Positions 1 through 64,000 of a stretch of 64,000 bases of DNA are shown here, piece by piece. The notes under the pieces were generated by a model. The model was not told the DNA's origin and searched no databases. It saw only the letters and a list, made by a program, of their open reading frames with translations. The DNA comes from Euryarchaeota archaeon Ods02 (GTDB lineage Archaea; Halobacteriota; Halobacteria; Halobacteriales; Halorutilaceae). The DNA lies in the NCBI GenBank assembly GCA_028751075.1, contig JAQZDA010000004.1, positions 1 through 64,000 on the forward strand, in the 5' to 3' direction. Within the stretch, counting starts at the first letter, position 1. Each line of letters starts with the position of its first letter. Both the position numbers and the translations under genes were made by a program.

Positions 1-2
1 AA

Positions 3-815
3 GAGCAGTGGCGGAACACGGAGGCGGCGGATACCGTCGCAGACGCCGTGCTCTCTCTGCCGGACAGGGAGAAGCCACGGTGGACCCTTTTAGGCGTCGG
101 CGGCGGCCACTACAGCCCCCGGTTCACCCGCGTCGCGTTGGAGACGGAGGCGGCGTTCGGACACGTCGTCCCGGACCACCACCTCGACGACGCCGAAGGC
201 TCGCTGCTGGAGCTTGCTTTCAGGCAGTCGGAGGCCACCGCAGTCGTCGTCGACGGAGAAGCCAGTCGGGAGGAGATGGAGGCTCAGGGGTACACCGTCC
301 TCGGGGAGAGCTACCTCCGCCGACGCAGCGGCGTCGACGACAGCGTCGCCGACGAGATACAGAGTCTGCTGGGTGACGGGTGGACGCGGTGCAGGCGGGC
401 GCTCGACGTCGAAGATCCCCGAAACGTCGAGGCGTTCGAGGGCGTCGACCTCGTGAGGGAGTGCCATCGCACGGACTCCGACGCGGCCCATGAGGCGCTG
501 GATACCCACGCGGTAGCGTACTCCACGGACGAGTCCGGGGAGGTCGACGGTGTAGCCGTCGGCGACGATGTGGAGCCGCTGGTGGAGGCTCTTGCGGCGG
601 TGCTGGAGGAGAGGTTCACGGTGGAGGTCGACCTCCAGGAACGCAGGGTGGAGGTATGGCGGAAGGAGTTCGACGCCGGCCGCGCCCACGAGCTAGGGGT
701 GCCGGAGGGGCCGGCGTTCGGACGGCTGTCAGACGGTGAAGCCGTGGAGGTCGACGGTCGAGTGGTGGAGCCGGAGGATGTCGTCGAACCTGTGTCGCGT
801 TCGTTCTACTTCTGA
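3..815 (+). CDS. dtdA: D-aminoacyl-tRNA deacylase, C-terminal part (5' truncated by window)
   Basis: Archaeal/plant-type (DTD2, GEK1-like) deacylase that hydrolyses D-amino acids off mischarged tRNAs in the cytoplasm. The reading frame is open to the window edge, and residues upstream of the first GTG (position 48) continue the family's helix before the metal-binding motif [12 protein letters not shown] and the following GHVVPDHHL, so the start lies outside the window. About 270 of the roughly 430 residues usual for haloarchaeal members are present. It lies about 100 bases upstream of ftsZ on the same strand, with an ftsZ promoter between them. Family assignment rests on the GGGHYxPRFT motif. 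Confidence 0.85.
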
Positions 816-874
816 GTCTGGGGCCTCCACCGTCGAGCTGGAACCGCTAGCCGTCACACGGTCGTCTGACGTAG

Positions 875-883
875 CCTTATATG
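875..883 (+). promoter_or_regulatory. TATA-like element for ftsZ
   Basis: CCTTATATG lies about 40 bases before the ftsZ ATG at 922; the expected transcription start would be near 905, giving a short leader. Confidence 0.5.
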
Positions 884-921
884 TTTTCCTCGTGAATCTT
901 TCGCACCGAGAGGACTACACG

Positions 922-2181
922 ATGGACAAGATAGTTCAAGACGCGCTGAAGGAGGCCGAGAGGGAGAACCAGGTCGACGAGGCGTACGAGCAGGGGGAGG
1001 CTGACGCCGACGCGGACTCCGACGCACGGACCGGAGACGGCGGCGGAGGCCACGGGGAAACGGAGGCGGGTTCACCTTCACCTGACGCGGATGACGGTGA
1101 GGACTACCCCGTCGCTCCTCAGAGAGCGGAGGGCGGCTCCGACGGAGACACCGGTGACCAGGATCTTCAGGCCATCCTTGAGGACCTGGAGACCAGCATC
1201 ACCGTCGTCGGCTGCGGAGGCGGCGGCTGCAACACAGTGAACCGGATGGCCAGGGAGGGCATCGACGGCGCCGACCTCGTCGCCACGAACACCGACGTCC
1301 AGCATCTCGTGGACATAGTCGCCGACGACAAGGTCTTGATCGGGGAGGAGAAGACCAGCGGCCGCGGCGCCGGAAGCGTGCCGCAGATAGGTGAAGAGGC
1401 GGCGCTGGAGAGCCAGGAGGAGATTGAAGGCCACGTCGAAGGCAGCGACATGGTCTTCGTCACCGCGGGACTCGGCGGAGGCACCGGCACCGGAAGCGCA
1501 CCCGTGGTGGCGCAGGCGGCGCAGAACGCCGGCGCCCTCACCATCGCCATCGTCACGACGCCGTTCACAGCGGAAGGCGAAGTCCGGCGCACCAACGCGG
1601 AGGCGGGGCTCGACCGCCTGAGGGAGGTCGCGGACACCGTCATCGTCGTCCCCAACGACCGCCTGATAGACAGCGTAGGCAACCTGCCGGTGAACAGGGC
1701 GTTCAGGGTCGCCGACGAGGTCCTGATGCGCAGCGTGAAGGGGATCACCGAGCTCATCACGAAGCCCGGGCTCGTCAACCTCGACTTCGCCGACGTCCAG
1801 ACGGTGATGGAGCGCGGCGGCGTCGCCATGATCGGACTAGGCGATAGCGAAGGCGAGGACAAGGCGGAGGACAGCGTCACGAAGGCGTTACGCAGCCCCC
1901 TCCTCGACGTCAACATCGAAGGCGCGTCGAGCGCGCTCGTCAACGTCACCGGCGGCAGCGACATGACCATCGAGGAAGCCGAAGGAGTCGTCGAGTCGAT
2001 CTACGACCGCATCGACAGCGACGCCCGCATCATATGGGGAACCAGCGTCGACGACGAGCTAGAGGGCGAGATGCGTACGATGATAGTCGTCACCGGCGTA
2101 GAGAGCCCGCAGATATACGGCGGCGAGAACGTGGAGGAACCCGAGGACGAGAAGCCTCAGGGCATCGACTACGTCGAGTAA
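922..2181 (+). CDS. ftsZ: cell division GTPase FtsZ (FtsZ1-type)
   Basis: Tubulin-superfamily GTPase that forms the division ring at midcell. The 419-residue protein has an acidic N-terminal tail of about 80 residues beginning [13 protein letters not shown], typical of haloarchaeal FtsZ1. Then come the nucleotide-binding loop [14 protein letters not shown], the tubulin signature [15 protein letters not shown], the NDRL motif and the T7-like segment [11 protein letters not shown] that completes the GTPase site of the next subunit. The frame is open further upstream, to 736, but the family N-terminus and the TATA element at 875 support ATG 922. Downstream are an HTTM gene and secE-nusG; ftsZ near secE-nusG is a familiar euryarchaeal order. 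Confidence 0.95.
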
Positions 2182-2336
2182 ACTCACGCGTCCTAACCCA
2201 CTCCCGTCTCTTATCCCCCCTCCCTTTCGCTTCCTCCTGATTCCGACGCTTATCCGATGTTCTAGCTGACGGTTCTTCGGCCTAGCCCATCGCTTTCCTG
2301 CGATTGTATAGGTAGAGCCCCGGATGCGGGAAAAGT

Positions 2337-2344
2337 TTTATAAT
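2337..2344 (+). promoter_or_regulatory. TATA box for the HTTM gene
   Basis: A GAAAAG stretch followed by TTTATAAT resembles BRE plus TATA. It lies 45-50 bases before GTG 2387 and inside the longest possible ORF, which argues against the upstream ATG at 2324 as the real start. Confidence 0.6.
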
Positions 2345-2386
2345 GTAATGTGGTTTATAGCGACCAGTTTCAGGGGGAGTGGCACC

Positions 2387-4381
2387 GTGCGCCAGACGGA
2401 CGTCGACGCAGTTCGCGAGCGTTTCGAGGTGGACACACGAGCTTTAGCCGTGTTCCGCGTCGCCGTCGCATCCTTGCTAGCCGCCGACGTGCTGCTGCGC
2501 AGCCGTAACCTCACTCTGTACTACACCGGTGAAGGCGTCGTCAGCCGCGAGCTAGCCCGCGCCGCGACTCCGGAGTACGCGTTCTCCGTCTTCTACGTCC
2601 TCCCCGACCACAGGGTGACGACCGCGGCGGTGTTCCTGTTTGCGTTGCTCGTCAGCCTACAGCTAGCCGTCGGCTACAGAACCCGCGTCGCCACCATGCT
2701 CGCGTTCCTCGTCGTCGTCTCCATAGACCACAGGAACCCCTTCGTACTCAGCTACGCCGACGGACTGTACGCCCTCCTGCTTTTCTGGGCGGTGTTCCTC
2801 CCGCTCGGCGAAAGATGGAGCGTCGACGCCGTCCACCGCGAACGCCGGCCGCGAGACACCGTCGCCAACGTTGCCACCGCCCTCATCCTCCTGCAGATGA
2901 TAGCGATGTACGTGGTCAACGGCGTCCACAAGACCACGTCGTCGCTGTGGCTGGAGGGCGACGCCGTCGCCGTCATCCTATCTGTCGACGAGGTCACCTA
3001 CCTCCTCGGCAACCACGCACACCATCTCCCCTTTCCCGTCTTCACCTTCACCACCTACCTCTGGCTCGCCCTCATGCTAGCGTCCCCCCTCCTCCTAATG
3101 TTCACCGGTAGACGGAGAACTGCCTTCGCCGCCATCTACGTCCTCGGCCACCTGTCTCTCGCACCCCTCGTACGTATCGGCGCGTTCTCCTTCGTCTCGA
3201 TATCGGGGCTGCTGCTTTTCCTCCATCAGGGGTTCTGGAGCGGTCTCGAACGGGCGGCCGAGCACCATGCAGAGGTAGCGACGGACAAGCTACACGCCGG
3301 AGTCACGGCGCTGGCATCCCGGCTGCCAAACCCCCGCGTATCCGAGTGGTTCGACGACCGACACCGCGACGCCGCTGCGACGCTGACGCTGGTCTTTTTA
3401 GCAGTCGCTGGCGTCCACCTCGTCACCTACAACACGGGAACTACGGCGGAAGCCTCGGGAGCCATAGAAGAAGCAGCCGAACCCCCTGGCTTCGACCGCG
3501 TGGCCAACGTCCTCGACGCCTTCGGAGCCAACCAGCACGACTGGGATATCTTCGCGCCCGACCCCAAGGACATGAACGTCTACTACGTCGCCGCCGGCGA
3601 GAAGGATGACGGCAGCCAGGTCGATCTCTACAGCGACCGCCCGCTGGAGTGGAGTAGACCGCACGAACAGCTGAACCAACAGTACGACAACAGCTACCGC
3701 GACAGGTTCTACATGGACAGCGTCTGGACATCACACATGCTGTCCATCGAAGGCGCAGCACCCGAGGTCGAGTACAGCGAACACCTCTGCAGGACGAACC
3801 CCGACGTGGAACACATCGAGCTCTACCAGGTCATCGAGAGACCCGAAGGCTCGGTAGACGACAGACCACGTAACGCTATCCAGATCCTCCAGCACAGATG
3901 CAGCGGCAGCGACGTAGCCCCGGAGCCCCGTGTGACGCCGCCGACCGAGTTCGAACCCGTGGAAGGCGGCCACGAGAAAGCAGGCGGAGAGACTCTCGTC
4001 GCGACCCACGACAGCGACGTCACCCCACCGGAGCTCACGGGGAACATTAGCTGCACCGTCAACCTCGACGCACACGACCCAACGGAGCTGCACAGACACG
4101 TCAAACAGCTCGAAAGGACGATCTACCCCGCCATCGACGGCACCGTGACCTCGGTAGGCGTCCACACCGCCGAACTCGCAAAACACCCCCAGGCATACAG
4201 GTTCACGTACCATGTCCGGATCTACCCCGAGGATGGAGGCTTGCATCAGCCCGAGTTCTACCTCGTTCGGTACACCGTCTCAGATGACGGCGTCCACCGA
4301 GATATACAGGAGCACAGCTTCCATCCCGACAGGAGCTACCTCGAAGAACACACCGGATACGTCGACTGCCTGAGTCGATAG
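2387..4381 (+). CDS. HTTM-domain membrane protein (vitamin K-dependent carboxylase-like)
   Basis: Large integral membrane protein of 664 residues. The N-terminal half has many hydrophobic helices with HTTM-like features: an FRV start helix, LYYTGEGVVSRE after it, then SIDHRNPFVLSYADGLY and FWAVFLPLGERWSVD. The C-terminal half (from about residue 370) is a soluble acidic domain with DIFAPDPKDMNVYYV and several cysteines. HTTM domains occur in gamma-glutamyl carboxylase and many prokaryotic proteins of unknown role; no substrate is suggested here. GTG 2387 was chosen because AGGGGGA precedes it and a TATA box occupies the upstream ATG region. It separates ftsZ from secE. Confidence 0.75.
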   Translation: MRQTDVDAVRERFEVDTRALAVFRVAVASLLAADVLLRSRNLTLYYTGEGVVSRELARAATPEYAFSVFYVLPDHRVTTAAVFLFALLVSLQLAVGYRTRVATMLAFLVVVSIDHRNPFVLSYADGLYALLLFWAVFLPLGERWSVDAVHRERRPRDTVANVATALILLQMIAMYVVNGVHKTTSSLWLEGDAVAVILSVDEVTYLLGNHAHHLPFPVFTFTTYLWLALMLASPLLLMFTGRRRTAFAAIYVLGHLSLAPLVRIGAFSFVSISGLLLFLHQGFWSGLERAAEHHAEVATDKLHAGVTALASRLPNPRVSEWFDDRHRDAAATLTLVFLAVAGVHLVTYNTGTTAEASGAIEEAAEPPGFDRVANVLDAFGANQHDWDIFAPDPKDMNVYYVAAGEKDDGSQVDLYSDRPLEWSRPHEQLNQQYDNSYRDRFYMDSVWTSHMLSIEGAAPEVEYSEHLCRTNPDVEHIELYQVIERPEGSVDDRPRNAIQILQHRCSGSDVAPEPRVTPPTEFEPVEGGHEKAGGETLVATHDSDVTPPELTGNISCTVNLDAHDPTELHRHVKQLERTIYPAIDGTVTSVGVHTAELAKHPQAYRFTYHVRIYPEDGGLHQPEFYLVRYTVSDDGVHRDIQEHSFHPDRSYLEEHTGYVDCLSR

Positions 4382-4480
4382 CCGAGTTACCGAGGACCAA
4401 CTTGGTCCGCCGGGACGGTGCCCCGAGTACAGACGCTGTAATGGAAGCACTGAAGTTACATGCTACTTTAACTACATCTG

Positions 4481-4654
4481 ATGGGAAAGTACTTCAACCT
4501 CAACGTGAACGAGTACATCCGGGTGTTGAAGCTCGCCAAGACGCCCACCTGGGAGGAGTTCAAACAGGTGGCGTTGATTTCGGGCGTCGGCGTAGCCTTC
4601 GTCGGCTTCATAGGATTCATAATGTACGTGACTATGCGGCCGCTTCCACCCTGA
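4481..4654 (+). CDS. secE: protein translocase subunit SecE (Sec61 gamma)
   Basis: Short single-span subunit of the SecYE translocon. The 57-residue product starts MGKYFNLNVNEYIRVLKLAK, has the conserved amphipathic helix (KTPTWEEFKQV) and then one transmembrane helix rich in Val, Phe and Ile ending before MRPLPP. Size and layout match archaeal SecE. It is 3 bases upstream of nusG, the usual archaeal secE-nusG pair. A weak TATA-like AGTTACAT lies about 27 bases before the ATG, consistent with a leaderless start. Confidence 0.9.
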   Translation: MGKYFNLNVNEYIRVLKLAKTPTWEEFKQVALISGVGVAFVGFIGFIMYVTMRPLPP

Positions 4655-4657
4655 CAG

Positions 4658-5095
4658 ATGGGTATATACGCAGTCAAGACGACGGCGAGCCAGGAGCAGA
4701 CGGTAGCGGACATGCTCGCCGACCGCGACAACCCAGGCATCTACAGCGTCCTCGTCCCCAGCGATGTCACCGCCTACGTCCTTGTGGAAGCACGTGACAC
4801 GGACGACGTCGAGTTCGCCATCGAACGCATCCCCCACGCACACACGATGGTCGAAGGCGAGACCTCGATGCAGGAGGTCGAGCACTTCCTCACACCGAAA
4901 CCCAGCGTCAGCGGCGTCAACGAAGGCGACGTCGTCGAGATCATCAGCGGGCCGTTCAAGGGAGAGAAAGCACGGATCAAACGCATCGACGAAAGCAGCG
5001 ACGAGGTCACCGTCGAGCTCCACGAAAGCACGGTGCCGATACCCGTCACCGTCCGCGGAGACCACATCCGCGTGCTCGACAGCGACGAGCGGTAG
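4658..5095 (+). CDS. spt5: transcription elongation factor Spt5 (archaeal NusG)
   Basis: RNA polymerase processivity factor that binds the clamp across the DNA cleft. The 145-residue protein has an N-terminal NGN domain (MGIYAVKTTASQEQTVADML through ERIPH) and a C-terminal KOW domain with the hallmark VNEGDVVEIISGPFKGEKA. Length is normal for archaeal Spt5. It is cotranscribed with secE, separated by only three bases, linking secretion and transcription genes as in most archaea. Confidence 0.95.
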   Translation: MGIYAVKTTASQEQTVADMLADRDNPGIYSVLVPSDVTAYVLVEARDTDDVEFAIERIPHAHTMVEGETSMQEVEHFLTPKPSVSGVNEGDVVEIISGPFKGEKARIKRIDESSDEVTVELHESTVPIPVTVRGDHIRVLDSDER

Positions 5096-5211
5096 AACGT
5101 CGAATCCGTTCATCCTGAAGACCCCCCACCCTGCGGAACCCTCACATGTTCGACCGATGTAACTAAAACCCTGTGAGACGCATAGCCAGCGAGGAAGGGG
5201 AGCTCCACCGC

Positions 5212-5979
5212 ATGTCAGAGGAACTGGACACCGACGAGCTGGAGCAGGAGGTCAAGGAGATATACCGCTCCGTCGCCGAGGAACCCGACGACGACTACCA
5301 CTTCGAGATGGGGCGACCGCTCGCGGAACGGCTCGGCTACCCCTCCGAGGACCTCGACCGCGTCCCACCGGAGGCATTGGAGTCGTTCGCCGGCGTCGGC
5401 TACCACCTCGACCTCGCGGAGCTCGACGCGGGCGACGACGTACTCGACCTCGGCAGCGGCAGCGGAACCGACGTCTTCGTCGCCGCCCAAGACGTTGGAG
5501 ACGGCGGCAGCGTCACCGGAGTGGACATGACCCCTGAGCAGATAGAGAAGGCGCAGGCGCTCGCCGACGAAAACGGCTTCCACAACGTCACCGTGCGGGA
5601 GAGCTACATCGAGGAGCTGCCGTTCCCCGACGCGTCGTTCGACGCCGTCGTCTCCAACGGCGTCATCAACCTGTCGGCGGAGAAACAACGGGTGTTCGAC
5701 GAGGCCGCAAGGGTGCTCCGAAGCGGCGGCACGCTCGCGGTCTCCGACATCATCAGCGAGCAGCGGATGCCGGACAGCATAAAATCTGACGCCGACCTCT
5801 GGGCGGCGTGCATCGGCGGCGCCGCGGAGGAGGACAGCTACACCGAGATGATAGATGACGCCGGCCTCGAGGTGACCGACGTCGTCGAGAACAACGAGTA
5901 CAAGTTCATCAGCGAACGCGCACAGGGCGCGTGCAGCAAGTACGGCGTCAAGAGCGTCAGCGTCGCCGCCGAGAAGTAG
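5212..5979 (+). CDS. SAM-dependent methyltransferase, ArsM-like
   Basis: Class I methyltransferase of 255 residues. SAM-binding motif I reads VLDLGSGSGTDVFVAA, followed by GVDMTPEQIEKA (motif II) and the post-motif segment VVSNGVINLSAEKQRVFDEA. This arrangement and the WAACIGGA segment resemble arsenite methyltransferases and MerR-associated relatives. Two cysteines are present (WAACIGG and QGACSKYG), but the N-terminal cysteine pair of classical ArsM is absent, so arsenic methylation is only a possibility. ATG 5212 is preceded by GGGGAG at suitable spacing; an in-frame GTG exists at 5173. It stands alone, with no ars genes nearby. Confidence 0.7.
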   Translation: MSEELDTDELEQEVKEIYRSVAEEPDDDYHFEMGRPLAERLGYPSEDLDRVPPEALESFAGVGYHLDLAELDAGDDVLDLGSGSGTDVFVAAQDVGDGGSVTGVDMTPEQIEKAQALADENGFHNVTVRESYIEELPFPDASFDAVVSNGVINLSAEKQRVFDEAARVLRSGGTLAVSDIISEQRMPDSIKSDADLWAACIGGAAEEDSYTEMIDDAGLEVTDVVENNEYKFISERAQGACSKYGVKSVSVAAEK

Positions 5980-6221
5980 GCAGGCTCGGTTGCGCGGGCG
6001 CCGGTGGATGCAGAGCTACAGGCGGCGCTATACCGAAGACTGGGCTACTCGGGCCGGAGATCCAGCACGGACGACAGCGCACCGGCGTCGAGCTCCTGCG
6101 TCTACCTCCCACCGAAGCCGCCGGTGAACACCCGTAACGTCGCACCATCGTCGTCCTCCTGAATCAGTACTACGTCTCCAGAACCTGCGGAGGAAGATAC
6201 AAATTCCTCTGCAGACCGCGT

Positions 6222-6230
6222 GAGTTTAAC
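6222..6230 (+). promoter_or_regulatory. TATA-like element for the TctA-like permease
   Basis: GAGTTTAAC sits about 27 bases before ATG 6257, the spacing expected for a leaderless or nearly leaderless archaeal mRNA. Confidence 0.4.
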
Positions 6231-6256
6231 CGTCTGCGGTCTTCCTCCGGTCCACA

Positions 6257-7549
6257 ATGGCCCTCGAGGTCTCCGCCGCAGTAGCCCTCGGCGTCGCGCT
6301 CGGCGTCTGCAGCGGCCTCGTCCCCGGCCTGCACGTCAACAACTTCGCCTTCGCCCTCGCAGGCGCCGCACCCGCATTCGCAACGGTGTTCTCTCCGGTC
6401 GCCGTCGGCGTAGCCATGGTGTCCGCGGCGGTGACGCACACCTACCTCGACGTCGTACCCAGCGTCGCCCTCGGAGTCCCCGACGACTCTATGGCGCTAG
6501 TCGCCCTCCCGGGTCATCGGATGGTGTTGGACGGCGACGGACGCGAAGCCATCGTCCTGTCGGCGATGGGCAGCAGCCTCGGGCTCGCTTTCGCGTTCGC
6601 CGTCGCCGCACCCCTCACCCTGGTGATGGCGAGGGTCTACACCGGTCTCGAAAGCGGGTTCTTCTGGCTCCTCCTCACCGTCGTAGCCTTCCTCCTCCTG
6701 ACGGAACGCGGCGGCGAAGTCGGACGACCCTCAGCCGTCGCCGGCTTCCGGGACGCAGTACGAGTTCGTCTGACGGCGGCGTACGTCCTCCTCGGCAGCG
6801 GCGCGCTGGGTGCCTGGGTGTTCCGTCTCGAGGACCGCGGCGGCGGCTCCGCACTGATAGGTGAACCGACGCTCCTGATGCCGATGTTCGTCGGCCTGTT
6901 CGCCTTCCCCCTCCTAGCGGTGAGCGCGTTCGAGAACGCCGAGCTACCGCCGCAGAAGAGCGAGGAGATCGAGTACAGCCGTCGCGCGCTCGCAGTCAAC
7001 AGCGCCGGCGGCGGATTAGCAGGCAGCCTCGTCGGCTGGCTGCCCGCCGTCTCACCCGCCGTCGCCACGTCGATGGTGCAGTCGCTGATGCCGCGTTCGG
7101 AGACCGAGGACGACAGCATGCGGGGGTTCATCGTCGCAGTATCCGCCGTCGACACCTCCAACGCCGTCTTCGCCACCCTCGCACTCTACTACATCGCCCG
7201 CCCCAGGAGCGGCGTCATGGTGGCTTTCGAACGCCTCGGCGTTCCCCTGGACGTCGAGCTAGTGTTCACGTTGATGGCGGCTATCGCCGTCTCAGCCGTC
7301 GCCGCCTACCAGACGACGGTGTGGATCAGCGGACGGGTGTTCCGGTGGATACGCGGCGTCGACTACCGCTCGTTATGTCTCGCCGTCGCCGTCGCATTGG
7401 CGGCGTTAACGCTCGGTTTCAGCGGAGCCATCGGACTGCCGGTGCTCGCCGCAGGCACCCTCATCGGCCTCATCCCCAACTACACACGAGTGCGACGAGT
7501 CAACTGCATGGGCTGTCTACTGCTGCCGCTGATGGCGTTCTACCTCTGA
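6257..7549 (+). CDS. TctA/DUF112-family membrane permease
   Basis: Polytopic membrane protein of 430 residues with about ten hydrophobic segments. The opening GVCSGLVPGLHVNNFAF and the later GVPDDSMALVALPGHRM resemble the repeated glycine/proline motifs of tripartite tricarboxylate transporter TctA-type permeases in their archaeal DUF112 form. The second half repeats the pattern around GWLPAVSPAVATSMVQSLMP. No TctB or TctC partner is adjacent, as is usual for archaeal homologues, so the substrate is unknown. It is preceded by 277 bases without a convincing gene and followed by the convergent RibD-type reductase. Confidence 0.75.
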   Translation: MALEVSAAVALGVALGVCSGLVPGLHVNNFAFALAGAAPAFATVFSPVAVGVAMVSAAVTHTYLDVVPSVALGVPDDSMALVALPGHRMVLDGDGREAIVLSAMGSSLGLAFAFAVAAPLTLVMARVYTGLESGFFWLLLTVVAFLLLTERGGEVGRPSAVAGFRDAVRVRLTAAYVLLGSGALGAWVFRLEDRGGGSALIGEPTLLMPMFVGLFAFPLLAVSAFENAELPPQKSEEIEYSRRALAVNSAGGGLAGSLVGWLPAVSPAVATSMVQSLMPRSETEDDSMRGFIVAVSAVDTSNAVFATLALYYIARPRSGVMVAFERLGVPLDVELVFTLMAAIAVSAVAAYQTTVWISGRVFRWIRGVDYRSLCLAVAVALAALTLGFSGAIGLPVLAAGTLIGLIPNYTRVRRVNCMGCLLLPLMAFYL

Positions 7550-7588
7550 CCAGCGGCTTCTTGAACCGGCCGACGGCGCTCCGACGCC

Positions 7589-8233
7589 TCAGACGGTGTA
7601 CTCCAGCAGCACACCGGAGTCGACTCGTTCGACGTCTTCGAGCTCGATGTCCAGCGGCGTGGTGAAGCCTTCGCCGTCGACAAGCGACGGCGCGTCACGG
7701 CCGCCGATGACTCTGGATGCGACGTACACCTGCAGGTGGTCGACGGCGTCGGCTTCGAAGAACGAGTAGATGGATTCGCCGCCTCCCTCCACCATCAGCC
7801 GTTCGACGCCTCGCTCCCCGAGAGCGTCCAACAGCTCGGTGACGTCGACGAGCTCGCCCTCCGTCCGGACGACGTCGGCGCCGGCGTCCTCCAGGAGCTC
7901 CACCGTGCCGGCGTCGGCGCGGCCGCTGACGGCTACGACGACGTCGCCGCGGCCGTCGAACACCGACGCCGTCGTCGGGGTGCGGCCGCGGCTGTCGAGG
8001 ACGACCCGCGTCGGCTGTCCCTGACGGGTCGCCCGGGACTCGTCTTTCACAGTCAAAGAAGGGTCGTCGGCTATGACGGTGCCGACGCCGACGGCGACGG
8101 CGTCAGCTTCCGCGCGCAGTCGGTCTACGCGCCGCCAGTCTTCTTCGCCGGAGAGCTCGACCTGGTCGCGGAGGTAGTTGCTGAGCTTGCCGTCGACGGA
8201 GACAGCGGCGTTCACGGTGACCGAGACTGTCAT
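7589..8233 (-). CDS. 2,5-diamino-6-ribosylamino-pyrimidinone 5'-phosphate reductase (archaeal RibD-C/RIB7 type)
   Basis: NADPH-dependent reductase of riboflavin and F420 flavin biosynthesis that reduces the ribosyl side chain to ribityl. The 214-residue protein is a lone dihydrofolate-reductase-like RibD-C domain: AAVSVDGKLSN at the N-terminus, AVGVGTVIADDPSLTVK, the LDSRGRTP segment and MVEGGGESIYSFFEADAVD. It has no deaminase domain, as in archaea and fungi. ATG 8233 is used; a GTG lies one codon upstream. It is divergent from ridA, with a shared 50-base promoter region. Lumazine synthase ribH lies 35 kb away. Confidence 0.88.
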   Translation of the reverse strand: MTVSVTVNAAVSVDGKLSNYLRDQVELSGEEDWRRVDRLRAEADAVAVGVGTVIADDPSLTVKDESRATRQGQPTRVVLDSRGRTPTTASVFDGRGDVVVAVSGRADAGTVELLEDAGADVVRTEGELVDVTELLDALGERGVERLMVEGGGESIYSFFEADAVDHLQVYVASRVIGGRDAPSLVDGEGFTTPLDIELEDVERVDSGVLLEYTV

Positions 8234-8280
8234 CACCTCGAAGTTTGCACGGCAACGGATTTAACCTCTCGCCTCCACCG

Positions 8281-8673
8281 GTGGCTGTGGAGCGCACTAA
8301 CTACTCCTCGGATACGGACTGGGAGGAAAATGTGGGGTACAGCCGCGCCGTCCGCACCGGAGACACCGTACGTGTCGCCGGCACCACCGCGACCGACGAA
8401 GACGGCGACATCGTCGACGGAGGGATGTACAGCCAGTGCAGAAAGACGCTGGAGAACATCGAAGACGCGCTGGAGAACTCGGGCTCCGGCATAGAGGACG
8501 TCGTCAGGACGCGGATCTACGTCACCGACGTCGACGAACTCGAGGGTATCGCGGAGGCGCACAGCGAGTTCTTCGACGACGTCCGACCGGCGACGACGCT
8601 AGTGGAGGTCGCGAGGCTGGCGGACCACGACATGATGGTGGAGATAGACGTCACCGCCGTCGACACCAGCTGA
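8281..8673 (+). CDS. RidA family protein (YjgF/YER057c/UK114)
   Basis: Small trimeric enamine/imine deaminase family that removes reactive 2-aminoacrylate-type intermediates. The protein of about 130 residues has the family landmarks: GYSRAVRTGDTVRVAGTT, the QCRKTLENIEDALENSG helix, VVRTRIYVTDVDE with the key arginine, and the C-terminal PATTLVEVARLADHDMMVEID. Start is GTG 8281 or 8287: a TATA-like GATTTAACC near 8258-8266 is about 24-28 bases upstream, fitting a leaderless start. Divergent from the riboflavin reductase. Confidence 0.85.
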   Translation: MAVERTNYSSDTDWEENVGYSRAVRTGDTVRVAGTTATDEDGDIVDGGMYSQCRKTLENIEDALENSGSGIEDVVRTRIYVTDVDELEGIAEAHSEFFDDVRPATTLVEVARLADHDMMVEIDVTAVDTS

Positions 8674-8715
8674 AGCCCGGTGTGATACCGCCGGAGGACT
8701 CCGGATGGCTGCGGG

Positions 8716-8723
8716 TTATAAAG
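8716..8723 (+). promoter_or_regulatory. TATA box for pcn
   Basis: TTATAAAG lies 31-38 bases before ATG 8754, predicting a leader of about 8 bases. Confidence 0.6.
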
Positions 8724-8753
8724 CCTTAATACCCTGTGAGTTAACCTGATACC

Positions 8754-9494
8754 ATGTTCCAGGCGAAGATAAACGCCGGACTGCTGCAGTCGTCTATAGA
8801 CGCCGTAGGGGTGTTCGTCGACGAATGCAAGGTCCGAGTAGACAGCGAGGGCTTGAGCGTGAAGGCGGTGGACCCCGCCAACGTCGGCATGGTGGAGCTC
8901 GACGTACCAGCCGACAGCTTCGACAGCTTCGAAGCCGACGACGAGCTCCTCGGACTCAACCTCACGAAGTTCGACGACATCATCGGGATGGCGAAGGCCG
9001 GCGACGTCGTCGCCCTCGAGCTCGACCCCGAGACAGGTAAGCTGAAGATCCAGATAGACGGACTCAGGTACACCCTCTCGCTCATCGACCCCGAGAGCAT
9101 CCATCAGGAGCCCAACGTCCCCGACCTCGACCTCCCCGGCGAGGTCGTCCTCGCGGGCGCGGAGATAAACCGCGGCATCAAAGCCAGCGGCATGGTCAGC
9201 GACCACATGGCGTTCGGCGTCGAAGACAAGTCGTTCTACATGAGCGCGGAAGGCGACCAGGACGACGTCCGCGTCGACCTCACGGAGGACGAGGTAATCA
9301 GCCTGACGGCGGAGGAGGACGCGCGGTCGCTGTTCAGCCTCGACTACCTCGAGTCGATGTCTAAGGCCATCCCCAGCGACGCACAGGTGACCCTGTACGT
9401 CGGCAGCGACTTCCCCGTCCGCATGGAGTTCGAGCTACAGGGCGGCGACGCCGACGTCAGCTACCTCCTCGCGCCGCGCATCGAGAACGAGTGA
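8754..9494 (+). CDS. pcn: DNA polymerase sliding clamp PCNA
   Basis: Trimeric ring that tethers DNA polymerase, ligase and FEN1 to DNA. The 246-residue protein has two tandem clamp domains: the first includes VSIDEAK-like FVDECKVRVDSEGLSVKAVD, and the interdomain connector follows PESIHQEPNVPDLDLP. The second domain has FSLDYLESMSKAI and ends PVRMEFELQGGDADVSYLLAP, the conserved C-terminal strand. Length matches archaeal PCNA. It is followed in the same direction by priL after about 110 bases, so two replication genes are neighbours, each with its own TATA-like element. Confidence 0.96.
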   Translation: MFQAKINAGLLQSSIDAVGVFVDECKVRVDSEGLSVKAVDPANVGMVELDVPADSFDSFEADDELLGLNLTKFDDIIGMAKAGDVVALELDPETGKLKIQIDGLRYTLSLIDPESIHQEPNVPDLDLPGEVVLAGAEINRGIKASGMVSDHMAFGVEDKSFYMSAEGDQDDVRVDLTEDEVISLTAEEDARSLFSLDYLESMSKAIPSDAQVTLYVGSDFPVRMEFELQGGDADVSYLLAPRIENE

Positions 9495-9604
9495 CGTCAT
9501 CGACGTAGCCGGCGGAGAGCCACCGCAAACCTCTTCCTCCATCCTCGTGAACCGCCGTCGGTATACACGTTTTTACCCACGTGGTTCTTTTGGAGGTCAA
9601 CGAG

Positions 9605-10813
9605 ATGTCCCACACCGTCTCCACCAAGGTAGCGCGGTACCCCTGGCTTCAGGAGGCGACGGAGGCGGTGGAGAACCGCGTCGACGGCTTCGGCGACCTC
9701 GTCAGCGACGCCGTGCTCGACCGCGCCGCCGAACGCGCGATCTACGCCGTCGAACGCGGCGAGGTCGGGGAGATCGCGTCGTCGCCCCGGGTGGAGCTGT
9801 ACAGCTACCCCGTCGCCCGTGCGGTCGTCAGCACCGTCGACGACCACGCCGTCACCCGGAGGTACGCTTGGGCGGAGGCGGCGACGGCGTTCGACCGGTT
9901 GAAGGAGGACGTTAACTCCTCGACGTCGTTCGGAAGCGTCGGCGAAGCCCGTCTCGAGTTCAGCGATCTCGTCAGGGAGTTCGGGTTCCAGGCGAGGGAG
10001 CTGTCGGGGTCGCAGACCGGTGGTGGGGCGGAGGCGGTGTCGGCGGCGTACGAGATGCCGGTGGAGCGGTACCTCGAGTACGCCTCCGGTATTACGGGGG
10101 AGGAGTGGAAGCTCGTCAACCGCGAGATGACCGAGGGACGGGTGAAGGTCGGCAGGGCGGACGTTCTCGAGCTCGCACGAGAGGCGATACTGAGACGCGT
10201 CAGCGAGGGACTGCCATTGGATCTCCCGCCAGAGGTCGTGGAGCAGGTGGAGCCCGCCGTCGACGACCTGAGGGACGCGGTCGCGCACGCGGATCTGTCG
10301 TCGGAGATAGACCGCGTGGAGGAGTCGGAGTTCCCGCCGTGTATGAAGGCGTTGCTGTCGGACGTCCGGAACGGCGAACACCTCGACCACCACAGCCGGT
10401 TCGCCATCACGGCGTTCCTAACGAACATCGGGATGTCGACGGACGAGATAGTGGAGACCTACGAGGTCAACCCCGGCTTCGGAGAGGAGATGACGCGGTA
10501 TCAGACTGACCACATCCAGGGGAAGACCAGTCCGACGGAGTACAGCTGTCCCTCGTGTGCGACGATGGTGACGTACGGCGACTGCCGGAACCGCGACGAG
10601 CTCTGTGACGAGATCAACCACCCGCTTCAGTACTACCGCCGCCGGCTCGACGAGCTCGACGACGAAGAAGGAGAGGAAGACGACGGAGGAGCGGAGGACG
10701 GAGAAGGAGGTAGCGGCGACGGCGGAGCAGATGAAGACGACGATGACGCCGGAGAGACAGACGACGAGGTGGAGGACGAGCTGGACACCGGAGGCGGAGG
10801 CGACGGAGACTGA
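9605..10813 (+). CDS. priL: DNA primase large subunit PriL
   Basis: Regulatory subunit of the archaeo-eukaryotic primase; it carries a 4Fe-4S cluster needed for primer initiation. The 402-residue protein shows the N-terminal helical domain (KVARYPWLQEATEAVE) and a C-terminal cluster domain with four cysteines: FPPCMKALL, YSCPSCATM, GDCRN and DELCDEINHPLQYYRRR. The last 65 residues are a very acidic Glu/Asp/Gly tail. ATG 9605 has GGAGGTCAACGAG in front and a T-rich TATA-like sequence near 9569; an in-frame GTG at 9581 is less likely. Confidence 0.92.
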   Translation: MSHTVSTKVARYPWLQEATEAVENRVDGFGDLVSDAVLDRAAERAIYAVERGEVGEIASSPRVELYSYPVARAVVSTVDDHAVTRRYAWAEAATAFDRLKEDVNSSTSFGSVGEARLEFSDLVREFGFQARELSGSQTGGGAEAVSAAYEMPVERYLEYASGITGEEWKLVNREMTEGRVKVGRADVLELAREAILRRVSEGLPLDLPPEVVEQVEPAVDDLRDAVAHADLSSEIDRVEESEFPPCMKALLSDVRNGEHLDHHSRFAITAFLTNIGMSTDEIVETYEVNPGFGEEMTRYQTDHIQGKTSPTEYSCPSCATMVTYGDCRNRDELCDEINHPLQYYRRRLDELDDEEGEEDDGGAEDGEGGSGDGGADEDDDDAGETDDEVEDELDTGGGGDGD

Positions 10814-10870
10814 GAAGCAGCCGGCGACGGCGTAGATACCGAAGACGGGTCCTATGTCGTCTTACGACGG

Positions 10871-11269
10871 TCAGCCTTCGTCAGGTTCGTCTACTTCTGC
10901 TCCGTAATCGTCGTCTCCCCCTGCTTCTTCACCTTCGTCATCCCCGGGTTCCTCTTCTGCGTCTGTCTCTACGTCTACTTCCTCCCTCACTCCGGAGTCT
11001 TCGCCTGAGCCCTCCTCGTCCACGGGTTCCTCGCCCTCCTCTCTGTCCCAGCCTGCGTCGTCCGAGTCTTCGGACTCCTCCTCTTCTTCGTCGACGTCGT
11101 ACTTCTTCACCGCTATGACGTAGCCGGCGGCGCTGACGAGGGCGACGAAGACGGCGAGCGCGAGGACGCCGCCCCAGAGCTCGTGGCCGGTGGCGGCGGC
11201 CACGGCTAACACCACCACGAAACCCGCGACCGCGGCGAGCGTCGACGCTATCTCCACGGGTTTAGACAT
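10871..11269 (-). CDS. small two-helix membrane protein with acidic tail
   Basis: Protein of 132 residues, function not recognised. Two hydrophobic helices (about residues 7-27 and 32-53: TLAAVAGFVVVLAVAAATG and GVLALAVFVALVSAAGYVIA) are followed by a lysine pair and about 75 residues composed almost entirely of Glu, Asp, Gly and Ser. The tail would be cytoplasmic by the positive-inside rule. A TATA-like CCTTAACC on the minus strand near 11294-11301 sits 27 bases before the ATG. It converges with priL. Confidence 0.65.
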   Translation of the reverse strand: MSKPVEIASTLAAVAGFVVVLAVAAATGHELWGGVLALAVFVALVSAAGYVIAVKKYDVDEEEEESEDSDDAGWDREEGEEPVDEEGSGEDSGVREEVDVETDAEEEPGDDEGEEAGGDDDYGAEVDEPDEG

Positions 11270-11377
11270 CGGTGTACGATGGAGGACTCGGGGGTTAAGG
11301 CTGACGATGGCCGCCGAATACCTTCTACGTTCGCCGAATCTGAACCGTGTTTTTCGACTCCCTGAAGTTCAGGACAA

Positions 11378-11386
11378 GCTATATGT
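11378..11386 (+). promoter_or_regulatory. TATA-like element for the zinc-ribbon gene
   Basis: GCTATATGT is centred about 28 bases before ATG 11411, supporting that start over the upstream in-frame TTG at 11402. Confidence 0.5.
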
Positions 11387-11410
11387 CTTCCTGGCCCCAA
11401 CTTGAAATGT

Positions 11411-11773
11411 ATGGACTGTCCTGGCTGCGGGGAGCGGATCCACCGCGAGGAGCTCATCGACGGCGAGTGCCCTCTCTGCGGCAAGATCGTTAGAGGGGAG
11501 AGCGACGAGAAGGAGATGCTGGAGGAGATCAACGAGATGTTCGGCGGCGACCCCGAAGCCCTCGCAGTCGGCGTATCCTCGGAAGCAGCCGGCAGCCGAC
11601 GCATGGTCCTCCACGTGTCACCGTCCCTCGCCGACAGGGTGAAGCCGAAGCGGTGCGCGGCCTGCGGACGCTGGCACCTGAAGTTCGGTGACAAGGAGTA
11701 CAAGGTCGACCTCGAAGGCACGGAAGGAACGCTCGAGATAGAGTACATCTGCGGACTCTGCAACGCGGAGTAA
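11411..11773 (+). CDS. double zinc-ribbon protein of unknown function
   Basis: Protein of 120 residues with two CxxC pairs near the N-terminus (MDCPGCGERIH and ECPLCGKIV) and two more in the C-terminal half (RCAACGRWHLKFGD and YICGLCNAE), so probably two structural zinc sites. Between them is an acidic helix and a short beta-rich stretch. I do not recognise a named family. It sits head-to-tail against the end of the RPA-associated gene, separated by 11 consecutive C residues, and is probably leaderless. Confidence 0.7.
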   Translation: MDCPGCGERIHREELIDGECPLCGKIVRGESDEKEMLEEINEMFGGDPEALAVGVSSEAAGSRRMVLHVSPSLADRVKPKRCAACGRWHLKFGDKEYKVDLEGTEGTLEIEYICGLCNAE

Positions 11774-11789
11774 CCCCCCCCCCCTGCTC

Positions 11790-13412
11790 CTACAGTGGTT
11801 TGATGCGGTCGCCGTCGCTCGGGTAACACATGCCCTCGAGCAAGAGCTGCTCGATGGCTTCCTCCGCCGCCTCCTCGCTGACTCCGCGCTCCCCCGCATA
11901 TGACCTGATGTCTCCGCGTGACACTCCGTCGCCGTCGTCGTGCTCCTCCAAGACCTCCATCACCACGGCTTCGGCGTCAGCGTCCTCCGCCGCGGCATCC
12001 GCTTCAGTCGTTTCAGCAGCGTCGGCCGACTCCTCCGCCATGTCCGCGGCAGCCTCGGGCTCGGACCCCGTCTCCTCCGCGGCCGGCTCCTCTGCCGAGT
12101 CCGCCGAACGCCCGGGTTCAACTTCGGCTTCCGCCTCCGCCGAAGCCGGGGGTTCGTCGTCGACATCGTCCAGGGGTTCCTCGGATTGCTCGGCTTCCCC
12201 GAGCTCTCTGGCGTCGGCTTCCGACGTAGATTCCGCCGCGTCACCGGCTGTGGATTCGTCGTCCTCGCTCTCTAGCTCCGCCGCGGTGTCGAACTCGCCG
12301 CCGAACTCCTCCTCGACGCGCTCGCGCTCGCCTTCGTCCCACTCCCACTCCGCGTCCTCGCTGTCGACGTCCGCGAACTCCTCCTCGAGGTCGCTGGCGT
12401 CAGACCCACCAGCTGCCTCCGTGGCTTCGGGTTCAGCAGGCGACTGCGCGGCCTCTGAAGCCGCTTCCCCGGCCTCTGCGTCATCGTCCTCCGAATCGAC
12501 GCCGGCGTCGGGTTCTCCGGCTTCCGCCTCGGGCTCTGGTTCGGCCGGTTCGGCATCAAGAGTTTCTGCTGCCGCGTCGGCTTCGGATGAGGTTTCATCG
12601 GCAGTTTCATCGGCGGGTTCAGCCGCGGGTTCGGCTGAGGCGGCTTCCGAGGTGCCTCCAGAAGTGTCAGCGTCAGCTCCGGCTGCAGCGGCTTCCACGG
12701 CGTCCGCTGCTTCGTCTTCATCTGTAGGTTCGGCTCCGGCGGCCTCGGCTTCTGCGTCGACCTCCACCTCCTGTAGCTCGCTGAGGTCGGCGTCGACGCC
12801 CGCGAGCTCCGCCACCACCTGATACGCGTCCTTCCGGAGGTCCTCGAGGTACTCCAGCGTGAGGTCGTAGTGCTCCACCGTCGCCGCGGCGTCGTGCAGC
12901 CTCGGACGATGGCCTCTGACGCGGCTGCCGTCGCCCTTGAGGTACATCTGCATCGCCTCCGCCCTCTGGATGGTCTGACGCGCGGCCTCGAGGTTCCAGC
13001 GGTCACGGGTGTCCTCGTCCGCGGTGTTCACCTCCTCCGGCCGGATGCTCGTGTAGACGTCGTCGCTGTCCTCCGGCTGGTACGTCCGGGACTTCCCGAC
13101 GACGCTGACGTACTCCGGCGGCTGGAGCTCTCGGAAGAACGACAGAGCGTCCGGCTGGTACTGTCCGGCGTACACCATGAACGTCCCCGTGGGGTCGCTG
13201 ACTCTGACGCGGTAGTAGTCGTCACCGACCTCGTCGACCTCCGTGGCGACGCCGACGACGAACAACCTGTTGACCTTCGCCGCCGAAGGCGTCACCACGT
13301 AGTTCGGCGCGCGCTCGTCGTCACCTTCCTTGAACGACATGTCGCTGTCGTTGTACTCCCTCGCGAACAACCGCCAGGCTACCTCTCGGCGGACGCCGTC
13401 GCTGCTAGACAC
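11790..13412 (-). CDS. RPA-associated protein (COG3390 type) with long acidic linker
   Basis: Partner of the archaeal single-strand DNA-binding protein RPA. The N-terminal region of about 175 residues contains an OB-fold (KVNRLFVVGVATEVDEVGDD, DPTGTFMVYAGQYQPDA) and conserved helices after it. A linker of roughly 290 residues made almost only of Ala, Glu, Asp, Ser and Pro follows. The last 60 residues form a winged-helix-like domain (GDIRSYAGERGVSEEAAEEA) resembling the RPA32 C-terminal domain. Its start overlaps the rpa stop by 8 bases, as in haloarchaeal rpa-rpap operons. The linker is unusually long. Confidence 0.85.
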   Translation of the reverse strand: MSSSDGVRREVAWRLFAREYNDSDMSFKEGDDERAPNYVVTPSAAKVNRLFVVGVATEVDEVGDDYYRVRVSDPTGTFMVYAGQYQPDALSFFRELQPPEYVSVVGKSRTYQPEDSDDVYTSIRPEEVNTADEDTRDRWNLEAARQTIQRAEAMQMYLKGDGSRVRGHRPRLHDAAATVEHYDLTLEYLEDLRKDAYQVVAELAGVDADLSELQEVEVDAEAEAAGAEPTDEDEAADAVEAAAAGADADTSGGTSEAASAEPAAEPADETADETSSEADAAAETLDAEPAEPEPEAEAGEPDAGVDSEDDDAEAGEAASEAAQSPAEPEATEAAGGSDASDLEEEFADVDSEDAEWEWDEGERERVEEEFGGEFDTAAELESEDDESTAGDAAESTSEADARELGEAEQSEEPLDDVDDEPPASAEAEAEVEPGRSADSAEEPAAEETGSEPEAAADMAEESADAAETTEADAAAEDADAEAVVMEVLEEHDDGDGVSRGDIRSYAGERGVSEEAAEEAIEQLLLEGMCYPSDGDRIKPL

Positions 13413-14688
13413 TCTCCAGCACCTCCAGCGCTTCCTCCTGTACGTCGGTGTCGACGACCTCTAACTCGTTGGCGTCGATGTTGGCGCCGTAGTCTCCGAC
13501 GCTGACGTTGCCGCGCACCCGCCACCTGCTGCCGACGCTGCGCTCCCTTATCGTCTCCCTCACCGCCTGTCTGTCCATCGCTTCTCTTGCCTCCTCACGT
13601 GCACCTTCGAGCGTGTCACCGTAAATCTTCTCCGTGAGCTCGCGGCCGGCGATTAGGTTCAACGCACCGGTTCCGTCGTCTAAGACGGCTTTCACCCGCA
13701 TGTCGAGGTCGCTGTCGACGTCACCGTGCGACCGACAGCTGCCTTTCTTGACGACGCGGCCGCAGTCCGGGCATCGTTCGACTATGCCGCTGCCTTCCTT
13801 TATCTCCAAGACGCTTCCGCTGACGACGACGTCGAAGTCACCGCCTTTCTCCACGGTCTCCGCAATCGATGTCTCCGGCGGCGCGCTCCCGACGTCGACG
13901 TCATCCTCCAGCACCATGACCTCCGTGTACTCGCCCATGTTCACCTGCGGCAAACCCCGGTACTCGTTGACGTAGGAGTTCTCCAGCCTGACGGCGTCGC
14001 CTTCGTCGAACGCGCGGTTCTCCCAGTCGGTGAACGGCAGCCGTGCTGTGCTGTCGCCGAGGGTTCCGCTGGTTATCCGGGTTTCGCCGTCGCGGCCGTC
14101 GATGGTCCGCTCCTCGCTCTCGACGACCTTCGCCTCGACCTCGACGCCGCGGTCGCCGTCCTCCAGCTCCTCCAGACTGCGTTCCCCCGGAGGTTCACGC
14201 ACCGCTTCGACGTCGTCTGTGGCCTCCACTCGTGCGCCGCCGCCGAGGTTCAGCTGGGGTTCGCCGTTCCACTCACGGACCTCCGCGTTCTCGATTGCGA
14301 CGGAGGCACCGGCTTCCAGGGGGTGGTCCTCCCAGGAGGTGTAGCTGATCTCTCCGGAGGAGTCGGCGACCACTCCTTCCGTGATGACCGTTAGTTCGCC
14401 GCCTGCGTTGACGCTGCGCCGGCCCGCGGATAGGACCTTGACCTCGACGGATACCCCGCTGTCACCTATCGAGAGCTCCTCCAGCGACCGCGTCTCCACC
14501 TGCTGCGACGGCTCGGGTCCGTCGCTCTCGTACCGTCTGCGGACGGTGCGGAGCGCCTCGTCGAGCGGTACGCTGTACTCCAGGAGGTTCTCCAGCCGAC
14601 GCTGGACCTCTTCGACGTCGGCGTCGACCTCCTCCGAGATCTCCCTTGCTCTAGAGGCGACGTTTGTCTCTCCCTGGGTGTCGCCCAT
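13405..14688 (-). CDS. rpa: replication protein A (multi-OB-fold ssDNA-binding protein)
   Basis: Main single-strand DNA-binding protein for replication and repair. The 427-residue product has an N-terminal helical domain (about 70 residues), then three OB-folds; two carry clear repeats (ELSIGDSGVSVEVKVLSAGR and ELEDGDRGVEVEAKVVESEE), the third contains the zinc finger CPDCGRVVKKGSCRSHGDVD. ATG 14688 is preferred because a TATA box lies at 14711-14719 inside the longer frame. First gene of a two-gene operon with the RPA-associated protein. Confidence 0.92.
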   Translation of the reverse strand: MGDTQGETNVASRAREISEEVDADVEEVQRRLENLLEYSVPLDEALRTVRRRYESDGPEPSQQVETRSLEELSIGDSGVSVEVKVLSAGRRSVNAGGELTVITEGVVADSSGEISYTSWEDHPLEAGASVAIENAEVREWNGEPQLNLGGGARVEATDDVEAVREPPGERSLEELEDGDRGVEVEAKVVESEERTIDGRDGETRITSGTLGDSTARLPFTDWENRAFDEGDAVRLENSYVNEYRGLPQVNMGEYTEVMVLEDDVDVGSAPPETSIAETVEKGGDFDVVVSGSVLEIKEGSGIVERCPDCGRVVKKGSCRSHGDVDSDLDMRVKAVLDDGTGALNLIAGRELTEKIYGDTLEGAREEAREAMDRQAVRETIRERSVGSRWRVRGNVSVGDYGANIDANELEVVDTDVQEEALEVLESV

Positions 14689-14710
14689 CACCCGTACTTC
14701 GACGACGAGG

Positions 14711-14719
14711 GTATAAAAA
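14711..14719 (-). promoter_or_regulatory. TATA box for the rpa operon
   Basis: On the minus strand CTTTTTATAC lies 23-31 bases before ATG 14688, consistent with a leaderless or near-leaderless transcript. Confidence 0.6.
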
Positions 14720-14788
14720 GTTGGCAACGCCTTCCCAGGTGACGCGGATATCCAAAGATAAGTGACGTCGCCCCCCGTAACAGCCTAC

Positions 14789-16069
14789 ATGACCGATAGA
14801 TCTGGCTCGAAGGACCTGTTCGACCGTGCGATGCAGGTGATGCCCGGCGGGGTGTCGTCACCTGTGCGCAGCGTCGAACCCTACCCGTTCTTCGTCGAAA
14901 GCGGTGACGGCGCGTACGTCACCACGGAGGACGGCGACAGACTGGTGGACTACTGCATGGGCTATGGACCTCTGCTGCTGGGGCACGGGCTCCCCCACGA
15001 GGTGCGTGAGGCGGTGGACGCGCAGATCGACGACGGCGTGCTGTACGGTGCACCGACGGAGCTGGAGGTGGAGTTCGCGGAGCACGTCGTCGACCGCGTG
15101 CCGTCGATGGAGATGCTTCGGCTGGTGAACACCGGCACGGAGGCGACGATGAGCGCGGTGCGGGCGGCGCGCGGCTACACCGGCGACGACAAGATAGTGA
15201 AGGTCGAAGGCGGCTTCCACGGCGCCCACGACGGAGTGCTCGTGGAAGGAGGCAGCGGACTTTCGACGCTGGGGACGCCGGACAGCGCGGGGGTTCCGCG
15301 GTCGTTCACCCGTCACACCCTCCAGGTTCCGTTCAACGACGCCGACGCCGTCGAACGGGTGCTGGAGGAGTTCGACGACGTCGCCTGCGTGCTCGTGGAG
15401 CCGATGATGGGGAACTGCGGACCCGTGGAACCCGACGACGGCTACCTCGAACGCCTCCGGGAGCTGACGCAGGAGCACGGTGTCCTCCTGGTGTTCGACG
15501 AGGTCATCACGGGGTTCCGCCTCGACCTCGGGGGTGCGCAGCAGCGTTACGGTGTGGAACCCGATCTGACGACGCTGGGTAAGGTCGCGGGCGCGGGCTT
15601 CCCCATCGGGGTGTTCGGAGGTCGCCGCGACGTCATGCGGGAGGTCGCCCCAGCCGGCGACGTGTATCAGGCGGGGACGTTCAGCGGCCACCCCGTCACC
15701 GTGGCGGCAGGGTTGGAGAGCCTGCGTTTCGTCGAACGCGAGGACGTCCTCGGCTACGTAGACAGCCTCGGCTCGAAGCTCCGGAGCGGGCTCAGCGACG
15801 TCGTCGAGGACACGCGGCCGGAGTACACCGTCGGAGGAGTCGCCTCGATCTTCAAGGTGTTCTTCACCCCTGACGGAGAGCTTCCGCGGGACCGCGACGA
15901 CGTCGACAGATGTGACACCGAGAGATGGAGGCGTATCTTCTGGACGGAGATGCGGGACGAGGGTGTGTTCCTGCCGCCGAGCCAGTACGAAAGCCAGTTC
16001 GTGTCGTACAGCCACACGGAGGAGGACGTGGAGGAGACGTTAGAGGCGTACGATGAGGCGTTGAGGTGA
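14789..16069 (+). CDS. hemL: glutamate-1-semialdehyde 2,1-aminomutase
   Basis: PLP enzyme that converts glutamate-1-semialdehyde into 5-aminolevulinate, the committed tetrapyrrole precursor. The 426-residue protein matches HemL throughout: MPGGVSSPVRSVEPYPFFVE near the N-terminus, MGYGPLLLGHGLPHEV, NTGTEATMSAVRAARGYTG, VLLVFDEVITGFR, and the PLP lysine in TTLGKVAGAGFPIGVFGG. ATG 14789 follows an in-frame GTG at 14762 but gives the normal N-terminus. First of a hemL-hemC-hemD run. Confidence 0.95.
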   Translation: MTDRSGSKDLFDRAMQVMPGGVSSPVRSVEPYPFFVESGDGAYVTTEDGDRLVDYCMGYGPLLLGHGLPHEVREAVDAQIDDGVLYGAPTELEVEFAEHVVDRVPSMEMLRLVNTGTEATMSAVRAARGYTGDDKIVKVEGGFHGAHDGVLVEGGSGLSTLGTPDSAGVPRSFTRHTLQVPFNDADAVERVLEEFDDVACVLVEPMMGNCGPVEPDDGYLERLRELTQEHGVLLVFDEVITGFRLDLGGAQQRYGVEPDLTTLGKVAGAGFPIGVFGGRRDVMREVAPAGDVYQAGTFSGHPVTVAAGLESLRFVEREDVLGYVDSLGSKLRSGLSDVVEDTRPEYTVGGVASIFKVFFTPDGELPRDRDDVDRCDTERWRRIFWTEMRDEGVFLPPSQYESQFVSYSHTEEDVEETLEAYDEALR

Positions 16070-16139
16070 CTCGAGTGGTGTGGGGGTCGTCTTCCGGAGA
16101 CAGCGGTATAGACGCGCTCCCTACAGGGAGGTGTCGTCG

Positions 16140-17021
16140 TTGAAGATAGGGACGCGTGGAAGCAAGCTAGCTCACAGGCAGACCGACCTCGTCACCGACA
16201 GATTGCACGACGTCGACGTCGAACGCGTCGAGGTCGAGACCAGCGGCGACAGCTGGGAAGGCGACGTCGACGAGCTCGGTACGCAGGGGGTGTTCGTCCG
16301 GGAGCTCGACGTCATGGTCGAGGACGGCCGGTTGGACGCCGCCGTGCACTCGATGAAGGACATGCCGACGGAGCGCCCCCCAGACGTCGAGGTGGCGGCG
16401 GTGCTGGAGCGTGAGACCTCGTACGACGCCCTCGTCACCCCCGACGGAAGCTCCGTAGACGACCTCGAGGAAGACGCGGTGGTGGGTACGTCGAGCGCTC
16501 GCCGCAGGCAGCAGATACAGAGGTACCGCGGCGACGTCGAGGTGAGGTCGCTGCGGGGCAACGTCCCCACCCGCGTCGAGAAGGTCGAGGAAGGCGCGTA
16601 CGACGCCGCTGTCTTGTCTTTGGCGGGGCTTCGGCGGCTGGAGCTCAACTGCGAGTGGAGTATGCTACCGCCCGCGGACTTCGTGCCTGCGGCGAACCAG
16701 GGCGCCGTCGCCGTGGTGGCGCGCGACGAAAGCGACGCGTTCGAACGACTGTACCGGTTAGACGACAAGCGCACCCGGGTGGAGACGACGGCGGAGCGCG
16801 TCGTGCTCGCCAGGGTCGGCGGCGGCTGCGCCGTCCCCCTCGGCGTCCACTCCGTGCTGCGGGGTGAGGAGATAGAGATAACCGCGGAAGCCGTCACCAT
16901 GGAGGGTCAGGCGCGTGTGGAGATGAAGTACCCCGTGGAGAGCTACGTCGAAGGCGCGGAGGAGGTGGCGGACGAGCTCGTGGACCGCGGTGCACTGGAG
17001 CTCCTGGAGGAGGTAAGGTAG
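16140..17021 (+). CDS. hemC: hydroxymethylbilane synthase (porphobilinogen deaminase)
   Basis: Polymerises four porphobilinogens into hydroxymethylbilane. The 293-residue protein begins KIGTRGSKLAHRQTDLVT, has VHSMKDMPTERP, GTSSARRRQQI, LRGNVPTRVEKV and GALEANQGA-like FVPAANQGAVAVVAR, and the dipyrromethane-cofactor cysteine in RVGGGCAVPLGVH. I chose TTG 16140 because GGAGGTG lies 7 bases ahead and family members start right before the IGTRGS motif; GTG 16131 is the alternative. The next gene, hemD, begins on the base after the hemC stop. Confidence 0.93.
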   Translation: MKIGTRGSKLAHRQTDLVTDRLHDVDVERVEVETSGDSWEGDVDELGTQGVFVRELDVMVEDGRLDAAVHSMKDMPTERPPDVEVAAVLERETSYDALVTPDGSSVDDLEEDAVVGTSSARRRQQIQRYRGDVEVRSLRGNVPTRVEKVEEGAYDAAVLSLAGLRRLELNCEWSMLPPADFVPAANQGAVAVVARDESDAFERLYRLDDKRTRVETTAERVVLARVGGGCAVPLGVHSVLRGEEIEITAEAVTMEGQARVEMKYPVESYVEGAEEVADELVDRGALELLEEVR

Positions 17022-17708
17022 ATGCCGTCTGTCGCGGTGTTCCGGCCTGACGACCACCGACTCCGGGAGAGCAGGGAGCTGCTGGAGGAACGGGGGTACT
17101 CTGTAGTCGCCGACCCCTTGCTGGAGGTCGAGGCGACTGGAGCGCAGCCGAGAGCTGACGCAGACGTCTACGTCTTCACCAGCGTCACCGGAGCACGGTT
17201 GCTGGACGTGGAGCCTTCCGGCACTGTCGCGGCGGTGGGGCCGAAGACCGCTGAAGCGCTACGGAGCCAGGGTGTAGACGTCGACGTCGTGCCGAGGGAG
17301 TACACCAGCGGCGGCCTCGTCAGCGCGCTCGAAGGCGACGTCGACGGTCTGAAGGTCGAGGTCGCGCGCAGCAGCCACGGCAGCACCGTCCTCCTCAGGG
17401 GGTTGAACGACGCCGGCGCCTACGTGCACGAGACCGTGCTCTATCGGCTCCGGAAACCCGAGGGATCGGGTGAGGTGACGCGTGAGGCGCTGGACTCCGG
17501 CGACGTCGACGCCGCACTGTTCACGTCGTCGTTGACCGTGGAGCATCTGCTGGAGGAGGTGGACGCGGAGGCGCTGGAGGACGTCGTCGTCGGAGCTATC
17601 GGGGAGCCGACGCGGGAGACCGCTGTGGAGCACGGCGTCGACGTGGACTACGTATCAGGGGAGGAGACCTTCGAGAGCCTGGTGGAGGAGCTGGAGAGCA
17701 GGCTTTAG
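17022..17708 (+). CDS. hemD: uroporphyrinogen-III synthase
   Basis: Cyclises hydroxymethylbilane with inversion of ring D. The 228-residue protein shows the weakly conserved HemD pattern of two Rossmann-like halves: VAVFRPDDHRLRESRELLEE at the start, VYVFTSVTGARLL and VAAVGPKTAEALRSQGV in the first half, then LLRGLNDAGAYVHETVLYR, ALFTSSLTVEHLLEEV and VGAIGEPTRETAVEHGVDVD. Position directly after hemC, with GGAGGTAAG in front of the ATG, makes the call firm. Confidence 0.92.
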   Translation: MPSVAVFRPDDHRLRESRELLEERGYSVVADPLLEVEATGAQPRADADVYVFTSVTGARLLDVEPSGTVAAVGPKTAEALRSQGVDVDVVPREYTSGGLVSALEGDVDGLKVEVARSSHGSTVLLRGLNDAGAYVHETVLYRLRKPEGSGEVTREALDSGDVDAALFTSSLTVEHLLEEVDAEALEDVVVGAIGEPTRETAVEHGVDVDYVSGEETFESLVEELESRL

Positions 17709-17766
17709 TCGGCCGGCTCTCGTCTCCGTCTGGGTGAAAGGTGGGGCTGGAGAACAGGCTAAACGT

Positions 17767-18549
17767 CTACTTCTCGTCTTCGTCGTCGGTTAGGTCGGGC
17801 TGGGGTGCGTCGGCTTCGGGACCCGTGTCTTCGGCGCTGGCCTCCATCTGGCCTTCGTCGGGCGCGGGGATGCCGCCGCCTCCCGTGTCTCCTGCATCCG
17901 ACGGTTCCTCCGACGGTGTTTCGGATGGATCCGTCGTCCTTTCTTCGCCGACGTCTACGTCGGTTCGGGTCTCGACGGCTTCGGCTGTGGCTTCGCCCTC
18001 GCTCTCTAGCTCCTCCTGTATCTCGTCGGCGTCCATCTCGCCCTCCTGAAGCATCTCCTCGTACCGTTCGGCTTTCTTCCGTATCTCGTCGATGTCCTCG
18101 TCCTGCTCTACCTCGGTCTCGATGACGGTCTCCTCCTCCTGTATCCACGCTATGCAGAGGCTGCCGCCGATCATGCCGAGCAGGGTGCCGAGGCCGAGGC
18201 CGCCGAAGGTTCCGCCGACGATGCTGAGTATCGCCATCACGATGCCTGTGAGGCCCGCCAGCGTGCTTATCTGCGGTATCGACAGGGCTGCTATGCCGCT
18301 GAGGAAGACGAAGAACGCGAACAGCATCCCGATGAGTCCGATTACTTCGCCGGTGCCGCCGGTGAACGCGAAGCCTTCGAGGGTGACGAGGGGGATGTAC
18401 GCGAGCACGAGGCCGCTCAATATGAGCAGTACTCCGCCCCAGAAAGGCCGTTGAGCCTTCCAGTCGTCGAACTTCGCTTTCCGGCTCTCGTATCCCCTGT
18501 ATCCCTTGACCACGGGTTTGAGGACGGTCTTCGTCGCCTGTGAAACCAT
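17767..18549 (-). CDS. DUF6114-like four-helix membrane protein
   Basis: Protein of 260 residues. After a basic N-terminus, PFWGGVLLILSGLVLAY opens the first of four hydrophobic helices (about residues 34-54, 70-92, 98-118, 122-142), followed by about 115 residues of Glu/Asp/Ser-rich coiled and disordered tail. The RPFWGGxLLILxG start and four-helix plan resemble the DUF6114 family, known from actinobacteria next to DUF6230 secreted proteins. Here it stands directly downstream of six DUF6230-like genes on the same strand, which supports the pairing. Function is unknown. Family name is from memory of the pattern, not a search. Confidence 0.65.
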   Translation of the reverse strand: MVSQATKTVLKPVVKGYRGYESRKAKFDDWKAQRPFWGGVLLILSGLVLAYIPLVTLEGFAFTGGTGEVIGLIGMLFAFFVFLSGIAALSIPQISTLAGLTGIVMAILSIVGGTFGGLGLGTLLGMIGGSLCIAWIQEEETVIETEVEQDEDIDEIRKKAERYEEMLQEGEMDADEIQEELESEGEATAEAVETRTDVDVGEERTTDPSETPSEEPSDAGDTGGGGIPAPDEGQMEASAEDTGPEADAPQPDLTDDEDEK

Positions 18550-18571
18550 TGTATGGTGTGTACGTCTCCGG

Positions 18572-18580
18572 TACTATAAG
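18572..18580 (-). promoter_or_regulatory. TATA-like element for the DUF6114-like gene
   Basis: On the minus strand CTTATAGTA is centred 27 bases before ATG 18549, predicting a leaderless transcript separate from the upstream surface-protein gene. Confidence 0.5.
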
Positions 18581-18606
18581 TATTCGGCTGAACGCTCCGT
18601 GGTTAC

Positions 18607-19446
18607 TTAGGGAACCGGGCAGCCATCTTCACCCAGCACTGCGTCGGGGTCGGCGTCACCTTCGTTCTCGTACCACTCCAGGTCGAGGCTGAGGTAGGGC
18701 ATCTCGAGCACGCTGAAGCTCAGGAAGTGCGCTCTCGCGCTCGCACCCTCTATCACTACGAGGTTGTCATCGTCCTCTGCTGTACCGGTGACGACGAACT
18801 CGCCCTCTGGTCCGAGACGGGGGTTTTCGCTGCTTCCGTCGCTGAAGCTCTCCCTTATCTCGGTGTCGAACGCCTGCAGGTGGTCTGCTTCGAGCGCGGT
18901 GACGTGGAGCGCTGCGTCACCGAGGGTGATGTTTCCAGGTTCTTCACCGTCCTGCTGACCGAGGTTTACGCGGACCATCTCCATCCCCGTTATCTCGGGC
19001 ACCGGTATATCTTTGAAGAAAGACAGGTCGCTGCCTTCCGGCACGTCTGCGTCGGTTATCTCGGCTCTCAGCTGCGGCAGCGTCGTGCCGTCCATGTCGG
19101 CGTCAGAGTATCCGTCTGCGTCGGTGAAATCGCCGCTTGTGGCTTCGCTGGGGCAGGCGGCTGTGGGTCCGAGCGCGGGGTATATCTCAACGTCTTCACC
19201 AACTAGCTCGTCTATCTCGGCGCCGAACCCTCCGATTCCGCTGACGCCGATGATCGCCAGAGCTCCGCTCGTGGAGACGATCAGCACGGCGACCATCACT
19301 GCGAGGACGAGGGACGCACCCACGGAGCCGAAGAAGATACGCCGGTTGGTCTCGGTGCGCTTCTCAGTCCTGACGTCTCTCCGCACGTGACCCTGCCACT
19401 TGTAGCGGTCTTCACGTAGTTCTTCCAGCTCTTCTTTGTCGAACAT
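18607..19446 (-). CDS. single-pass surface protein, DUF6230-like paralogue A
   Basis: Protein of 279 residues: about 40 charged N-terminal residues, one membrane helix (ASLVLAVMVAVLIVSTSGALA), then a glycine-rich GVSGIGGFGAEIDEL and an exported acidic domain. It shares the paralogue pattern: IYPALG followed by a cysteine (AACPSE), then LSFFKDIPVPE, MVRVNLG, a LHVTALEADHLQAFD segment and ARAHFLSFSVLEMPYLSLDL, with a second cysteine near the C-terminus (GEDGCPVP). The most divergent of the six same-strand copies. Role unknown; the domain lies outside the cell if the helix is a signal anchor. Confidence 0.7.
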   Translation of the reverse strand: MFDKEELEELREDRYKWQGHVRRDVRTEKRTETNRRIFFGSVGASLVLAVMVAVLIVSTSGALAIIGVSGIGGFGAEIDELVGEDVEIYPALGPTAACPSEATSGDFTDADGYSDADMDGTTLPQLRAEITDADVPEGSDLSFFKDIPVPEITGMEMVRVNLGQQDGEEPGNITLGDAALHVTALEADHLQAFDTEIRESFSDGSSENPRLGPEGEFVVTGTAEDDDNLVVIEGASARAHFLSFSVLEMPYLSLDLEWYENEGDADPDAVLGEDGCPVP

Positions 19447-19500
19447 TCTTTGGTTGGGTAGACCTCAGACCGACTGTCGTGCGCGCTACTACACACCCTT

Positions 19501-19511
19501 ACAATATAAAG
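19501..19511 (-). promoter_or_regulatory. TATA box for surface paralogue A
   Basis: Minus strand CTTTATATTGT lies about 55-65 bases before ATG 19446; a second TATA-like CTATAAAGG at 19521-19530 is just upstream. The leader would be about 30-50 bases. Confidence 0.5.
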
Positions 19512-19699
19512 CTTGTTGACCCCTTTATAGTGTAATCGTGACCTCTTCATGAGGACGCATCACCCGGGTCTTCAGGGACGGAACAGGGACGACGAGTCCG
19601 CTTCAAACCCCCCCGCGGAACCACAGGTTCCCCCGCGTCTCTAAAACACACTAAGCCAGCAGAGGGGTTCACATCTGAATCGGGATGTAGCCGAGATCC

Positions 19700-20536
19700 T
19701 CAGCCAGCGGCGTCCTCATCAGGGTATCCGTCGTAGATACCTGTGCCTGACATGTTGGCTATAGCCTGACACGTCATCTCGTCGACGTCGAGCGGGTTGA
19801 CGGCGGGTAGCTCGTCGAACTTGGTGGTGTTCACGAGCTGTACGCCGGGGCTGAGGGCGGGGACGTCGACGGAGGAGAACGCCACCATGTAGGTGACGGC
19901 GGTGCCGTTCGTTATCACTGCGCCGTCCTCCGCAGTGACCTTGAACTCGCCTCCTCCCGTGGAGTTACCCAGCGCATCCCCAACCCCTGTGAGGCCATCA
20001 ACCCAGAGTCCCTCCGCTCCATCTTCAGTGGAGACGTTCGAGGTCTCCCCGAGGGATGTATCCTGCAGAGTCAGCATCTGGCTGTTGAACGCCGTCATAC
20101 GCATGCCGAGGTCGTCTACGTCGAGCTCGCCGTCGCCGGTGGAGACGTCGACGCGGACGATGGTGTCGGCGGTGTAGTTGCTGGCTGGGAGCGGGAGGTC
20201 CTTGTAGATGGTGAGGCCTTCGCTGACGGTGGCGGTGCCCGTCATCGTCGCCTGCATCTGAGGTGCTTCAGGGCACTCCTGCTGGTCGCCGAGCGCGGGA
20301 TCCAGGTTCATGGTGCCTCCTGTGGCGTCGACGTGTCCGAACGACGTGACGAATCCGCCGAGGCCTGCGCCGAGCACGGTGCCGAACATCCCCATGGAGA
20401 GCACAGCGATGAGTATGAGGACGAGCAAGGTGCTGGAGAACGCTAGAACGCGGAAGAAGCTTCTACGGGACATCCCTCCCTCCGTGTCCCTGATAGACAT
20501 CTCGACCTTACCTCGGTCGTCTGGTCCCCTGCTCAT
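19700..20536 (-). CDS. single-pass surface protein, DUF6230-like paralogue B
   Basis: Protein of 278 residues. After a basic stretch (MSRRSFFRVLAF) comes a membrane helix followed by SMGMFGTVLGAGLGGFVTSF, the array's glycine-rich anchor motif. The exported part keeps LDPALGDQQECPEAPQM with the first cysteine, GLTIYKDLPLPASNYTADT, VRVDVSTG, DLGMRMTAFNSQMLTL, and TAVTYMVAFSSVDVPALSPG. A second cysteine (DEMTCQAIANMSG) is near the C-terminus. The two cysteines probably pair outside the cell. It has its own TATA box, so it is not simply cotranscribed. No known function. Confidence 0.72.
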   Translation of the reverse strand: MSRGPDDRGKVEMSIRDTEGGMSRRSFFRVLAFSSTLLVLILIAVLSMGMFGTVLGAGLGGFVTSFGHVDATGGTMNLDPALGDQQECPEAPQMQATMTGTATVSEGLTIYKDLPLPASNYTADTIVRVDVSTGDGELDVDDLGMRMTAFNSQMLTLQDTSLGETSNVSTEDGAEGLWVDGLTGVGDALGNSTGGGEFKVTAEDGAVITNGTAVTYMVAFSSVDVPALSPGVQLVNTTKFDELPAVNPLDVDEMTCQAIANMSGTGIYDGYPDEDAAG

Positions 20537-20563
20537 CTATAGTAGGTTAAGTTAACATTTCAG

Positions 20564-20574
20564 CCATATAAATC
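20564..20574 (-). promoter_or_regulatory. TATA box for surface paralogue B
   Basis: Minus strand GATTTATATGG is centred 33 bases before ATG 20536, giving a predicted leader of about 6 bases. The same GATTTATA core precedes paralogue C. Confidence 0.6.
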
Positions 20575-20700
20575 TCTCGTCGCTGGTGCTATCTTCTGGC
20601 TTCAGAGACCGGCACTGAAGGACGGTGTTCGTGACGCGAGAAAGGAAGGATAGTTCGCCTGTTCGCCTGACTGAGAGGTGTCAGCCCTGTTCAGCGGTGG

Positions 20701-21570
20701 TCAGGGGTAGCTGTCGTATAGGTCGGGCGAGCTGGCGGTGGCGAGAGCGTCACACGTGCGGTCAGCGGGGTCTACGTGGCGTTGTGCAGGTGTGCCTTCA
20801 GCTTCGAAGTCACCGTCGTCACCCATGGTTATGAATATGTCGAGGTTGTTCAGCGTGGCCGACGAGAACGCGACGTGGTGCGCTGCGGCGAGGCCGTCGT
20901 CTATCGTGACGTTAGAGCCTTCGGGGATGCTGATACCGAACTCGACGTTGTCAGCGAGCTCGTCACCCGCGAGGGTCTGGACCTCACCGCCGTCGACTCC
21001 GTAGGAGTCGTAGGCGTCACCTGTCTCGTCTCCGAAGTCGCTGAACTCGCTTATCTCGACGTCTGCGTCAGGGTCGACGGAGTTGCTGGCGTCGAGGATG
21101 AGCGCGGAGGCGTTGAGCGCGCTGAGCCGGAGGTCAAGGTCCTCTAGCTCGAGGTCCTGTGGGTCGTCGCTCACGATGTTGATGCGCGCGACATCTACGT
21201 TGAACGTGTCAGGCAGCGGCAGGTCCTTGTAGAAGGCGACGTGCTGGTCTACCTCAGCGGTGCCGGGGAAGTACGCCATCAGCTGCGGTGCTTCGTCACA
21301 CGCGGGCTGTTCTCCGAGGACAGGGTAGAGCGCTCCGTCGTCGCCGTCGAGCTCCGCGTTGACCTCTCCGAAGCTCGCTATGAAGCCGCCGATACCTACT
21401 CCGAGCGCCGCGGACAACATTCCCACGGACAACACTGTCACCAACAGCAGCGTCATCGCGGTCGCGCCTATACCCATCCATTTCGCGAACGATCTGCCGT
21501 CGGTCTCTCCGACGTCGTCGCGATAGGTTATCTCGATCGTCTTGTTCGTTCTGTCTGGTCTATCTGACAT
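20701..21570 (-). CDS. single-pass surface protein, DUF6230-like paralogue C
   Basis: Protein of 289 residues with a cytoplasmic N-terminus (MSDRPDRTNKTIEITYRDD), one helix, then SVGMLSAALGVGIGGFIASF. The exported domain has LYPVLGEQPACDEAPQLMA, VAFYKDLPLPDTFNVDVAR, LEDLDLRLSALNASALIL, and AAHHVAFSSATLNNLDIFI, and ends with a second cysteine (RTCDALATASSPDLYDSYP). ATG 21570 is preferred to GTG 21585 because the leader before it (GAGGTGACCAGAGACACA) is similar to that before paralogue F. Closest to paralogue F in the array by motif wording. Function unknown. Confidence 0.72.
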   Translation of the reverse strand: MSDRPDRTNKTIEITYRDDVGETDGRSFAKWMGIGATAMTLLLVTVLSVGMLSAALGVGIGGFIASFGEVNAELDGDDGALYPVLGEQPACDEAPQLMAYFPGTAEVDQHVAFYKDLPLPDTFNVDVARINIVSDDPQDLELEDLDLRLSALNASALILDASNSVDPDADVEISEFSDFGDETGDAYDSYGVDGGEVQTLAGDELADNVEFGISIPEGSNVTIDDGLAAAHHVAFSSATLNNLDIFITMGDDGDFEAEGTPAQRHVDPADRTCDALATASSPDLYDSYP

Positions 21571-21615
21571 TGTGTCTCTGGTCACCTCGTACGTGAGCGC
21601 ACATTTCTACCCCAC

Positions 21616-21626
21616 CCGTATAAATC
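21616..21626 (-). promoter_or_regulatory. TATA box for surface paralogue C
   Basis: Minus strand GATTTATACGG is centred about 50 bases before ATG 21570, predicting a leader of about 24 bases that contains a GAGGTGACC purine-rich site. Confidence 0.55.
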
Positions 21627-21671
21627 TTTCGTGGCTTGCCGGCGGGGTGTGTGGGGATTCAGGACTCTGCT

Positions 21672-22493
21672 CTACTCCGCGAGGTCCTCGCAGGCGTCGC
21701 CGCCGTCGACGACGCGTGGGTCGAGGCCGTCGAACTGGCTCTCGCTCCCTATCAACACCGCCATGTTGAGGTCAGGCAGCGACAGCTCGCTCACCGCGAC
21801 CGCGTGCGCGACAGCGACACCCTGTTCTATGTAGAAGTTGTCCTCGCCTTCCGCGCCCAATCCGAACTCGTAGTCGGCGTCGTCGAAACCCACCTCTCGC
21901 TGCTGGCTGAACCTGTCGTGTTCGTCGCCTTCACCGCTCGTGCCCTCCCAGGTGTCGGGACCGAACTCCCGCAGCACCACGGGTTCCCCGCCGCCCCCGA
22001 ACTCCGCGTAAGCGGCTTCCAACGCGGTGACGCGGAGGTCGAGGTCGTTCACCATGGCGACGTCGTCCTCGGGGATGTCGGATTCGATGGCGACCCGTAC
22101 GACCTCGGCGTCGGTGAAGTCACCGGGTGTCGGCAGGTCCTTGTAGAACCGGACGTGGTCACCTATCTCGACCTCTCCCTCTATGACGGCTTTCAGCTGC
22201 GGCAGGTTCTCACACGCGGGGTGTTCGTCGATGACGGGGAAGATGGTGCCGCGGTCGGCCTCCACGGTGCCGAACTCCGCGACGAACCCACCGGTGCCGC
22301 CGCCGTAGATAGAGCCGAGGGCGGGACCCGTCAGCAGTCCCATGGTGACGAGGATGCTGAGGAAGACGGTGGAGACAGCGAGGGTGCCGGTGAACTGGTC
22401 GCGGTCGACGCCGCCGTACTGCTTCCTCCGGACGCGCTGTCTCCGGGTGTAGCTAGGTCTACCCGTGGACGTATCGGAGTCAGCGGTGGCCAT
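21672..22493 (-). CDS. single-pass surface protein, DUF6230-like paralogue D
   Basis: Protein of 273 residues: basic N-terminus (YTRRQRVRRKQYGG), helix around AVSTVFLSILVTMGLL, then GSIYGGGTGGFVAEFGTVEA. The exported domain contains IFPVIDEHPACENLPQLKA, VRFYKDLPTPGDFTDAEVV, NDLDLRVTALEAAYAEFG, a loop EFGPDTWEGTSGEGDEHDRF not found in A-C, AVAHAVAVSELSLPDLNMAV and a final GGDACEDLAE. Start ATG 22493 is conventional; a TTG at 22544 would add 17 residues. Nearly identical to paralogue E outside the first 35 residues, implying a recent duplication. Confidence 0.72.
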   Translation of the reverse strand: MATADSDTSTGRPSYTRRQRVRRKQYGGVDRDQFTGTLAVSTVFLSILVTMGLLTGPALGSIYGGGTGGFVAEFGTVEADRGTIFPVIDEHPACENLPQLKAVIEGEVEIGDHVRFYKDLPTPGDFTDAEVVRVAIESDIPEDDVAMVNDLDLRVTALEAAYAEFGGGGEPVVLREFGPDTWEGTSGEGDEHDRFSQQREVGFDDADYEFGLGAEGEDNFYIEQGVAVAHAVAVSELSLPDLNMAVLIGSESQFDGLDPRVVDGGDACEDLAE

Positions 22494-22714
22494 CTGCTTC
22501 TCCGTCGGACGGCTTAATCCGGTGTCTTCTGCTTGGTCTTTCAACTAGTCCCACACCTTCCTTCAGACGGACGCTACCTCGGTTTACGCCGTCTTCTTAC
22601 GTAAGCCCTGCGGAAGAAGTCGGGGACGGCGAGGGGTTACGCCTCGTATGCACGGCTACAGAGGGTTCTGGAGCGGCTGCACGAACGGATGCTCGCTGTA
22701 GAATGGCGTCGCGG

Positions 22715-23617
22715 TCACTCGGCGAGGTCTTCGCAGGCGTCGTCGCTGTCGACGACGCGTGGGTCGGGGGCGTCGAAGTCATCTTCCGCGCCTATCAGTA
22801 TCGCGGTCTGTAGATCCGGCAAAGATAGCTCGCTGACTGCGACGGAGTGAGCGACAGCGACACCGCGGTCTATGAAGAAGTTGTCGTCGCCTTCCGCGCC
22901 TAATCCGAACTCGTAGTCGGCGTCGTCGAACCCGACCTCACGAGCCTGGCTGAACCTGTCGTGTTCGTCGCCTTCTCCGCTCGTGCCTTCCCAGGTGTCT
23001 GGGCCGAACTCCCGGAGGACGACGGGTTCCCCGCCTTCTTCACCGAGCTCGATGTACTCGGCTTCTAACGCGGTCATCCGGAGGTCGAGGTCGTTGACGA
23101 ACGCGAGCTCTCCATCGGGTATCTCTGATTCGATGGCGAGACGCACTATGTCGGCGTCGGTGAAGTCACCCGGCGTCGGCAGATCCTTGTAGAACCGGAC
23201 GTGGTCTCCGATCTCTACGTCGCCGTCGATGACGGCTTTCAGCTGCGGGAGGTTCTCGCACGCAGGGTGTTCGTCGATGACGGGGAAGATCGTGCCTTCA
23301 CCGGCTTCGACGGTGCCGAACTCCGCGACGAAGCCGCCGGTGCCGCCGCCGTAGATGCTGCCGAGCGCGGGACCCGTCAGCAGCCCCATGGACACGATTA
23401 TCGCGAGGAAGACGGCGGATACGGCGAGGGTGCCGGTGAACTGGTCGCGGTGGACGCTGCCGTACCGTTTGGTCTTGAACCGTCGGGTGGTAGTGTGGGT
23501 TCGACGGGGTGCGGGTGCGGAGGCGGTGGAGCCTGCGGGGGTGCCGCCGTCGCTGGCCGCGGTCATCCTGTCGGCGTCAGGCCGGGGTGGCGTGGTGTCG
23601 GCGGCGTCTTCAGTCAT
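22715..23617 (-). CDS. single-pass surface protein, DUF6230-like paralogue E
   Basis: Protein of 300 residues. The first 50 residues are Ala/Thr/Pro-rich and differ from paralogue D; from DQFTGTLAVSAVFLAIIV onward the two match closely, including GSIYGGGTGGFVAEFGTVEA, IDEHPACENLPQLKAVIDG, FYKDLPTPGDFTDADIV, EFGPDTWEGTSGEGDEHDRF and the terminal DDACEDLAE. Own TATA box at 23672-23682. Two conserved cysteines, one on each side of the exported domain. Role unknown; surface exposure is inferred from the single N-terminal helix. Confidence 0.72.
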   Translation of the reverse strand: MTEDAADTTPPRPDADRMTAASDGGTPAGSTASAPAPRRTHTTTRRFKTKRYGSVHRDQFTGTLAVSAVFLAIIVSMGLLTGPALGSIYGGGTGGFVAEFGTVEAGEGTIFPVIDEHPACENLPQLKAVIDGDVEIGDHVRFYKDLPTPGDFTDADIVRLAIESEIPDGELAFVNDLDLRMTALEAEYIELGEEGGEPVVLREFGPDTWEGTSGEGDEHDRFSQAREVGFDDADYEFGLGAEGDDNFFIDRGVAVAHSVAVSELSLPDLQTAILIGAEDDFDAPDPRVVDSDDACEDLAE

Positions 23618-23671
23618 TCTATCGTGTTCTCCCCGTCGCGCCCTCTAGACGTGAACTAACTAAAGGGCTTT

Positions 23672-23682
23672 CCTATATAAAG
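23672..23682 (-). promoter_or_regulatory. TATA box for surface paralogue E
   Basis: Minus strand CTTTATATAGG, the strongest TATA match of the array, is centred 60 bases before ATG 23617, predicting a leader of about 33 bases. Confidence 0.6.
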
Positions 23683-23736
23683 ATTGGTCTTGCAGGGGTT
23701 CTGCGTTCAACCCCTCCAGCCATCCGAGGTCATAGG

Positions 23737-24120
23737 CTACCCGCCGCCTCGTTCCCCAGAGTCCTCTGGTTCGCCGTCGACGTCCTCCGTCTCAGCCCCC
23801 TTTGCTGACCCTTCCACCGGTGTCTCTTCCCCTGCGTCGTCTGCGTCGTCTCCCCCGGCGTCCTCTGCTTCACCCGTCGACTCGGTGCCGCCGGAGGTCG
23901 TGGATGACCCGCTTTCGTCTTCGCCGAAGACGATGACGAGGCCGACGACGACGAATGCGGCGCCGAGCCAGGGGATCCATCCGATGTCGAGTTCTGCGCC
24001 GAGCACTCCGATGAGGGCTCCGCCGAACATCCCCAGCATGAACAGGAGGACGCCGACGGCCATCAAAAGGTATCCCCAGAGAGTGGCCGAGGCATCTATC
24101 TCGGTTGCTTCGTTCTCCAT
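23737..24120 (-). CDS. small two-helix membrane protein within the surface-protein array
   Basis: Protein of 127 residues beginning MENEATEIDASATLWGYLLM. Two hydrophobic helices (about 15-40 and 49-67, WIPWLGAAFVVVGLVIVF) flank a short loop with ELDIGW; the remaining 60 residues are a disordered Glu/Asp/Gly/Ser tail. No cysteines. It lies between surface paralogues E and F on the same strand. The architecture (helices then acidic cytoplasmic-type tail) parallels the DUF6114-like protein at the other end of the array, so it may be an accessory membrane partner. No family recognised. Confidence 0.65.
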   Translation of the reverse strand: MENEATEIDASATLWGYLLMAVGVLLFMLGMFGGALIGVLGAELDIGWIPWLGAAFVVVGLVIVFGEDESGSSTTSGGTESTGEAEDAGGDDADDAGEETPVEGSAKGAETEDVDGEPEDSGERGGG

Positions 24121-24295
24121 GGGGTTTCAGAAGCACGGCTATCTCTTACGTCTAACGGTGGAAGCGGGAGAGCGCGCTGGAGAGGAAAGAAGACCAGTTC
24201 GATCCAGCTGTCGCTGTCGGGCTGTGTAGTCGTCAGAAAGGTCCGAGGCCGCGTCTTCGTCGCCTACAGACGGGTTAGTTGGCGGGCGTTACAGC

Positions 24296-25135
24296 TTAGT
24301 CGAAGTACGGTGTCTCGGGCGAGTCGGGGTTGCTCTCCGTTGCGAGCTCGTCACAGTCAGCTCCACCGTCAACCTGACGAACTGCAATCTCATCGTCGCC
24401 AAGGGGGTCGCTCTCGAAGTCGGTTTCCTCACCGATGAGGACCGCCATGCTGACGTCCTGAAGTCCCTCGAGAGCCTGGAACGACACGGAGTGAGTGACA
24501 GCTGTACCGCTGTCTATCGTCATTCCGCCATCTCCTCCGCTGACTGCGATACCGAACTCGGCGCTACCGTCGATGTCGTCGATGCCGGTTATGTCCTCGT
24601 CGGGGTCAGCGTACGCGTCCTCGGCACCTTCAGTACCGGTGCGCTCGAACTCCTGGATGTCGACCTCGGAGTCCGCGCCGTCGGTGGCGTCACCGAGGTT
24701 GAGCTCGTCAGCTACGAGCGCTGTGAGCCTTAGGTCGAGGTCGGTCGCATCGACCTCGTTAGTACCTAAGTCGGACTCTATGGCTACGCGCGCCAGATCA
24801 GCGTTTGTGAAGTCGTCCGGCAACGGCAGGTCCTTGTAGAACGCTACTTCCTCCGTTATCGTCGCTTCACCGTCGATGCTCGCCATCAGCTGTGGCGCGT
24901 TCTCACACGCGGGGTTCTCCCCGAGCACGGGGTATATCTGTGCGTTTGCGTCGCTGGCGTCTACGTGGCCGAACTCCGCCACGAAGCCGCCGATACCTAC
25001 TCCGAGCGCCGCGCCGACCATACCAACGGAGAGTATGGTCACCAGCATGATCGCGAGGAACAGCGATCCCATCGCCATCGCTCCCGCGACCTTCCTCTTA
25101 TCGTACGAGTTGTCGTGATTCGGTTTGTCTGTCAT
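24296..25135 (-). CDS. single-pass surface protein, DUF6230-like paralogue F
   Basis: Protein of 279 residues, the most upstream copy in the direction of transcription. MTDKPNHDNSYDKRKVAGAM leads to a helix and SVGMVGAALGVGIGGFVAEF. The exported domain carries IYPVLGENPACENAPQLMA, VAFYKDLPLPDDFTNADLAR, TDLDLRLTALVADELNLGD, TAVTHSVSFQALEGLQDVSM and a second cysteine (GGADCDELATESNPDSPET). The motif wording makes it the best representative of the family consensus. Preceded by a strong TATA box. Function unknown. Confidence 0.72.
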   Translation of the reverse strand: MTDKPNHDNSYDKRKVAGAMAMGSLFLAIMLVTILSVGMVGAALGVGIGGFVAEFGHVDASDANAQIYPVLGENPACENAPQLMASIDGEATITEEVAFYKDLPLPDDFTNADLARVAIESDLGTNEVDATDLDLRLTALVADELNLGDATDGADSEVDIQEFERTGTEGAEDAYADPDEDITGIDDIDGSAEFGIAVSGGDGGMTIDSGTAVTHSVSFQALEGLQDVSMAVLIGEETDFESDPLGDDEIAVRQVDGGADCDELATESNPDSPETPYFD

Positions 25136-25180
25136 GTTTGTTGGTCACCTGCAAACCGTGTGGGCACATTAAGAGGCAAT

Positions 25181-25190
25181 GTATATAAAG
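25181..25190 (-). promoter_or_regulatory. TATA box for surface paralogue F
   Basis: Minus strand CTTTATATAC is centred about 50 bases before ATG 25135, predicting a 23-base leader with an AGGTGACC site. Between this box and the next gene (25191-25424) I see no coding region. Confidence 0.6.
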
Positions 25191-25424
25191 GTTGTGGAGG
25201 GGCTGTGACCGCAAGAAGGCGGCGGGATACACCAAGTCACCCCGGCCGAAACCGCCCCTCAGATAAATACCCTTCGACCGCCGGCGACGGCGGACGGCGC
25301 GCGAACAACACCCCCACACGACACCCCGCACGACACACCGCAGGCGCAGGCCCCGACATAAAGCCACCCAGAGATAGACACGTTCGACGCCGCAGACCAA
25401 CAGCTCCGACGGAGACAGAAACCG

Positions 25425-25601
25425 CTATCCACCTAACGCTATAGACAGCCACCAGAACACCAGGAACCCCGCGAACATCAGGAAGAACACGAGGAACGCT
25501 ATGTTCTCCTTCCGGTTCTTGTTGAACTCCCTGACGATATACTCCATAAACGACTCGTCGTCACCGTCGACGTCAGCTTCAACGTCCTCGGACTCAGACA
25601 T
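25425..25601 (-). CDS. small single-helix membrane protein (58 aa)
   Basis: Begins MSESEDVEADVDGDDESFME, continues with a basic stretch (REFNKNRKEN) and ends in one strongly hydrophobic helix IAFLVFFLMFAGFLVFWWL, a tail-anchor layout. ATG 25601 is used; the frame is open upstream to 25709 but the extra residues are not halophile-like. No family recognised. It lies at the edge of the surface-protein array, between paralogue F and the divergent copy on the plus strand. Confidence 0.55.
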   Translation of the reverse strand: MSESEDVEADVDGDDESFMEYIVREFNKNRKENIAFLVFFLMFAGFLVFWWLSIALGG

Positions 25602-25872
25602 ACACCCCGGTAAACCGCCACGGAACTTAGAGGCTTCGACGCAGACACCCTGAAACCCTGTGTAACAGACCCAAGACAGAGCCAGACAGCCATCACCCAG
25701 CCCTCGCAAACCCCCTCTATCTTTCTACACGCGCGGACGCGCGCGTAGACCCAACGCACGCACACCCAACGCCACTCACACCCAGGAACACATCTCAGCC
25801 AGAGAGACCCATCGAACCCCTCCTGCATCCGACCCGAAGATACTTGTGAAAGAATACATAAAGACACATAGA

Positions 25873-26433
25873 ATGGGGCGAACGCGCCGCCTCCACCTCC
25901 ACCTCACACTCCTCGGCTCCCTAGCCATCCTGCTCACGGTGGCTTACGCCGCCAGCGTCTACGGCGTCCCCCTCGCCACGTCCAGCGGAACCGGCGACGG
26001 AGTCTACGCCGAGATAGAGAAAGTCGAAGCCGACGACCTCTACCTCGAAGAACACCTACACGGCGTCGACAGCGACTGCGGATTCACCCGCCTCACCGTC
26101 AGAGACGCCACCTTCCACGGAGCCCGGTTCCACCGCAGCCTACCCAACCCCGCCGAAGACCAACCCGAAGACATCAGCTTCGAGTTCCAACGAGACCCCG
26201 TCAGCTTCGACGCCGTCCAGATGCTGGTCACCGACGTCAGCTTCAACGCCGTACGATGGACCGACGAAGGAGAGATAGACGACGAAGGCGGAGCCCTCGG
26301 CTTCAGCGGAACCGCGGAGATCCACGACTTCGAGACCGTCATCTACGACTTCAACGTCGAGGACTTCGACGAACCCATGCAGCAGACAGAGTTCCAACCC
26401 AGCGAAGAAGACGTCGAAGACGTCAGCTGCTGA
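25873..26433 (+). CDS. single-pass exported protein, divergent DUF6230-like member
   Basis: Protein of 186 residues with a basic start (MGRTRRLHLHLTLLG), one helix and an exported acidic domain. The order VYAEIEKVEADDLYL, then a cysteine (DSDCGFTRLTV), then FHGARFHRSLPNP, then a VQMLVTDVSFNAVRW segment and a C-terminal cysteine (EDVSC) parallels the array pattern of PVLGE-PAC, VxFYKDLPLP, DLDLRLTAL and final C. I infer a shortened, diverged relative of the six minus-strand paralogues. ATG 25873 is chosen; GTG 25846 is possible. Converging evidence is motif order only. Confidence 0.5.
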   Translation: MGRTRRLHLHLTLLGSLAILLTVAYAASVYGVPLATSSGTGDGVYAEIEKVEADDLYLEEHLHGVDSDCGFTRLTVRDATFHGARFHRSLPNPAEDQPEDISFEFQRDPVSFDAVQMLVTDVSFNAVRWTDEGEIDDEGGALGFSGTAEIHDFETVIYDFNVEDFDEPMQQTEFQPSEEDVEDVSC

Positions 26434-26504
26434 ACCCATAGCTCCAGCCAGATGCACCCCGCATGACAGGTGCAACTCCTAACGGGCTGTCCACCGTTGA
26501 ACCA

Positions 26505-26514
26505 GACTTATGTA
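26505..26514 (+). promoter_or_regulatory. TATA-like element for the thiolase gene
   Basis: AGACTTATGTA is centred 27 bases before ATG 26537, supporting that start (rather than GTG 26528) and a leaderless mRNA. Confidence 0.45.
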
Positions 26515-26536
26515 TCCATGAGACAGAGTGACACTC

Positions 26537-27670
26537 ATGCCACAGCCAGTAGTAGCCGCCGCAGTACGAACCCCGCAGGGCAAGGAAGACGGAGCGTTCG
26601 CCGACGTCCGCAGCGAAGACCTCGTGATACCGCTCGTCAACCACATCCTCGACGAAGGAGGACTCGAAGGCAGCGAAGTCGACGACCTCATGTTAGGGTG
26701 CGCGCAGCAGCGGGAGGAACAGGCGAACAACGTCGCACGCATCATCAGCCTGCTCAGCAACCTCGGCGAAAGCGTGCCCGCCACCACCATCAACCGCTGG
26801 TGCGCTTCGTCGATGCAGGCCGTCATCAGCGCAAGCGACGCCGTACGCGCCGGCCAACGCGACGCGGTCATCGCCGCCGGCGTCGAGTCGATGTCGCGCG
26901 TCGAGATGGGTGGCGCGCAGGAGCACCTCCACCCCGGCATGGCGCAGGAGTACAACGTCTTCGACCTCCAGATGGGGATGACGGCGGAGAAGGTCGCCGA
27001 GGAGTACGACGTCACACGGGAGGAACAGGACGAGTACGCCTACCGCAGCCAGATGCGCGCCAGCGAAGCCACCGAAGAAGGCCGGTTCACCGACGAGATA
27101 GTACCCATCGACACCGACGACGGCACCGTGTCAGAGGACGAAGGCATCCGACCCGACACCACGCTGGAGAAGATGAAGGGCCTCCCCACCGTCTTCAAGT
27201 CCGACGGCACCGTCACCCCCGGCAACAGCAGCCAGATAAGCGACGGAGCCGCCGCCCTCCTCATCACCAGCCAGGAGTTCGCCGACAGCCACGACCTCGA
27301 CGTCCTCGCCGAAGTAGGTGGGAACAACGTCGCCGGAGTCGACCCCACGGTGATGGGTATCGGCCCAGTCCCCGCCACCCGAGGCCTCCTCGAACGCGAA
27401 GGCCTGTCCACCGACGACGTCGACCTCGTCGAGCTCAACGAAGCCTTCGCCAGTCAGACGCTGTACTGTCAAGAGGAGCTCGGCTTCAGCGACGACGAGT
27501 TCAACGTCAACGGCGGCGCAATCGCCATCGGCCACCCCTTAGGCGCATCCGGCGCCCGCCTACCCGTCACCCTCGTCCACGAGATGAACCGCCGCGACGC
27601 CGAACGCGGACTCGCCACCCTCTGCGTCGGCTTCGGACAGGGCGCGGCGACGCTGTACCGGCTGCCTTGA
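26537..27670 (+). CDS. acetyl-CoA C-acyltransferase (thiolase)
   Basis: Condensing or degradative thiolase acting on acetoacetyl-CoA or longer 3-ketoacyl-CoA. The 377-residue protein starts [20 protein letters not shown], has the nucleophilic cysteine in [14 protein letters not shown], the loop [23 protein letters not shown], the catalytic histidine in [18 protein letters not shown] and the second cysteine in [13 protein letters not shown] (usually CVGGGQG). All catalytic residues are present. It could serve beta-oxidation, PHA-type or mevalonate metabolism; no neighbour decides. Strongly codon-biased to C/G at third positions like nearby housekeeping genes. Confidence 0.93.
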
Positions 27671-27774
27671 GAACAGGTATCAACCCGAGCTAGCTTAGGA
27701 AACAGACGCGGTTTCCGGAACCCGCTGACGAAGGTTTAACAGCTGACGCCCCGTAGTTCTCTTCAGACGTAGAG

Positions 27775-27942
27775 ATGAGTCTCGACAGGGAGGACGTCGA
27801 CGAAGGCGGGCTAACCGAGGAGGAGCGGGAGATGCTTCTCGACAGATTGGACTCCATCGACGACGAGGAGTCGCATCTATCCACGGCGGATGTCTTCGAG
27901 GAGCTGGGTTTCGAAGAACACCTCTCGCTCTCAAGGTTCTGA
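27775..27942 (+). CDS. small acidic protein (55 aa) upstream of HTH gene
   Basis: Begins MSLDREDVDEGGLTEEEREM and ends ADVFEELGFEEHLSLSRF. Two predicted amphipathic helices and very high Asp/Glu content; no cysteine. A TATA-like GGTTTAAC near 27732-27740 is about 36 bases before the ATG. It is 20 bases upstream of an HVO_A0114-type HTH gene on the same strand, so it may be the small partner of a two-gene regulatory or toxin-antitoxin-like unit. No family recognised. Confidence 0.5.
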   Translation: MSLDREDVDEGGLTEEEREMLLDRLDSIDDEESHLSTADVFEELGFEEHLSLSRF

Positions 27943-27962
27943 GGGTCGCAACAGCTGCAACG

Positions 27963-28265
27963 ATGACGGGTAGACTAAATCTCATGCGCGCTCTCGCGGA
28001 GGCGGGATACAGCGACAGCGTCGTTCTACGTAGGGACACCGCGGACGAGGTGCTCACCCGCGAGCGCCTGCGGATAGTCGACCACCTGAGGGAGAGGGAG
28101 TTCGAAAGCGTCACCGCGCTCGCCGCCGCGCTCGACCGCGACAAGTCCGCTGTGAAACGCGACCTCGACGTCCTGTTCCAGCACGGCGTCGTCGAGTACA
28201 GCCAGGAAGGCAGGCGGAAGCGACCGATGCTCCGGCACGAACACGTCTTCGTCGAACCGGTCTGA
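27963..28265 (+). CDS. HVO_A0114-type winged-helix DNA-binding protein
   Basis: Protein of 100 residues with a C-terminal winged helix: RERLRIVDHLREREFESVTA, ALAAALDRDKSAVKRDLDVL and the wing HGVVEYSQEGRRKRPMLRHE ending VFVEPV. This is the fold of haloarchaeal proteins that act as antitoxins or autorepressors beside DUF6516 or PIN toxins. Here no such toxin follows; the upstream 55-residue acidic protein is the only partner. Likely autoregulatory. Confidence 0.75.
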   Translation: MTGRLNLMRALAEAGYSDSVVLRRDTADEVLTRERLRIVDHLREREFESVTALAAALDRDKSAVKRDLDVLFQHGVVEYSQEGRRKRPMLRHEHVFVEPV

Positions 28266-28405
28266 CGCCGCAGTCTCGTCGAACCCCTGTGACCGGTGCA
28301 TCCCGTTCGCTGTACCGTTGCACCGTTCGACCACCACGCCACCCCAAGGTACACCATCTGGTGTACGCCAGAAGGCTATTGTGGTGGCGGCGCGAAAACA
28401 CGTGT

Positions 28406-28756
28406 ATGAGCAGCAGGGAGCGCGGAGACTCCGGAGAGTTCAGGCCGGAGAGCTCCGTCGACGACGTCGTCGCGGTCTTCCACGACATCAGAGGGCCCGT
28501 GGTGACGTCGAGGGACGTAGCGGAGGCGCTCGACTGCAGCCCCGAGACCGCGCGGACGAAGCTCGACAGCCTCGTGGAAGAAGGTAGAGCAGGTCGACGC
28601 AGCGTCGCCGGCCGCAACCTCTACTGGCTCACCGACCACGAAACCCAGAGGCTGTCACTCGACGACGCGTTCATGGAGAGAGATACGTTCGAGTCCGGAG
28701 ACGAAGGTGTCTCGCGCGACGTCGACGAACACCTCTACGGAGACTGGAGCGGATGA
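28406..28756 (+). CDS. winged-helix antitoxin-like protein paired with PIN toxin
   Basis: Protein of 116 residues: an HTH of the MarR/ArsR-like class (VVTSRDVAEALDCSPETART, KLDSLVEEGRAGRRSVAGRN, LYWLTDH), followed by an acidic C-terminal tail (SLDDAFMERDTFESGDE) that would wrap the toxin. Its stop overlaps the toxin start in an ATGA. Antitoxin role is inferred from the operon; ATG 28406 is chosen because the longer frame is not halophile-like. Confidence 0.75.
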   Translation: MSSRERGDSGEFRPESSVDDVVAVFHDIRGPVVTSRDVAEALDCSPETARTKLDSLVEEGRAGRRSVAGRNLYWLTDHETQRLSLDDAFMERDTFESGDEGVSRDVDEHLYGDWSG

Positions 28757-29196
28757 CCGCGGTGCACCGTCCGCTCCTGGTGGACACCAGCGCGTTCTAC
28801 GCGGCGTACGACGAGAGCGACGGCGAACACCGGCGCGCCGACCGGGTCTTCCGAGCGGTCGCAGAGGACGAGCTCGCGTTCGACACCTTGTACACCCACA
28901 GGTACGTGCTCGGCGAGTTCGCCACCCTGCTGCTGTGTCGCGGCGGCCACATGGTCGCGGTGGACGCCCTAGACGACGTTCTGTCCTCGGGGTTCACCGT
29001 CCCCGAGGTCCCGCCATCGACGTTCGAAAGGGCGCGCGACAGCTTCGAACGGTACAGCGACCAGGAGATAAGCTTCGTCGACCACGTCTCCGCCGCAGTC
29101 GCCGGGGAACACGACGTCGAACACGTGTTCTCCTTCGACGGTGACTTCCGCACCCTTGATCTACAGCTGGTGCCCGACGACCTCGCGGCGTTCTGA
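28753..29196 (+). CDS. PIN-domain ribonuclease, VapC-like toxin
   Basis: Protein of 147 residues, the size of VapC toxins. It keeps the metal-binding acidic residues of PIN nucleases: PLLVDTSAFYAAYDESD at the N-terminus, a glutamate in YVLGEFATLLL, an aspartate in EISFVDHVSAAVA and one in VFSFDGDFRTLDLQLVP. The fold places these around Mg2+ for single-strand RNA cleavage. Overlaps the HTH gene by four bases, typical for antitoxin-toxin operons. Confidence 0.85.
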   Translation: MTAVHRPLLVDTSAFYAAYDESDGEHRRADRVFRAVAEDELAFDTLYTHRYVLGEFATLLLCRGGHMVAVDALDDVLSSGFTVPEVPPSTFERARDSFERYSDQEISFVDHVSAAVAGEHDVEHVFSFDGDFRTLDLQLVPDDLAAF

Positions 29197-29267
29197 CCGC
29201 AATCGAACCGTTCTAACCGCCCTCCAACTCGTGTGTTTAATCAGGTTCCGTATCCGTCGTTACTGCA

Positions 29268-29969
29268 GTGCTCCGCGACCCAGGCGACCCCCACGAGGTA
29301 TGGCGGGCCGGCCGGTTCGAGTTCGCGTTCCGCTACCCCTACAGCCGCGGCTGGCGGCCATTGCTCTGGAGCGCCGTCATGGTCGTGCTCGGCTTCCTCG
29401 TGCTGCCGTTGCTCGCGCTCACCGGGTACATCTACCGCGTCTGCCGAAACGCAGTCTACTGCGAGGAACGGATGCCTTCCACCCAGGGGTTCCTCGGGCT
29501 CGCCTGGGACGGCGTCCGCGTCCTCGTCGTCGTCACAGTATACCACCTGCTGCTGTTCATAGCTGCAGCCGTCGTCCTCGACCCAGGATTGCTGCAGGGT
29601 GAGCCACGGGGACCGCCCGCGCCAGCGGAGGTCACCGAGAAGCAGGCGGCTGCCGTCACCGCGGCGTTCGCCGTCTGGCTCTACGGCTTCGCAGGCGTCG
29701 TCACCGTGTTCGCAGCCACCGGAAGCGTCGTCAGGACGCTGCTGTCGCTCCGCGTCCCAGGGTTCGTCTTCACAGCCACCTACCTGAAGGCGTGGCTGCT
29801 GCAGATACCCGTCGTCCTCCTGCTGTACGTCGTCGGCCTCGTGATGGCGTTGACCGTCGTCGGCGTCTTCATCTGGATACCCCTGTTCTACATGGTGCTC
29901 GCGAGCTACTGGGGGCGGACGTACTTCGACGGAGTCAACGCCGGCAAGCTACCGCCGCCGGAGATATGA
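29268..29969 (+). CDS. DUF4013 membrane protein
   Basis: Protein of 233 residues with about five hydrophobic segments. GWRPLLWSAVMVVLGFLVLP, LTGYIYRVCRNAVYCEERM, then FLGLAWDGVRVLVVVTVYHL match the DUF4013 layout common in haloarchaea and methanogens (two helices, a GY-x-R-x-xR linker, then a helix after a Trp-Asp-Gly motif). Starts at GTG 29268, with GTTTAATC about 29 bases ahead. Function unknown; a general membrane-organising role has not been shown. Confidence 0.75.
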   Translation: MLRDPGDPHEVWRAGRFEFAFRYPYSRGWRPLLWSAVMVVLGFLVLPLLALTGYIYRVCRNAVYCEERMPSTQGFLGLAWDGVRVLVVVTVYHLLLFIAAAVVLDPGLLQGEPRGPPAPAEVTEKQAAAVTAAFAVWLYGFAGVVTVFAATGSVVRTLLSLRVPGFVFTATYLKAWLLQIPVVLLLYVVGLVMALTVVGVFIWIPLFYMVLASYWGRTYFDGVNAGKLPPPEI

Positions 29970-30033
29970 CGAGGGCAACACATCTGACACGACTGACGGA
30001 GGTCAGGAGAACACGGTGTCGGTTCCGGCGAAT

Positions 30034-30408
30034 TCAGACCTGTATAGTCAGCTCTAGGTCGTCGTACTCGAAGACTGGTTCCTTGGCTCCCCCTGACTCT
30101 TCGACCTCGATCACTCCTATATCCGCGAGCTCCTCGACGTTGCCGTGCACCTCCTTGTACCCTCGATCTACTATCCCCGAGAGCTCGTTGATGCTATCGG
30201 GTTCCTGCCGCCGGATTGCGCGCAGGAGCTCGACGTTCTTCGGGCTCGTCAGCCGCTGGAGGGCGTCCTCGGAGACGTTGAGCACGTGCATCTCCTCGGC
30301 GTCCTCGCTGTCGAGATCCCCGAGCTTACGCCGGAACTCCTCACGCGTACGCTCGGGTGGTTCACACCGTACCTCCAGCGTCCGGTGGTCGCCTCTGGCT
30401 CTCGACAT
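30034..30408 (-). CDS. HVO_A0114-type winged-helix antitoxin
   Basis: Protein of 124 residues. The DNA-binding part reads VSEDALQRLTSPKNVELLRA, IRRQEPDSINELSGIVDRGY, KEVHGNVEELADIGVIEVEE and ends FEYDDLELTIQV, the HVO_A0114 pattern. It lies 26 bases after a DUF6516 gene on the same strand, the standard haloarchaeal DUF6516/HVO_A0114 toxin-antitoxin pairing. Probably neutralises and represses that module. Confidence 0.8.
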   Translation of the reverse strand: MSRARGDHRTLEVRCEPPERTREEFRRKLGDLDSEDAEEMHVLNVSEDALQRLTSPKNVELLRAIRRQEPDSINELSGIVDRGYKEVHGNVEELADIGVIEVEESGGAKEPVFEYDDLELTIQV

Positions 30409-30434
30409 CGTACCCGTATCTACGACCCCGGAGG

Positions 30435-30743
30435 TTATGGGGTTTTCCCCTCAACCCCCTTCCAGCGGACGTAGACGTTCTTCACCCAGTAGAACCTGTC
30501 GAGCAAGGTGGAAAGCCCTGGAAACTCCGGGTGCACGTATCTGCTGCCGCACAGGTGTTCGTCGTACACTCCCTGTTCCTCGTGGCTGTTGTCGTACCTG
30601 ACCACGGTGTACCCGTCCGTAGCGCCGAAATGCATGGCGTAGTCGTAGCCGCAGCGTTTACGTGGCTCCCTGTGGACGCTGACTCTCTCGACGTATCCAC
30701 TCCGGCGTATCTCGTACTCGAGCTCTCGGCGGCTCCGACCCAT
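30435..30743 (-). CDS. DUF6516-family toxin-like protein
   Basis: Protein of 102 residues with the family core: CGYDYAMHFGATDGYTVVRY, DNSHEEQGVYDEHLCGS and the C-terminal HPEFPGLSTLLDRFYW. Such proteins are encoded just upstream of HVO_A0114-type antitoxins, as here, and are presumed toxins. ATG 30743 follows GGGAGGG at suitable spacing; a GTG at 30755 is the alternative. It has an extra N-terminal basic strand (SRRELEYEIRRSGYVERVSV) which may bind nucleic acid. Confidence 0.78.
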   Translation of the reverse strand: MGRSRRELEYEIRRSGYVERVSVHREPRKRCGYDYAMHFGATDGYTVVRYDNSHEEQGVYDEHLCGSRYVHPEFPGLSTLLDRFYWVKNVYVRWKGVEGKTP

Positions 30744-30795
30744 CGACCCTCCCACCAGAGGGAAGCACGAGCTACCTGATAACGGTTACCCCGAC

Positions 30796-31851
30796 CTACC
30801 TTCCTACGGCGTTCCCCAGCACCCGTCGCATCGTCCTGCGGTTGAACAGGGTCGACGGCCTGTCCATGTGGACCTCTATCTCGCCCTCGAACAGCCTCAA
30901 CCCCGTCTGCTGCACGCGCGTGGGCGCGCGCCACACGTTACGTATGAGGCTCCCGAGGCGGATGTCCCGCATCAACGTCTCCCGCCACTCCTCCTCGTAC
31001 CTCCGAAGGGTCTCCGGCTTCGACGGCTCTATCGCTTCCGCGGCGACGTCGGCGGCGCGCATCCCGTAGACGATGCCGCCGCCGGTGTAGGGCTTCGTCT
31101 GCGCGGCGCTGTCGCCGACGAGAAAGACACGGTCGCTAACCGTCGAGGACGGCGGCCCGATAGGTATCCAGCCCGCGCAGAGATCCGTGGGTTCCACGTC
31201 GAACAGGCCGTCGAACACCTCTCGGGCGCCGCGGCTGCATGCGACGCCGTACTCTACGCTGTCTCCCCGTGGGATGCGCCAGCCGAAGAACTCCGGTACG
31301 TCGAGGTATACGTCGACGAAGTCGCCGCCGTCGCTTTCGTCGGTGAACGCGAGCACGCCCTGTAGAGTGGTCTCCGGCGGGTCGAGGTCGGCGCTGTCGC
31401 GCACCAGCGACCGGGGGCCGTCGCAGCCCGCCGCCACCGAAGCCTCCACATCTCCCTCCGAGGTCTCCAGCACCACGCCGTCGTCCTCCTCAGCTACGCC
31501 CTCGACCTCGACCCCCGTCCGTAGCTCCGCTCCCGCGTCGACGGCTTCGTCGGCGAGCACCCGGTCCATCTCGACGCGGTCTATGACGTAGGAGACGGTG
31601 TCCGGCTTGTAGAACCTGTAGCTGCCGCTGCCGGCGTGGAACCGCGCGCCGCGGACCTCGTTCTGCAGCAGGAGATCCCTCCCGTCGTCGGGGAGGAAGC
31701 TCCAGACGTCCTCGCTGACGTGGCCGCTGCAGGCGAGCGGGCGGCCGACCTCGCCGCGCTCCACCACGACGACGTCGAAGCCCTGTTCCGCGAAACCCCT
31801 GGCTGTCCGTGAACCCGCGGGGCCGGCGCCGACGACGGCTACGTCGTACAT
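30796..31851 (-). CDS. geranylgeranyl reductase family FAD oxidoreductase
   Basis: Flavoenzyme of the family that saturates the isoprenoid chains of archaeal lipids and respiratory quinones. The 351-residue protein begins with the FAD Rossmann motif MYDVAVVGAGPAGSRTAR, has LACSGHVSEDVWSFLP with the conserved cysteine, VIDRVEMDRVLADEAVDAGA, GCDGPRSLVR and the second FAD motif VFLVGDSAAQTKPYTGGGIV. It keeps the PxTGGGI motif of geranylgeranyl reductases. Divergent from the peroxiredoxin gene with an 80-base intergenic gap. Exact substrate cannot be read from sequence. Confidence 0.88.
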   Translation of the reverse strand: MYDVAVVGAGPAGSRTARGFAEQGFDVVVVERGEVGRPLACSGHVSEDVWSFLPDDGRDLLLQNEVRGARFHAGSGSYRFYKPDTVSYVIDRVEMDRVLADEAVDAGAELRTGVEVEGVAEEDDGVVLETSEGDVEASVAAGCDGPRSLVRDSADLDPPETTLQGVLAFTDESDGGDFVDVYLDVPEFFGWRIPRGDSVEYGVACSRGAREVFDGLFDVEPTDLCAGWIPIGPPSSTVSDRVFLVGDSAAQTKPYTGGGIVYGMRAADVAAEAIEPSKPETLRRYEEEWRETLMRDIRLGSLIRNVWRAPTRVQQTGLRLFEGEIEVHMDRPSTLFNRRTMRRVLGNAVGR

Positions 31852-31932
31852 ACAACGTCCTTCACTGTCGCCGCAGGTGATGGTTTCGGTCGAACGCAGA
31901 AGATACAAGCCGGAGGCCGTCAACTGTAGGCC

Positions 31933-32412
31933 ATGGTAGAGGTAGATCAGGAAGCCCCCGACTTCACGGTACCGCAGGCGACCGCAGACGACGTAGATAG
32001 CTTCACCCTCAGCGACGCCCTCGGTGACGGCCCCGTCGTGCTCGCGTTCTTCCCCGCTGCGTTCACCGGCGGATGCAGCGACGAGATGTGTAGCTTCCGC
32101 GACAGCCTCGCGGAGTTCGAGGACGTAGGCGGCGCAGTGTACGGCGTCAGCGTCGACGGACCCTTCGCGTTGGAGGAGTTCGCCGCGAAGAACGACCTCA
32201 ACTTCCCCCTGCTCAGCGACTTCAGCCGAACGGTCATCGAGGACTACGACGTCGTTCTCGACAGCCTCGTCGACGTCTACGGCCCCGTCGCGAAACGCAG
32301 CGTCTTCGTAGTCGACAGCGACGGTGTCGTCCGGTACCGCTGGGTCAGCGACGACCCAGGGGTGCTCCCCGACGTCGACGAGGTCAAGGAAGCCGTGGAA
32401 GACGCGGCTTAG
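31933..32412 (+). CDS. peroxiredoxin (thioredoxin-dependent, AhpE/Bcp-like)
   Basis: Thiol peroxidase that reduces hydroperoxides with a cysteine. The 159-residue protein has PDFTVPQATADDVDSFTL, LAFFPAAFTGGCSDEMCSF with the peroxidatic cysteine after the Thr of the PxxxTxxC-type motif and a second cysteine five residues later, VYGVSVDGPFALEEFAAKN, FPLLSDFSRTVIEDYDV and AKRSVFVVDSDGVVRYRWVS. The second Cys (EMC) is a candidate resolving residue. Cytoplasmic oxidative-stress defence. Confidence 0.9.
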   Translation: MVEVDQEAPDFTVPQATADDVDSFTLSDALGDGPVVLAFFPAAFTGGCSDEMCSFRDSLAEFEDVGGAVYGVSVDGPFALEEFAAKNDLNFPLLSDFSRTVIEDYDVVLDSLVDVYGPVAKRSVFVVDSDGVVRYRWVSDDPGVLPDVDEVKEAVEDAA

Positions 32413-32789
32413 AATGCTCGAACCCGTTAGATTCGGCGGATAACCGTCTTATCTCTTCGTCGACCTGCATTCCCCCCAAGTCCGTTCTCACGAAGCAGGC
32501 GTTAGAGACTGTCCAGAGCCTGAACAGAGATATTGGGTTTACAGGCCCTGATAGTACTTTATATGGAGGTTTTAGACTTCGCGACAGGAGCAGGTAAACC
32601 TCATGCCGCTATAACTAATTCGGCCGGACTGTCTCGACCGCCTCCATCATGCTCTGCGACCGAACCACCCACCTGGTTCTCCCGGGTTCATCGACGTATC
32701 CACATCCCCCCACCTCCCTTCCACCGGTAGAGCTAACGTCTCAGCCAGCGTAAGCGGTCCGGGACAGAGCCGGGGAGAGATAGAGAGAG
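32413..32789. other. gene-free interval with one good TATA-like element
   Basis: No ORF of halophile-like composition is present. The stretch is less GC-rich than its surroundings. ACTTTATATGG near 32554-32566 (plus strand) is a strong TATA match that is over 200 bases before the next start codon, so it may drive a long leader or a small RNA. No tRNA-like or other known RNA pattern was found. Confidence 0.4.
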
Positions 32790-33410
32790 ATGGCTGAAGA
32801 CACCGACGACTCGAGGGACGTGCTTGACTGGTACCTCGGGCTCGACGCGGACCGGAGGGAACTCGTGGTAGGCTCACCCACGGAGCTCGAGTCCGATGAG
32901 ATGGAGAGACGCGCGGAGCTCGCTGCATGGATGGAGAGTTACCGGCAGGACGTCGACGAGGAGTCTCTGGCGAAGGCGCTGTTCGAACGGGGGGTGCCGG
33001 AGTCTAGGGCGGGAAGGGTTGTGAGCGAGATAGTGCGCGTCGCCCCGATGGAGACTGCGGCGGACATCGCTTCAGGTGAGCACGAGCCCTTCGACGCGGT
33101 CGCGGAGGATGTGCTCGGTTCGTACCTCGACAGCGACGACGGCCCTGACGACGGGGAGCTCGACGACGGATACGGCAGCCTCAGGCTGCTGCTGTCGCGG
33201 ACTTTGGTCGCTCTCTACCACGAGGAGTTAGACGTGCGGGAGGCCCGACGGAGGCTGATGGAGACGGGTGCGTCGCCGGAGTCGGTGGACGAGTTCCTGG
33301 AAGGTTCCCTTGAGAACCTCGACGAGATCGACCTACATCTCCGTCGAGTGAGGGTGGAGGAGCTGTCGGAGGAGATCCGGGAGCTGAGGTGGGACGCCCT
33401 GGGACGGTAG
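32790..33410 (+). CDS. helical protein of unknown function (206 aa)
   Basis: Acidic, almost entirely helical protein: DVLDWYLGLDADRRELVVGS at the start, RRAELAAWMESYRQDVDEES, ALFERGVPESRAGRVVSEIV, YGSLRLLLSRTLVALYHEEL and the C-terminal LSEEIRELRWDALGR. No cysteine, membrane helix or catalytic motif. The halves look loosely alike (a helix pair ending in a GVPES or GASPES turn near residues 70 and 157), which may be an internal duplication. The ATG is preceded by purine-rich GGGGAGAGATAGAGAGAG. No family recognised. Confidence 0.6.
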   Translation: MAEDTDDSRDVLDWYLGLDADRRELVVGSPTELESDEMERRAELAAWMESYRQDVDEESLAKALFERGVPESRAGRVVSEIVRVAPMETAADIASGEHEPFDAVAEDVLGSYLDSDDGPDDGELDDGYGSLRLLLSRTLVALYHEELDVREARRRLMETGASPESVDEFLEGSLENLDEIDLHLRRVRVEELSEEIRELRWDALGR

Positions 33411-33491
33411 GCTTCACCCCGTCCCTTTTTCGATGTCCCGAATCTGTTGGTTGGTTCCGTTAGATCGAGCTGCAGCTCCCGGCCTCAGGTC

Positions 33492-33725
33492 TCACGGCGG
33501 GCTTCCGGCGTACGTGGACCCGCATCCGAAGCACCGGGTCTCCCGCTCGACGGAGTCCCAGGCGTAGACGCCTTCGGTGCAGTTCTGGCAGGGCAGGTAG
33601 ATGGCTTCCGTCGCGCCGACGGCGTCGAGCTCGGTCATAGCTGTCGACGGCGGTGTCTCGACTTCGGAGTTCGTCTCCGGCAGCGGTTCCATGTTCCTTG
33701 TTAACGAGTCACGTGATGTGCTCAT
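33492..33725 (-). CDS. small zinc-ribbon protein (77 aa)
   Basis: Protein of 77 residues with a single C4 zinc site: IYLPCQNCTEGVYAWDSVER followed by ETRCFGCGSTY. The first 40 residues are Thr/Glu-rich. Such micro zinc-finger proteins are frequent in haloarchaea, where some affect biofilm and swarming; whether this one does is unknown. TATA at 33752-33760 is centred about 31 bases before ATG 33725, supporting the start. Confidence 0.65.
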   Translation of the reverse strand: MSTSRDSLTRNMEPLPETNSEVETPPSTAMTELDAVGATEAIYLPCQNCTEGVYAWDSVERETRCFGCGSTYAGSPP

Positions 33726-33751
33726 CGCGACCTATACATACAGACGTAACC

Positions 33752-33760
33752 TCTTAAAGT
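33752..33760 (-). promoter_or_regulatory. TATA-like element for the 77-aa zinc-ribbon gene
   Basis: Minus strand ACTTTAAGA is about 27-35 bases before ATG 33725. Confidence 0.45.
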
Positions 33761-33789
33761 TTACGTACACCGTGGCTTCTGGCTTGATG

Positions 33790-33950
33790 TAACGTATCCC
33801 TCCAACCAACAGGTCATTTGGTTTAGAGATAGTCGCTCGACAGGCCAAACCCCCGGGTTCGTCGAGTTTCGGAAGCGGGCCCCTGGCCCCGGAACCTGTG
33901 CAGGGGTACGCCCCCGCCTGTATTTCGCCGGGAGGGAACCGCCACCTGAC
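33790..33950 (-). ncRNA. candidate structured non-coding RNA (unassigned)
   Basis: GC-rich stretch without a halophile-like ORF (frames open on the minus strand give basic, Pro/Arg-rich sequence). Paired segments include CTCGAC 33836-33841 with GTCGAG 33861-33866 enclosing AACC/GGTT, and CCCCTG 33880-33885 with CAGGGG 33901-33906. A TATA-like CCTATATCC on the minus strand (33971-33979) would start a transcript near 33948. It lacks the hallmarks I know for SRP, RNase P or tRNA. The strand and ends are guesses. Confidence 0.2.
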
Positions 33951-34009
33951 GCCTTCGATATAGCGACATAGGATATAGGCCGCGCTGTCTTGCGGTCGTG
34001 GCAAGAGCC

Positions 34010-35092
34010 ATGTACCGCGAGGTTCAACGGCCTCCGATGGAAGAGCTGGAGGACCTAACTCGCGAGCTCGTCGAGACGCCGTCGTACGACGACGAAGGCA
34101 GATGCGGCGACCTCATCGAGAGCTGGCTGGAGCAAGAGACCGACGCCGAGGTGGAACAGGACGGCGCCGGCAACGTGTTCGCACGCCGCGGCAGCCCGAG
34201 GTTCGCGGTCGTCGGCCACCACGACACCGTGCCGCCTGCGGACGCACAGGTGGATGACGCCGGCGACCCGACGTTCGACAGCCATGACGGCCGCTGGTAC
34301 GGCCGCGGCACAGCGGACATGAAGGCCGCGCTGGCGGCGGCGATGCACGCCTTCCGAGACAGCGACGGAGACGACGTCGCGTTCGCGGCGTTCGCGGGTG
34401 AGGAACGCGGCGGCGAAGGCGCGATGCACGCGGTGGAGAACGGCTTCGTCCCGGACCGCGCGGTCGTCGTCGAAGGCAGCGCGGGATACAGCGAGACGGG
34501 TTCCGTGGACGTCGCCGTCGCCCACCGCGGCCGAAGGAAGCTCCGTATGCATGCACGCGGGCGCGCGACCCACGCCGCGGTCGCCGAGGACGACGACAAC
34601 GCCGTCTACCGAGCGTTCGACGAGGAAGAGCGGATACGCAGCCACGAACACCCGACGTACGAGGCCTCCGCAGGAGTTCTCAGGGGCTCGGTCACCGTCA
34701 CCGGTGTGGAAGCCGGCGGCCGGTCGAACGTCGTCCCCGACCGCTGCAGCCTGTTGGCGGACGAACGCACGGTTCCCGACGGAGAGACCTACGAGCCCGA
34801 ACACGTCTCGCTCGAAGAGGTCGAGGAGATGCCGCCGATGGAGTGCGACGACCCGACACTGGTGGACGCGGCGGTCGACGCCGCACGTGAGGATGGGCCG
34901 GCAGAGCGAGTGGTGAAGCCCCACGCCACCGACGCCGGCCACCTCGACCGCGCCGGCGTCGAGTGCGTCGTCGTCGGCCCCGCGGAGAAGGGTGAGGCGC
35001 ACAGCGACGACGAGAGCGTCTCCGTCGAAGCCGTCAGACGATGTCGCGGGATCTACCGGAAGCTGCTGGAGGACGACCGACTCGTGAGTTGA
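34010..35092 (+). CDS. M20 family metallopeptidase/deacylase (DapE/LysK-like)
   Basis: Zinc-dependent amidohydrolase of the M20 family, 360 residues. Motifs in order: FAVVGHHDTVPPAD (first zinc histidine and the HxD pair), GRWYGRGTADMKAALAAAMH (bridging aspartate), AFAGEERGGEGAMHA (catalytic and zinc glutamates), VVVEGSAGYSETGSVDVAVA, the HARGRATHAA dimer-domain segment, and a final zinc histidine in GEAHSDDESVSVEA. It could remove succinyl or acetyl groups in lysine or arginine synthesis or act on peptides; no biosynthetic neighbours decide. ATG 34010 follows a GGATATAGG element. Confidence 0.82.
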   Translation: MYREVQRPPMEELEDLTRELVETPSYDDEGRCGDLIESWLEQETDAEVEQDGAGNVFARRGSPRFAVVGHHDTVPPADAQVDDAGDPTFDSHDGRWYGRGTADMKAALAAAMHAFRDSDGDDVAFAAFAGEERGGEGAMHAVENGFVPDRAVVVEGSAGYSETGSVDVAVAHRGRRKLRMHARGRATHAAVAEDDDNAVYRAFDEEERIRSHEHPTYEASAGVLRGSVTVTGVEAGGRSNVVPDRCSLLADERTVPDGETYEPEHVSLEEVEEMPPMECDDPTLVDAAVDAAREDGPAERVVKPHATDAGHLDRAGVECVVVGPAEKGEAHSDDESVSVEAVRRCRGIYRKLLEDDRLVS

Positions 35093-35150
35093 GCCTTCTT
35101 CCTCCGCCGAGTCACGGGTTCTCGCGTGGTCCGACCGATGTCTGACGAGG

Positions 35151-35160
35151 GTTTATACCA
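35151..35160 (+). promoter_or_regulatory. TATA box for the DUF5806 gene
   Basis: GTTTATACCA is centred 30 bases before ATG 35187, consistent with a leaderless mRNA. Confidence 0.55.
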
Positions 35161-35186
35161 TCCGGCGATAAACCTGATAACGATAT

Positions 35187-36026
35187 ATGGAACCACGTGA
35201 GGGCTCTGGACACGGATTGGGAGACGGAGTAGAGGACGCGGAGGCCGGCAGCGACGCGGAAGCCACCCACCTCCGAGACACGGAGGATGAAGACGATGGC
35301 GGAGCTTCATCTGCAGACGACGAGATACAGGAGGAGTCCACCGAAGACGAGGCGAAGGCCTCGTCGAAGAAGCCAACGCCGAAGCAGACTCCGAACCAGG
35401 GCTTCCAGGCTCCGGAGCTCGACGGCCTGAACCCTGAATCGAATGGCAGTGCACCGCCTTCCGGACCCGCTGCCTCCGCAGCAACGGTTGACTCCGACGT
35501 ACCGGAACGCGTGCAGAAGTACGACAGGTTCAAGAAGGTCGATCGCGCGGAGTACGACCGCGTCAACGAGTTCCTCCGGAAACGCACCTACATCACTGCG
35601 CGGGAGTGGGCGATAGCGCGGCTCTGCAGCGACTTCCGGACGGAGACCGGCGTCGAGATGACGTTGATAGGTGAGAACCTGCCGCGTCTGGTGCCGTTCA
35701 TGGAGGACACGTACACTCCGCAGGCGGTGAACCAGGCCAGGAGCGCGTTCGTCGACAAGGTCAGGATGTCGGGTTCGACGTTCCTCTACGGCGCGATGAG
35801 CGGGTTCTTCACCACGGAGGAGCTCGACGAGATGATGTACGAGGTCAGCGAGACCGCGCGGTTCCTCTTAGAGGTCGAGGGCGTCGAGATAGGGGTGGAC
35901 CACGAGACGGAGGTCCAGGACCGCATCAGCTCCGCTATGCGGGAGATACAGCAGAGCAGCCGGGAGCTACGGGGTGAGGAGGACGACGAAGTCCACCGGT
36001 GTCCCGAGTGCGGGCACGAGTTCTGA
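35187..36026 (+). CDS. DUF5806 family protein
   Basis: Protein of 279 residues. The first 105 residues are a disordered acidic then Lys/Pro/Gln-rich segment. The conserved domain (about 108-250) reads KYDRFKKVDRAEYDRVNEFL, TYITAREWAIARLCSDFRTE, GVEMTLIGENLPRLVPFMED, YTPQAVNQARSAFVDKVR, and FLLEVEGVEIGVDHETEVQD, matching the DUF5806 family found in haloarchaea. The tail ends in a CPECGHEF half zinc site. Function is unknown; it looks like a helix-turn-helix-containing regulator but that is inference. Confidence 0.85.
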   Translation: MEPREGSGHGLGDGVEDAEAGSDAEATHLRDTEDEDDGGASSADDEIQEESTEDEAKASSKKPTPKQTPNQGFQAPELDGLNPESNGSAPPSGPAASAATVDSDVPERVQKYDRFKKVDRAEYDRVNEFLRKRTYITAREWAIARLCSDFRTETGVEMTLIGENLPRLVPFMEDTYTPQAVNQARSAFVDKVRMSGSTFLYGAMSGFFTTEELDEMMYEVSETARFLLEVEGVEIGVDHETEVQDRISSAMREIQQSSRELRGEEDDEVHRCPECGHEF

Positions 36027-36410
36027 TCAGCTTTCGTCGTCGCCTTCGAGAGCCTCCTTTGCCTTCTCCATGAACTCGTCGGTCTCCTCCTTCACCTCTT
36101 CGAGCGCGTCGCGGAACTCTTCCTCGAGGTCGGAGACGCTGTCACCCGCTTCTTCCGCGAGCTCGGACAGACGTTCCTTGCCTTCGTCGACGTTCTCGTC
36201 TATCGACCGCTGGAGGTCGTCGACTCCCTCGCGTATCCGTTCCACCGTTTCGGCGTCTCCGCCGCCTTGGCGGAGGCGTTCGGTGTTGTCCTTCAGCTTC
36301 GCCGTCGTCATCCTCAGCTGTCCCGCGCCCTCTTCGACGGTCTCGTCTATCGCTTCCTCGATCTCGTCGAGCCGCTTCCTGAGCTGTTCAGCTATCTCTT
36401 CCTTCGGCAT
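36027..36410 (-). CDS. coiled-coil protein with IDENVDEG-type repeat (127 aa)
   Basis: Amphipathic, all-helical acidic protein without cysteines. IEEAIDETVEEGAGQLRM near residue 17 and LQRSIDENVDEGKERLSEL near residue 66 are internal repeats about 50 residues apart. A CTTTAAGTAG on the minus strand near 36431-36440 is centred about 25 bases before the ATG, giving a leaderless start. It is convergent with the DUF5806 gene and follows a paralogue on the same strand. Function unknown; long helices suggest oligomerisation or a surface coat. Confidence 0.65.
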   Translation of the reverse strand: MPKEEIAEQLRKRLDEIEEAIDETVEEGAGQLRMTTAKLKDNTERLRQGGGDAETVERIREGVDDLQRSIDENVDEGKERLSELAEEAGDSVSDLEEEFRDALEEVKEETDEFMEKAKEALEGDDES

Positions 36411-36501
36411 ACCAGAGAAGAAAGCCCTGGCTACTTAAAGCTCTTTCCGCGGTTCCGATGGAAGGGGTTCACGCGGGACGTCTGGAGCCGGTGTTCCGTA
36501 T

Positions 36502-36834
36502 TTATCTGCCGTGCGCCCTGTCTTCGAGCTCGTCGAGTCTGGCGCGCGCATCCTCGACGATCTCCGACATCGTCTCCCTGCCTTCGTCGGAGTTCTCGTC
36601 TATCTCCATCTCTATCTCGTCGAGGTGTTCGCGCGCCTTCGAGAGCTTCTTCTTGAGCTTCTTGTCGTCGTCGCTGTCACCTATAGACTCTATCTTCTCA
36701 CGAAACCCCGACGTCAGCTCCTTGAACCTCCCCCTCCCCTCATCGATGTTCTCGTCTATACCCTCGTCGATGCTGTCTACGACGTCGGACAGCTCCTTCC
36801 TGAGTCCATCAGTATCAGCTTTCTCTTTGGACAT
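36502..36834 (-). CDS. coiled-coil protein with IDENxDEG-type repeat (110 aa)
   Basis: Paralogue of the following gene: IDEGIDENIDEGRGRFKEL near residue 18 and MEIDENSDEGRETMSEIVED near residue 75 repeat the same heptad-like unit, separated by a Lys-rich helix (DDDKKLKKKLSKAREHLDE). No membrane segment. Cotranscription with the 127-residue paralogue is possible, but a promoter lies between them. No family recognised. Confidence 0.62.
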   Translation of the reverse strand: MSKEKADTDGLRKELSDVVDSIDEGIDENIDEGRGRFKELTSGFREKIESIGDSDDDKKLKKKLSKAREHLDEIEMEIDENSDEGRETMSEIVEDARARLDELEDRAHGR

Positions 36835-37009
36835 GATGCGTAGCTAGGAAGACGCTCTACCGCCATCAATACGAGGCTTGGAGGTCAAAGGCCAGGGGTT
36901 CGGATTGCGGGATGCGGTCCCCGGCAGAGCCAGGTCAGGGTTCAGGCGATCTCCACGGCGAAGCCAGGACAGAGGAGGGGTTCACCGGAGGTTCCTCCAT
37001 AGATCCAGG

Positions 37010-37981
37010 TCATAGTTTCCGGACGAGGTCTTCGGCGAAGTAGGTGATGACCGTGTCTGCGCCCGCGCGCTTGATAGCAGTCAGGCTCTCCAGCGCCGTC
37101 TCCTCCGCGTCAAGCCATCCCTCCTGGTCGGCGGCCTTCAACATAGCGTACTCACCGGAGACGTTGTAAGCAGCGACTGGGACGTCGAACTCGCCGGCGA
37201 CGTCCGAGACTACGTCGAGGTAGGGGAGCGCGGGCTTCACCATCAGCCAGTCCGCGCCCTCTCTCACGTCTAGCCGCGCCTCCATCAACGCCTCACGCGT
37301 GTTCCCGGGATCCATCTGGTACCCCGTCCGGTCGCCGTGCGACGGCGCGCTGTCCTGTGCGTCCCTGAACGGTCCGTAGAACCCCGACGCGTACTTCACC
37401 GAGTACGACATGACGCCGACTTCGTCGTAACCGTGGCCGTCGAGAGCATCACGTATCTCGCCGACTGCGCCGTCCATCATCCCGCTGGGTGCGACGACGT
37501 CCGCGCCGGCTTCGGCCTGAGACACGGCGACGTTCCGAAGGTACGGCAAGGTGGCGTCGTTGTCGACGCGGCCGGAGTCGTCGACGAGGCCGCAGTGGCC
37601 GTGCGTCGTGTACGCGCAGAGACAGAGATCCGTTATCACGACGAGGCCGGGGACGTGCTCCGATATCTCCCTGACGCTACGCTGGACGACGCCTTCCTCC
37701 GCCCAGGCGCGGGAGCCCTCGGCGTCCTTCTCCTCCGGCACGCCGAACACCATGACGGCGGGGACTCCGGCGTCGTAGACCTCGGCTGCGCGGTCCGCGG
37801 CATCCTCGACGGGGTGCCGGTGGACGTCCGGCATGCTCGGTATCTCCTCCGCTTCCGAGAGGTTGGCGTCGAAGAACAACGGCTGAACGAGGTCGTCCTC
37901 CGCTACCGTGGTCTCCCGGACCATGTCGTCGACGCCGTCTCGGCGATAACGGCGCATCCGGCGGCGGGGGAACTCTGACAT
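37010..37981 (-). CDS. hemB: delta-aminolevulinic acid dehydratase (porphobilinogen synthase)
   Basis: Condenses two 5-aminolevulinates to porphobilinogen, supplying HemC. The 323-residue protein has DDLVQPLFFDANLSEAEEIP, the zinc site ITDLCLCAYTTHGHCGLVDD with three cysteines, the first Schiff-base lysine in VMSYSVKYASGFYGPFRDA, YQMDPGNTREALMEA and the second in LMVKPALPYLDVVSDVAGEF. Length is normal. It is separated by 20 kb from hemL-hemC-hemD. Its first 48 bases are copied into the adjacent chimeric ORF upstream. Confidence 0.95.
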   Translation of the reverse strand: MSEFPRRRMRRYRRDGVDDMVRETTVAEDDLVQPLFFDANLSEAEEIPSMPDVHRHPVEDAADRAAEVYDAGVPAVMVFGVPEEKDAEGSRAWAEEGVVQRSVREISEHVPGLVVITDLCLCAYTTHGHCGLVDDSGRVDNDATLPYLRNVAVSQAEAGADVVAPSGMMDGAVGEIRDALDGHGYDEVGVMSYSVKYASGFYGPFRDAQDSAPSHGDRTGYQMDPGNTREALMEARLDVREGADWLMVKPALPYLDVVSDVAGEFDVPVAAYNVSGEYAMLKAADQEGWLDAEETALESLTAIKRAGADTVITYFAEDLVRKL

Positions 37982-38042
37982 ACCTGTACCTTCGGAGGCG
38001 TCAAGTGAAAACCGCTTCGGAGGGCTTCAGCAAACCTGCAGG

Positions 38043-38195
38043 TCAGTACGTCCGTGCGACGTACGCGACGTCCTCCGCCTCGGCGCCGCATTCCAGGCAG
38101 CTGTCGGGTCCGCCGTCTTCACCGCCTTTGGGTACGCCGAGAAGGTCGCCGTCCCGGCGATACCGGCGCATGCGGCGGCGTAAATACTCTGACAT
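38043..38195 (-). pseudogene. hemB/proS chimeric ORF (50 aa), intact frame
   Basis: The ORF reads MSEYLRRRMRRYRRDG, nearly the N-terminus of the downstream hemB (MSEFPRRRMRRYRRDG), then joins in frame to the last 34 residues of proS: DLLGVPKGGEDGGPDS, CLECGAEAEDVAYVARTY and stop. The junction lies in GACGGCG, present at the corresponding point in both parents (37933-37939 and 39212-39218 on the plus strand as CGCCGTC). A GACTTATGTC promoter lies 27 bases before the ATG. It could be expressed as a mini zinc-ribbon peptide or be a remnant; no function is assigned. Confidence 0.75.
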
Positions 38196-38217
38196 ACGTG
38201 CCCACAGGAGGGGAATC

Positions 38218-38227
38218 GACATAAGTC
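38218..38227 (-). promoter_or_regulatory. TATA-like element for the hemB/proS chimeric ORF
   Basis: Minus strand GACTTATGTC is centred 27 bases before ATG 38195. The identical decamer precedes the UPF0175 antitoxin gene at 39012-39021, also at 27 bases. Confidence 0.5.
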
Positions 38228-38258
38228 CCCAGTCTTCCTGCGGCGCCGTCGGAGGGGG

Positions 38259-38747
38259 TTACTCGTCCTCCAGGATGGAGCGATACAGGTCGTCTGAGAT
38301 CCAGAACCCCGCGTCGCGTAGAGAGTTCAGCTCTTGCTCCAGCGAATCTATCTCTCCATCGGCTTCGGCCTTCAGAAGCACGCCTATGACTCCGGTACAG
38401 GGTATCTCGTGTCTTCTGGCGACGGTCCTCGCTTCCTTCTCGTCGAGGAGCAAGAGGTCGGCATCCCGTTGCAGTGAATGACGTATAGCTGCGGCTTCAC
38501 CCACGTCGATTCCCTCCAGTAGTTCGTGGAAAAGCTCGTCCTCCTCCGTGGGCTCCACGGTCAGGAAACCCGTTTCGCGGAGCTGCTCGAGCGCTTCCTT
38601 TCCGCGTCCCCCCTCCTGTACCTCCATCCAGACGTGTTCCGGAACCACCACACCCGGAAACTGACTGCGCAGGAGTTCGAGTCGGTCGACGATAGCCAGG
38701 TTCAGAATCGGTGACGTGTTGGAGACTACGAGCTTACTTCGAGGCAT
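38259..38747 (-). CDS. DUF3368 PIN-like toxin
   Basis: PIN-fold nuclease of 162 residues. KLVVSNTSPILNLAIVDRLE replaces the usual first Asp motif with the N-T-S-P form of DUF3368, followed by VVVPEHVWMEVQEGG, the acidic DVGEAAAIRHSLQRDADLLL and DEKEARTVARRHEIPCTGVI with the last metal-binding acidic residues. The gene overlaps the UPF0175 antitoxin by 14 bases; DUF3368 plus UPF0175 is an established toxin-antitoxin pairing. Confidence 0.85.
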   Translation of the reverse strand: MPRSKLVVSNTSPILNLAIVDRLELLRSQFPGVVVPEHVWMEVQEGGRGKEALEQLRETGFLTVEPTEEDELFHELLEGIDVGEAAAIRHSLQRDADLLLLDEKEARTVARRHEIPCTGVIGVLLKAEADGEIDSLEQELNSLRDAGFWISDDLYRSILEDE

Positions 38748-38988
38748 ACCGCTGGTCTTCGTCCAGTTCGTCGTCGGTGTAATGGCGTTCTACTCCGCGT
38801 TCACCCAGCTCTCGCTGGAACTCGTCCTTCGACATACCTGCGAGCTCGCGCGCCTTCCCGAAGGAGAGCGCTCCGCGGTCGTAGAGCGACACCGCTAGCT
38901 CCAGCTGAAGCTCTCGCTCACGCTCTCCGTCCGGAATCTTCAGAGCGTCGAAGACGTCCTCCGGAATCCGTATAGCGGCGTCGGTCAT
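38734..38988 (-). CDS. UPF0175-family antitoxin
   Basis: Protein of 84 residues. AAIRIPEDVFDALKIPDGER followed by LQLELAVSLYDRGALSFGKA and RELAGMSKDEFQRELGERGV is the UPF0175 helix-turn-helix pattern. It probably binds its own promoter and neutralises the PIN-like protein encoded downstream with a 14-base overlap. ATG 38988 is exactly 27 bases from a TATA centre, so the mRNA may be leaderless; an in-frame TTG 38997 exists. The pair sits between proS and the hemB/proS chimera. Confidence 0.85.
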   Translation of the reverse strand: MTDAAIRIPEDVFDALKIPDGERERELQLELAVSLYDRGALSFGKARELAGMSKDEFQRELGERGVERHYTDDELDEDQRYASK

Positions 38989-39011
38989 CGCACTCAAATT
39001 CGTGTCGGCGA

Positions 39012-39021
39012 GACATAAGTC
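39012..39021 (-). promoter_or_regulatory. TATA-like element for the UPF0175/DUF3368 pair
   Basis: Minus strand GACTTATGTC, centred 27-28 bases before ATG 38988. Confidence 0.5.
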
Positions 39022-39107
39022 TTCACGTCAACCCCTCCAGAAGGGTCGTGCTCCGACACCCCGATAAAGCACTTCGTAAACGCAGACCTACCCCCCCCCG
39101 CCTGAGT

Positions 39108-40538
39108 TCAGTACGTCCTTGCGACGTACGCTACGTCGTCCGCGCTGTCCCCGCATTCGAGGCAGCTGTCGAGGCCGCCGTCTTCCTCGCTCTTGGGTAC
39201 GCCGAGAAGGTCGCCGTCGGATTTGTCTTCGATGGAGTGCCCGCATTCCTCCGCACCGCACCATCCGACGCGGACGAAGCCATCCTCTAGCGCGGGGTTG
39301 AGGTCGCCGTAGTCGTCTACGTCCGTGGTGCGGTCTTCGAAGCCCTGCTGCGCCGTCTTCCGGAGCTCGCTGTCGAGACTGTCGAAGACGTCTTCGACGT
39401 GCTCCACTACCTCGTCGAACGCGGCCTCGGATTCGTTCCCCAGTCGGTCGACGACGACCGCGGACTCGTCCTCTAGATCCCGGGGGCCGACCTCGATGCG
39501 GAGCGCCGTACCCTGTAGCTCGGCGTCGTAGTACTTCGCGCCGGGGCTGCGGTCGCTGTCGTCGAACTCGACCCTGACGCCGGCGTCCCTCAGCCGGCCT
39601 TCGATCCCCCTGCAGACCTCCATTATCTCGTCGTTCTCCTCGTCGTCTCCGAACAGGACGGGCACGATCACGACCTGCGTGGGTGCTACATCGCTGGGGA
39701 GGACTAAGCCGTTGTCGTCGCCGTGGACGCTCATGACGGCGGCGATGCAGCGTTCGCTGACGCCGTAGCTCGTCTGGTAGACGGGTTCCTGTTCGCCGTC
39801 CTGGTTCTCGAACTCGACGTCGAAGGCTTCGCTGAAGTTCTGTCCGAGGTTGTGCGCCGTCCCTATCTGGAGGGCGCGGCCGTCCGGCATCAGGGTGTCG
39901 ACGGCGTAGGTGTAGTCGGCTCCGGGGAACTTGTCCCACTCCGGCCTCTCGGTGACGACGAAGGGGACGCCGAGCCAGCGGTAGAACTCCCTGTACAGGT
40001 CGAGCGCCTCCTCCACCTGCTCCGCCGCCGCTTCGTAGCCTGCGTGCGCTGTGTGGGCTTCCTTGAAACCCGTTATCTCCCTCAACCGTATCAACGGGCG
40101 GGTGTGTTCGGTCTCGCTCCTCCAGATGTTCGCGACCTGATAGATCTTCAAGGGGAGGTCGGTGTGAGACCGTATCCAGAGGTCGAACATCGTGTACATC
40201 GGCGTCTCGCTGGTGGGGCGCATCGCCATGCGTTCGTCGAGCTCCTTCCTGCCGCCATGGGTCACCCAGAACACCTCGTCCTCGAAACCCGCGATGTGTT
40301 CACCTTCCTTCGCGAGTATGCCTTCGGGGATGAGGACGGGGAACCCGACTTCGTCGTGGCCGGCGTCGTCGTGCATACCGGTGAGGCGGTCGTACACCTG
40401 GTTCCTGAGCTTCTGTCCGAAGGGATACCAGACGTACACCCCCTGTGCGGGGTACCGGACGTCCATGATCTCCGCCTGGAACAGGAGCTCGTTGTACCAT
40501 TCGCTGAACTCCTCCTTCGGCGGGAGGTCGTCTGCCAT
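39108..40538 (-). CDS. proS: prolyl-tRNA synthetase, archaeal type
   Basis: Charges tRNA-Pro. The 476-residue protein matches archaeal/eukaryotic ProRS: EEFSEWYNELLFQAEIMDVR at the start, class II motif 2 near IYQVANIWRSETEHTRPLIR, REITGFKEAHTAHA, motif 3 near HGDDNGLVLPSDVAPTQVVI, an anticodon-binding domain and the C-terminal zinc domain (WCGAEECGHS, then DSCLECGDSADDVAYVARTY). ATG 40538 is the family start; the frame continues upstream without plausible homology. Its last 34 codons were copied into the chimeric ORF near hemB. Confidence 0.95.
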   Translation of the reverse strand: MADDLPPKEEFSEWYNELLFQAEIMDVRYPAQGVYVWYPFGQKLRNQVYDRLTGMHDDAGHDEVGFPVLIPEGILAKEGEHIAGFEDEVFWVTHGGRKELDERMAMRPTSETPMYTMFDLWIRSHTDLPLKIYQVANIWRSETEHTRPLIRLREITGFKEAHTAHAGYEAAAEQVEEALDLYREFYRWLGVPFVVTERPEWDKFPGADYTYAVDTLMPDGRALQIGTAHNLGQNFSEAFDVEFENQDGEQEPVYQTSYGVSERCIAAVMSVHGDDNGLVLPSDVAPTQVVIVPVLFGDDEENDEIMEVCRGIEGRLRDAGVRVEFDDSDRSPGAKYYDAELQGTALRIEVGPRDLEDESAVVVDRLGNESEAAFDEVVEHVEDVFDSLDSELRKTAQQGFEDRTTDVDDYGDLNPALEDGFVRVGWCGAEECGHSIEDKSDGDLLGVPKSEEDGGLDSCLECGDSADDVAYVARTY

Positions 40539-40608
40539 GTACGGGGGTTGGTGGGCTTCGGCGTATGAGTTTCGGTATCTCAGGCGTGTGGGCTGGGACG
40601 GGGGAAAC

Positions 40609-40618
40609 CGATATATCG
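40609..40618 (+). promoter_or_regulatory. TATA box for the DUF192 lipoprotein gene
   Basis: CGATATATCG, a palindrome, is centred 27 bases before ATG 40641, predicting a leaderless transcript. Confidence 0.55.
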
Positions 40619-40640
40619 GCGCAGCGGCTGGTGTCGACCG

Positions 40641-41222
40641 ATGGAACATCTGCGACCGCTGCTGTTGGCTCTGGCTGTCGCGCTCCTGGTCGCCTCCACT
40701 GGCTGCCTTCACGCATCCGATGGAGCCATGACGGACGACGTCTCCGCGGAGGCGGACGTCGGGGATGCCGGGGACGTCGAAGACGACGGCTGGGATGGAG
40801 GTTCGCCTCCCGCGCCCGGTGACCTCCCCGACGAGGTGGATGCGCGGTTCCACGTCGACGGCGAACCACTCGAGAACCTCACGCTGGAGGTTGTGGACAC
40901 GCCGGAGGACCGCGCCCGCGGGCTGATGTTCCGCGAGGAGCTGGCGGACGACAGGGGGATGCTGTTCGTCTACGCCGCGCAGCAGGAGGGGCTGTCGTTC
41001 TGGATGAAGAACACGCTGGTTCCGCTGGACATCATCTTCATCGACAGCGACCTGCGGGTCGTCGACGTCGAACACGCGGCACCGGACCCCGGCGACGTCG
41101 ACGACGCGGAGCTCCCGAGGTACACGTCGGACGCGCCCGCGAGGTACGTCGTCGAGGTCAACCGGGGGTACGCCAACGAGACCGGACTGGGGTACGGTGA
41201 CGAGCTGGAGATACTGGAGTAG
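40641..41222 (+). CDS. DUF192 family lipoprotein
   Basis: Exported protein of 193 residues. MEHLRPLLLALAVALLVAST precedes a lipobox cysteine (STGCLHA), suggesting lipid anchoring to the outer face of the membrane. After an acidic linker, the DUF192 domain has FHVDGEPLENLTLEVVDTPE, RARGLMFREELADDRGMLFV, QEGLSFWMKNTLVPLDIIFI and VEVNRGYANETGLGYGDELE. DUF192 proteins are secreted, single-domain and of unknown biochemistry. Shares a divergent 100-base region with proS. Confidence 0.88.
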   Translation: MEHLRPLLLALAVALLVASTGCLHASDGAMTDDVSAEADVGDAGDVEDDGWDGGSPPAPGDLPDEVDARFHVDGEPLENLTLEVVDTPEDRARGLMFREELADDRGMLFVYAAQQEGLSFWMKNTLVPLDIIFIDSDLRVVDVEHAAPDPGDVDDAELPRYTSDAPARYVVEVNRGYANETGLGYGDELEILE

Positions 41223-41446
41223 AGAGCCTCACGTTCGAAAGCCGATGCTGTATGGTGGTTTTACGTTCCGGCAGTCGGACGGGACGCCGTGGTCCGCCCG
41301 TCCATCTCGGGGTTCGAGCGTCCGTCCGCGGTTCGACGTTCGGCGTCTTGCGTGCGTCATACACCCCTTCGTTTCGAGTGGAACGCGGGCTCTAGTTGAA
41401 GAACAGAAACAGCAGGACTGCGCGGCGATAGAGGAGCTCGACCGGC

Positions 41447-42253
41447 TTACAGACGCATGAACGCACGGTTCACGGTGTCCGTGACCTTCGTCGGCAGCGC
41501 GCCCGCCGCCGTCCACAGAGGTGCTCCTCTCCCCACCCTGACCCGGGCGTCGGAGTCCGCGGACTCCGCGGCGTCCGCGATTACCTCGGCGACGTCCTCG
41601 GGCGTGACTGCGAGGGGTTCCTTCAGCAGGCGGTCGCCGTACCTCTTCACCTTACCGTGTAGGTCGCTGTAGACGCTGTCTCCGTCGAGGTGGTCGTCGA
41701 CCGAGTCGTCGACGAACTCCGTGGAGACGCCGGCGGGCTCCACCAAGACGACGTCGACCCCGAACTCCGCTACCTCCATCCTGAGGGCGTCGCTGAACGC
41801 CTCGACCGCGTGCTTGGACGCAGAGTAGCTTCCGACACCAGGGAGGGAGAGCTTCCCCAGCACGCTGGAGACGTTGACGATGGTGCCGCGGCCTTGCTCC
41901 CGCATCACCGGCAACACCTCTCTCGCCAGCCTGTGCTGGCCGTGGAAGTTGACGTCGAACTGCCGCCGCACCATCTCGGGTTCGAGGTCCTCCATAGCGC
42001 CGTAAAGGGGGTCGCCGGCGTTGTTCACCAGGAGGTCGAGGGAGCCGGCTTCCTCCACGATACGTTCCACCGCTTCGCTGCAGTCCTCGTCGGAGGTCAC
42101 GTCGAGGGGGAACGTCCGCAACACCTTAGGAAGTCGGTCGAGCGCTTCTTCGTCGACGTCGGTGGCGTACACCCGCCAGCCGCGTGCGTTCAGCTCTAAC
42201 GCGGTCGCCCGCCCGATACCCGACGCGGCGCCGGTTACGAGCGCGACCTTCAT
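41447..42253 (-). CDS. short-chain dehydrogenase/reductase
   Basis: NAD(P)-dependent oxidoreductase of 268 residues. Classical SDR motifs: [20 protein letters not shown] (cofactor binding), [39 protein letters not shown] (catalytic serine) and [17 protein letters not shown] (Tyr and Lys of the YxxxK site). Asp in [14 protein letters not shown] favours NAD. Substrate unknown. Starts at ATG 42253, four bases overlapping hisI stop, so cotranscribed with it. Confidence 0.88.
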
Positions 42254-42609
42254 CCGTACACCTCCTCGGGGTCGAACACCCTTTCGCCGACGTCCCCGCC
42301 CTCTATAGTGCGGTAGAAACACGACCTGTGGCCGGTGTGGCAGGCGCCGCCCTCCTGCCGCACGAGGTACAGCAGGGTGTCGGCGTCGCAGTCTACCCTG
42401 ACCTCCTCTATCTCCTGCGTGTGGCCGCTGCTCTCTCCCTTGTGCCATAGCTCGTCCCGTGACCTGCTGTAGTAGTGTGCTTCCCCCGTCTCCAGAGTAC
42501 GTTCCAACGCTTCCTCGTCGACGTACGCCAGCATCAGCACCTCGCCGTCGTCGGCGCTCTGCGCCACCGCGGGCGCGAGACCGTCTTCATCGAACTCGAC
42601 GTCTATCAT
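42250..42609 (-). CDS. hisI: phosphoribosyl-AMP cyclohydrolase
   Basis: Third step of histidine biosynthesis; opens the adenine ring of PR-AMP. The 119-residue protein has [40 protein letters not shown] with the His/Lys, [20 protein letters not shown] with the first zinc cysteine and [18 protein letters not shown] with the other two. No HisE domain is fused, as usual in archaea. Overlaps the SDR gene by 4 bases. Confidence 0.95.
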
Positions 42610-42666
42610 ACGTGGTTCGATGGCCTCGCGGTTACTTACCGCTGTCGCCCGACCTACCCTCCTCCG

Positions 42667-43533
42667 TCACGTCAACAATGCCTCCATCCCCGCGTACAGG
42701 AGGTCGCCGTACGTCAACGCAACCAGCAAGCCCGCGAGCATCGGCACTATGAACGGTATGCCCGGCGAGATCCAGACAGCGTCCCGCTCCATCAACGCCG
42801 TTAGCTCCATCTCGTCTCGTTCGAGGTCCTCGGTCTCCCACGCCGTGTCCTCGAGGAACTCCTCCAGACGGAGGTCGTCGACGTCGCTCAGGCGTTCGAC
42901 GCCGTGCCACTCGAGGTAGTCGTGGACGAACGCTACGTCGGTTATGCCTTCGCTGCCGCCGAGGACGCCACTTCGGCCGACGCTGACTCCGTCCGGTCCC
43001 TCGATTATCCTGCCGTGTTCGCCGGCGAGGTCGTCGACGTCGACGTTCTTAGCGAGCAGGAACAGTACGGGGTTCCTGGTCGTTCTGCGCGCGGCGTTCT
43101 CGACGGCGAGCTTCACGGGGTAGACGACGCCGAGGACGACGGTGTTCCCGAGCACGGAGAGCACGAAGACGGGTGCGTCGGGGACGACCCGCGGCATTGG
43201 TTCCCCGAGGACGAGGAAGACCGGATAGACGGGGAACAGCGCGGCTATCACGACTAGGGCGTATCGGTCGGCGCCGCCGAAGGTGCCGAGGTAGTAGAAG
43301 CCGTAGCCGAACAACGCTCCGACTGCGAGGCTGCCCGTGGTGTACAGGGCGACGGTTCCGGGGTCCCGGAGGACGAGGTCTACTGCGATGCAGACGGCGG
43401 CGACTGCGGCGGCGGGGTACCAGACCCTGTGTCTCACCCGGCGTTCGAGGACGTCTCGGTACGCTGCGTAGGTGAAGACGGGTACCGCGACCGCGACCCG
43501 GAGGAGGTCTGTGGGGTACAGCGCGTCTATCAT
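42667..43533 (-). CDS. pibD: archaeal prepilin/preflagellin peptidase (A24 family)
   Basis: Membrane aspartyl protease that processes class III signal peptides of pilins and archaellins. The 288-residue protein has six or more hydrophobic helices. The two catalytic aspartates are in FTYAAYRDVLERRVRHR and in LGTFGGADRYALVVIA (the GxGD-like site). A cytoplasmic insert of about 85 residues (from about 170) precedes the last helix pair. It overlaps the ribH stop by 4 bases. No pilin genes are in the window. Confidence 0.88.
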   Translation of the reverse strand: MIDALYPTDLLRVAVAVPVFTYAAYRDVLERRVRHRVWYPAAAVAAVCIAVDLVLRDPGTVALYTTGSLAVGALFGYGFYYLGTFGGADRYALVVIAALFPVYPVFLVLGEPMPRVVPDAPVFVLSVLGNTVVLGVVYPVKLAVENAARRTTRNPVLFLLAKNVDVDDLAGEHGRIIEGPDGVSVGRSGVLGGSEGITDVAFVHDYLEWHGVERLSDVDDLRLEEFLEDTAWETEDLERDEMELTALMERDAVWISPGIPFIVPMLAGLLVALTYGDLLYAGMEALLT

Positions 43534-43931
43534 CCCAGGGTTTCGACGAGGGCGACGGCGGCTTCCACGGCCTGTGCACCGTAGTCGACTCTCTCTCGGG
43601 CTTCGTCCGCCGTCATCCCGGGGCCGGCGACGCCGAGGGTGACGGGGGTGTCGGTCTCCAGCGAGACTTCGGTCAACGCTGACGCCGCGGACTCGACGAC
43701 GACCTCGTCGTGTCGGGTGTCGCCCTTCACCACCATCCCCATGACTGCGACGGCGTCGACGTCACCCCGTTCCGCCTGCTTCTTCGCCGCTAACGGGCTG
43801 TCGTACGCTCCGGGCACGTGGACGACCTCCGCGACCTCGGCGTCGAGCTCCTCCGCGCGCTCGACGGCTTTCTCCTCCATCTTCCGGGTGAGGCCGCGGT
43901 TGTACTCGGCGACCACGAGAGCTAGTTTCAT
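43530..43931 (-). CDS. ribH: 6,7-dimethyl-8-ribityllumazine synthase
   Basis: Penultimate riboflavin enzyme. The 133-residue protein has LALVVAEYNRGLTRKMEE, VVHVPGAYDSPLAAKKQAER, VAVMGMVVKGDTRHDEVVVE with the catalytic histidine and TPVTLGVAGPGMTADEARER. It matches the short archaeal RibH form. A TTAAATCC element centred about 27 bases before ATG 43931 could start transcription separately from truD, although a small ORF also links them. Reads through into pibD. Confidence 0.93.
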   Translation of the reverse strand: MKLALVVAEYNRGLTRKMEEKAVERAEELDAEVAEVVHVPGAYDSPLAAKKQAERGDVDAVAVMGMVVKGDTRHDEVVVESAASALTEVSLETDTPVTLGVAGPGMTADEARERVDYGAQAVEAAVALVETLG

Positions 43932-44065
43932 GGGAGTTCAAAGGAGACGGCGGATTTAACGCTTGTGAAGGCTTCAGCGGTGGAAGCCATGGTCTCCTCC
44001 TGGTCGATGTCTTCCTTCCCCACCCCCTGGTTATCCCGGTCAACGTCTTCATCCATCCAGCTCAT
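43928..44065 (-). CDS. possible 45-aa ORF linking truD and ribH
   Basis: Begins MSWMDEDVDRDNQGVGKEDI and ends SVKSAVSFELP. Its ATG shares an ATGA with the truD stop, and its stop overlaps the ribH ATG by two bases, so it exactly fills the gap with four-base overlaps on both sides. Composition is acidic. Against it: a ribH promoter-like TATA lies within it and no family is recognised. It may be a real small translated linker or chance. Confidence 0.35.
   Translation of the reverse strand: MSWMDEDVDRDNQGVGKEDIDQEETMASTAEAFTSVKSAVSFELP
43952..43961 (-). promoter_or_regulatory. TATA-like element for ribH
   Basis: Minus strand CGTTAAATCC is centred about 26 bases before ATG 43931. It lies inside the small ORF 43928-44065. 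Confidence 0.4.
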
Positions 44066-45318
44066 CCTCCGGCGTCGTCCTTCAGGAACTCCCGGAGCAC
44101 GACGGTGGCGTAGCTTCCCTTCGGCAGCTGGAACGTGAACTCCAGGTCGCCTTCGACGTCGCGGACGTCGATGTCGGGGTCCACGGTTATGGCGCGTCGT
44201 GTGCCTTCGCTGCCGTACTCGTCGTCTCGGTCGAACAGCTCCCGCGACACCCCGTGTTCCTCGGCGACGCGGCGCTCTATCTCCCCCATCCTTCCATCGC
44301 TGAACTCGGTGTCGCTGCCTATCAACGGCGCGGTGACGTACGCCCTGCCGGCTTCGACGTGACGGTTCACGCTGTCGCGGTTCGACTCCGTCACCCGCTG
44401 GCTCCGGTCTACGTCTGGTGCTCCGTCGGTGGCGAAGCACACTACGTCGCCCTCGTACGCGCGGTCGAACGCCAAGCCGGCTTCGTGCCTCTCCCGCAGG
44501 ACGACGTTGAACAGCTGGCTCTGTACGGCGTTGACGAACATCCGCCGGAGGTTGTGCGACAGATTCTCCAGCGCCATCCGCGGCCTCTCTCCTTCGACTA
44601 ACGCGTTCAGGAGGGCGCGTTCGAACGACAGCCTCCGGGGGTAGTAGTCGAGCGCCTCGGCGGGGTCGCCCTCGCTCTGGTACCGCTCGCGTGCCTCCCG
44701 TGTCTCGGATGGTTCAGCGTCCGTTGTCTCTGCGATGTAGGTGTCGACGGCGGCTTCGTAGTCCTCCCTCAGGATGTGGTAGCCGACGGTGTGGGTGATG
44801 GGTCGGCGGCTTCCGAAACGCTGCCCGCCGAACAGGTTGGGTGCGCCGCCGAACTCCTCCAGCTCGCCGGTTATGCGTTCGGCTTCCCCTGGTCGCGGGG
44901 GAGCGCGTACGCGGACGGTAAACTCGTTTCCGCGGAGGTCGCCGAGAGATATCGGATGGTTGGCGCAGCCTACGACGTCGATGTCGGCGTCGGACAGCGA
45001 CAGACCCCCGAGGTCGTCCGGGGTGACGTCGTCGGCGGTGTCGACGGTGTAGAGCTGCGTGGTGACGGCGTAGCTGTCCTTCGTCCCCGCCCAACGTACG
45101 CGTTTACGGCTTATGCCGAGTCGGTTGCTGAGGTCGCGGGCGAACTCGTGGGTCTCGTACCCCTTGAGGGTGACCCGCAGGACGGCGTATCTGCCGGTGT
45201 CTCCGTAGCTGTAGTCAGATATCTCGTTGACGCGGAAGTCCTCCGGCCTGTGCTTCAGCTCGCCGCCTGTCCCCGGTGGATCGGTGGCGTACCAGTCGAG
45301 TCCGAGGTCGTCCTTCAA
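44062..45318 (-). CDS. truD: tRNA pseudouridine synthase TruD (archaeal Pus7)
   Basis: Makes pseudouridine 13 in tRNA. The 418-residue protein starts MKDDLGLDWYATDPPGTGGE, has LKHRPEDFRVNEI, the catalytic region KRVRWAGTKDSYAVTTQLYT with the nucleophilic aspartate, GNEFTVRVR, NLFGGQRFGSRRPITHTVGY and an inserted TRUD domain followed by SQLFNVVLRERHEAGLAFDR. Length matches the archaeal form. Its start overlaps the Hsp20 stop by 4 bases. Confidence 0.93.
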   Translation of the reverse strand: MKDDLGLDWYATDPPGTGGELKHRPEDFRVNEISDYSYGDTGRYAVLRVTLKGYETHEFARDLSNRLGISRKRVRWAGTKDSYAVTTQLYTVDTADDVTPDDLGGLSLSDADIDVVGCANHPISLGDLRGNEFTVRVRAPPRPGEAERITGELEEFGGAPNLFGGQRFGSRRPITHTVGYHILREDYEAAVDTYIAETTDAEPSETREARERYQSEGDPAEALDYYPRRLSFERALLNALVEGERPRMALENLSHNLRRMFVNAVQSQLFNVVLRERHEAGLAFDRAYEGDVVCFATDGAPDVDRSQRVTESNRDSVNRHVEAGRAYVTAPLIGSDTEFSDGRMGEIERRVAEEHGVSRELFDRDDEYGSEGTRRAITVDPDIDVRDVEGDLEFTFQLPKGSYATVVLREFLKDDAGG

Positions 45319-45896
45319 TCGAGTCCGAGCTCTTCAGCGAGCTGGTCGATCATCTCGTCCTTCGGCAGGTTGCCTTTCACGCTGGTGTCGCTGGCGAGCT
45401 TCTGGAGGTCGTTGTACGCCATCTCCTCGAGCTCGCTCCGGCTAGCGGGTGCGTCGGCGGGTGTCTCATCTTCTTCGGCTCCGGCGGCTTCCTCGTCTTC
45501 GTCGCGGTCGATGGTCACTTCTTCGTAGCTGTCGTCGCCGCCTTCGACCTCTACGTCGTCGAGCTTCGGCAGCGTGACGCGGAGGACTCCGTTCCTGTAC
45601 TCCGCGTGTGCTTCGCCGAGGTCGACGTCTTCGGGGATGGGTACGGTGCCGGTGATGCGGTCGGGTCGGCTGCGCTGCACGGCCTTGTAGCCTTCGTAGT
45701 CGTGGCTTCTGTCGGCGGTGACGCGGACGACGCCGTTGGCGAACCGGAGGTCGATGTCTTCTTTCTCGCAGCCTGGTACGTTGATGAGGACGAGGAACTC
45801 GTCGTTGCTCTCGAGTATGTCGGCGGAGGTGGGGAGGCGTTCGCCGAGCTTCTGGAGCAACGAGTCCTTGTTTTCGAGCAGTTCGACTTCGAACAT
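45315..45896 (-). CDS. small heat-shock protein (Hsp20) with C-terminal Rho-N/SAP-like domain
   Basis: Chaperone of 193 residues that binds unfolding proteins. The alpha-crystallin domain (about 25-120) contains DEFLVLINVPGCEKEDIDLR, GVVRVTADRSHDYEGYKAVQ and AEYRNGVLRVTLPKLDDVEV. After an acidic linker, the last 43 residues (ASRSELEEMAYNDLQKLASD, SVKGNLPKDEMIDQLAEEL) resemble the Rho-N/SAP helix-extended-helix motif, unusual for Hsp20. First gene of the hsp20-truD run by overlap. Confidence 0.82.
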   Translation of the reverse strand: MFEVELLENKDSLLQKLGERLPTSADILESNDEFLVLINVPGCEKEDIDLRFANGVVRVTADRSHDYEGYKAVQRSRPDRITGTVPIPEDVDLGEAHAEYRNGVLRVTLPKLDDVEVEGGDDSYEEVTIDRDEDEEAAGAEEDETPADAPASRSELEEMAYNDLQKLASDTSVKGNLPKDEMIDQLAEELGLD

Positions 45897-46028
45897 ATTG
45901 GAGTATAGTGCAACCGCCGTAGAAAGGCTTTACGTTACCGGAAGATAACTCGGTAAAACCCGACGTACCGTGTTTACGTCGGCGGATTAAGGTCACGTTA
46001 ACCCCGCTGTCGAAGGGCTTTCACGGCG

Positions 46029-46367
46029 CTACAGCAACGGTAACTCCCCGGTGACGGCGTCGACGTCCGCGTCCGCCGCCGGCCCGACGGCGAGCGCCGT
46101 CAAGGTACCGCTCTCCACCTGCGTGTGTCCGGCGTCCCGGACGAGTGCGGCGGGTAGGCCGCGGCGCTCCGCCGCCTCGTTGAGATCCAGTAGCTCCCGC
46201 TCGCTCTCGACGGCGACGACGACCTTCTTCTGACCGCCGCGCCGCCACTCCGACACCGCGTCGTCCTCCGCCGCTTCGTACGCCTTCAGCGACGCGTGCG
46301 CCGCCTGCGCTGCCGTCTTCCCCTCTCCCATCCCGAGGTCGGTGCGCACCACGATGGCTTGCTTCAT
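46029..46367 (-). CDS. pth2: peptidyl-tRNA hydrolase, archaeal/eukaryotic type (Pth2)
   Basis: Releases tRNA from stalled peptidyl-tRNA. The 112-residue protein has the Pth2 core: [40 protein letters not shown], the [17 protein letters not shown] strand, [20 protein letters not shown] and [20 protein letters not shown]. All conserved Lys, Asp and Thr residues of the active face are present. It overlaps the topA stop by 4 bases and is therefore cotranscribed. Confidence 0.95.
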
Positions 46368-48850
46368 GCGCTGGCGTCCTGCCAGTCGCGTATCCGGCTC
46401 GCGCTGACGTTGTCCACGCGTTCGGCGAGCTCCTCGGGGTCGGCCTCCTGGAGGTCGTCCACGGACTCGATGTCCGCCTCCTCGAGCTTCTCCGCCGTCG
46501 CGTCACCGATACCTTTCACCGCCTTCAGGCCTTCGTCCTCCTGCTGCTGCTTCTTGTAGCTCTCGTAGTTGCAGATGGGGCAGCCGAGCTCCCAGGGTTC
46601 GTCGCCGCCGGTATGTATCTCCACCTCCGGAAGGCCGTGTTCCCCACATATCTCGTCGGTGACCTCTACGTCGCCCCGACGGGGCAATGGGAGGCTGTAG
46701 TCGCAGTCGGGGTACCGGGTGCAGCCGACGAGCCGGCCGCCGCGCGGCGTCCGCTTTATCGCGAGCTCTCCATCGTCGCTGTCGCCGCAGTCCGGACAGT
46801 CGCCGATGACGACGTCCTCTTCGTCCTCGGCTTCCTCCGTCTTGCATCGGGGGCAGCCGTGTGTGAAGGTGCTCTGGCCGGCGAGCATCTTCACGTGCTG
46901 GAGCCCGTGTTCCTCGCATGTTTCGTCGAGGAGTATGGGGTCGCCTCGGCTCGGCAAGGGGTAGGTGTTCTCGCAGTCGGGGTAGCCGTCGCAGCCGACG
47001 AAGTAGCTGCCGCCGCGGCTGCTGCGGACGACGAGGTCGTGGTCGCATTCGTCGCACGGCCCAAGGGTGCGGTCGTCCTTCAAGCCCTCGCGGAGGCTTT
47101 CACCTATCTCCTCCTCGTTCTCCTCCAGTATCTCGAAGACCCTGTCGAGCATCTCCCGGCTCTCCTTCATCACCTGCTCCTCGCTGACGTCGCCTTCGGC
47201 GATGCGTTCCATGTCCTCCTCCAGCTGCTCCGTCATCTCGGGGTCGGTGACGAGGTCGGCGTACTCCTCCATCGCCTGTATGACGGCGCGCGCCAATCCC
47301 GTGGGCTTCGGTGGGCTGCCTTCGACGTAGCCGCGGTCGTAGAGCTTCTGGATGGTGTTGTGCCGCGTGCTCTTGGTGCCGATACCCTCGTCCTCCATCC
47401 TTTCGACGAGCTTCGACTGACCGATGCGGTTCGGCGGCTGCGTCTCCTTCTCCTCCTTCTCGCTGTCCTCGATCTCCACGGATTCGCCTTCTTCGAGCGC
47501 GGGTACGTGGCTCTCGCTGGTGTTGAAGTACGGGTAGACTGCGTGATACCCCGGCTCTATCAGGCGTTTGCCGTTCGCCTTGAACCGTTCGCCTCCGACG
47601 TCGAACACCGCTTTCACGTGCTCCCATACGGCGGCGTCGCTGAACGTCGCCATGAACCGGCGGCACACTAGCTCGTATATCCGCCATTCGTCGTCAGAGA
47701 GCTCGTCGCGGTCGACCAACGCCGTCGGATATATCGGAGGGTGGTCGGTGGTCTCCTTGTCGCCGCTGGTCGGCGAAAGCGTGCCGTCGAGGAGGTCGCC
47801 GGCGTCTTCGTCGAACTCCACGTGGTTCGCCAGCATCTCCAGCACTCCGGGGGCGTCGATGTCGTCGGGGTAGACGGTGTTGTCGGTTCTGGGGTAGCTG
47901 ATGAAGCCCTCGGTGTAGAGGTCCTCGGCGACGCTCATCGCGCGCTGCGCGCTGAAGCCTATCGCGCCGGCGGCTCGGATGAACTGCGTGGTGTCGAACG
48001 GCGTCGGCGGGTAGTCGTTCCTGGTGCGGGTGTTCACGCTCTCGACCCGCGCCTCCGCCGCCTCGAGGACGTTCTCGTAGACCGCGTCGGAGACGTCTGC
48101 GTCCCAGATTCGTTCGGCTTCGTTGCCGTCGTCGTCGCGGTAGAAGTACTGCGCCTCGAACTCCGAGCTGTCTTTCACGAGGTCGGCGTATATCTCCCAG
48201 TACGTCTCGGGGTCGAACTCCTCGATCTCTTTCTCGCGGTCGACGAGTATCTTCAGCGTCGGGCTCTGGACGCGGCCGACCGAGAGGTAGTCGTTGCCGT
48301 ACCTGTGGCCGGCGAGCGAGAGGTACCGGGTGAGGGCGGCGCCCCAGATGAGGTCGATTATCTGACGCGCCTCCCCCGCGGCGGCGAGGTCGAAGTCGAG
48401 GTCCTCGCGGTCGTCGAACGCCTCCTTCACCTCGCCTGGCGTCAGCGACGAGAAACGGACGCGGTCGACGGGTACGTCGGCGGCTTCCTTCACTATCTCG
48501 TAAGCTTCCTTCCCGATGAGTTCGCCTTCGCTGTCGTAGTCGGTGGCTATGACGACGCGGCTGGCTTCCTTCGACAGGCTCTCGACGGCATTGACGATGT
48601 CCTCCTTGCTGGTCTCCTTCACCACGGGGGCTTCGACGAGGGCGCTGGGGTCGTGGGCGTTCCAGTCGTCGTACTCGTCGGTGAAGTCGACCTCGACGAC
48701 GTGGCCGGCGAGACCTATCGAGCACTGGTGGCCGTCGTTCCACTCGTACACGGTGACGCCGTTGACTCGGCGGGTGGAGTGGCTTCCGCCGCCGAGTATC
48801 TCCGCGATCCGTTCGGCGGCGTTGTTCTTCTCCGCGATTATGAGTTCCAT
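46364..48850 (-). CDS. topA: DNA topoisomerase I (type IA)
   Basis: Relaxes negatively supercoiled DNA by single-strand passage. The 828-residue protein starts [20 protein letters not shown] (Toprim), followed by acidic [40 protein letters not shown], and the active-site tyrosine in [20 protein letters not shown]. The C-terminal third has three C4 zinc ribbons ([18 protein letters not shown] region, GCPICNYES) and a helix-hairpin-helix domain ([20 protein letters not shown]). ATG 48850 follows a TATA element at 48880-48889; the longer frame runs through it. Confidence 0.95.
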
Positions 48851-48879
48851 CTCTGTCGTTCCATCTCTAATCCGGGCAG

Positions 48880-48889
48880 CCATATAAGC
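48880..48889 (-). promoter_or_regulatory. TATA box for topA-pth2
   Basis: Minus strand GCTTATATGG is about 30-40 bases before ATG 48850, and lies in the frame upstream of it, supporting the shorter protein. Confidence 0.55.
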
Positions 48890-48996
48890 GTTCTCAAGCC
48901 CGAAACCACCGGAAGGCGGGCGGGCGCGGCCGCCTGCGCGTCGCCCGCGTGCAGGCGACAAACCAAACTTACGGACTCGAAAATAACGGACGCGAT

Positions 48997-49326
48997 CTAT
49001 CCCTGCTCGTCGTCGAAGGCGCTCCGCTGCCGTCGTTTGCTCATCTCTATCAGGGTCTCGAACAGCTCGCGGACGCCTTCGCCGTCGACGTCGAGCTCCT
49101 CCGCGCGTGACACCGCCCTGTCGACGACCTCGCGTTCGCGTTCCCTGTCCTCGATGTCGCGGCCGCCGGAGTCCTTGACCTCGGCGACGTCCTCGACGAC
49201 GTACATACGTCTCGCGACGGCGTCGACTATCGCCTCGTCTATCTCCTCTATCTCCCGTCGGAGGTCGCTGAGGCTCCCTGGTTCACCGTCCGGGTCTTCA
49301 GCGTCGTTCCCTCTAGGTTGTCCCAT
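48997..49326 (-). CDS. aroQ: chorismate mutase (AroQ class)
   Basis: Rearranges chorismate to prephenate for Phe and Tyr. The 109-residue protein has the three-helix AroQ pattern: LSDLRREIEEIDEAIVDAVA, RRMYVVEDVAEVKDSGGRDI, EREREVVDRAVSRAEELDVD and LFETLIEMSKRRQRSAFDDE. The N-terminal 17 residues are an extension. Its ATG lies 79 bases inside the upstream shikimate kinase gene, an unusually long overlap, but there is no later start codon before the AroQ domain. Last gene of ygfZ-aroK-aroQ. Confidence 0.88.
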   Translation of the reverse strand: MGQPRGNDAEDPDGEPGSLSDLRREIEEIDEAIVDAVARRMYVVEDVAEVKDSGGRDIEDREREREVVDRAVSRAEELDVDGEGVRELFETLIEMSKRRQRSAFDDEQG

Positions 49327-50102
49327 GTATCCACCACTCTATCTATCGGCTCGGTGTCTGCTACCGCCGCGAACGACGGACCTGTACCACTTAAACCCGC
49401 TCCTTCCGCGTGCTCCAGTGCGTCGACGGCCGGCGCCGCGGACCTGTCGAGGGCGGCGCAGTACGCGAAGCCGTTGATTGTCATGGCGTCCGCGTACTCT
49501 CCTTCAGATGCGAGGTCGAACGCATGTTCGACCGCAGGCGCAACCAGACGCGACCTTTCGACGTCAGTGTCCGCGCTACGTGCCTTCTCCGGCGGCACGT
49601 AGACGGCGACGTCTCGGCTGAAGCTCTCCCGAGCGAGGAGGTCGTCGCTGCTGTTGTCGGTGAGGACGACGCCGCCTAACATCGACGCGGCGGCGTCGTC
49701 GAAAGCCCCGGTGACTGTGACTCCGACGTCGCGCGCGGCCTCCACTCCTTCGAGAGCCGCCTCCTCGGCCTCCAGAATCAGGTCGACGGCGTCGGCTGCG
49801 GCGAGCACCGCTGCGTTGGCGGCGGCGCTGCTGCTCTTGAGGCCGCTCGCCTGCGGCACCTCGCTCTCCGTCCGCACCCGCGCACCGGCGTCGACGTCGG
49901 CTCTCTCGAGCACTCGTTCGACGCATCGCTCTATCAACCTGGAGTCGCCGCCCTCCGCGATCTCACCCTCGACGCCGTCGAATCCGTCGTCTACCTCGAC
50001 CTCGGCTTGCGTCCAGAGGTCGACGGCGAACGCCGCGCCTTTCATCGTCGCGATTGCGTTGACGACAGTGGCGGCGCCGGGCGCGCGAGCGGTTCCCTTC
50101 AC
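49248..50102 (-). CDS. aroK: shikimate kinase, archaeal GHMP type
   Basis: Phosphorylates shikimate; the archaeal enzyme is an unrelated GHMP-fold kinase. The 284-residue protein begins VKGTARAPGAATVVNAIATM, has VPQASGLKSSSAAANAAVLA (phosphate-binding loop), VTVTGAFDDAAASMLGGVVL and AGLSGTGPSFAAVADTEPID (motif 3). GTG 50102 overlaps the ygfZ stop in GTGA. It precedes chorismate mutase, so two aromatic-pathway steps are in one operon. Confidence 0.9.
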   Translation of the reverse strand: MKGTARAPGAATVVNAIATMKGAAFAVDLWTQAEVEVDDGFDGVEGEIAEGGDSRLIERCVERVLERADVDAGARVRTESEVPQASGLKSSSAAANAAVLAAADAVDLILEAEEAALEGVEAARDVGVTVTGAFDDAAASMLGGVVLTDNSSDDLLARESFSRDVAVYVPPEKARSADTDVERSRLVAPAVEHAFDLASEGEYADAMTINGFAYCAALDRSAAPAVDALEHAEGAGLSGTGPSFAAVADTEPIDRVVDTWDNLEGTTLKTRTVNQGASATSDGR

Positions 50103-50965
50103 GCTCTCACCCCTTCGTCGAAGGGCAGCTCCTGTACCTCGGCGGAGACCCCGCCGAAGACGTGGGCGTCGCCGGCGTCGTCGTCGAGGTAACCCAGCGC
50201 TATCCAGCCGAGACGCGGGCTCTCGATGACGGAGGTGAGCTCGGCGTCTCCTTCGGCGCTGCTCCAGGCCTCGGACTCCTCGTCGGCGTCGACGTCCGCT
50301 GCAGGGGGTTCTCCGTCGAAGCTGAAGCCCACGAACCGTTCGCCGGGGCCGCCTCCACGCTGCGCCACCCGGGCGACCACCTCCTGCCCGGGGTAGCACC
50401 GTTCGAACCCCACGAGGCCGGAGGCGGCGGCGAGAGGTATCCGGTCGCGGAGGTCCCTTGATGCGGGTGCCCCGGCCTCCACCCTGAGAGCCTCCGCCTC
50501 CACGTCGTCGAGCGTCGGCAGGCCTTCGAGGACGTCGTCGGCTTCATCCGCCGCGAGAACGACGTCTACGCCTCTCTGAGCCGCCTCTACGGTGACGGCG
50601 GCGTCGGAGACGTGGTCGCGGGCTTCCGGCCCCCTGACCTCCAGCACCACGCTGTCGACGTCGTGGAACTCGACGTCCTCGCGGAACACGTTGCTCCTCC
50701 AGTCGCTGCGCAGGGATTCGGCGCGACGGCTGACGACGAGGAAGCCGTCCTCCAGCCGTCGAAGTCGGAGGGTGGCGCGGGTGCGGCCCTCCGTCGACAG
50801 CAGAAGACTCCGTCGTGTCTCACCGGCTTCGAGGTCGGCTACGGGTCTGCTGAGGATGCGGTCGAGGTGCTCTGCGGCGTCGTCGCCGGTGACGCGGAAG
50901 ACGTCCTCCGGTGACCGGCGGACGGCGGCTTCCTCGACCGCTGCCGTGTACGCGTCGACGGTCAC
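50099..50965 (-). CDS. ygfZ: folate-binding protein YgfZ/GcvT-like
   Basis: Tetrahydrofolate-binding protein that supports Fe-S cluster enzymes. The 288-residue protein shares the GcvT fold and carries the YgfZ signature around GFERCYPGQEVVARVAQRGG (usually K-G-C-Y-x-G-Q-E), with the catalytic-type cysteine kept. The first glycine-lysine pair of the motif is altered to Glu-Arg. Starts at GTG 50965. Genuine gcvT of the glycine cleavage system is elsewhere, at 61.0 kb. Confidence 0.85.
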   Translation of the reverse strand: MTVDAYTAAVEEAAVRRSPEDVFRVTGDDAAEHLDRILSRPVADLEAGETRRSLLLSTEGRTRATLRLRRLEDGFLVVSRRAESLRSDWRSNVFREDVEFHDVDSVVLEVRGPEARDHVSDAAVTVEAAQRGVDVVLAADEADDVLEGLPTLDDVEAEALRVEAGAPASRDLRDRIPLAAASGLVGFERCYPGQEVVARVAQRGGGPGERFVGFSFDGEPPAADVDADEESEAWSSAEGDAELTSVIESPRLGWIALGYLDDDAGDAHVFGGVSAEVQELPFDEGVRA

Positions 50966-50967
50966 GT

Positions 50968-51195
50968 CTACGTCGAGATACAGGTGGTGGTGTCGCCGAC
51001 TCCGGCGATGCCGTGTATCTTGCCCGCGACTATCTTCAGGAGCTCGTCGACCTCCCCTACCTCGAGCTTCGCGATGACGTCGTAGTCCCCGGTCACCGCT
51101 GTGACGTCGTTGACCTCGTCGAAGCCCTCCATCTCCTCCACTATCGACTGTATCGACCCTGTCTCACAGGTCATCAGCACGTACGCTTCTACCAT
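50968..51195 (-). CDS. stand-alone Lrp/AsnC ligand-binding (RAM) domain protein
   Basis: Protein of 75 residues consisting only of the RAM domain: MVEAYVLMTCETGSIQSIVE, EMEGFDEVNDVTAVTGDYDV and IAKLEVGEVDELLKIVAGKI. No HTH domain is present. Such single-domain Lrp relatives form oligomers that bind amino acids and may modulate full-length Lrp partners. ATG 51195 is favoured. It lies two bases upstream of ygfZ. Confidence 0.85.
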   Translation of the reverse strand: MVEAYVLMTCETGSIQSIVEEMEGFDEVNDVTAVTGDYDVIAKLEVGEVDELLKIVAGKIHGIAGVGDTTTCIST

Positions 51196-51279
51196 ACAGT
51201 GAACTGTGTGCGCCTTGGATATGGTTCTTGCCACTCGCAGCCTCTTCTCCGGGGTCCTACCTGGAGTCCCCCGTCACCT

Positions 51280-51798
51280 TCAGCCGCGGTAGCCGTCGAA
51301 CTCCCCTGCGACCTCCTGCAGCCGTCCGGCGGCGTCGTCGCCGTACGCTATCAGCCGGACGTCCTCCAGAGACTCCGGGGTGAAGCCGTCGACCTCCCTG
51401 CAGACCACCCTCGCGCCCTCCTCCAGACCGAAGCCCGCGACACCGGTGCCGAGCATCGGCATAACCATTGACTTTGCGCCGAGGCTGTCCGCCTCCTCCA
51501 GCGAGTTCCGGGCGGCGTCCCTGATGCTCTCCTCCGTCGCCTTGCCGTCTCCGTAGTGCGGCATCGCGGCGGCGTGGACGACGTGTTCGGCGGATAGGTC
51601 GTAGGCGTCGGTGACGGCGACCTCTCCGAGGCTGACGGGTCCCTTCGACACCGCTTCCTCGTTTATCTCCTCGCCGCCTGCGCCCCGCCGGAGGGCGCCG
51701 GCGACGCCGCTACCCATCTTCAGCGAGGTGCCGGCGGCGTTGACGAGGACGTCCGCTTCCTGCGACGCTATGTCTCCCTGCACCACAGTGAACTCCAT
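51280..51798 (-). CDS. macro-domain (ADP-ribose binding/hydrolysing) protein
   Basis: Protein of 172 residues. EFTVVQGDIASQEADVLVNA AGTS begins the macro fold, with the distal-ribose asparagine in VNAAGTSLKMGSGVAGALRR, VVHAAAMPHYGDGKATEES, and the phosphate loop MPMLGTGVAGFGLEEGARVV. Likely removes O-acetyl or ADP-ribosyl groups from small molecules, proteins or RNA ends. ATG 51798 is favoured; ATG 51819 would add seven residues. No neighbouring sirtuin. Confidence 0.9.
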   Translation of the reverse strand: MEFTVVQGDIASQEADVLVNAAGTSLKMGSGVAGALRRGAGGEEINEEAVSKGPVSLGEVAVTDAYDLSAEHVVHAAAMPHYGDGKATEESIRDAARNSLEEADSLGAKSMVMPMLGTGVAGFGLEEGARVVCREVDGFTPESLEDVRLIAYGDDAAGRLQEVAGEFDGYRG

Positions 51799-51884
51799 GT
51801 CTGTGTTCTGTGTTCGCATACCAGAAATAGCTTTACCTGTAATCTGTCAACTCATCTTGGTCAGAGTCCTTACACCACACAAGC

Positions 51885-51892
51885 GATTTAAC
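51885..51892 (+). promoter_or_regulatory. TATA-like element for the 2-oxoacid dehydrogenase operon
   Basis: GATTTAAC is centred about 29 bases before ATG 51918, giving a nearly leaderless mRNA for the E1a-E1b-E2-E3 operon. Confidence 0.5.
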
Positions 51893-51917
51893 GTTACGGG
51901 ACGAATGTTAAAGTACT

Positions 51918-52991
51918 ATGTCGTCTGATGGTTTCGGCTACGACGACGCCATAAGGGTCCTCGACCCCGACGGAGAACCCGTCGACGACGTCGAACCCCC
52001 CGAACCCGACAGCGACACCCTGCTGTCGATGTACGAGGAGATGGTGTTCGCGCGGAGGTTCGACGAACGCGCGATAAAGCTCCAGCGGCAGGGCAGGATG
52101 GGGACGTATCCCCCGATGGCGGGGCAGGAGGGCGCGCAGATAGGGAGCGCGTACGCCTTCCGTGACGGCGACAGGTTCGTCAGCAGCTACCGCGAGATGG
52201 CGGGTATGTTCAGCCGGGGCGTACCACCCGAGGACGTGCTCGCTTACTGGATGGGAGACGAACGCGGCAACAAGGTGAGGGAACACGACGTCTTCCCCGT
52301 CAACGTACCCATCGGCACCCAGGTACCGCACGCCACCGGCCTCGCCCGCGCCGACGACCTCCGCGACAGCGACCGCGTCACCGTCTGCTACTTCGGAGAC
52401 GGAGCCACCAGCGAAGGCGACTTCCACGAAGGCATGAACTTCGCCGGAGTGTTCGACGTACCCGCGGTTTTCTTCTGCAACAACAACCAGTGGGCGATAA
52501 GCGTCCCCCTCGAGAAGCAGACGGCGACCGACACCATCGCCCAGAAGTCCGTCGCCTACGGCTTCGACGGCGTCGTCGTCGACGGCATGGACCCCCTCGC
52601 CGTCTACGGAGTCACCCGGCGGGCGCTCGAGAAAGCGAGAGACCCAGACGACGGCCAGCCACGACCGACGTTGATAGAGGCGGTCCAGTACCGGTACGGA
52701 GCTCACACCACGGCGGACGACCCCTCGAAGTACCGGAGCGAGGAGGAGGTCGATCGGTGGCGGGAACGCGACCCCATCCCCCGCCTGGAGAGCTACCTCC
52801 GCCGCGAAGACCTGCTCGACGACAGCGGGGTGGAGGAGGTGCGGGAGCGGTGTGAGGAACGCCTGGAGGAAGCCGTGGAGGCGGCGGAGGAGCTGCCGCC
52901 ACCCGAGGTATCCGACATCTTCAGCTACGTCTACGAGGAGGAGACGGAGGAGCTCCGCCGACAGAGAGAGGAGGCCGGACGATGGGCGTGA
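51918..52991 (+). CDS. 2-oxoacid dehydrogenase E1 component, alpha subunit
   Basis: Thiamine-diphosphate subunit decarboxylating pyruvate, branched-chain 2-oxoacid or acetoin. The 357-residue protein has LSMYEEMVFARRFDERAIKL, MAGQEGAQIGSAYAF and the ThDP motif CYFGDGATSEGDFHEGMNFA continuing to CNNNQWAISVPLEKQ, with a metal-binding GDG...NN pair. PheP-like YRYGAHTTADDPSKYR matches the phosphorylation-loop region of E1a. ATG 51918; overlaps E1b by 10 bases. Substrate cannot be read from sequence; heterotetramer with the next gene. Confidence 0.92.
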   Translation: MSSDGFGYDDAIRVLDPDGEPVDDVEPPEPDSDTLLSMYEEMVFARRFDERAIKLQRQGRMGTYPPMAGQEGAQIGSAYAFRDGDRFVSSYREMAGMFSRGVPPEDVLAYWMGDERGNKVREHDVFPVNVPIGTQVPHATGLARADDLRDSDRVTVCYFGDGATSEGDFHEGMNFAGVFDVPAVFFCNNNQWAISVPLEKQTATDTIAQKSVAYGFDGVVVDGMDPLAVYGVTRRALEKARDPDDGQPRPTLIEAVQYRYGAHTTADDPSKYRSEEEVDRWRERDPIPRLESYLRREDLLDDSGVEEVRERCEERLEEAVEAAEELPPPEVSDIFSYVYEEETEELRRQREEAGRWA

Positions 52992-54001
52992 ACGCTCGCG
53001 CCGACGAAGACGAGGAGGAAGAGGCGACGGAGGAGATGACGCTGGTGGAGGCCGTCCGCGACGGACTCCGGACGGAGATGACGCGCGACCCAGACGTCGT
53101 CCTCTTAGGGGAGGACATCGGCGAGAACGGAGGAGTGTTCCGCGCCACCGAAGGCCTCCTCGACGAGTTCGGCGAAGACAGGGTCACCGACACCCCTTTG
53201 AGCGAGAGCGGCATCGTAGGCGCCTCAGTCGGCATGGCCGCCGCCGGCCTGCGTCCCGTCGCCGAGATACAGTTCATGGGGTTCATCTACCCCGCAGTCG
53301 ACCAGATCTTCAGCCACGCCGCCCGACTCCGCACCAGAAGCCGTGGCGACTACAGCTGCCCCCTCGTGGTGCGCGCACCCTACGGAGGAGGCATCAAAGC
53401 ACCGGAACACCACAGCGAGAGCACCGAGGCCTTGTTCGCGCACTACCCCGGACTCAAGGTAGCGATACCGAGCACTCCGTACGACGCCAAGGGCTTGCTG
53501 GCGTCCGCGGTACGCAGCCCCGACCCCGTGGTCTTCCTCGAGCCCAAGCAGATCTACCGCGCGTTCAGGGAAGAGGTACCCACCGGCAGCTACACGGAAC
53601 CCCTCGGTGAAGCCCGCGTAAGGCGGGAGGGCGACGACGTCTCCGTCTTCACCTGGGGTGCGATGACCCCGGCGTGTCTGAAGGCGGCGGAGGAGGTGGA
53701 CGCCTCCGTGGAGGTAGTAGACCTCAGGTCGTTGTCGCCGCTCGACCGCGACGCCATCGAGGAGTCTTTCTCGAAGACCGGCCGCGCCGTCGTCGTCCAC
53801 GAGGCCCCGCGGACCGCGGGCTTCGGCGCCGAGGTGGTGGCTACGGTGCAGGAGAGAGCGCTCGGCTGGCAGGAGGCACCGGTCGTCCGGGTCACTGGTT
53901 TCGACGCGCCTTACCCGCTCTACAGACTGGAAAAGTATTATCTACCTGGCGTGGAACGTATAGTCGAAGGAATGCAACGTGCAGTAGATTTCCGGATATA
54001 G
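52982..54001 (+). CDS. 2-oxoacid dehydrogenase E1 component, beta subunit
   Basis: Partner of E1a providing the other half of the ThDP site. The 339-residue protein has VVLLGEDIGENGGVFRATEG, FGEDRVTDTPLSESGIVGAS, GLRPVAEIQFMGFIYPAVDQ, VVRAPYGGGIKAPEHHSEST and the C-terminal HEAPRTAGFGAEVVATVQER. Normal length except for 20 acidic residues at the N-terminus. Overlap with E1a and 12-base spacing to E2 indicate one operon. Confidence 0.93.
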   Translation: MGVNARADEDEEEEATEEMTLVEAVRDGLRTEMTRDPDVVLLGEDIGENGGVFRATEGLLDEFGEDRVTDTPLSESGIVGASVGMAAAGLRPVAEIQFMGFIYPAVDQIFSHAARLRTRSRGDYSCPLVVRAPYGGGIKAPEHHSESTEALFAHYPGLKVAIPSTPYDAKGLLASAVRSPDPVVFLEPKQIYRAFREEVPTGSYTEPLGEARVRREGDDVSVFTWGAMTPACLKAAEEVDASVEVVDLRSLSPLDRDAIEESFSKTGRAVVVHEAPRTAGFGAEVVATVQERALGWQEAPVVRVTGFDAPYPLYRLEKYYLPGVERIVEGMQRAVDFRI

Positions 54002-54013
54002 AGCTCCGATAAT

Positions 54014-56425
54014 ATGACACGCGACTTCAGGCTCCCCGACGTCGGCGAAGGCATCAGAGAGGCCGAGGTCATCAAATGGATGGTCGACATCGGCGACACC
54101 GTCGTCGAGGACCAGGGGGTTCTCGAGGTCGAGACCGACAAAGCCATCATAGAGATACCGTCGCCAGTCGACGGAGTCGTCGCGGAGAAGCTCTACGACG
54201 AAGGAGAGACAGCGGAAGTAGGAGACGTCATAGTGCGTTTCGAGACCGACGAGATCCAGACGCCGGAGACCGACGGCAGCGCGGCAGGTGCCGCGGCGCC
54301 GGAGAAGCCAGACGAAGGCGGCAGTGGAGATGGAGGCGGGTCTCCGGCGTCGAAGAGCGGCCGGGTGTTCGCCGCACCCTCCACCCGCAGGCTCGCCCGC
54401 GAGAGAGGAGTCGACATCACCGAGATAGAGGGATCGGGCTCCGGCGGAAGGGTGACTCGGTCCGACGTCGAACGCGCTGCGGAGGAGAAGGACGAAGAAG
54501 ACGTGCCGATGGAGGTGGCGAAACGCAGGGCTGCGAAGGAGTTCGAACGCAGGAAATGGATGGACGACGAGGAGGAGGAAGACGAGGACGAAGGCACGGG
54601 TCTAGACGGCTACGAACCAGCGTTCCAGGACGACGAAGACGAAGAACCGGAGGACGAGGACGGCATCATAGTCGGGGACGAGGACGGTGTCGAGCACGAG
54701 CGAGAGGTCAGCGAACCGACGGACCCGGATGTAAGCGGGGATGTCGAGCAACCGGACGTTCCACAGCCGGAGGGCGACGAGGAACCCGTGTCCCGGGAGC
54801 CGGAGGAAGAGGACGGACTGACTCCGGAGTTCACCGACGACGTCGTCGAACACGAGGACGACGGCCTCACCCCTGAGTTCGAGGAAGAGGGCGACGAACC
54901 CGAGGACGAGGAGATGCTGGACGACGGCCTCACACCCGAGTTCGACGAAGAGGTGGCTTACGCCGACGAGGACGACGAAGACGACGGCCTCACACCCGAG
55001 TTCGAACGGAACTCCACCACAGTCGACAGGACGTCGATGGCTCCCGAGTTCACAGGAGGAGACGAGGACGAACCGGAGTCAGATGGCTTCGACGAAGGAC
55101 CGGAGGCGGAGGAGCTTGACGCCGCATCATCCGGGGAGACAGGAGCCGCTGACGCGGATGACGTCGGCGTCCCTGCGGAGTATGAAACCCCGGGAGGAGA
55201 GGAAGCCAGGGGACAGGTAGGCGGAGGTGAAGCCGTGGACTCCGCCGACCTCGCCGGCGACGACACCGTGTTCGAGGACGTATCCGAGAGAGTTGTAGAC
55301 CGAGACGAAGACCCGGGAGGCGGTGACGAAGCCACCGAAACAGGGGGGACGCAGTCCGAGGAGCCGGTGGAGACCGGGGCTGACGAGGGTGAGGGACGTG
55401 AAAGCCGGGATGACGCAGGGGAAGGGGTCGGTGTAGAACCAGACGATGGAGCGGAGGGAACCCCGGCGGCGGACTACGGAGACGATGTAGCGACGGAGGA
55501 AGCGATGGACTACGGTGGCTCGGAAGGGATGGAGGAGGCCGGGGACGACGTCGACCGCGGCGGCGTCGACGCGGAGGCCGAAGCCGGTGGAGAAGCCGGT
55601 GAAGCTGGCAGGCCGAGAGACTCAGGTGGCTCCGCGGCAGCCGGATCCGTGGAACACGAGGAAGAGGTCGAAGGTGGACGGGGAACGGCCCCCTCCGCCG
55701 AAGAAGCCTCCGAAGATGGAGCGGACGAGACGTCGCCGGAAGACGACGTCGACGAGGTCCGGCGAGAGCTACCTTACACCGGCGTCCGACGACGTATCGG
55801 AGAACGGCTCTCGGAGGCCGTCGACCGGCCGCTCGTCACCCATCACGACGACGTCGACGTCACCCGGCTCGCGGAGGTGAAGGACGAGGTCGACGACGTC
55901 ACCTACACGCCTTTCGTCGTGAAAGCCGTCGTCGCCGCATTGGAGAACCACCCCGAGCTCAACTCCACGCTCGACGTCGAAGGCGAACGCATCCTCCTCC
56001 ACGACCGTTACGACGTCGGAGTGGCGACGGCGACCGACGACGGCTTGCTCGTGCCAGTCCTCAGGGACGCCGAAGAGAAGGACGTCGCCGCGCTCTCGGA
56101 GGAGCTCGACGACCTCGTCGAACGGGCGATGAACCGCGACCTCGCGCCGGAGGAGATGAAGGACAGCACCTTCACCGTCACCAACGTCGGAGCCATAGGC
56201 GGCGAGTACTCGACGCCTATAGTCAACGGCGACGAGACCGCGATACTCGCCGTCGGCCGCGTGAAAGAGAAACCACGGGTCGTCGACGGCGCGGTGAAGC
56301 CGCGACACGTCGTCACGCTGTCGTTGACCTTCGACCACCGCGTCGTCGACGGCGCGGAGGCCGCCAGGTTCACGAACGAAGTCCGAAGGTATCTTAGGAA
56401 GCCCGCGCTACTACTGGTGGACTGA
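54014..56425 (+). CDS. dihydrolipoyl acyltransferase (E2) with extremely long acidic linker
   Basis: Core of the 2-oxoacid dehydrogenase complex that passes the acyl group to CoA. At 803 residues it is far larger than usual for archaeal E2 (about 450-550). N-terminal lipoyl domain with K43 in EVETDKAIIEIPSPVDG; peripheral subunit-binding domain near 115-155 (AAPSTRRLARERGVDITEIE); then about 415 linker residues rich in Asp, Glu, Gly, with repeated DGLTPEF; then the catalytic domain from about 580 with the HxxxDG site in LTFDHRVVDGAEAARF. Only one lipoyl domain is seen. Confidence 0.92.
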   Translation: MTRDFRLPDVGEGIREAEVIKWMVDIGDTVVEDQGVLEVETDKAIIEIPSPVDGVVAEKLYDEGETAEVGDVIVRFETDEIQTPETDGSAAGAAAPEKPDEGGSGDGGGSPASKSGRVFAAPSTRRLARERGVDITEIEGSGSGGRVTRSDVERAAEEKDEEDVPMEVAKRRAAKEFERRKWMDDEEEEDEDEGTGLDGYEPAFQDDEDEEPEDEDGIIVGDEDGVEHEREVSEPTDPDVSGDVEQPDVPQPEGDEEPVSREPEEEDGLTPEFTDDVVEHEDDGLTPEFEEEGDEPEDEEMLDDGLTPEFDEEVAYADEDDEDDGLTPEFERNSTTVDRTSMAPEFTGGDEDEPESDGFDEGPEAEELDAASSGETGAADADDVGVPAEYETPGGEEARGQVGGGEAVDSADLAGDDTVFEDVSERVVDRDEDPGGGDEATETGGTQSEEPVETGADEGEGRESRDDAGEGVGVEPDDGAEGTPAADYGDDVATEEAMDYGGSEGMEEAGDDVDRGGVDAEAEAGGEAGEAGRPRDSGGSAAAGSVEHEEEVEGGRGTAPSAEEASEDGADETSPEDDVDEVRRELPYTGVRRRIGERLSEAVDRPLVTHHDDVDVTRLAEVKDEVDDVTYTPFVVKAVVAALENHPELNSTLDVEGERILLHDRYDVGVATATDDGLLVPVLRDAEEKDVAALSEELDDLVERAMNRDLAPEEMKDSTFTVTNVGAIGGEYSTPIVNGDETAILAVGRVKEKPRVVDGAVKPRHVVTLSLTFDHRVVDGAEAARFTNEVRRYLRKPALLLVD
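54810..55055 (+). repeat. DGLTPEF repeat block in the E2 linker
   Basis: Four copies of the peptide DGLTPEF near 54815, 54861, 54922 and 54982 (plus strand), followed by a degenerate MAPEF near 55036. Copies are spaced 15-20 codons apart in acidic sequence, so this is an imperfect peptide repeat in an otherwise disordered linker. Confidence 0.8.
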
Positions 56426-56426
56426 C

Positions 56427-57827
56427 ATGGTCGTCGGAGAGCTTCCACAGGAGACCGAGCTAGCGGTGGTCGGAGGAGGACCGGGAGGGTACACCGCGGC
56501 GTTGCGGGCGGCGAAGCAGGACGTCGACGTCGCCCTGATAGAGGAGGACGCCGTCGGAGGCACCTGCCTGAACAGCGGCTGCATCCCCTCGAAGGCGTTG
56601 ATACACGCCGCCGACACCCTTCAGAGCACGCGTGAAGCCGACGAGATAGGGATAGAGGCGGAAGCCCACGTGAACTACCGGCAGACCAGGGACTGGATGG
56701 ACGCGGTCGTCGGCGGCATGGGCGACGGCGTGAGGTCGCTCTGTGACGCCCACGACGTCTCCGTCGTCGAAGGACGAGCGAGGTTCACCGCACCGGACGC
56801 CCTGCAGGTCGAAGGCGTCGGCTCCATCGAGTTCGACAGCGCGGTCGTCGCCACCGGCAGCAGGGCTATCGAGCTCGAAGCCTTCGAGTTCGACGGAGAC
56901 TACGTCGTCGACAGCGAGACCCTGCTGGGGCGGGAGGAGCTACCGGACTCCCTCGTCGTAGTCGGCGCCGGTTACATCGGGATGGAGCTGTCGACGGCGC
57001 TGACGAAGCTCGGCGTCGACGTCCGCGTCGTCGAAGCCATGGACTCCGTGTTACCGCAGTACCCCGACGGCCTCACGCGTTACGTGGAAAGACGGGCGCG
57101 GGAGCTAGGTGTCGAGCTTTCGCTGGGGGAGCAGGCGGTGGACTGGGTGCCGTGGAAGGACGGCGTCGAGGTCGTCACCGACGACGGCGAACAGGAGCAC
57201 GAGTACGGCGCCGACCACGTCCTCGTCGCAGTGGGACGCGAACCCCGCACTGACTGCGGGCTAGAGGAAGCCGACGTCCAGGTCGACGAAGACGGCTTCG
57301 TCGTCACCGACGAACAGACGCGGACCACCAACGAAGACGTCTACGCCGTAGGAGACGTCGCAGGCGAACCCATGCTCGCTCACCACGCCTCCTACGAAGC
57401 CCGCGTAGCGGCGGACGTCGTCGCGGGACAGGAGGCGGCCTTGGATCAGCAGGCGGTGCCCGCCGCCGTCTACACCGACCCCGAAATAGCGTCGGTGGGT
57501 ATGACGGAGGACGAAGCGGAGGAGCACGGCTTCGACGTCGCTGTCGGCGAATCTCGTTTCGGCGCGAACGGCCGCGCGGTGACGCGGAACGACGTCGCGG
57601 GCTTCGTCCGCGTGGTAGCGGACGGGGAAGCGGGCTTCGTCCTCGGCGGCCATGTCGTAGGACCGGAGGCTTCGGAGCTTGTGTCGGAGCTCGCTCTCGC
57701 CGTCGAAATGGGTGCGACGGTGCAGGACGTCGAAGCCACCATCCACGCCCATCCTACGCTCTCCGAAGCAGTTATGGAGGCCGCCGCGGACTGCGAGGGT
57801 AAAGCCATACACAGCATGGACAGGTAG
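56427..57827 (+). CDS. lpdA: dihydrolipoyl dehydrogenase (E3)
   Basis: FAD flavoprotein that reoxidises the lipoamide of E2 and GcvH with NAD+. The 466-residue protein has LAVVGGGPGGYTAALRAAKQ, the redox disulphide in GGTCLNSGCIPSKALIHAA, LVVVGAGYIGMELSTALTKL, VYAVGDVAGEPMLAHHASYE and the C-terminal His-Glu pair in IHAHPTLSEAVMEAA. One base separates it from E2. In the same strand are LplB/LplA genes, so its operon reaches lipoate attachment. Confidence 0.96.
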   Translation: MVVGELPQETELAVVGGGPGGYTAALRAAKQDVDVALIEEDAVGGTCLNSGCIPSKALIHAADTLQSTREADEIGIEAEAHVNYRQTRDWMDAVVGGMGDGVRSLCDAHDVSVVEGRARFTAPDALQVEGVGSIEFDSAVVATGSRAIELEAFEFDGDYVVDSETLLGREELPDSLVVVGAGYIGMELSTALTKLGVDVRVVEAMDSVLPQYPDGLTRYVERRARELGVELSLGEQAVDWVPWKDGVEVVTDDGEQEHEYGADHVLVAVGREPRTDCGLEEADVQVDEDGFVVTDEQTRTTNEDVYAVGDVAGEPMLAHHASYEARVAADVVAGQEAALDQQAVPAAVYTDPEIASVGMTEDEAEEHGFDVAVGESRFGANGRAVTRNDVAGFVRVVADGEAGFVLGGHVVGPEASELVSELALAVEMGATVQDVEATIHAHPTLSEAVMEAAADCEGKAIHSMDR

Positions 57828-57853
57828 CTGTGGAGGCTGGAGGAACTCGATAC

Positions 57854-58117
57854 ATGCCGGAAGCATCAAGGAAGGTAGAGGGAGGTAAGATGGTGAAGCT
57901 CTCCGTCGAAGACGACAGGGTATCGGTGACGGGGGACTTCTTCATGCACCCCGAGGAGGAGGTGGCGGGCGTCGAAGACGTGGTTGCAGAACACGTCGAT
58001 GCCGAAGTAGATGAGATAGAGGAAGCAGTGGAAGGATACCTCAGCGGGAACGACGTCGAGCTGCTCGGCGTCTCCACGAGAGACATCGCGGAGCTAGCGG
58101 TGGAGGCGAGAGGATGA
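57854..58117 (+). CDS. lplB: lipoate-protein ligase C-terminal subunit (LplB)
   Basis: Small accessory domain that makes archaeal bipartite lipoate ligase active. The 87-residue protein reads MPEASRKVEGGKMVKLSVED, then FFMHPEEEVAGVEDVVAEHV and AVEGYLSGNDVELLGVSTRD, as in the C-terminal domain of bacterial LplA. ATG 57854 has GGAGGAA nearby; GTG 57830 would add 8 residues. It overlaps the catalytic gene lplA by 4 bases, in the order LplB then LplA. Confidence 0.85.
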   Translation: MPEASRKVEGGKMVKLSVEDDRVSVTGDFFMHPEEEVAGVEDVVAEHVDAEVDEIEEAVEGYLSGNDVELLGVSTRDIAELAVEARG

Positions 58118-58869
58118 CCGACAGGGAGTGGAGGGTGGTTCCATTGGAGACCCACGACGCCTACACGAACATGGCGCTGGATGAAGCGGTGTCGGAGAAG
58201 ATCTCCACCGGCGAACAACCCCCCACCGTGAGGTTCTACCGGTGGCAGCCTTCGGCGTGCTCCGTCGGCTACTTCCAGTCATTAGAGGAGGAGGTCGACC
58301 TCGAGGAATGCCGGGACGGAGGGATAGACTGGGTGAGGCGGCGGACAGGGGGCGGAGCTGTCTACCACGACTACGAAGGCGAGGTCACGTACAGCGTGAT
58401 AGCGCCGGAGGAACTGTACCCGGACGACCTCACGGAGAGCTACCGCGTGATATGCGGACGCGTCATCGACGCCCTCGACCGACTCGGCCTCGACTCCGAG
58501 TTCGTACCTATAAACGACATCGTGTCGGAGGGGAAGAAGATAAGCGGGAACGCTCAGACCCGTCGGAAGGACGTATTGCTGCAGCACGGCACCGTGCTCC
58601 ACGAGGTCGACCCAGAGAGGATGTTCACCTACCTGCAGCCCGACGTCGACAAGGTCAGCGACAAGCTAGTGGAGGACGTCAGGCAGCGAGTCACCAGCGT
58701 TAAAGAGCAGGCGGACGTCGACATCCAGGACACCTACGAGGCGATGCGTGAGGCGTTCACCGAGGGACGTGACGCAGACGAAGGTGGGGTGACGGAGGGG
58801 GAACGCGAGCGGGCGAAGGAGCTCGTGGAGGAACGGTACCGGTCGGAGAGCTGGAACCGGATGAAGTGA
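58114..58869 (+). CDS. lplA: lipoate-protein ligase catalytic subunit (LplA N-domain)
   Basis: Attaches lipoate or octanoate to lysines of E2 and GcvH. The 251-residue protein has NMALDEAVSEKISTGEQPPT, RFYRWQPSACSVGYFQSLEE, the RRRTGGGAVYHDYEGEVTY lipoyl-AMP loop and VSEGKKISGNAQTRRKDVLL with the catalytic lysine. The C-terminal domain is supplied by the separate LplB. Sits directly after the E3 gene and next to its substrates. Confidence 0.92.
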   Translation: MTDREWRVVPLETHDAYTNMALDEAVSEKISTGEQPPTVRFYRWQPSACSVGYFQSLEEEVDLEECRDGGIDWVRRRTGGGAVYHDYEGEVTYSVIAPEELYPDDLTESYRVICGRVIDALDRLGLDSEFVPINDIVSEGKKISGNAQTRRKDVLLQHGTVLHEVDPERMFTYLQPDVDKVSDKLVEDVRQRVTSVKEQADVDIQDTYEAMREAFTEGRDADEGGVTEGERERAKELVEERYRSESWNRMK

Positions 58870-58909
58870 CGGTTACAGACTCTACTTCTCCGCCGAACAC
58901 CTCCTTCTT

Positions 58910-59800
58910 CTAACCTGTTCTTGGTTCTGCTTCGTCTAACGCGTGTTCGAGGTACAGCTCGCCGGCGCGGTAGCTGCTGCGGACGAACGGCCCCGACGCC
59001 ACGTACTCGAACCCCATCTCCAGCGCTCTGTCTTCGAGCCCGTCGAACTCCTCCGGCGGCACCCATCGTTCTACGGGGACGTGGTCGCTGCTGGGCTGCA
59101 TGTACTGTCCGAGGGTGACGATGTCGACGTCTACGGCGCGGAGGTCCTCTAGCGTCTCGACCACCTCCTCCCGGGTTTCGCCGACGCCGAGCATCAGCGA
59201 GCTCTTCGTGTACTCCGCCCCCATCTCCTTCGCCCGCCGCAGAACCTCCAGCGAGCGCCTGTAGCCCGCGCGAGGGTCGCGGACGTGGTCCTGCAGCCGC
59301 TCCACGGTCTCGACGTTGTGGGCGACGACCTCGGGTTCGCTGTCGACGAGGGTCGCGAGGTCGTCCGTGTCGCCCTGTAAGTCCGGTATCAGGGCTTCGA
59401 CGAGGGCGTCCGAGACGTGGTGTATCGCCTCTACGGTGGAGGCGAAGTGCTCTGCGCCGCCGTCGGGTAGGTCGTCGCGGTCCACCGAGGTGACGACCGC
59501 GTAGTCGAGGCCGATCTCCTCGACGGCGCCGGCGACCTTCGCCGGCTCCAAGGGGTCGAGCTCCTCGCCTCCGCCGGTGTCGACGTCGCAGAAGCCGCAG
59601 CCCCGGGTGCAGGTGTCACCCATCAGCATGAACGTCGCGGTGCCTTCGTCGCTCCAGCATTCGTCGACGTTGGGACAGCTGGCTTCCTCGCATACGGTGA
59701 CGAGATCGCGTTTCCGGAGCGCCTCCCTCACGTGTTCGAAGCTGTCGCGGTCCGCCTTCCACTCCTGACGGAGCCACGGTGGTTTGTCGGCGCTCGCCAT
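58910..59800 (-). CDS. lipA: lipoyl synthase (radical SAM)
   Basis: Inserts two sulphurs into octanoyl-protein using two 4Fe-4S clusters. The 296-residue protein has the auxiliary-cluster motif VCEEASCPNVDECW, the radical-SAM motif in DTCTRGCGFCDVDTG, TSVDRDDLPDGGAEHFAST and LMLGVGETREEVVETLEDLR, and ends with a conserved RSSYRAGE. Normal length. It is opposite in strand to lplA and downstream of the AcoX-like gene, so both salvage and de novo lipoylation appear possible in this organism. Confidence 0.95.
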   Translation of the reverse strand: MASADKPPWLRQEWKADRDSFEHVREALRKRDLVTVCEEASCPNVDECWSDEGTATFMLMGDTCTRGCGFCDVDTGGGEELDPLEPAKVAGAVEEIGLDYAVVTSVDRDDLPDGGAEHFASTVEAIHHVSDALVEALIPDLQGDTDDLATLVDSEPEVVAHNVETVERLQDHVRDPRAGYRRSLEVLRRAKEMGAEYTKSSLMLGVGETREEVVETLEDLRAVDVDIVTLGQYMQPSSDHVPVERWVPPEEFDGLEDRALEMGFEYVASGPFVRSSYRAGELYLEHALDEAEPRTG

Positions 59801-59847
59801 ATTCGAAGTATACGCACCCCGGACGTATCAAGCTTCATGCGTCCGCT

Positions 59848-60915
59848 TCACCCGACCTCCACCAGCTCGTAATCTTGTCTGCCGACGCGGACACGCATCC
59901 ATCCCCGTAGCTCGTCGTCCAACGCAGGGTCACCGGTGTCGACCTTCAGACCATCTAGCTCCCGGAGCTTCTCGGGTGAAGCGAGCACCTCTAGCTCCGC
60001 CTGCCGGACCACCTCAGGTGTTATCTGCTGGTTGCCGCGGCCGAACACGAAGCCCTGGCCGCCGATGGGGGAGACCGCGACCACGTTCCGCTCACCGAGG
60101 TGCTGCAGTATCTCGTCGGCGGAAGCGTCACGTACCACTGCTTCGCCGTCCCTCCATACGTCCACCCCCAGATGCGTCGGCTCGAAACCTAACCTTCGTT
60201 TCACCTCCGCCATCGTGCCGCCGGGCCCGAGGACGTATGTGACGTCGTCTTCGACGGCTTCGATGAACCCCCGGGCGAGCGCTTCAGCTTCACCCTGCGA
60301 ACGGGACTTCCGCGGCTGGACGTCGGCGGAGACGGGAACGTCGAGCACTCCTCTCACATAGAGGTCGACTTGGCCGCCTCGGAAAGCTTCCTCGTCGACG
60401 TCGACGACGTCCCTCGCCTCCGTCTCCATGTACCTGGCTGCCACGCGTCCCGCGTCCTCCGGCGTCTCCGCGAAAACCGCGGAGTAGATCTTGACGCCTG
60501 CGGGTACGCCGAACGCCGGTGTCTCCGTTTCCGCGTCGGAGAGGGCGTCTGCGACGTCGCTGGCGGTTCCGTCGCCGCCGACGAACAACAAGAGGTCGAC
60601 GTCCATGGCGACGAGCTGCTTCACGGCTTCACGGGTGTCCCCCGCGGAGGTGGTGTATATCTCGCCGCCTGCGTCGACGACCTCCGGCGTGAACCCTGCT
60701 TCTCTCGCGGCTCGTTCACCCATGTCGCCGGAGGCTGCGACTACCTCCGCCTCGGGGTCCGCGTCCCCGAAAGCGATGAGGGCACGGTGTGCGCGTTCGC
60801 CGGCACGGGGTTCCGCGCCCCGCTCTCGGGCTTCGTCGACGACGTCGTCGGTGCCTTTGAGAGCTACCGCTCCACCCATGCCTGCGACGGGGTTGACGAC
60901 TACTCCTACCTTCAC
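59848..60915 (-). CDS. ATP-NAD kinase family protein (COG3199, AcoX-like)
   Basis: Protein of 355 residues of the NAD-kinase fold family seen beside acetoin dehydrogenase genes and in archaea. Starts VKVGVVVNPVAGMGGAVALK, has LLLFVGGDGTASDVADALSD (the GGDGT motif), FGVPAGVKIYSAVFAETPED, VTYVLGPGGTMAEVKRRLGF and NVVAVSPIGGQGFVFGRGNQ. GTG 60915 is chosen because a TATA-like CATAAACC lies 27 bases ahead. Small-molecule kinase activity is inferred from fold; substrate is unknown. Its position between lipA and gcvT ties it to lipoate metabolism. Confidence 0.85.
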   Translation of the reverse strand: MKVGVVVNPVAGMGGAVALKGTDDVVDEARERGAEPRAGERAHRALIAFGDADPEAEVVAASGDMGERAAREAGFTPEVVDAGGEIYTTSAGDTREAVKQLVAMDVDLLLFVGGDGTASDVADALSDAETETPAFGVPAGVKIYSAVFAETPEDAGRVAARYMETEARDVVDVDEEAFRGGQVDLYVRGVLDVPVSADVQPRKSRSQGEAEALARGFIEAVEDDVTYVLGPGGTMAEVKRRLGFEPTHLGVDVWRDGEAVVRDASADEILQHLGERNVVAVSPIGGQGFVFGRGNQQITPEVVRQAELEVLASPEKLRELDGLKVDTGDPALDDELRGWMRVRVGRQDYELVEVG

Positions 60916-60937
60916 CACCTCAAGGTTACATCTCGCG

Positions 60938-60946
60938 GGGTTTATG
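60938..60946 (-). promoter_or_regulatory. TATA-like element for the AcoX-like gene
   Basis: Minus strand CATAAACCC is centred 27 bases before GTG 60915; the divergent gcvT has CATTACTT about 27 bases before its ATG. Confidence 0.4.
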
Positions 60947-61000
60947 GGCTGTGGAGCGGGACATGGAAACTCATTACTTCGGCGCGTCCTACCTCCGGCT

Positions 61001-62080
61001 ATGGAACGCAGTCCGCCTCTCCACAGCGTGCACGAGGAGCACGGTGCACGCACCACGGAGTTCGGCGGATGGACGATGCCGGTGAGGTACGGTTCGACGA
61101 AGCAGGAGCACCGCGCCGTCAGAGAAGCGGTGGGGAAGTTCGACGTCAGCCACATGGGACGCGTCCGCGTACGAGGTGACGACGCCGTCGAGCTCACCGA
61201 CCGGTTGACGACGAACGACGTCTCCGGGCTCGCGGTCGGTGAAGCCCATTACTCCACGGTCGTCGACGAAGACGGCTATTTGATCGACGACGTCCTCGTC
61301 TACAGGATGGCGGACGACGACTGCATGTTCGTCCCCAACGCCGGCAACGACGGAGAGATGGTAGACCGATGGAGAGAGCACGGAGACAGATGGGGTCTGG
61401 ACGCCAGCGTGGAGAACTCGACGGAGGACACCGGTATGGTCGCGGTGCAGGGCCCCGACAGCTTAGACGCGGTGTCCGCGGTCGCGGACGACCTAGGCGT
61501 CGACGGCTTGAGCTCTCTCGACCGGTTCGAGTGGACGTGCGGCTACTTCGCCGACGCAGGCGGCGTGGTGTCGCGGACGGGTTACACGGGGGAAGAAGGG
61601 TTCGAGCTAGTGGTCGACGCCGACGACGCCGAGACGGTGTGGCGGGAGCTGGAGGCGGAGCCCTGTGGCCTCGGCGCCCGCGACACCCTGCGTTTGGAGA
61701 TGGGTTTCCTCTTGGCGGGCAACGAGTTCGACCGCGGCGACAACATGAGGGCGCCGTGGGAGGCCGGCGTCGGCTTCGTAGTCGACCTATCGACCGACTT
61801 CGTCGGACGTGACGCGCTGGAGGCTAAGGAAGACGACGTCGACGAACGCCTGGTGGGGTTCGTGCTGGAGGAACGCGGCGTCCCACGTCACGGCTACACC
61901 ATCGAGGTCGACGGCGAGAAGGTCGGCGTAGTGTCAAGCGGAACGATGAGCCCGTCGCTCGACGAACCCATCGGACTCGGATACGTGGACGTAGAGCACG
62001 CTGAAGAATGCGCGGAGATACAGGTCGTCGTACGCGACGAACCAAAGAGAGCCAGAGTGGAGGAGCCACCGTTCGTCTGA
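61001..62080 (+). CDS. gcvT: glycine cleavage system T protein (aminomethyltransferase)
   Basis: Transfers methylene from the H protein to tetrahydrofolate, releasing ammonia. The 359-residue protein has HGARTTEFGGWTMPVRYGST, EAVGKFDVSHMGRVRVRGDD, VVSRTGYTGEEGFELVVDAD, GLGARDTLRLEMGFLLAGNE and GYVDVEHAEECAEIQVVVRD. The T-specific aspartate is in VPNAGNDGEMVDRW. First gene of gcvT-gcvH-gcvPA-gcvPB. ATG 61001; the frame is open further upstream in the opposite gene's shadow. Confidence 0.95.
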   Translation: MERSPPLHSVHEEHGARTTEFGGWTMPVRYGSTKQEHRAVREAVGKFDVSHMGRVRVRGDDAVELTDRLTTNDVSGLAVGEAHYSTVVDEDGYLIDDVLVYRMADDDCMFVPNAGNDGEMVDRWREHGDRWGLDASVENSTEDTGMVAVQGPDSLDAVSAVADDLGVDGLSSLDRFEWTCGYFADAGGVVSRTGYTGEEGFELVVDADDAETVWRELEAEPCGLGARDTLRLEMGFLLAGNEFDRGDNMRAPWEAGVGFVVDLSTDFVGRDALEAKEDDVDERLVGFVLEERGVPRHGYTIEVDGEKVGVVSSGTMSPSLDEPIGLGYVDVEHAEECAEIQVVVRDEPKRARVEEPPFV

Positions 62081-62097
62081 GGGAGAACAAGACAAGG

Positions 62098-62463
62098 ATG
62101 AACTTCGAGATACCGGATGAACTGCTTTACACGACTTCGCACGAGTGGATAGACCCCGACTCCGGACGAGTCGGCATCACGGATTACGCGCAGGACGAGC
62201 TAGGGGACATCGTCTTCGTCGACCTACCTGGGGAGGGAGAGACCGTGGAGGCGGGTGAGGCGTTCGGCGTCATAGAGAGCATCAAAGCCGTCGGCGACCT
62301 GTACTCGCCGGTGGACGGCGAGGTCGAAGACGTGAACGCCGACCTGGAGATGCAGCCGGAGATGGTGAACACCGACCCCTACGGAGAAGGCTGGATGATA
62401 CAGGTAGAGTACGAGGACGTCGACGGCTTGCTGTCGGCGGAGGAGTACGAGGGGGAGATCTAG
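62098..62463 (+). CDS. gcvH: glycine cleavage system H protein
   Basis: Lipoyl carrier between the P, T and L proteins. The 121-residue protein has YTTSHEWIDPDSGRVGITDY, AQDELGDIVFVDLPGEGETV and the lipoylation lysine in FGVIESIKAVGDLYSPVDGE, and QPEMVNTDPYGEGWMIQVEY. Normal length. It follows gcvT after 17 bases and runs directly into gcvPA: the last base of the TAG stop is the first of the GTG start. Confidence 0.96.
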   Translation: MNFEIPDELLYTTSHEWIDPDSGRVGITDYAQDELGDIVFVDLPGEGETVEAGEAFGVIESIKAVGDLYSPVDGEVEDVNADLEMQPEMVNTDPYGEGWMIQVEYEDVDGLLSAEEYEGEI

Positions 62464-63779
62464 TGACGGAGAGCCCGTACACCCCGCATTCGCGGGAGGA
62501 CGTCGAGCAGATGCTCGGCGAGGTCGGCGTAGCCTCTGTCGAGGAGCTGTTCGACGTACCCCAGGAGCTGCGTTACGAGGGAGGGTTCGACGTCGAGGCG
62601 AAGTCGGAGAAGGAGACCGTCGAACACGTCTCCAAGCTGTTGGAGGAGAACGACGACGTCGTCGAGTTCGTCGGCGGCGGCCACTACAGCCACTACGTAC
62701 CCAGCGTCGTCGACCATCTAGCGGACAGGAGCGAGTTCCTGACGTCGTACACCCAGTACCAGCCTGAGGTCTCGCAGGGTTTCCTTCAGGCGTTGTTCGA
62801 GTACCAGTCACTGCTGGTGGAGCTCACGGGGCTGGAGGTGGCTAACGCCTCCGTCTACGACGCCGCCTCCGCCCTCGGTGAAGCCGCTCTGATGGCGGCG
62901 CGGGTCGAAAGCGGAAGCCGCGTCCTCGTCCCCGACGACCTCTACCGCGGCCGCCGGAGCGTGCTGGAGAACTACGTCGAAGGCGCGGGCCTCAACGTCG
63001 AAGGCTACCCGACGGAGAGAGGTAACGCCGACGTCGACGCGCTGGAGGAGCTGGTGGACGACGACGTCGTCTTCGTCTACCTGGAGTCCCCCAACCGCTG
63101 CGGCGCCGTCGAGGAACGGGCGAGCGAGGTCGGCGGGCTATCTGACGACGTCGACGCCGTGTTCTGCGTGGGCTCCGACCCCGTCGCGCTCGCGTTGCTG
63201 GAGCCGCCTGCCGCGGTTGGAGCGGACGTCGTCGTCGACGACGCCTCCGTGCTCGGCGTCAGTGCCGCGTACGGCATGGGCTGCGGGTTCTACGTGACGC
63301 GAGAGGAGTACGTTCGTCAGGTACCCGGCCACCTCGTGGGCGCTGCGCCGGACGCCGACGGCAGGAGGGCGTACACCCTCACGCTGCAGACGCGGGAGCA
63401 GCATATACGGAGGGAGCGCGCGACGTCGAACATCTGCACCAACCAGGCGTGGATGGCGTTGCGCGCCGCTATACACGCTTCTCTCCTTGGACCGGAGGGG
63501 TTGGTGGATCTCGCGGAGCGGTGCGTGGAGCTTCCGCATGACGTCGCCAGCCGGTTCGACGAAGTCGACGGTGTCACGGCGCCGGCGTTCGACCGATATT
63601 ACTTCCGGGAGTTCGTCGCCGAAGTAGATGGTGACGCTGAGAAGGTGGCGGGCGATCTCCTCGAAAGGGGGTACGTCGTCGGCGTCGACTCGGGTTCACG
63701 TCTCCGAGTATGCGTCACCGAGGTCAACGAGGACGAAGTCGACGGCCTCGTCGACGCACTGGAGGAGGTGATGGGGTGA
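62463..63779 (+). CDS. gcvPA: glycine dehydrogenase (decarboxylating) subunit 1
   Basis: Non-PLP-binding half of the two-subunit P protein. The 438-residue protein begins [20 protein letters not shown], with [60 protein letters not shown] and [23 protein letters not shown] start overlaps the gcvH stop by one base. Works with GcvPB, which carries the PLP lysine. Confidence 0.95.
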
Positions 63780-64000
63780 CGTACGATCAGGCGCGGTGGA
63801 CGCGCGACGGAGTGTTCGAACCCCTGACGGTGGAGAAGGACTCGACGGAGGTGGAGGTGGAGTCCGCGCTGCCGGACGATCTCACGCGGGATAAGCTGGA
63901 GCTGCCGGAGCTGTCGGAGCCAGAGGTCGCCGGCCACTACATCCGGCTGTCGCAGATGAACTACGGCGTCGAGTCCGGCCCCTACCCCCTCGGCAGCTGT
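63776..64000 (+). CDS. gcvPB: glycine dehydrogenase (decarboxylating) subunit 2, N-terminal part (cut by window end)
   Basis: PLP-binding half of the P protein; 75 codons are visible. Begins [20 protein letters not shown] and reaches [20 protein letters not shown], the conserved GcvPB segment, right at the window edge. GTG 63776 overlaps the gcvPA stop in GTGA. The PLP-binding lysine is beyond the window. Confidence 0.9.

Follow-up and report, generated by a model that had tools for sequence, protein, structure and literature searches.

A conserved six-member array of DUF6230-related proteins with a DUF6114 partner in a haloarchaeal genome, most likely a cell-surface complex

Introduction

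The closest described relatives of the locus reported here are two protein families, DUF6230 (PF19741) and DUF6114 (PF19609), which occur side by side in Actinobacteria. In the literature, we found a single promoter paper for DUF6230 and nothing for DUF6114. The Streptomyces proteins annotated as cholesterol esterases are presumably DUF6230 members. According to the citing passage in PMC4098958, the name goes back to Xiang et al. 2007, and SCO5420, which is annotated as a cholesterol esterase, showed an almost 37-fold rise on Tween (PMC7494193). Here, we describe a DUF6230/DUF6114 pair expanded to a six-member array, conserved in three genomes of a little-known uncultured lineage of salt-loving archaea, and propose that the locus is most likely a cell-surface complex. 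The window in which it was found has 64,000 nucleotides (the whole stretch of DNA analysed) and is contig C27 in a haloarchaeon-type assembly of 2.27 Mb.

Results and Discussion

Six paralogous genes and a DUF6114 gene form one array

On its minus strand, the window carried six paralogous genes (18607-25135) and then a gene for a DUF6114 protein (17767-18549), the last of an array that runs from 25135 to 17767. The original prediction, made from the DNA letters alone, had described six minus-strand genes of the same plan with a set of shared motifs; the genes lie where it had placed them, the motifs were found in the sequence, and the array of six paralogues plus DUF6114 is real. Position 1 (24296-25135) stands on the thiolase side of the array and was 43% identical to L045_516, a gene that adjoins a thiolase in sister genome G385. 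Position 2 (22715-23617) and position 3 (21672-22544) were tandem duplicates. The apparent start codon of position 3 was TTG, an assignment based on alignment of the upstream part of the gene to the N-terminal end of position 2. Position 4 (20701-21585) likely starts at an ATG at 21570 and was 61% identical to L044_2870. These four and position 5 (19700-20536) were classed as type A, and position 6 (18607-19446), which the A6 profile matched at E 1.8e-22, as a distinct type B. In the array lineage the type B gene always adjoined DUF6114.

Several genes of the array appeared to have promoters of their own. Of the eight TTTATA sequences that the 64 kb window holds on its minus strand, five were located 36-64 nt upstream of array genes, a placement with a chance of about 6e-9 given the window's own TTTATA frequency. 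On the minus strand, the TTTATA box of position 6 was at 19510 (19446-19515 with the interval to the gene), that of position 5 at 20572 (20536-20577) and that of position 4 at 21624 (21570-21629), and a box reading TTTATATA stood before both position 2 (at 23681; 23617-23686) and position 1 (at 25189; 25135-25194). A separate TATA box for each gene had been predicted. This was borne out for five of the seven genes (the six paralogues plus DUF6114), each with a strong box of its own, and not for position 3, with no TTTATA box upstream, or for DUF6114, preceded by CTTATA only.

Every paralogue began with a charged tail, continued through basic residues into a single hydrophobic helix and, after a GxGGF turn, had a head that was strongly acidic, with 59 D/E against 5 K/R in position 1, for example. 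Alignment of the core five paralogues gave 42 invariant columns, and even the most divergent pair of the array remained homologous (BLASTP E 2e-12), so the exported domains, whose lack of mutual similarity would have spoken against the original prediction, are related throughout. In the three genomes, the head of every full-length array member contained two cysteines and no more. Numbered from the glycine turn, the first fell near residues 29-33 and the second between residues 187 and 226, which suggests a disulfide; the second, C-terminal cysteine had already been noted.

The paralogues are a divergent branch of the DUF6230 superfamily

Searches of the six paralogues against Pfam and NCBIfam returned no family, and PF19741 gave no match at E ≤ 1 for any of them. 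The array profile, run against 394 genomes of the class, recovered relatives in two sister genomes, G220 and G385, and weak matches in 19 other haloarchaea, and several of the latter scored above the PF19741 cut-off. A scan of genome contigs gave one named relative, JAQZCZ010000088.1 of the metagenome-assembled genome Euryarchaeota archaeon Ods01. In profile-profile comparison, the array (A4) matched haloarchaeal DUF6230-like proteins (A6; 99.3%, E 2.7e-20), which in turn matched actinobacterial DUF6230 (A5; 94.9%, E 4.5e-8), while direct hhalign of A4 against A5 was not significant. The actinobacterial relatives were retrieved with a Streptomyces DUF6230 sequence that served as a probe only, and the results rest on the retrieved records, three of which were Pfam-confirmed. 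Since the matches chain through haloarchaeal intermediates and the direct comparison fails, profile evidence places the six paralogues in a divergent branch of the DUF6230 superfamily, not in PF19741 proper. Array and actinobacterial proteins share an N-terminal hydrophobic helix, a GF-turn, a predicted all-beta head with a common P/L signature, a C-terminal cysteine and linkage to DUF6114. The array proteins differ in lacking a PF19741 match, in the placement of their first cysteine and in standing six in a row, as opposed to one DUF6230 protein per DUF6114.

DUF6114 is the probable functional partner

The four-helix protein at the end of the array, which had been called DUF6114-like, is a true DUF6114 (PF19609, 82.8 bits against a cut-off of 27.9), with helices at residues 39, 69, 94 and 118. 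A likeness to actinobacterial DUF6230/DUF6114 pairs had also been suggested; it held directly for DUF6114, and for DUF6230 through the intermediates and not by direct HMM. The window protein is a clear family member in its helices and in its place downstream of DUF6230-like genes, and departs from the family in an acidic, coiled-coil-like C-terminal tail of about 120 residues, predicted to be cytoplasmic, and in serving as the one DUF6114 for six paralogues. An orthologue with 66% identity occupied the same place in G220.

Independent searches of a 146-genome sample of the class found DUF6114 and DUF6230-like genes in the same 14 genomes, which represent four genera only and were themselves used in part to build the DUF6230-like profile. 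Another 15 genomes, which had come up first with the array profile, all carried DUF6114. A DUF6230-like gene was located within 2.3 kb on the same strand for 31 of the 36 DUF6114 genes in the 146-genome sample, all four actinobacterial replicons carried a DUF6230 gene and then DUF6114, and DUF6114 adjoins the array as it does in DUF6230 pairs. Taken together, co-occurrence and neighbourhood are strong comparative evidence that DUF6230-like and DUF6114 proteins form a functional pair, tying an uncharacterised protein pair of Actinobacteria and Haloarchaea into an apparently obligate unit. With this support, we infer a partnership at the cell surface in which the two proteins may be in physical contact.

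In L053, from another haloarchaeon, the DUF6230/DUF6114 genes were situated between rps12-rps7 and the aEF-2 gene (identified by Pfam), an odd site for surface-protein genes, and L051, L054 and L060 appeared to have the same placement, judged by gene lengths and order. In Streptantibioticus L062, the DUF6230 and DUF6114 genes were followed (about 4960-5621) by a third gene, for a secreted Cys-rich protein in which a beta-strand pattern repeats and for which no Pfam family was found, and similar-looking sequence followed DUF6114 in L063 and L065.

The helix and head recur at the N terminus of giant proteins

Elsewhere in the window's genome (G000) and in other haloarchaea, the same helix-plus-head was found at the N terminus of far longer proteins. 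In G000, L046:583-10608 (contig C55) encoded a protein of 3341 residues with the DUF6230-like module first, GEVED and CARDB domains and no C-terminal anchor. A DUF6230-like protein of at least 1642 residues, running to the contig end, with GEVED domains and a 281-residue neighbour, was encoded at L047:4684-11783 (C49), and a divergent DUF6230-like pair of 733 and 270 residues at L048:4316-7681 (C53). In the 554-residue DUF6230-like protein encoded at L049:8188-9852, two PA14 stretches separated the membrane helix from the head.

Another long relative had 658 residues and five PKD domains, and the orthologues of position 5 in G220 and G385 carried Ig-like tails. By hydropathy, the long forms have a single N-terminal helix and no C-terminal anchor, so the helix-plus-head module appears to tether adhesion-type domains to the membrane from the N terminus. 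The haloarchaeal proteins with PKD, PA14, CARDB or GEVED domains thus resemble the window's array members in helix and head and differ in their adhesion-type tails, of which the array members have none. By analogy, the domains of the long relatives point to a surface or adhesion role for the array, with a DUF6230-like head that would double as the membrane anchor of giant adhesion-type proteins. None of the DUF6230-like genes at L046, L047 and L048 adjoined DUF6114; the long proteins may therefore dispense with the partner or use one encoded elsewhere, in trans.

A proposed cell-surface complex and its alternatives

On balance, we think that the locus encodes a hetero-oligomeric DUF6230/DUF6114 cell-surface complex of six specialised subunits, with scaffolding or adhesion as its likely job. 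The six DUF6230-superfamily paralogues would each sit in the membrane by way of the N-terminal helix, a short conserved tail reaching into the cytoplasm and an acidic, all-beta, disulfide-bonded head facing outward. The DUF6114 tetraspan would be their common membrane partner, probably assembling or anchoring the paralogues, and most directly its type B neighbour. The six positions would be specialised subunits of one envelope structure, several with their own promoter, that may present or support surface structures (adhesion, matrix or S-layer-associated). Being conserved in three genomes, the array probably forms a previously unstudied complex of the cell envelope, and the proposal supplies predictions for two nearly undescribed families, namely a membrane complex and a requirement for DUF6114. 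More speculatively, and with some doubt on our part, the fixed six-subunit, DUF6114-anchored assembly may be a new archaeal envelope complex with a new fold; its minimal version, one DUF6230 plus one DUF6114, would be shared with actinobacteria and would, in other haloarchaea, generally anchor giant adhesins by their N terminus.

The predicted fold of the heads allows another reading, in which the DUF6230-like head would be a beta sheet of the LolA/LmeA kind that binds lipid, and the DUF6230/DUF6114 set would carry lipid or other hydrophobic cargo between membrane and envelope, the cargo differing by paralogue. AlphaFold models of the head were all-beta (moderate quality, with an ectodomain mean pLDDT of 70 and a pTM of 0.67), with very long strands (E34-57 and E82-95) in keeping with this reading, and the A6 profile gave one weak match among PDB sequences, LolA chain 8v1k. 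At E 0.056 this match was not significant and was not used as evidence of kinship, and Foldseek comparison of two models with the PDB gave no fold match at E ≤ 0.001. No lipid-export genes were seen among the neighbours, and archaea have no outer membrane to supply. We therefore regard a lipid-carrier role as unlikely.

About as unlikely, in our estimation, is that the helix is a cleaved signal peptide, which would make the array products secreted matrix proteins and DUF6114 an export or processing helper. Possible A-x-A sites follow the helix in non-array haloarchaeal relatives (e.g., STGTAYA/AP), and a helix end of the TAYA/AP type, if it is a cleavage site, would make these relatives secreted; actinobacterial members have QGALA/ASF. 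In the array, by contrast, the hydrophobic stretch was about 30 residues long and preceded by cytoplasmic tails of up to about 60 residues, with motifs kept between species: YREDxGExDRRxFxG in several type A proteins and MFDxxELExxRE in type B. Such conservation speaks against a simple cleaved signal peptide and suggests that the tails contact a cytoplasmic partner.

The preferred complex of specialised subunits also has to be weighed against an antigenically or phase-variable set of surface proteins, used for example in virus evasion, for which tandem paralogues with separate promoters and the recent-looking duplicates at positions 2 and 3 would be suitable material. In both G220 and G385, six paralogues and DUF6114 recurred between hemC/hemD and a thiolase. 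G220 kept the gene order of the window, and in G385 the seven genes were spread across two short contigs that overlap at their ends within a single gene, which is thereby split. The recurrence expected of the array with its DUF6114 gene was thus found in both well-covered sisters. In the tree, positions 4, 5 and 6 joined positional counterparts from at least one sister genome (position 4 in a clade supported at 100/99, position 5 with X5/Y5 at 91/87 and position 6 in its own clade at 100/100), and position 6 was 57% identical to its positional orthologue in G385 and 38% to that in G220. Positions 2 and 3 were a younger duplicate pair (76.8% identical, dN 0.16, dS 0.63), and dN/dS of close pairs was about 0.18-0.28. 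These ratios and positional orthology across genera, with gene number fixed at six and order conserved, argue for specialised subunits and disfavour antigenic variation; the pattern of substitution fits six specialised subunits under purifying selection. A variable set is consequently improbable, and the variability suggested in the original interpretation, which was largely right, is not supported.

Least probable of all is an ester hydrolase function of the heads, as in the "cholesterol esterase" family of actinomycetes. The annotated Streptomyces esterases count in its favour only if they are DUF6230 proteins, and the columns conserved across array, haloarchaeal and actinobacterial ectodomains hold G, F, Y, P, K, E and L with no conserved Ser, His, Asp or Cys. 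With no hydrolase-type residue kept superfamily-wide, enzyme activity is unlikely for the array, whether or not some actinobacterial proteins have it.

Small membrane proteins and a possible distant cousin

Two small helical membrane proteins had been proposed as partners of the array. Both are present, a two-helix protein within the array (23737-24120, minus strand) and a one-helix protein beside it (25425-25709). Neither is a conserved partner: the first had no relative in the sister genomes and is probably a passenger, and the second had no match in the sister loci. Further along, on the plus strand, 25846-26433 (L069) encoded an exported single-helix protein with a GxG turn, the sequence SLPNP and a C-terminal cysteine. 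Although its plan resembles that of the array proteins, profile comparison detected no similarity to them, so homology was not demonstrated. It had one relative, 26-27% identical and located away from the array in G220, and is possibly a very distant cousin.
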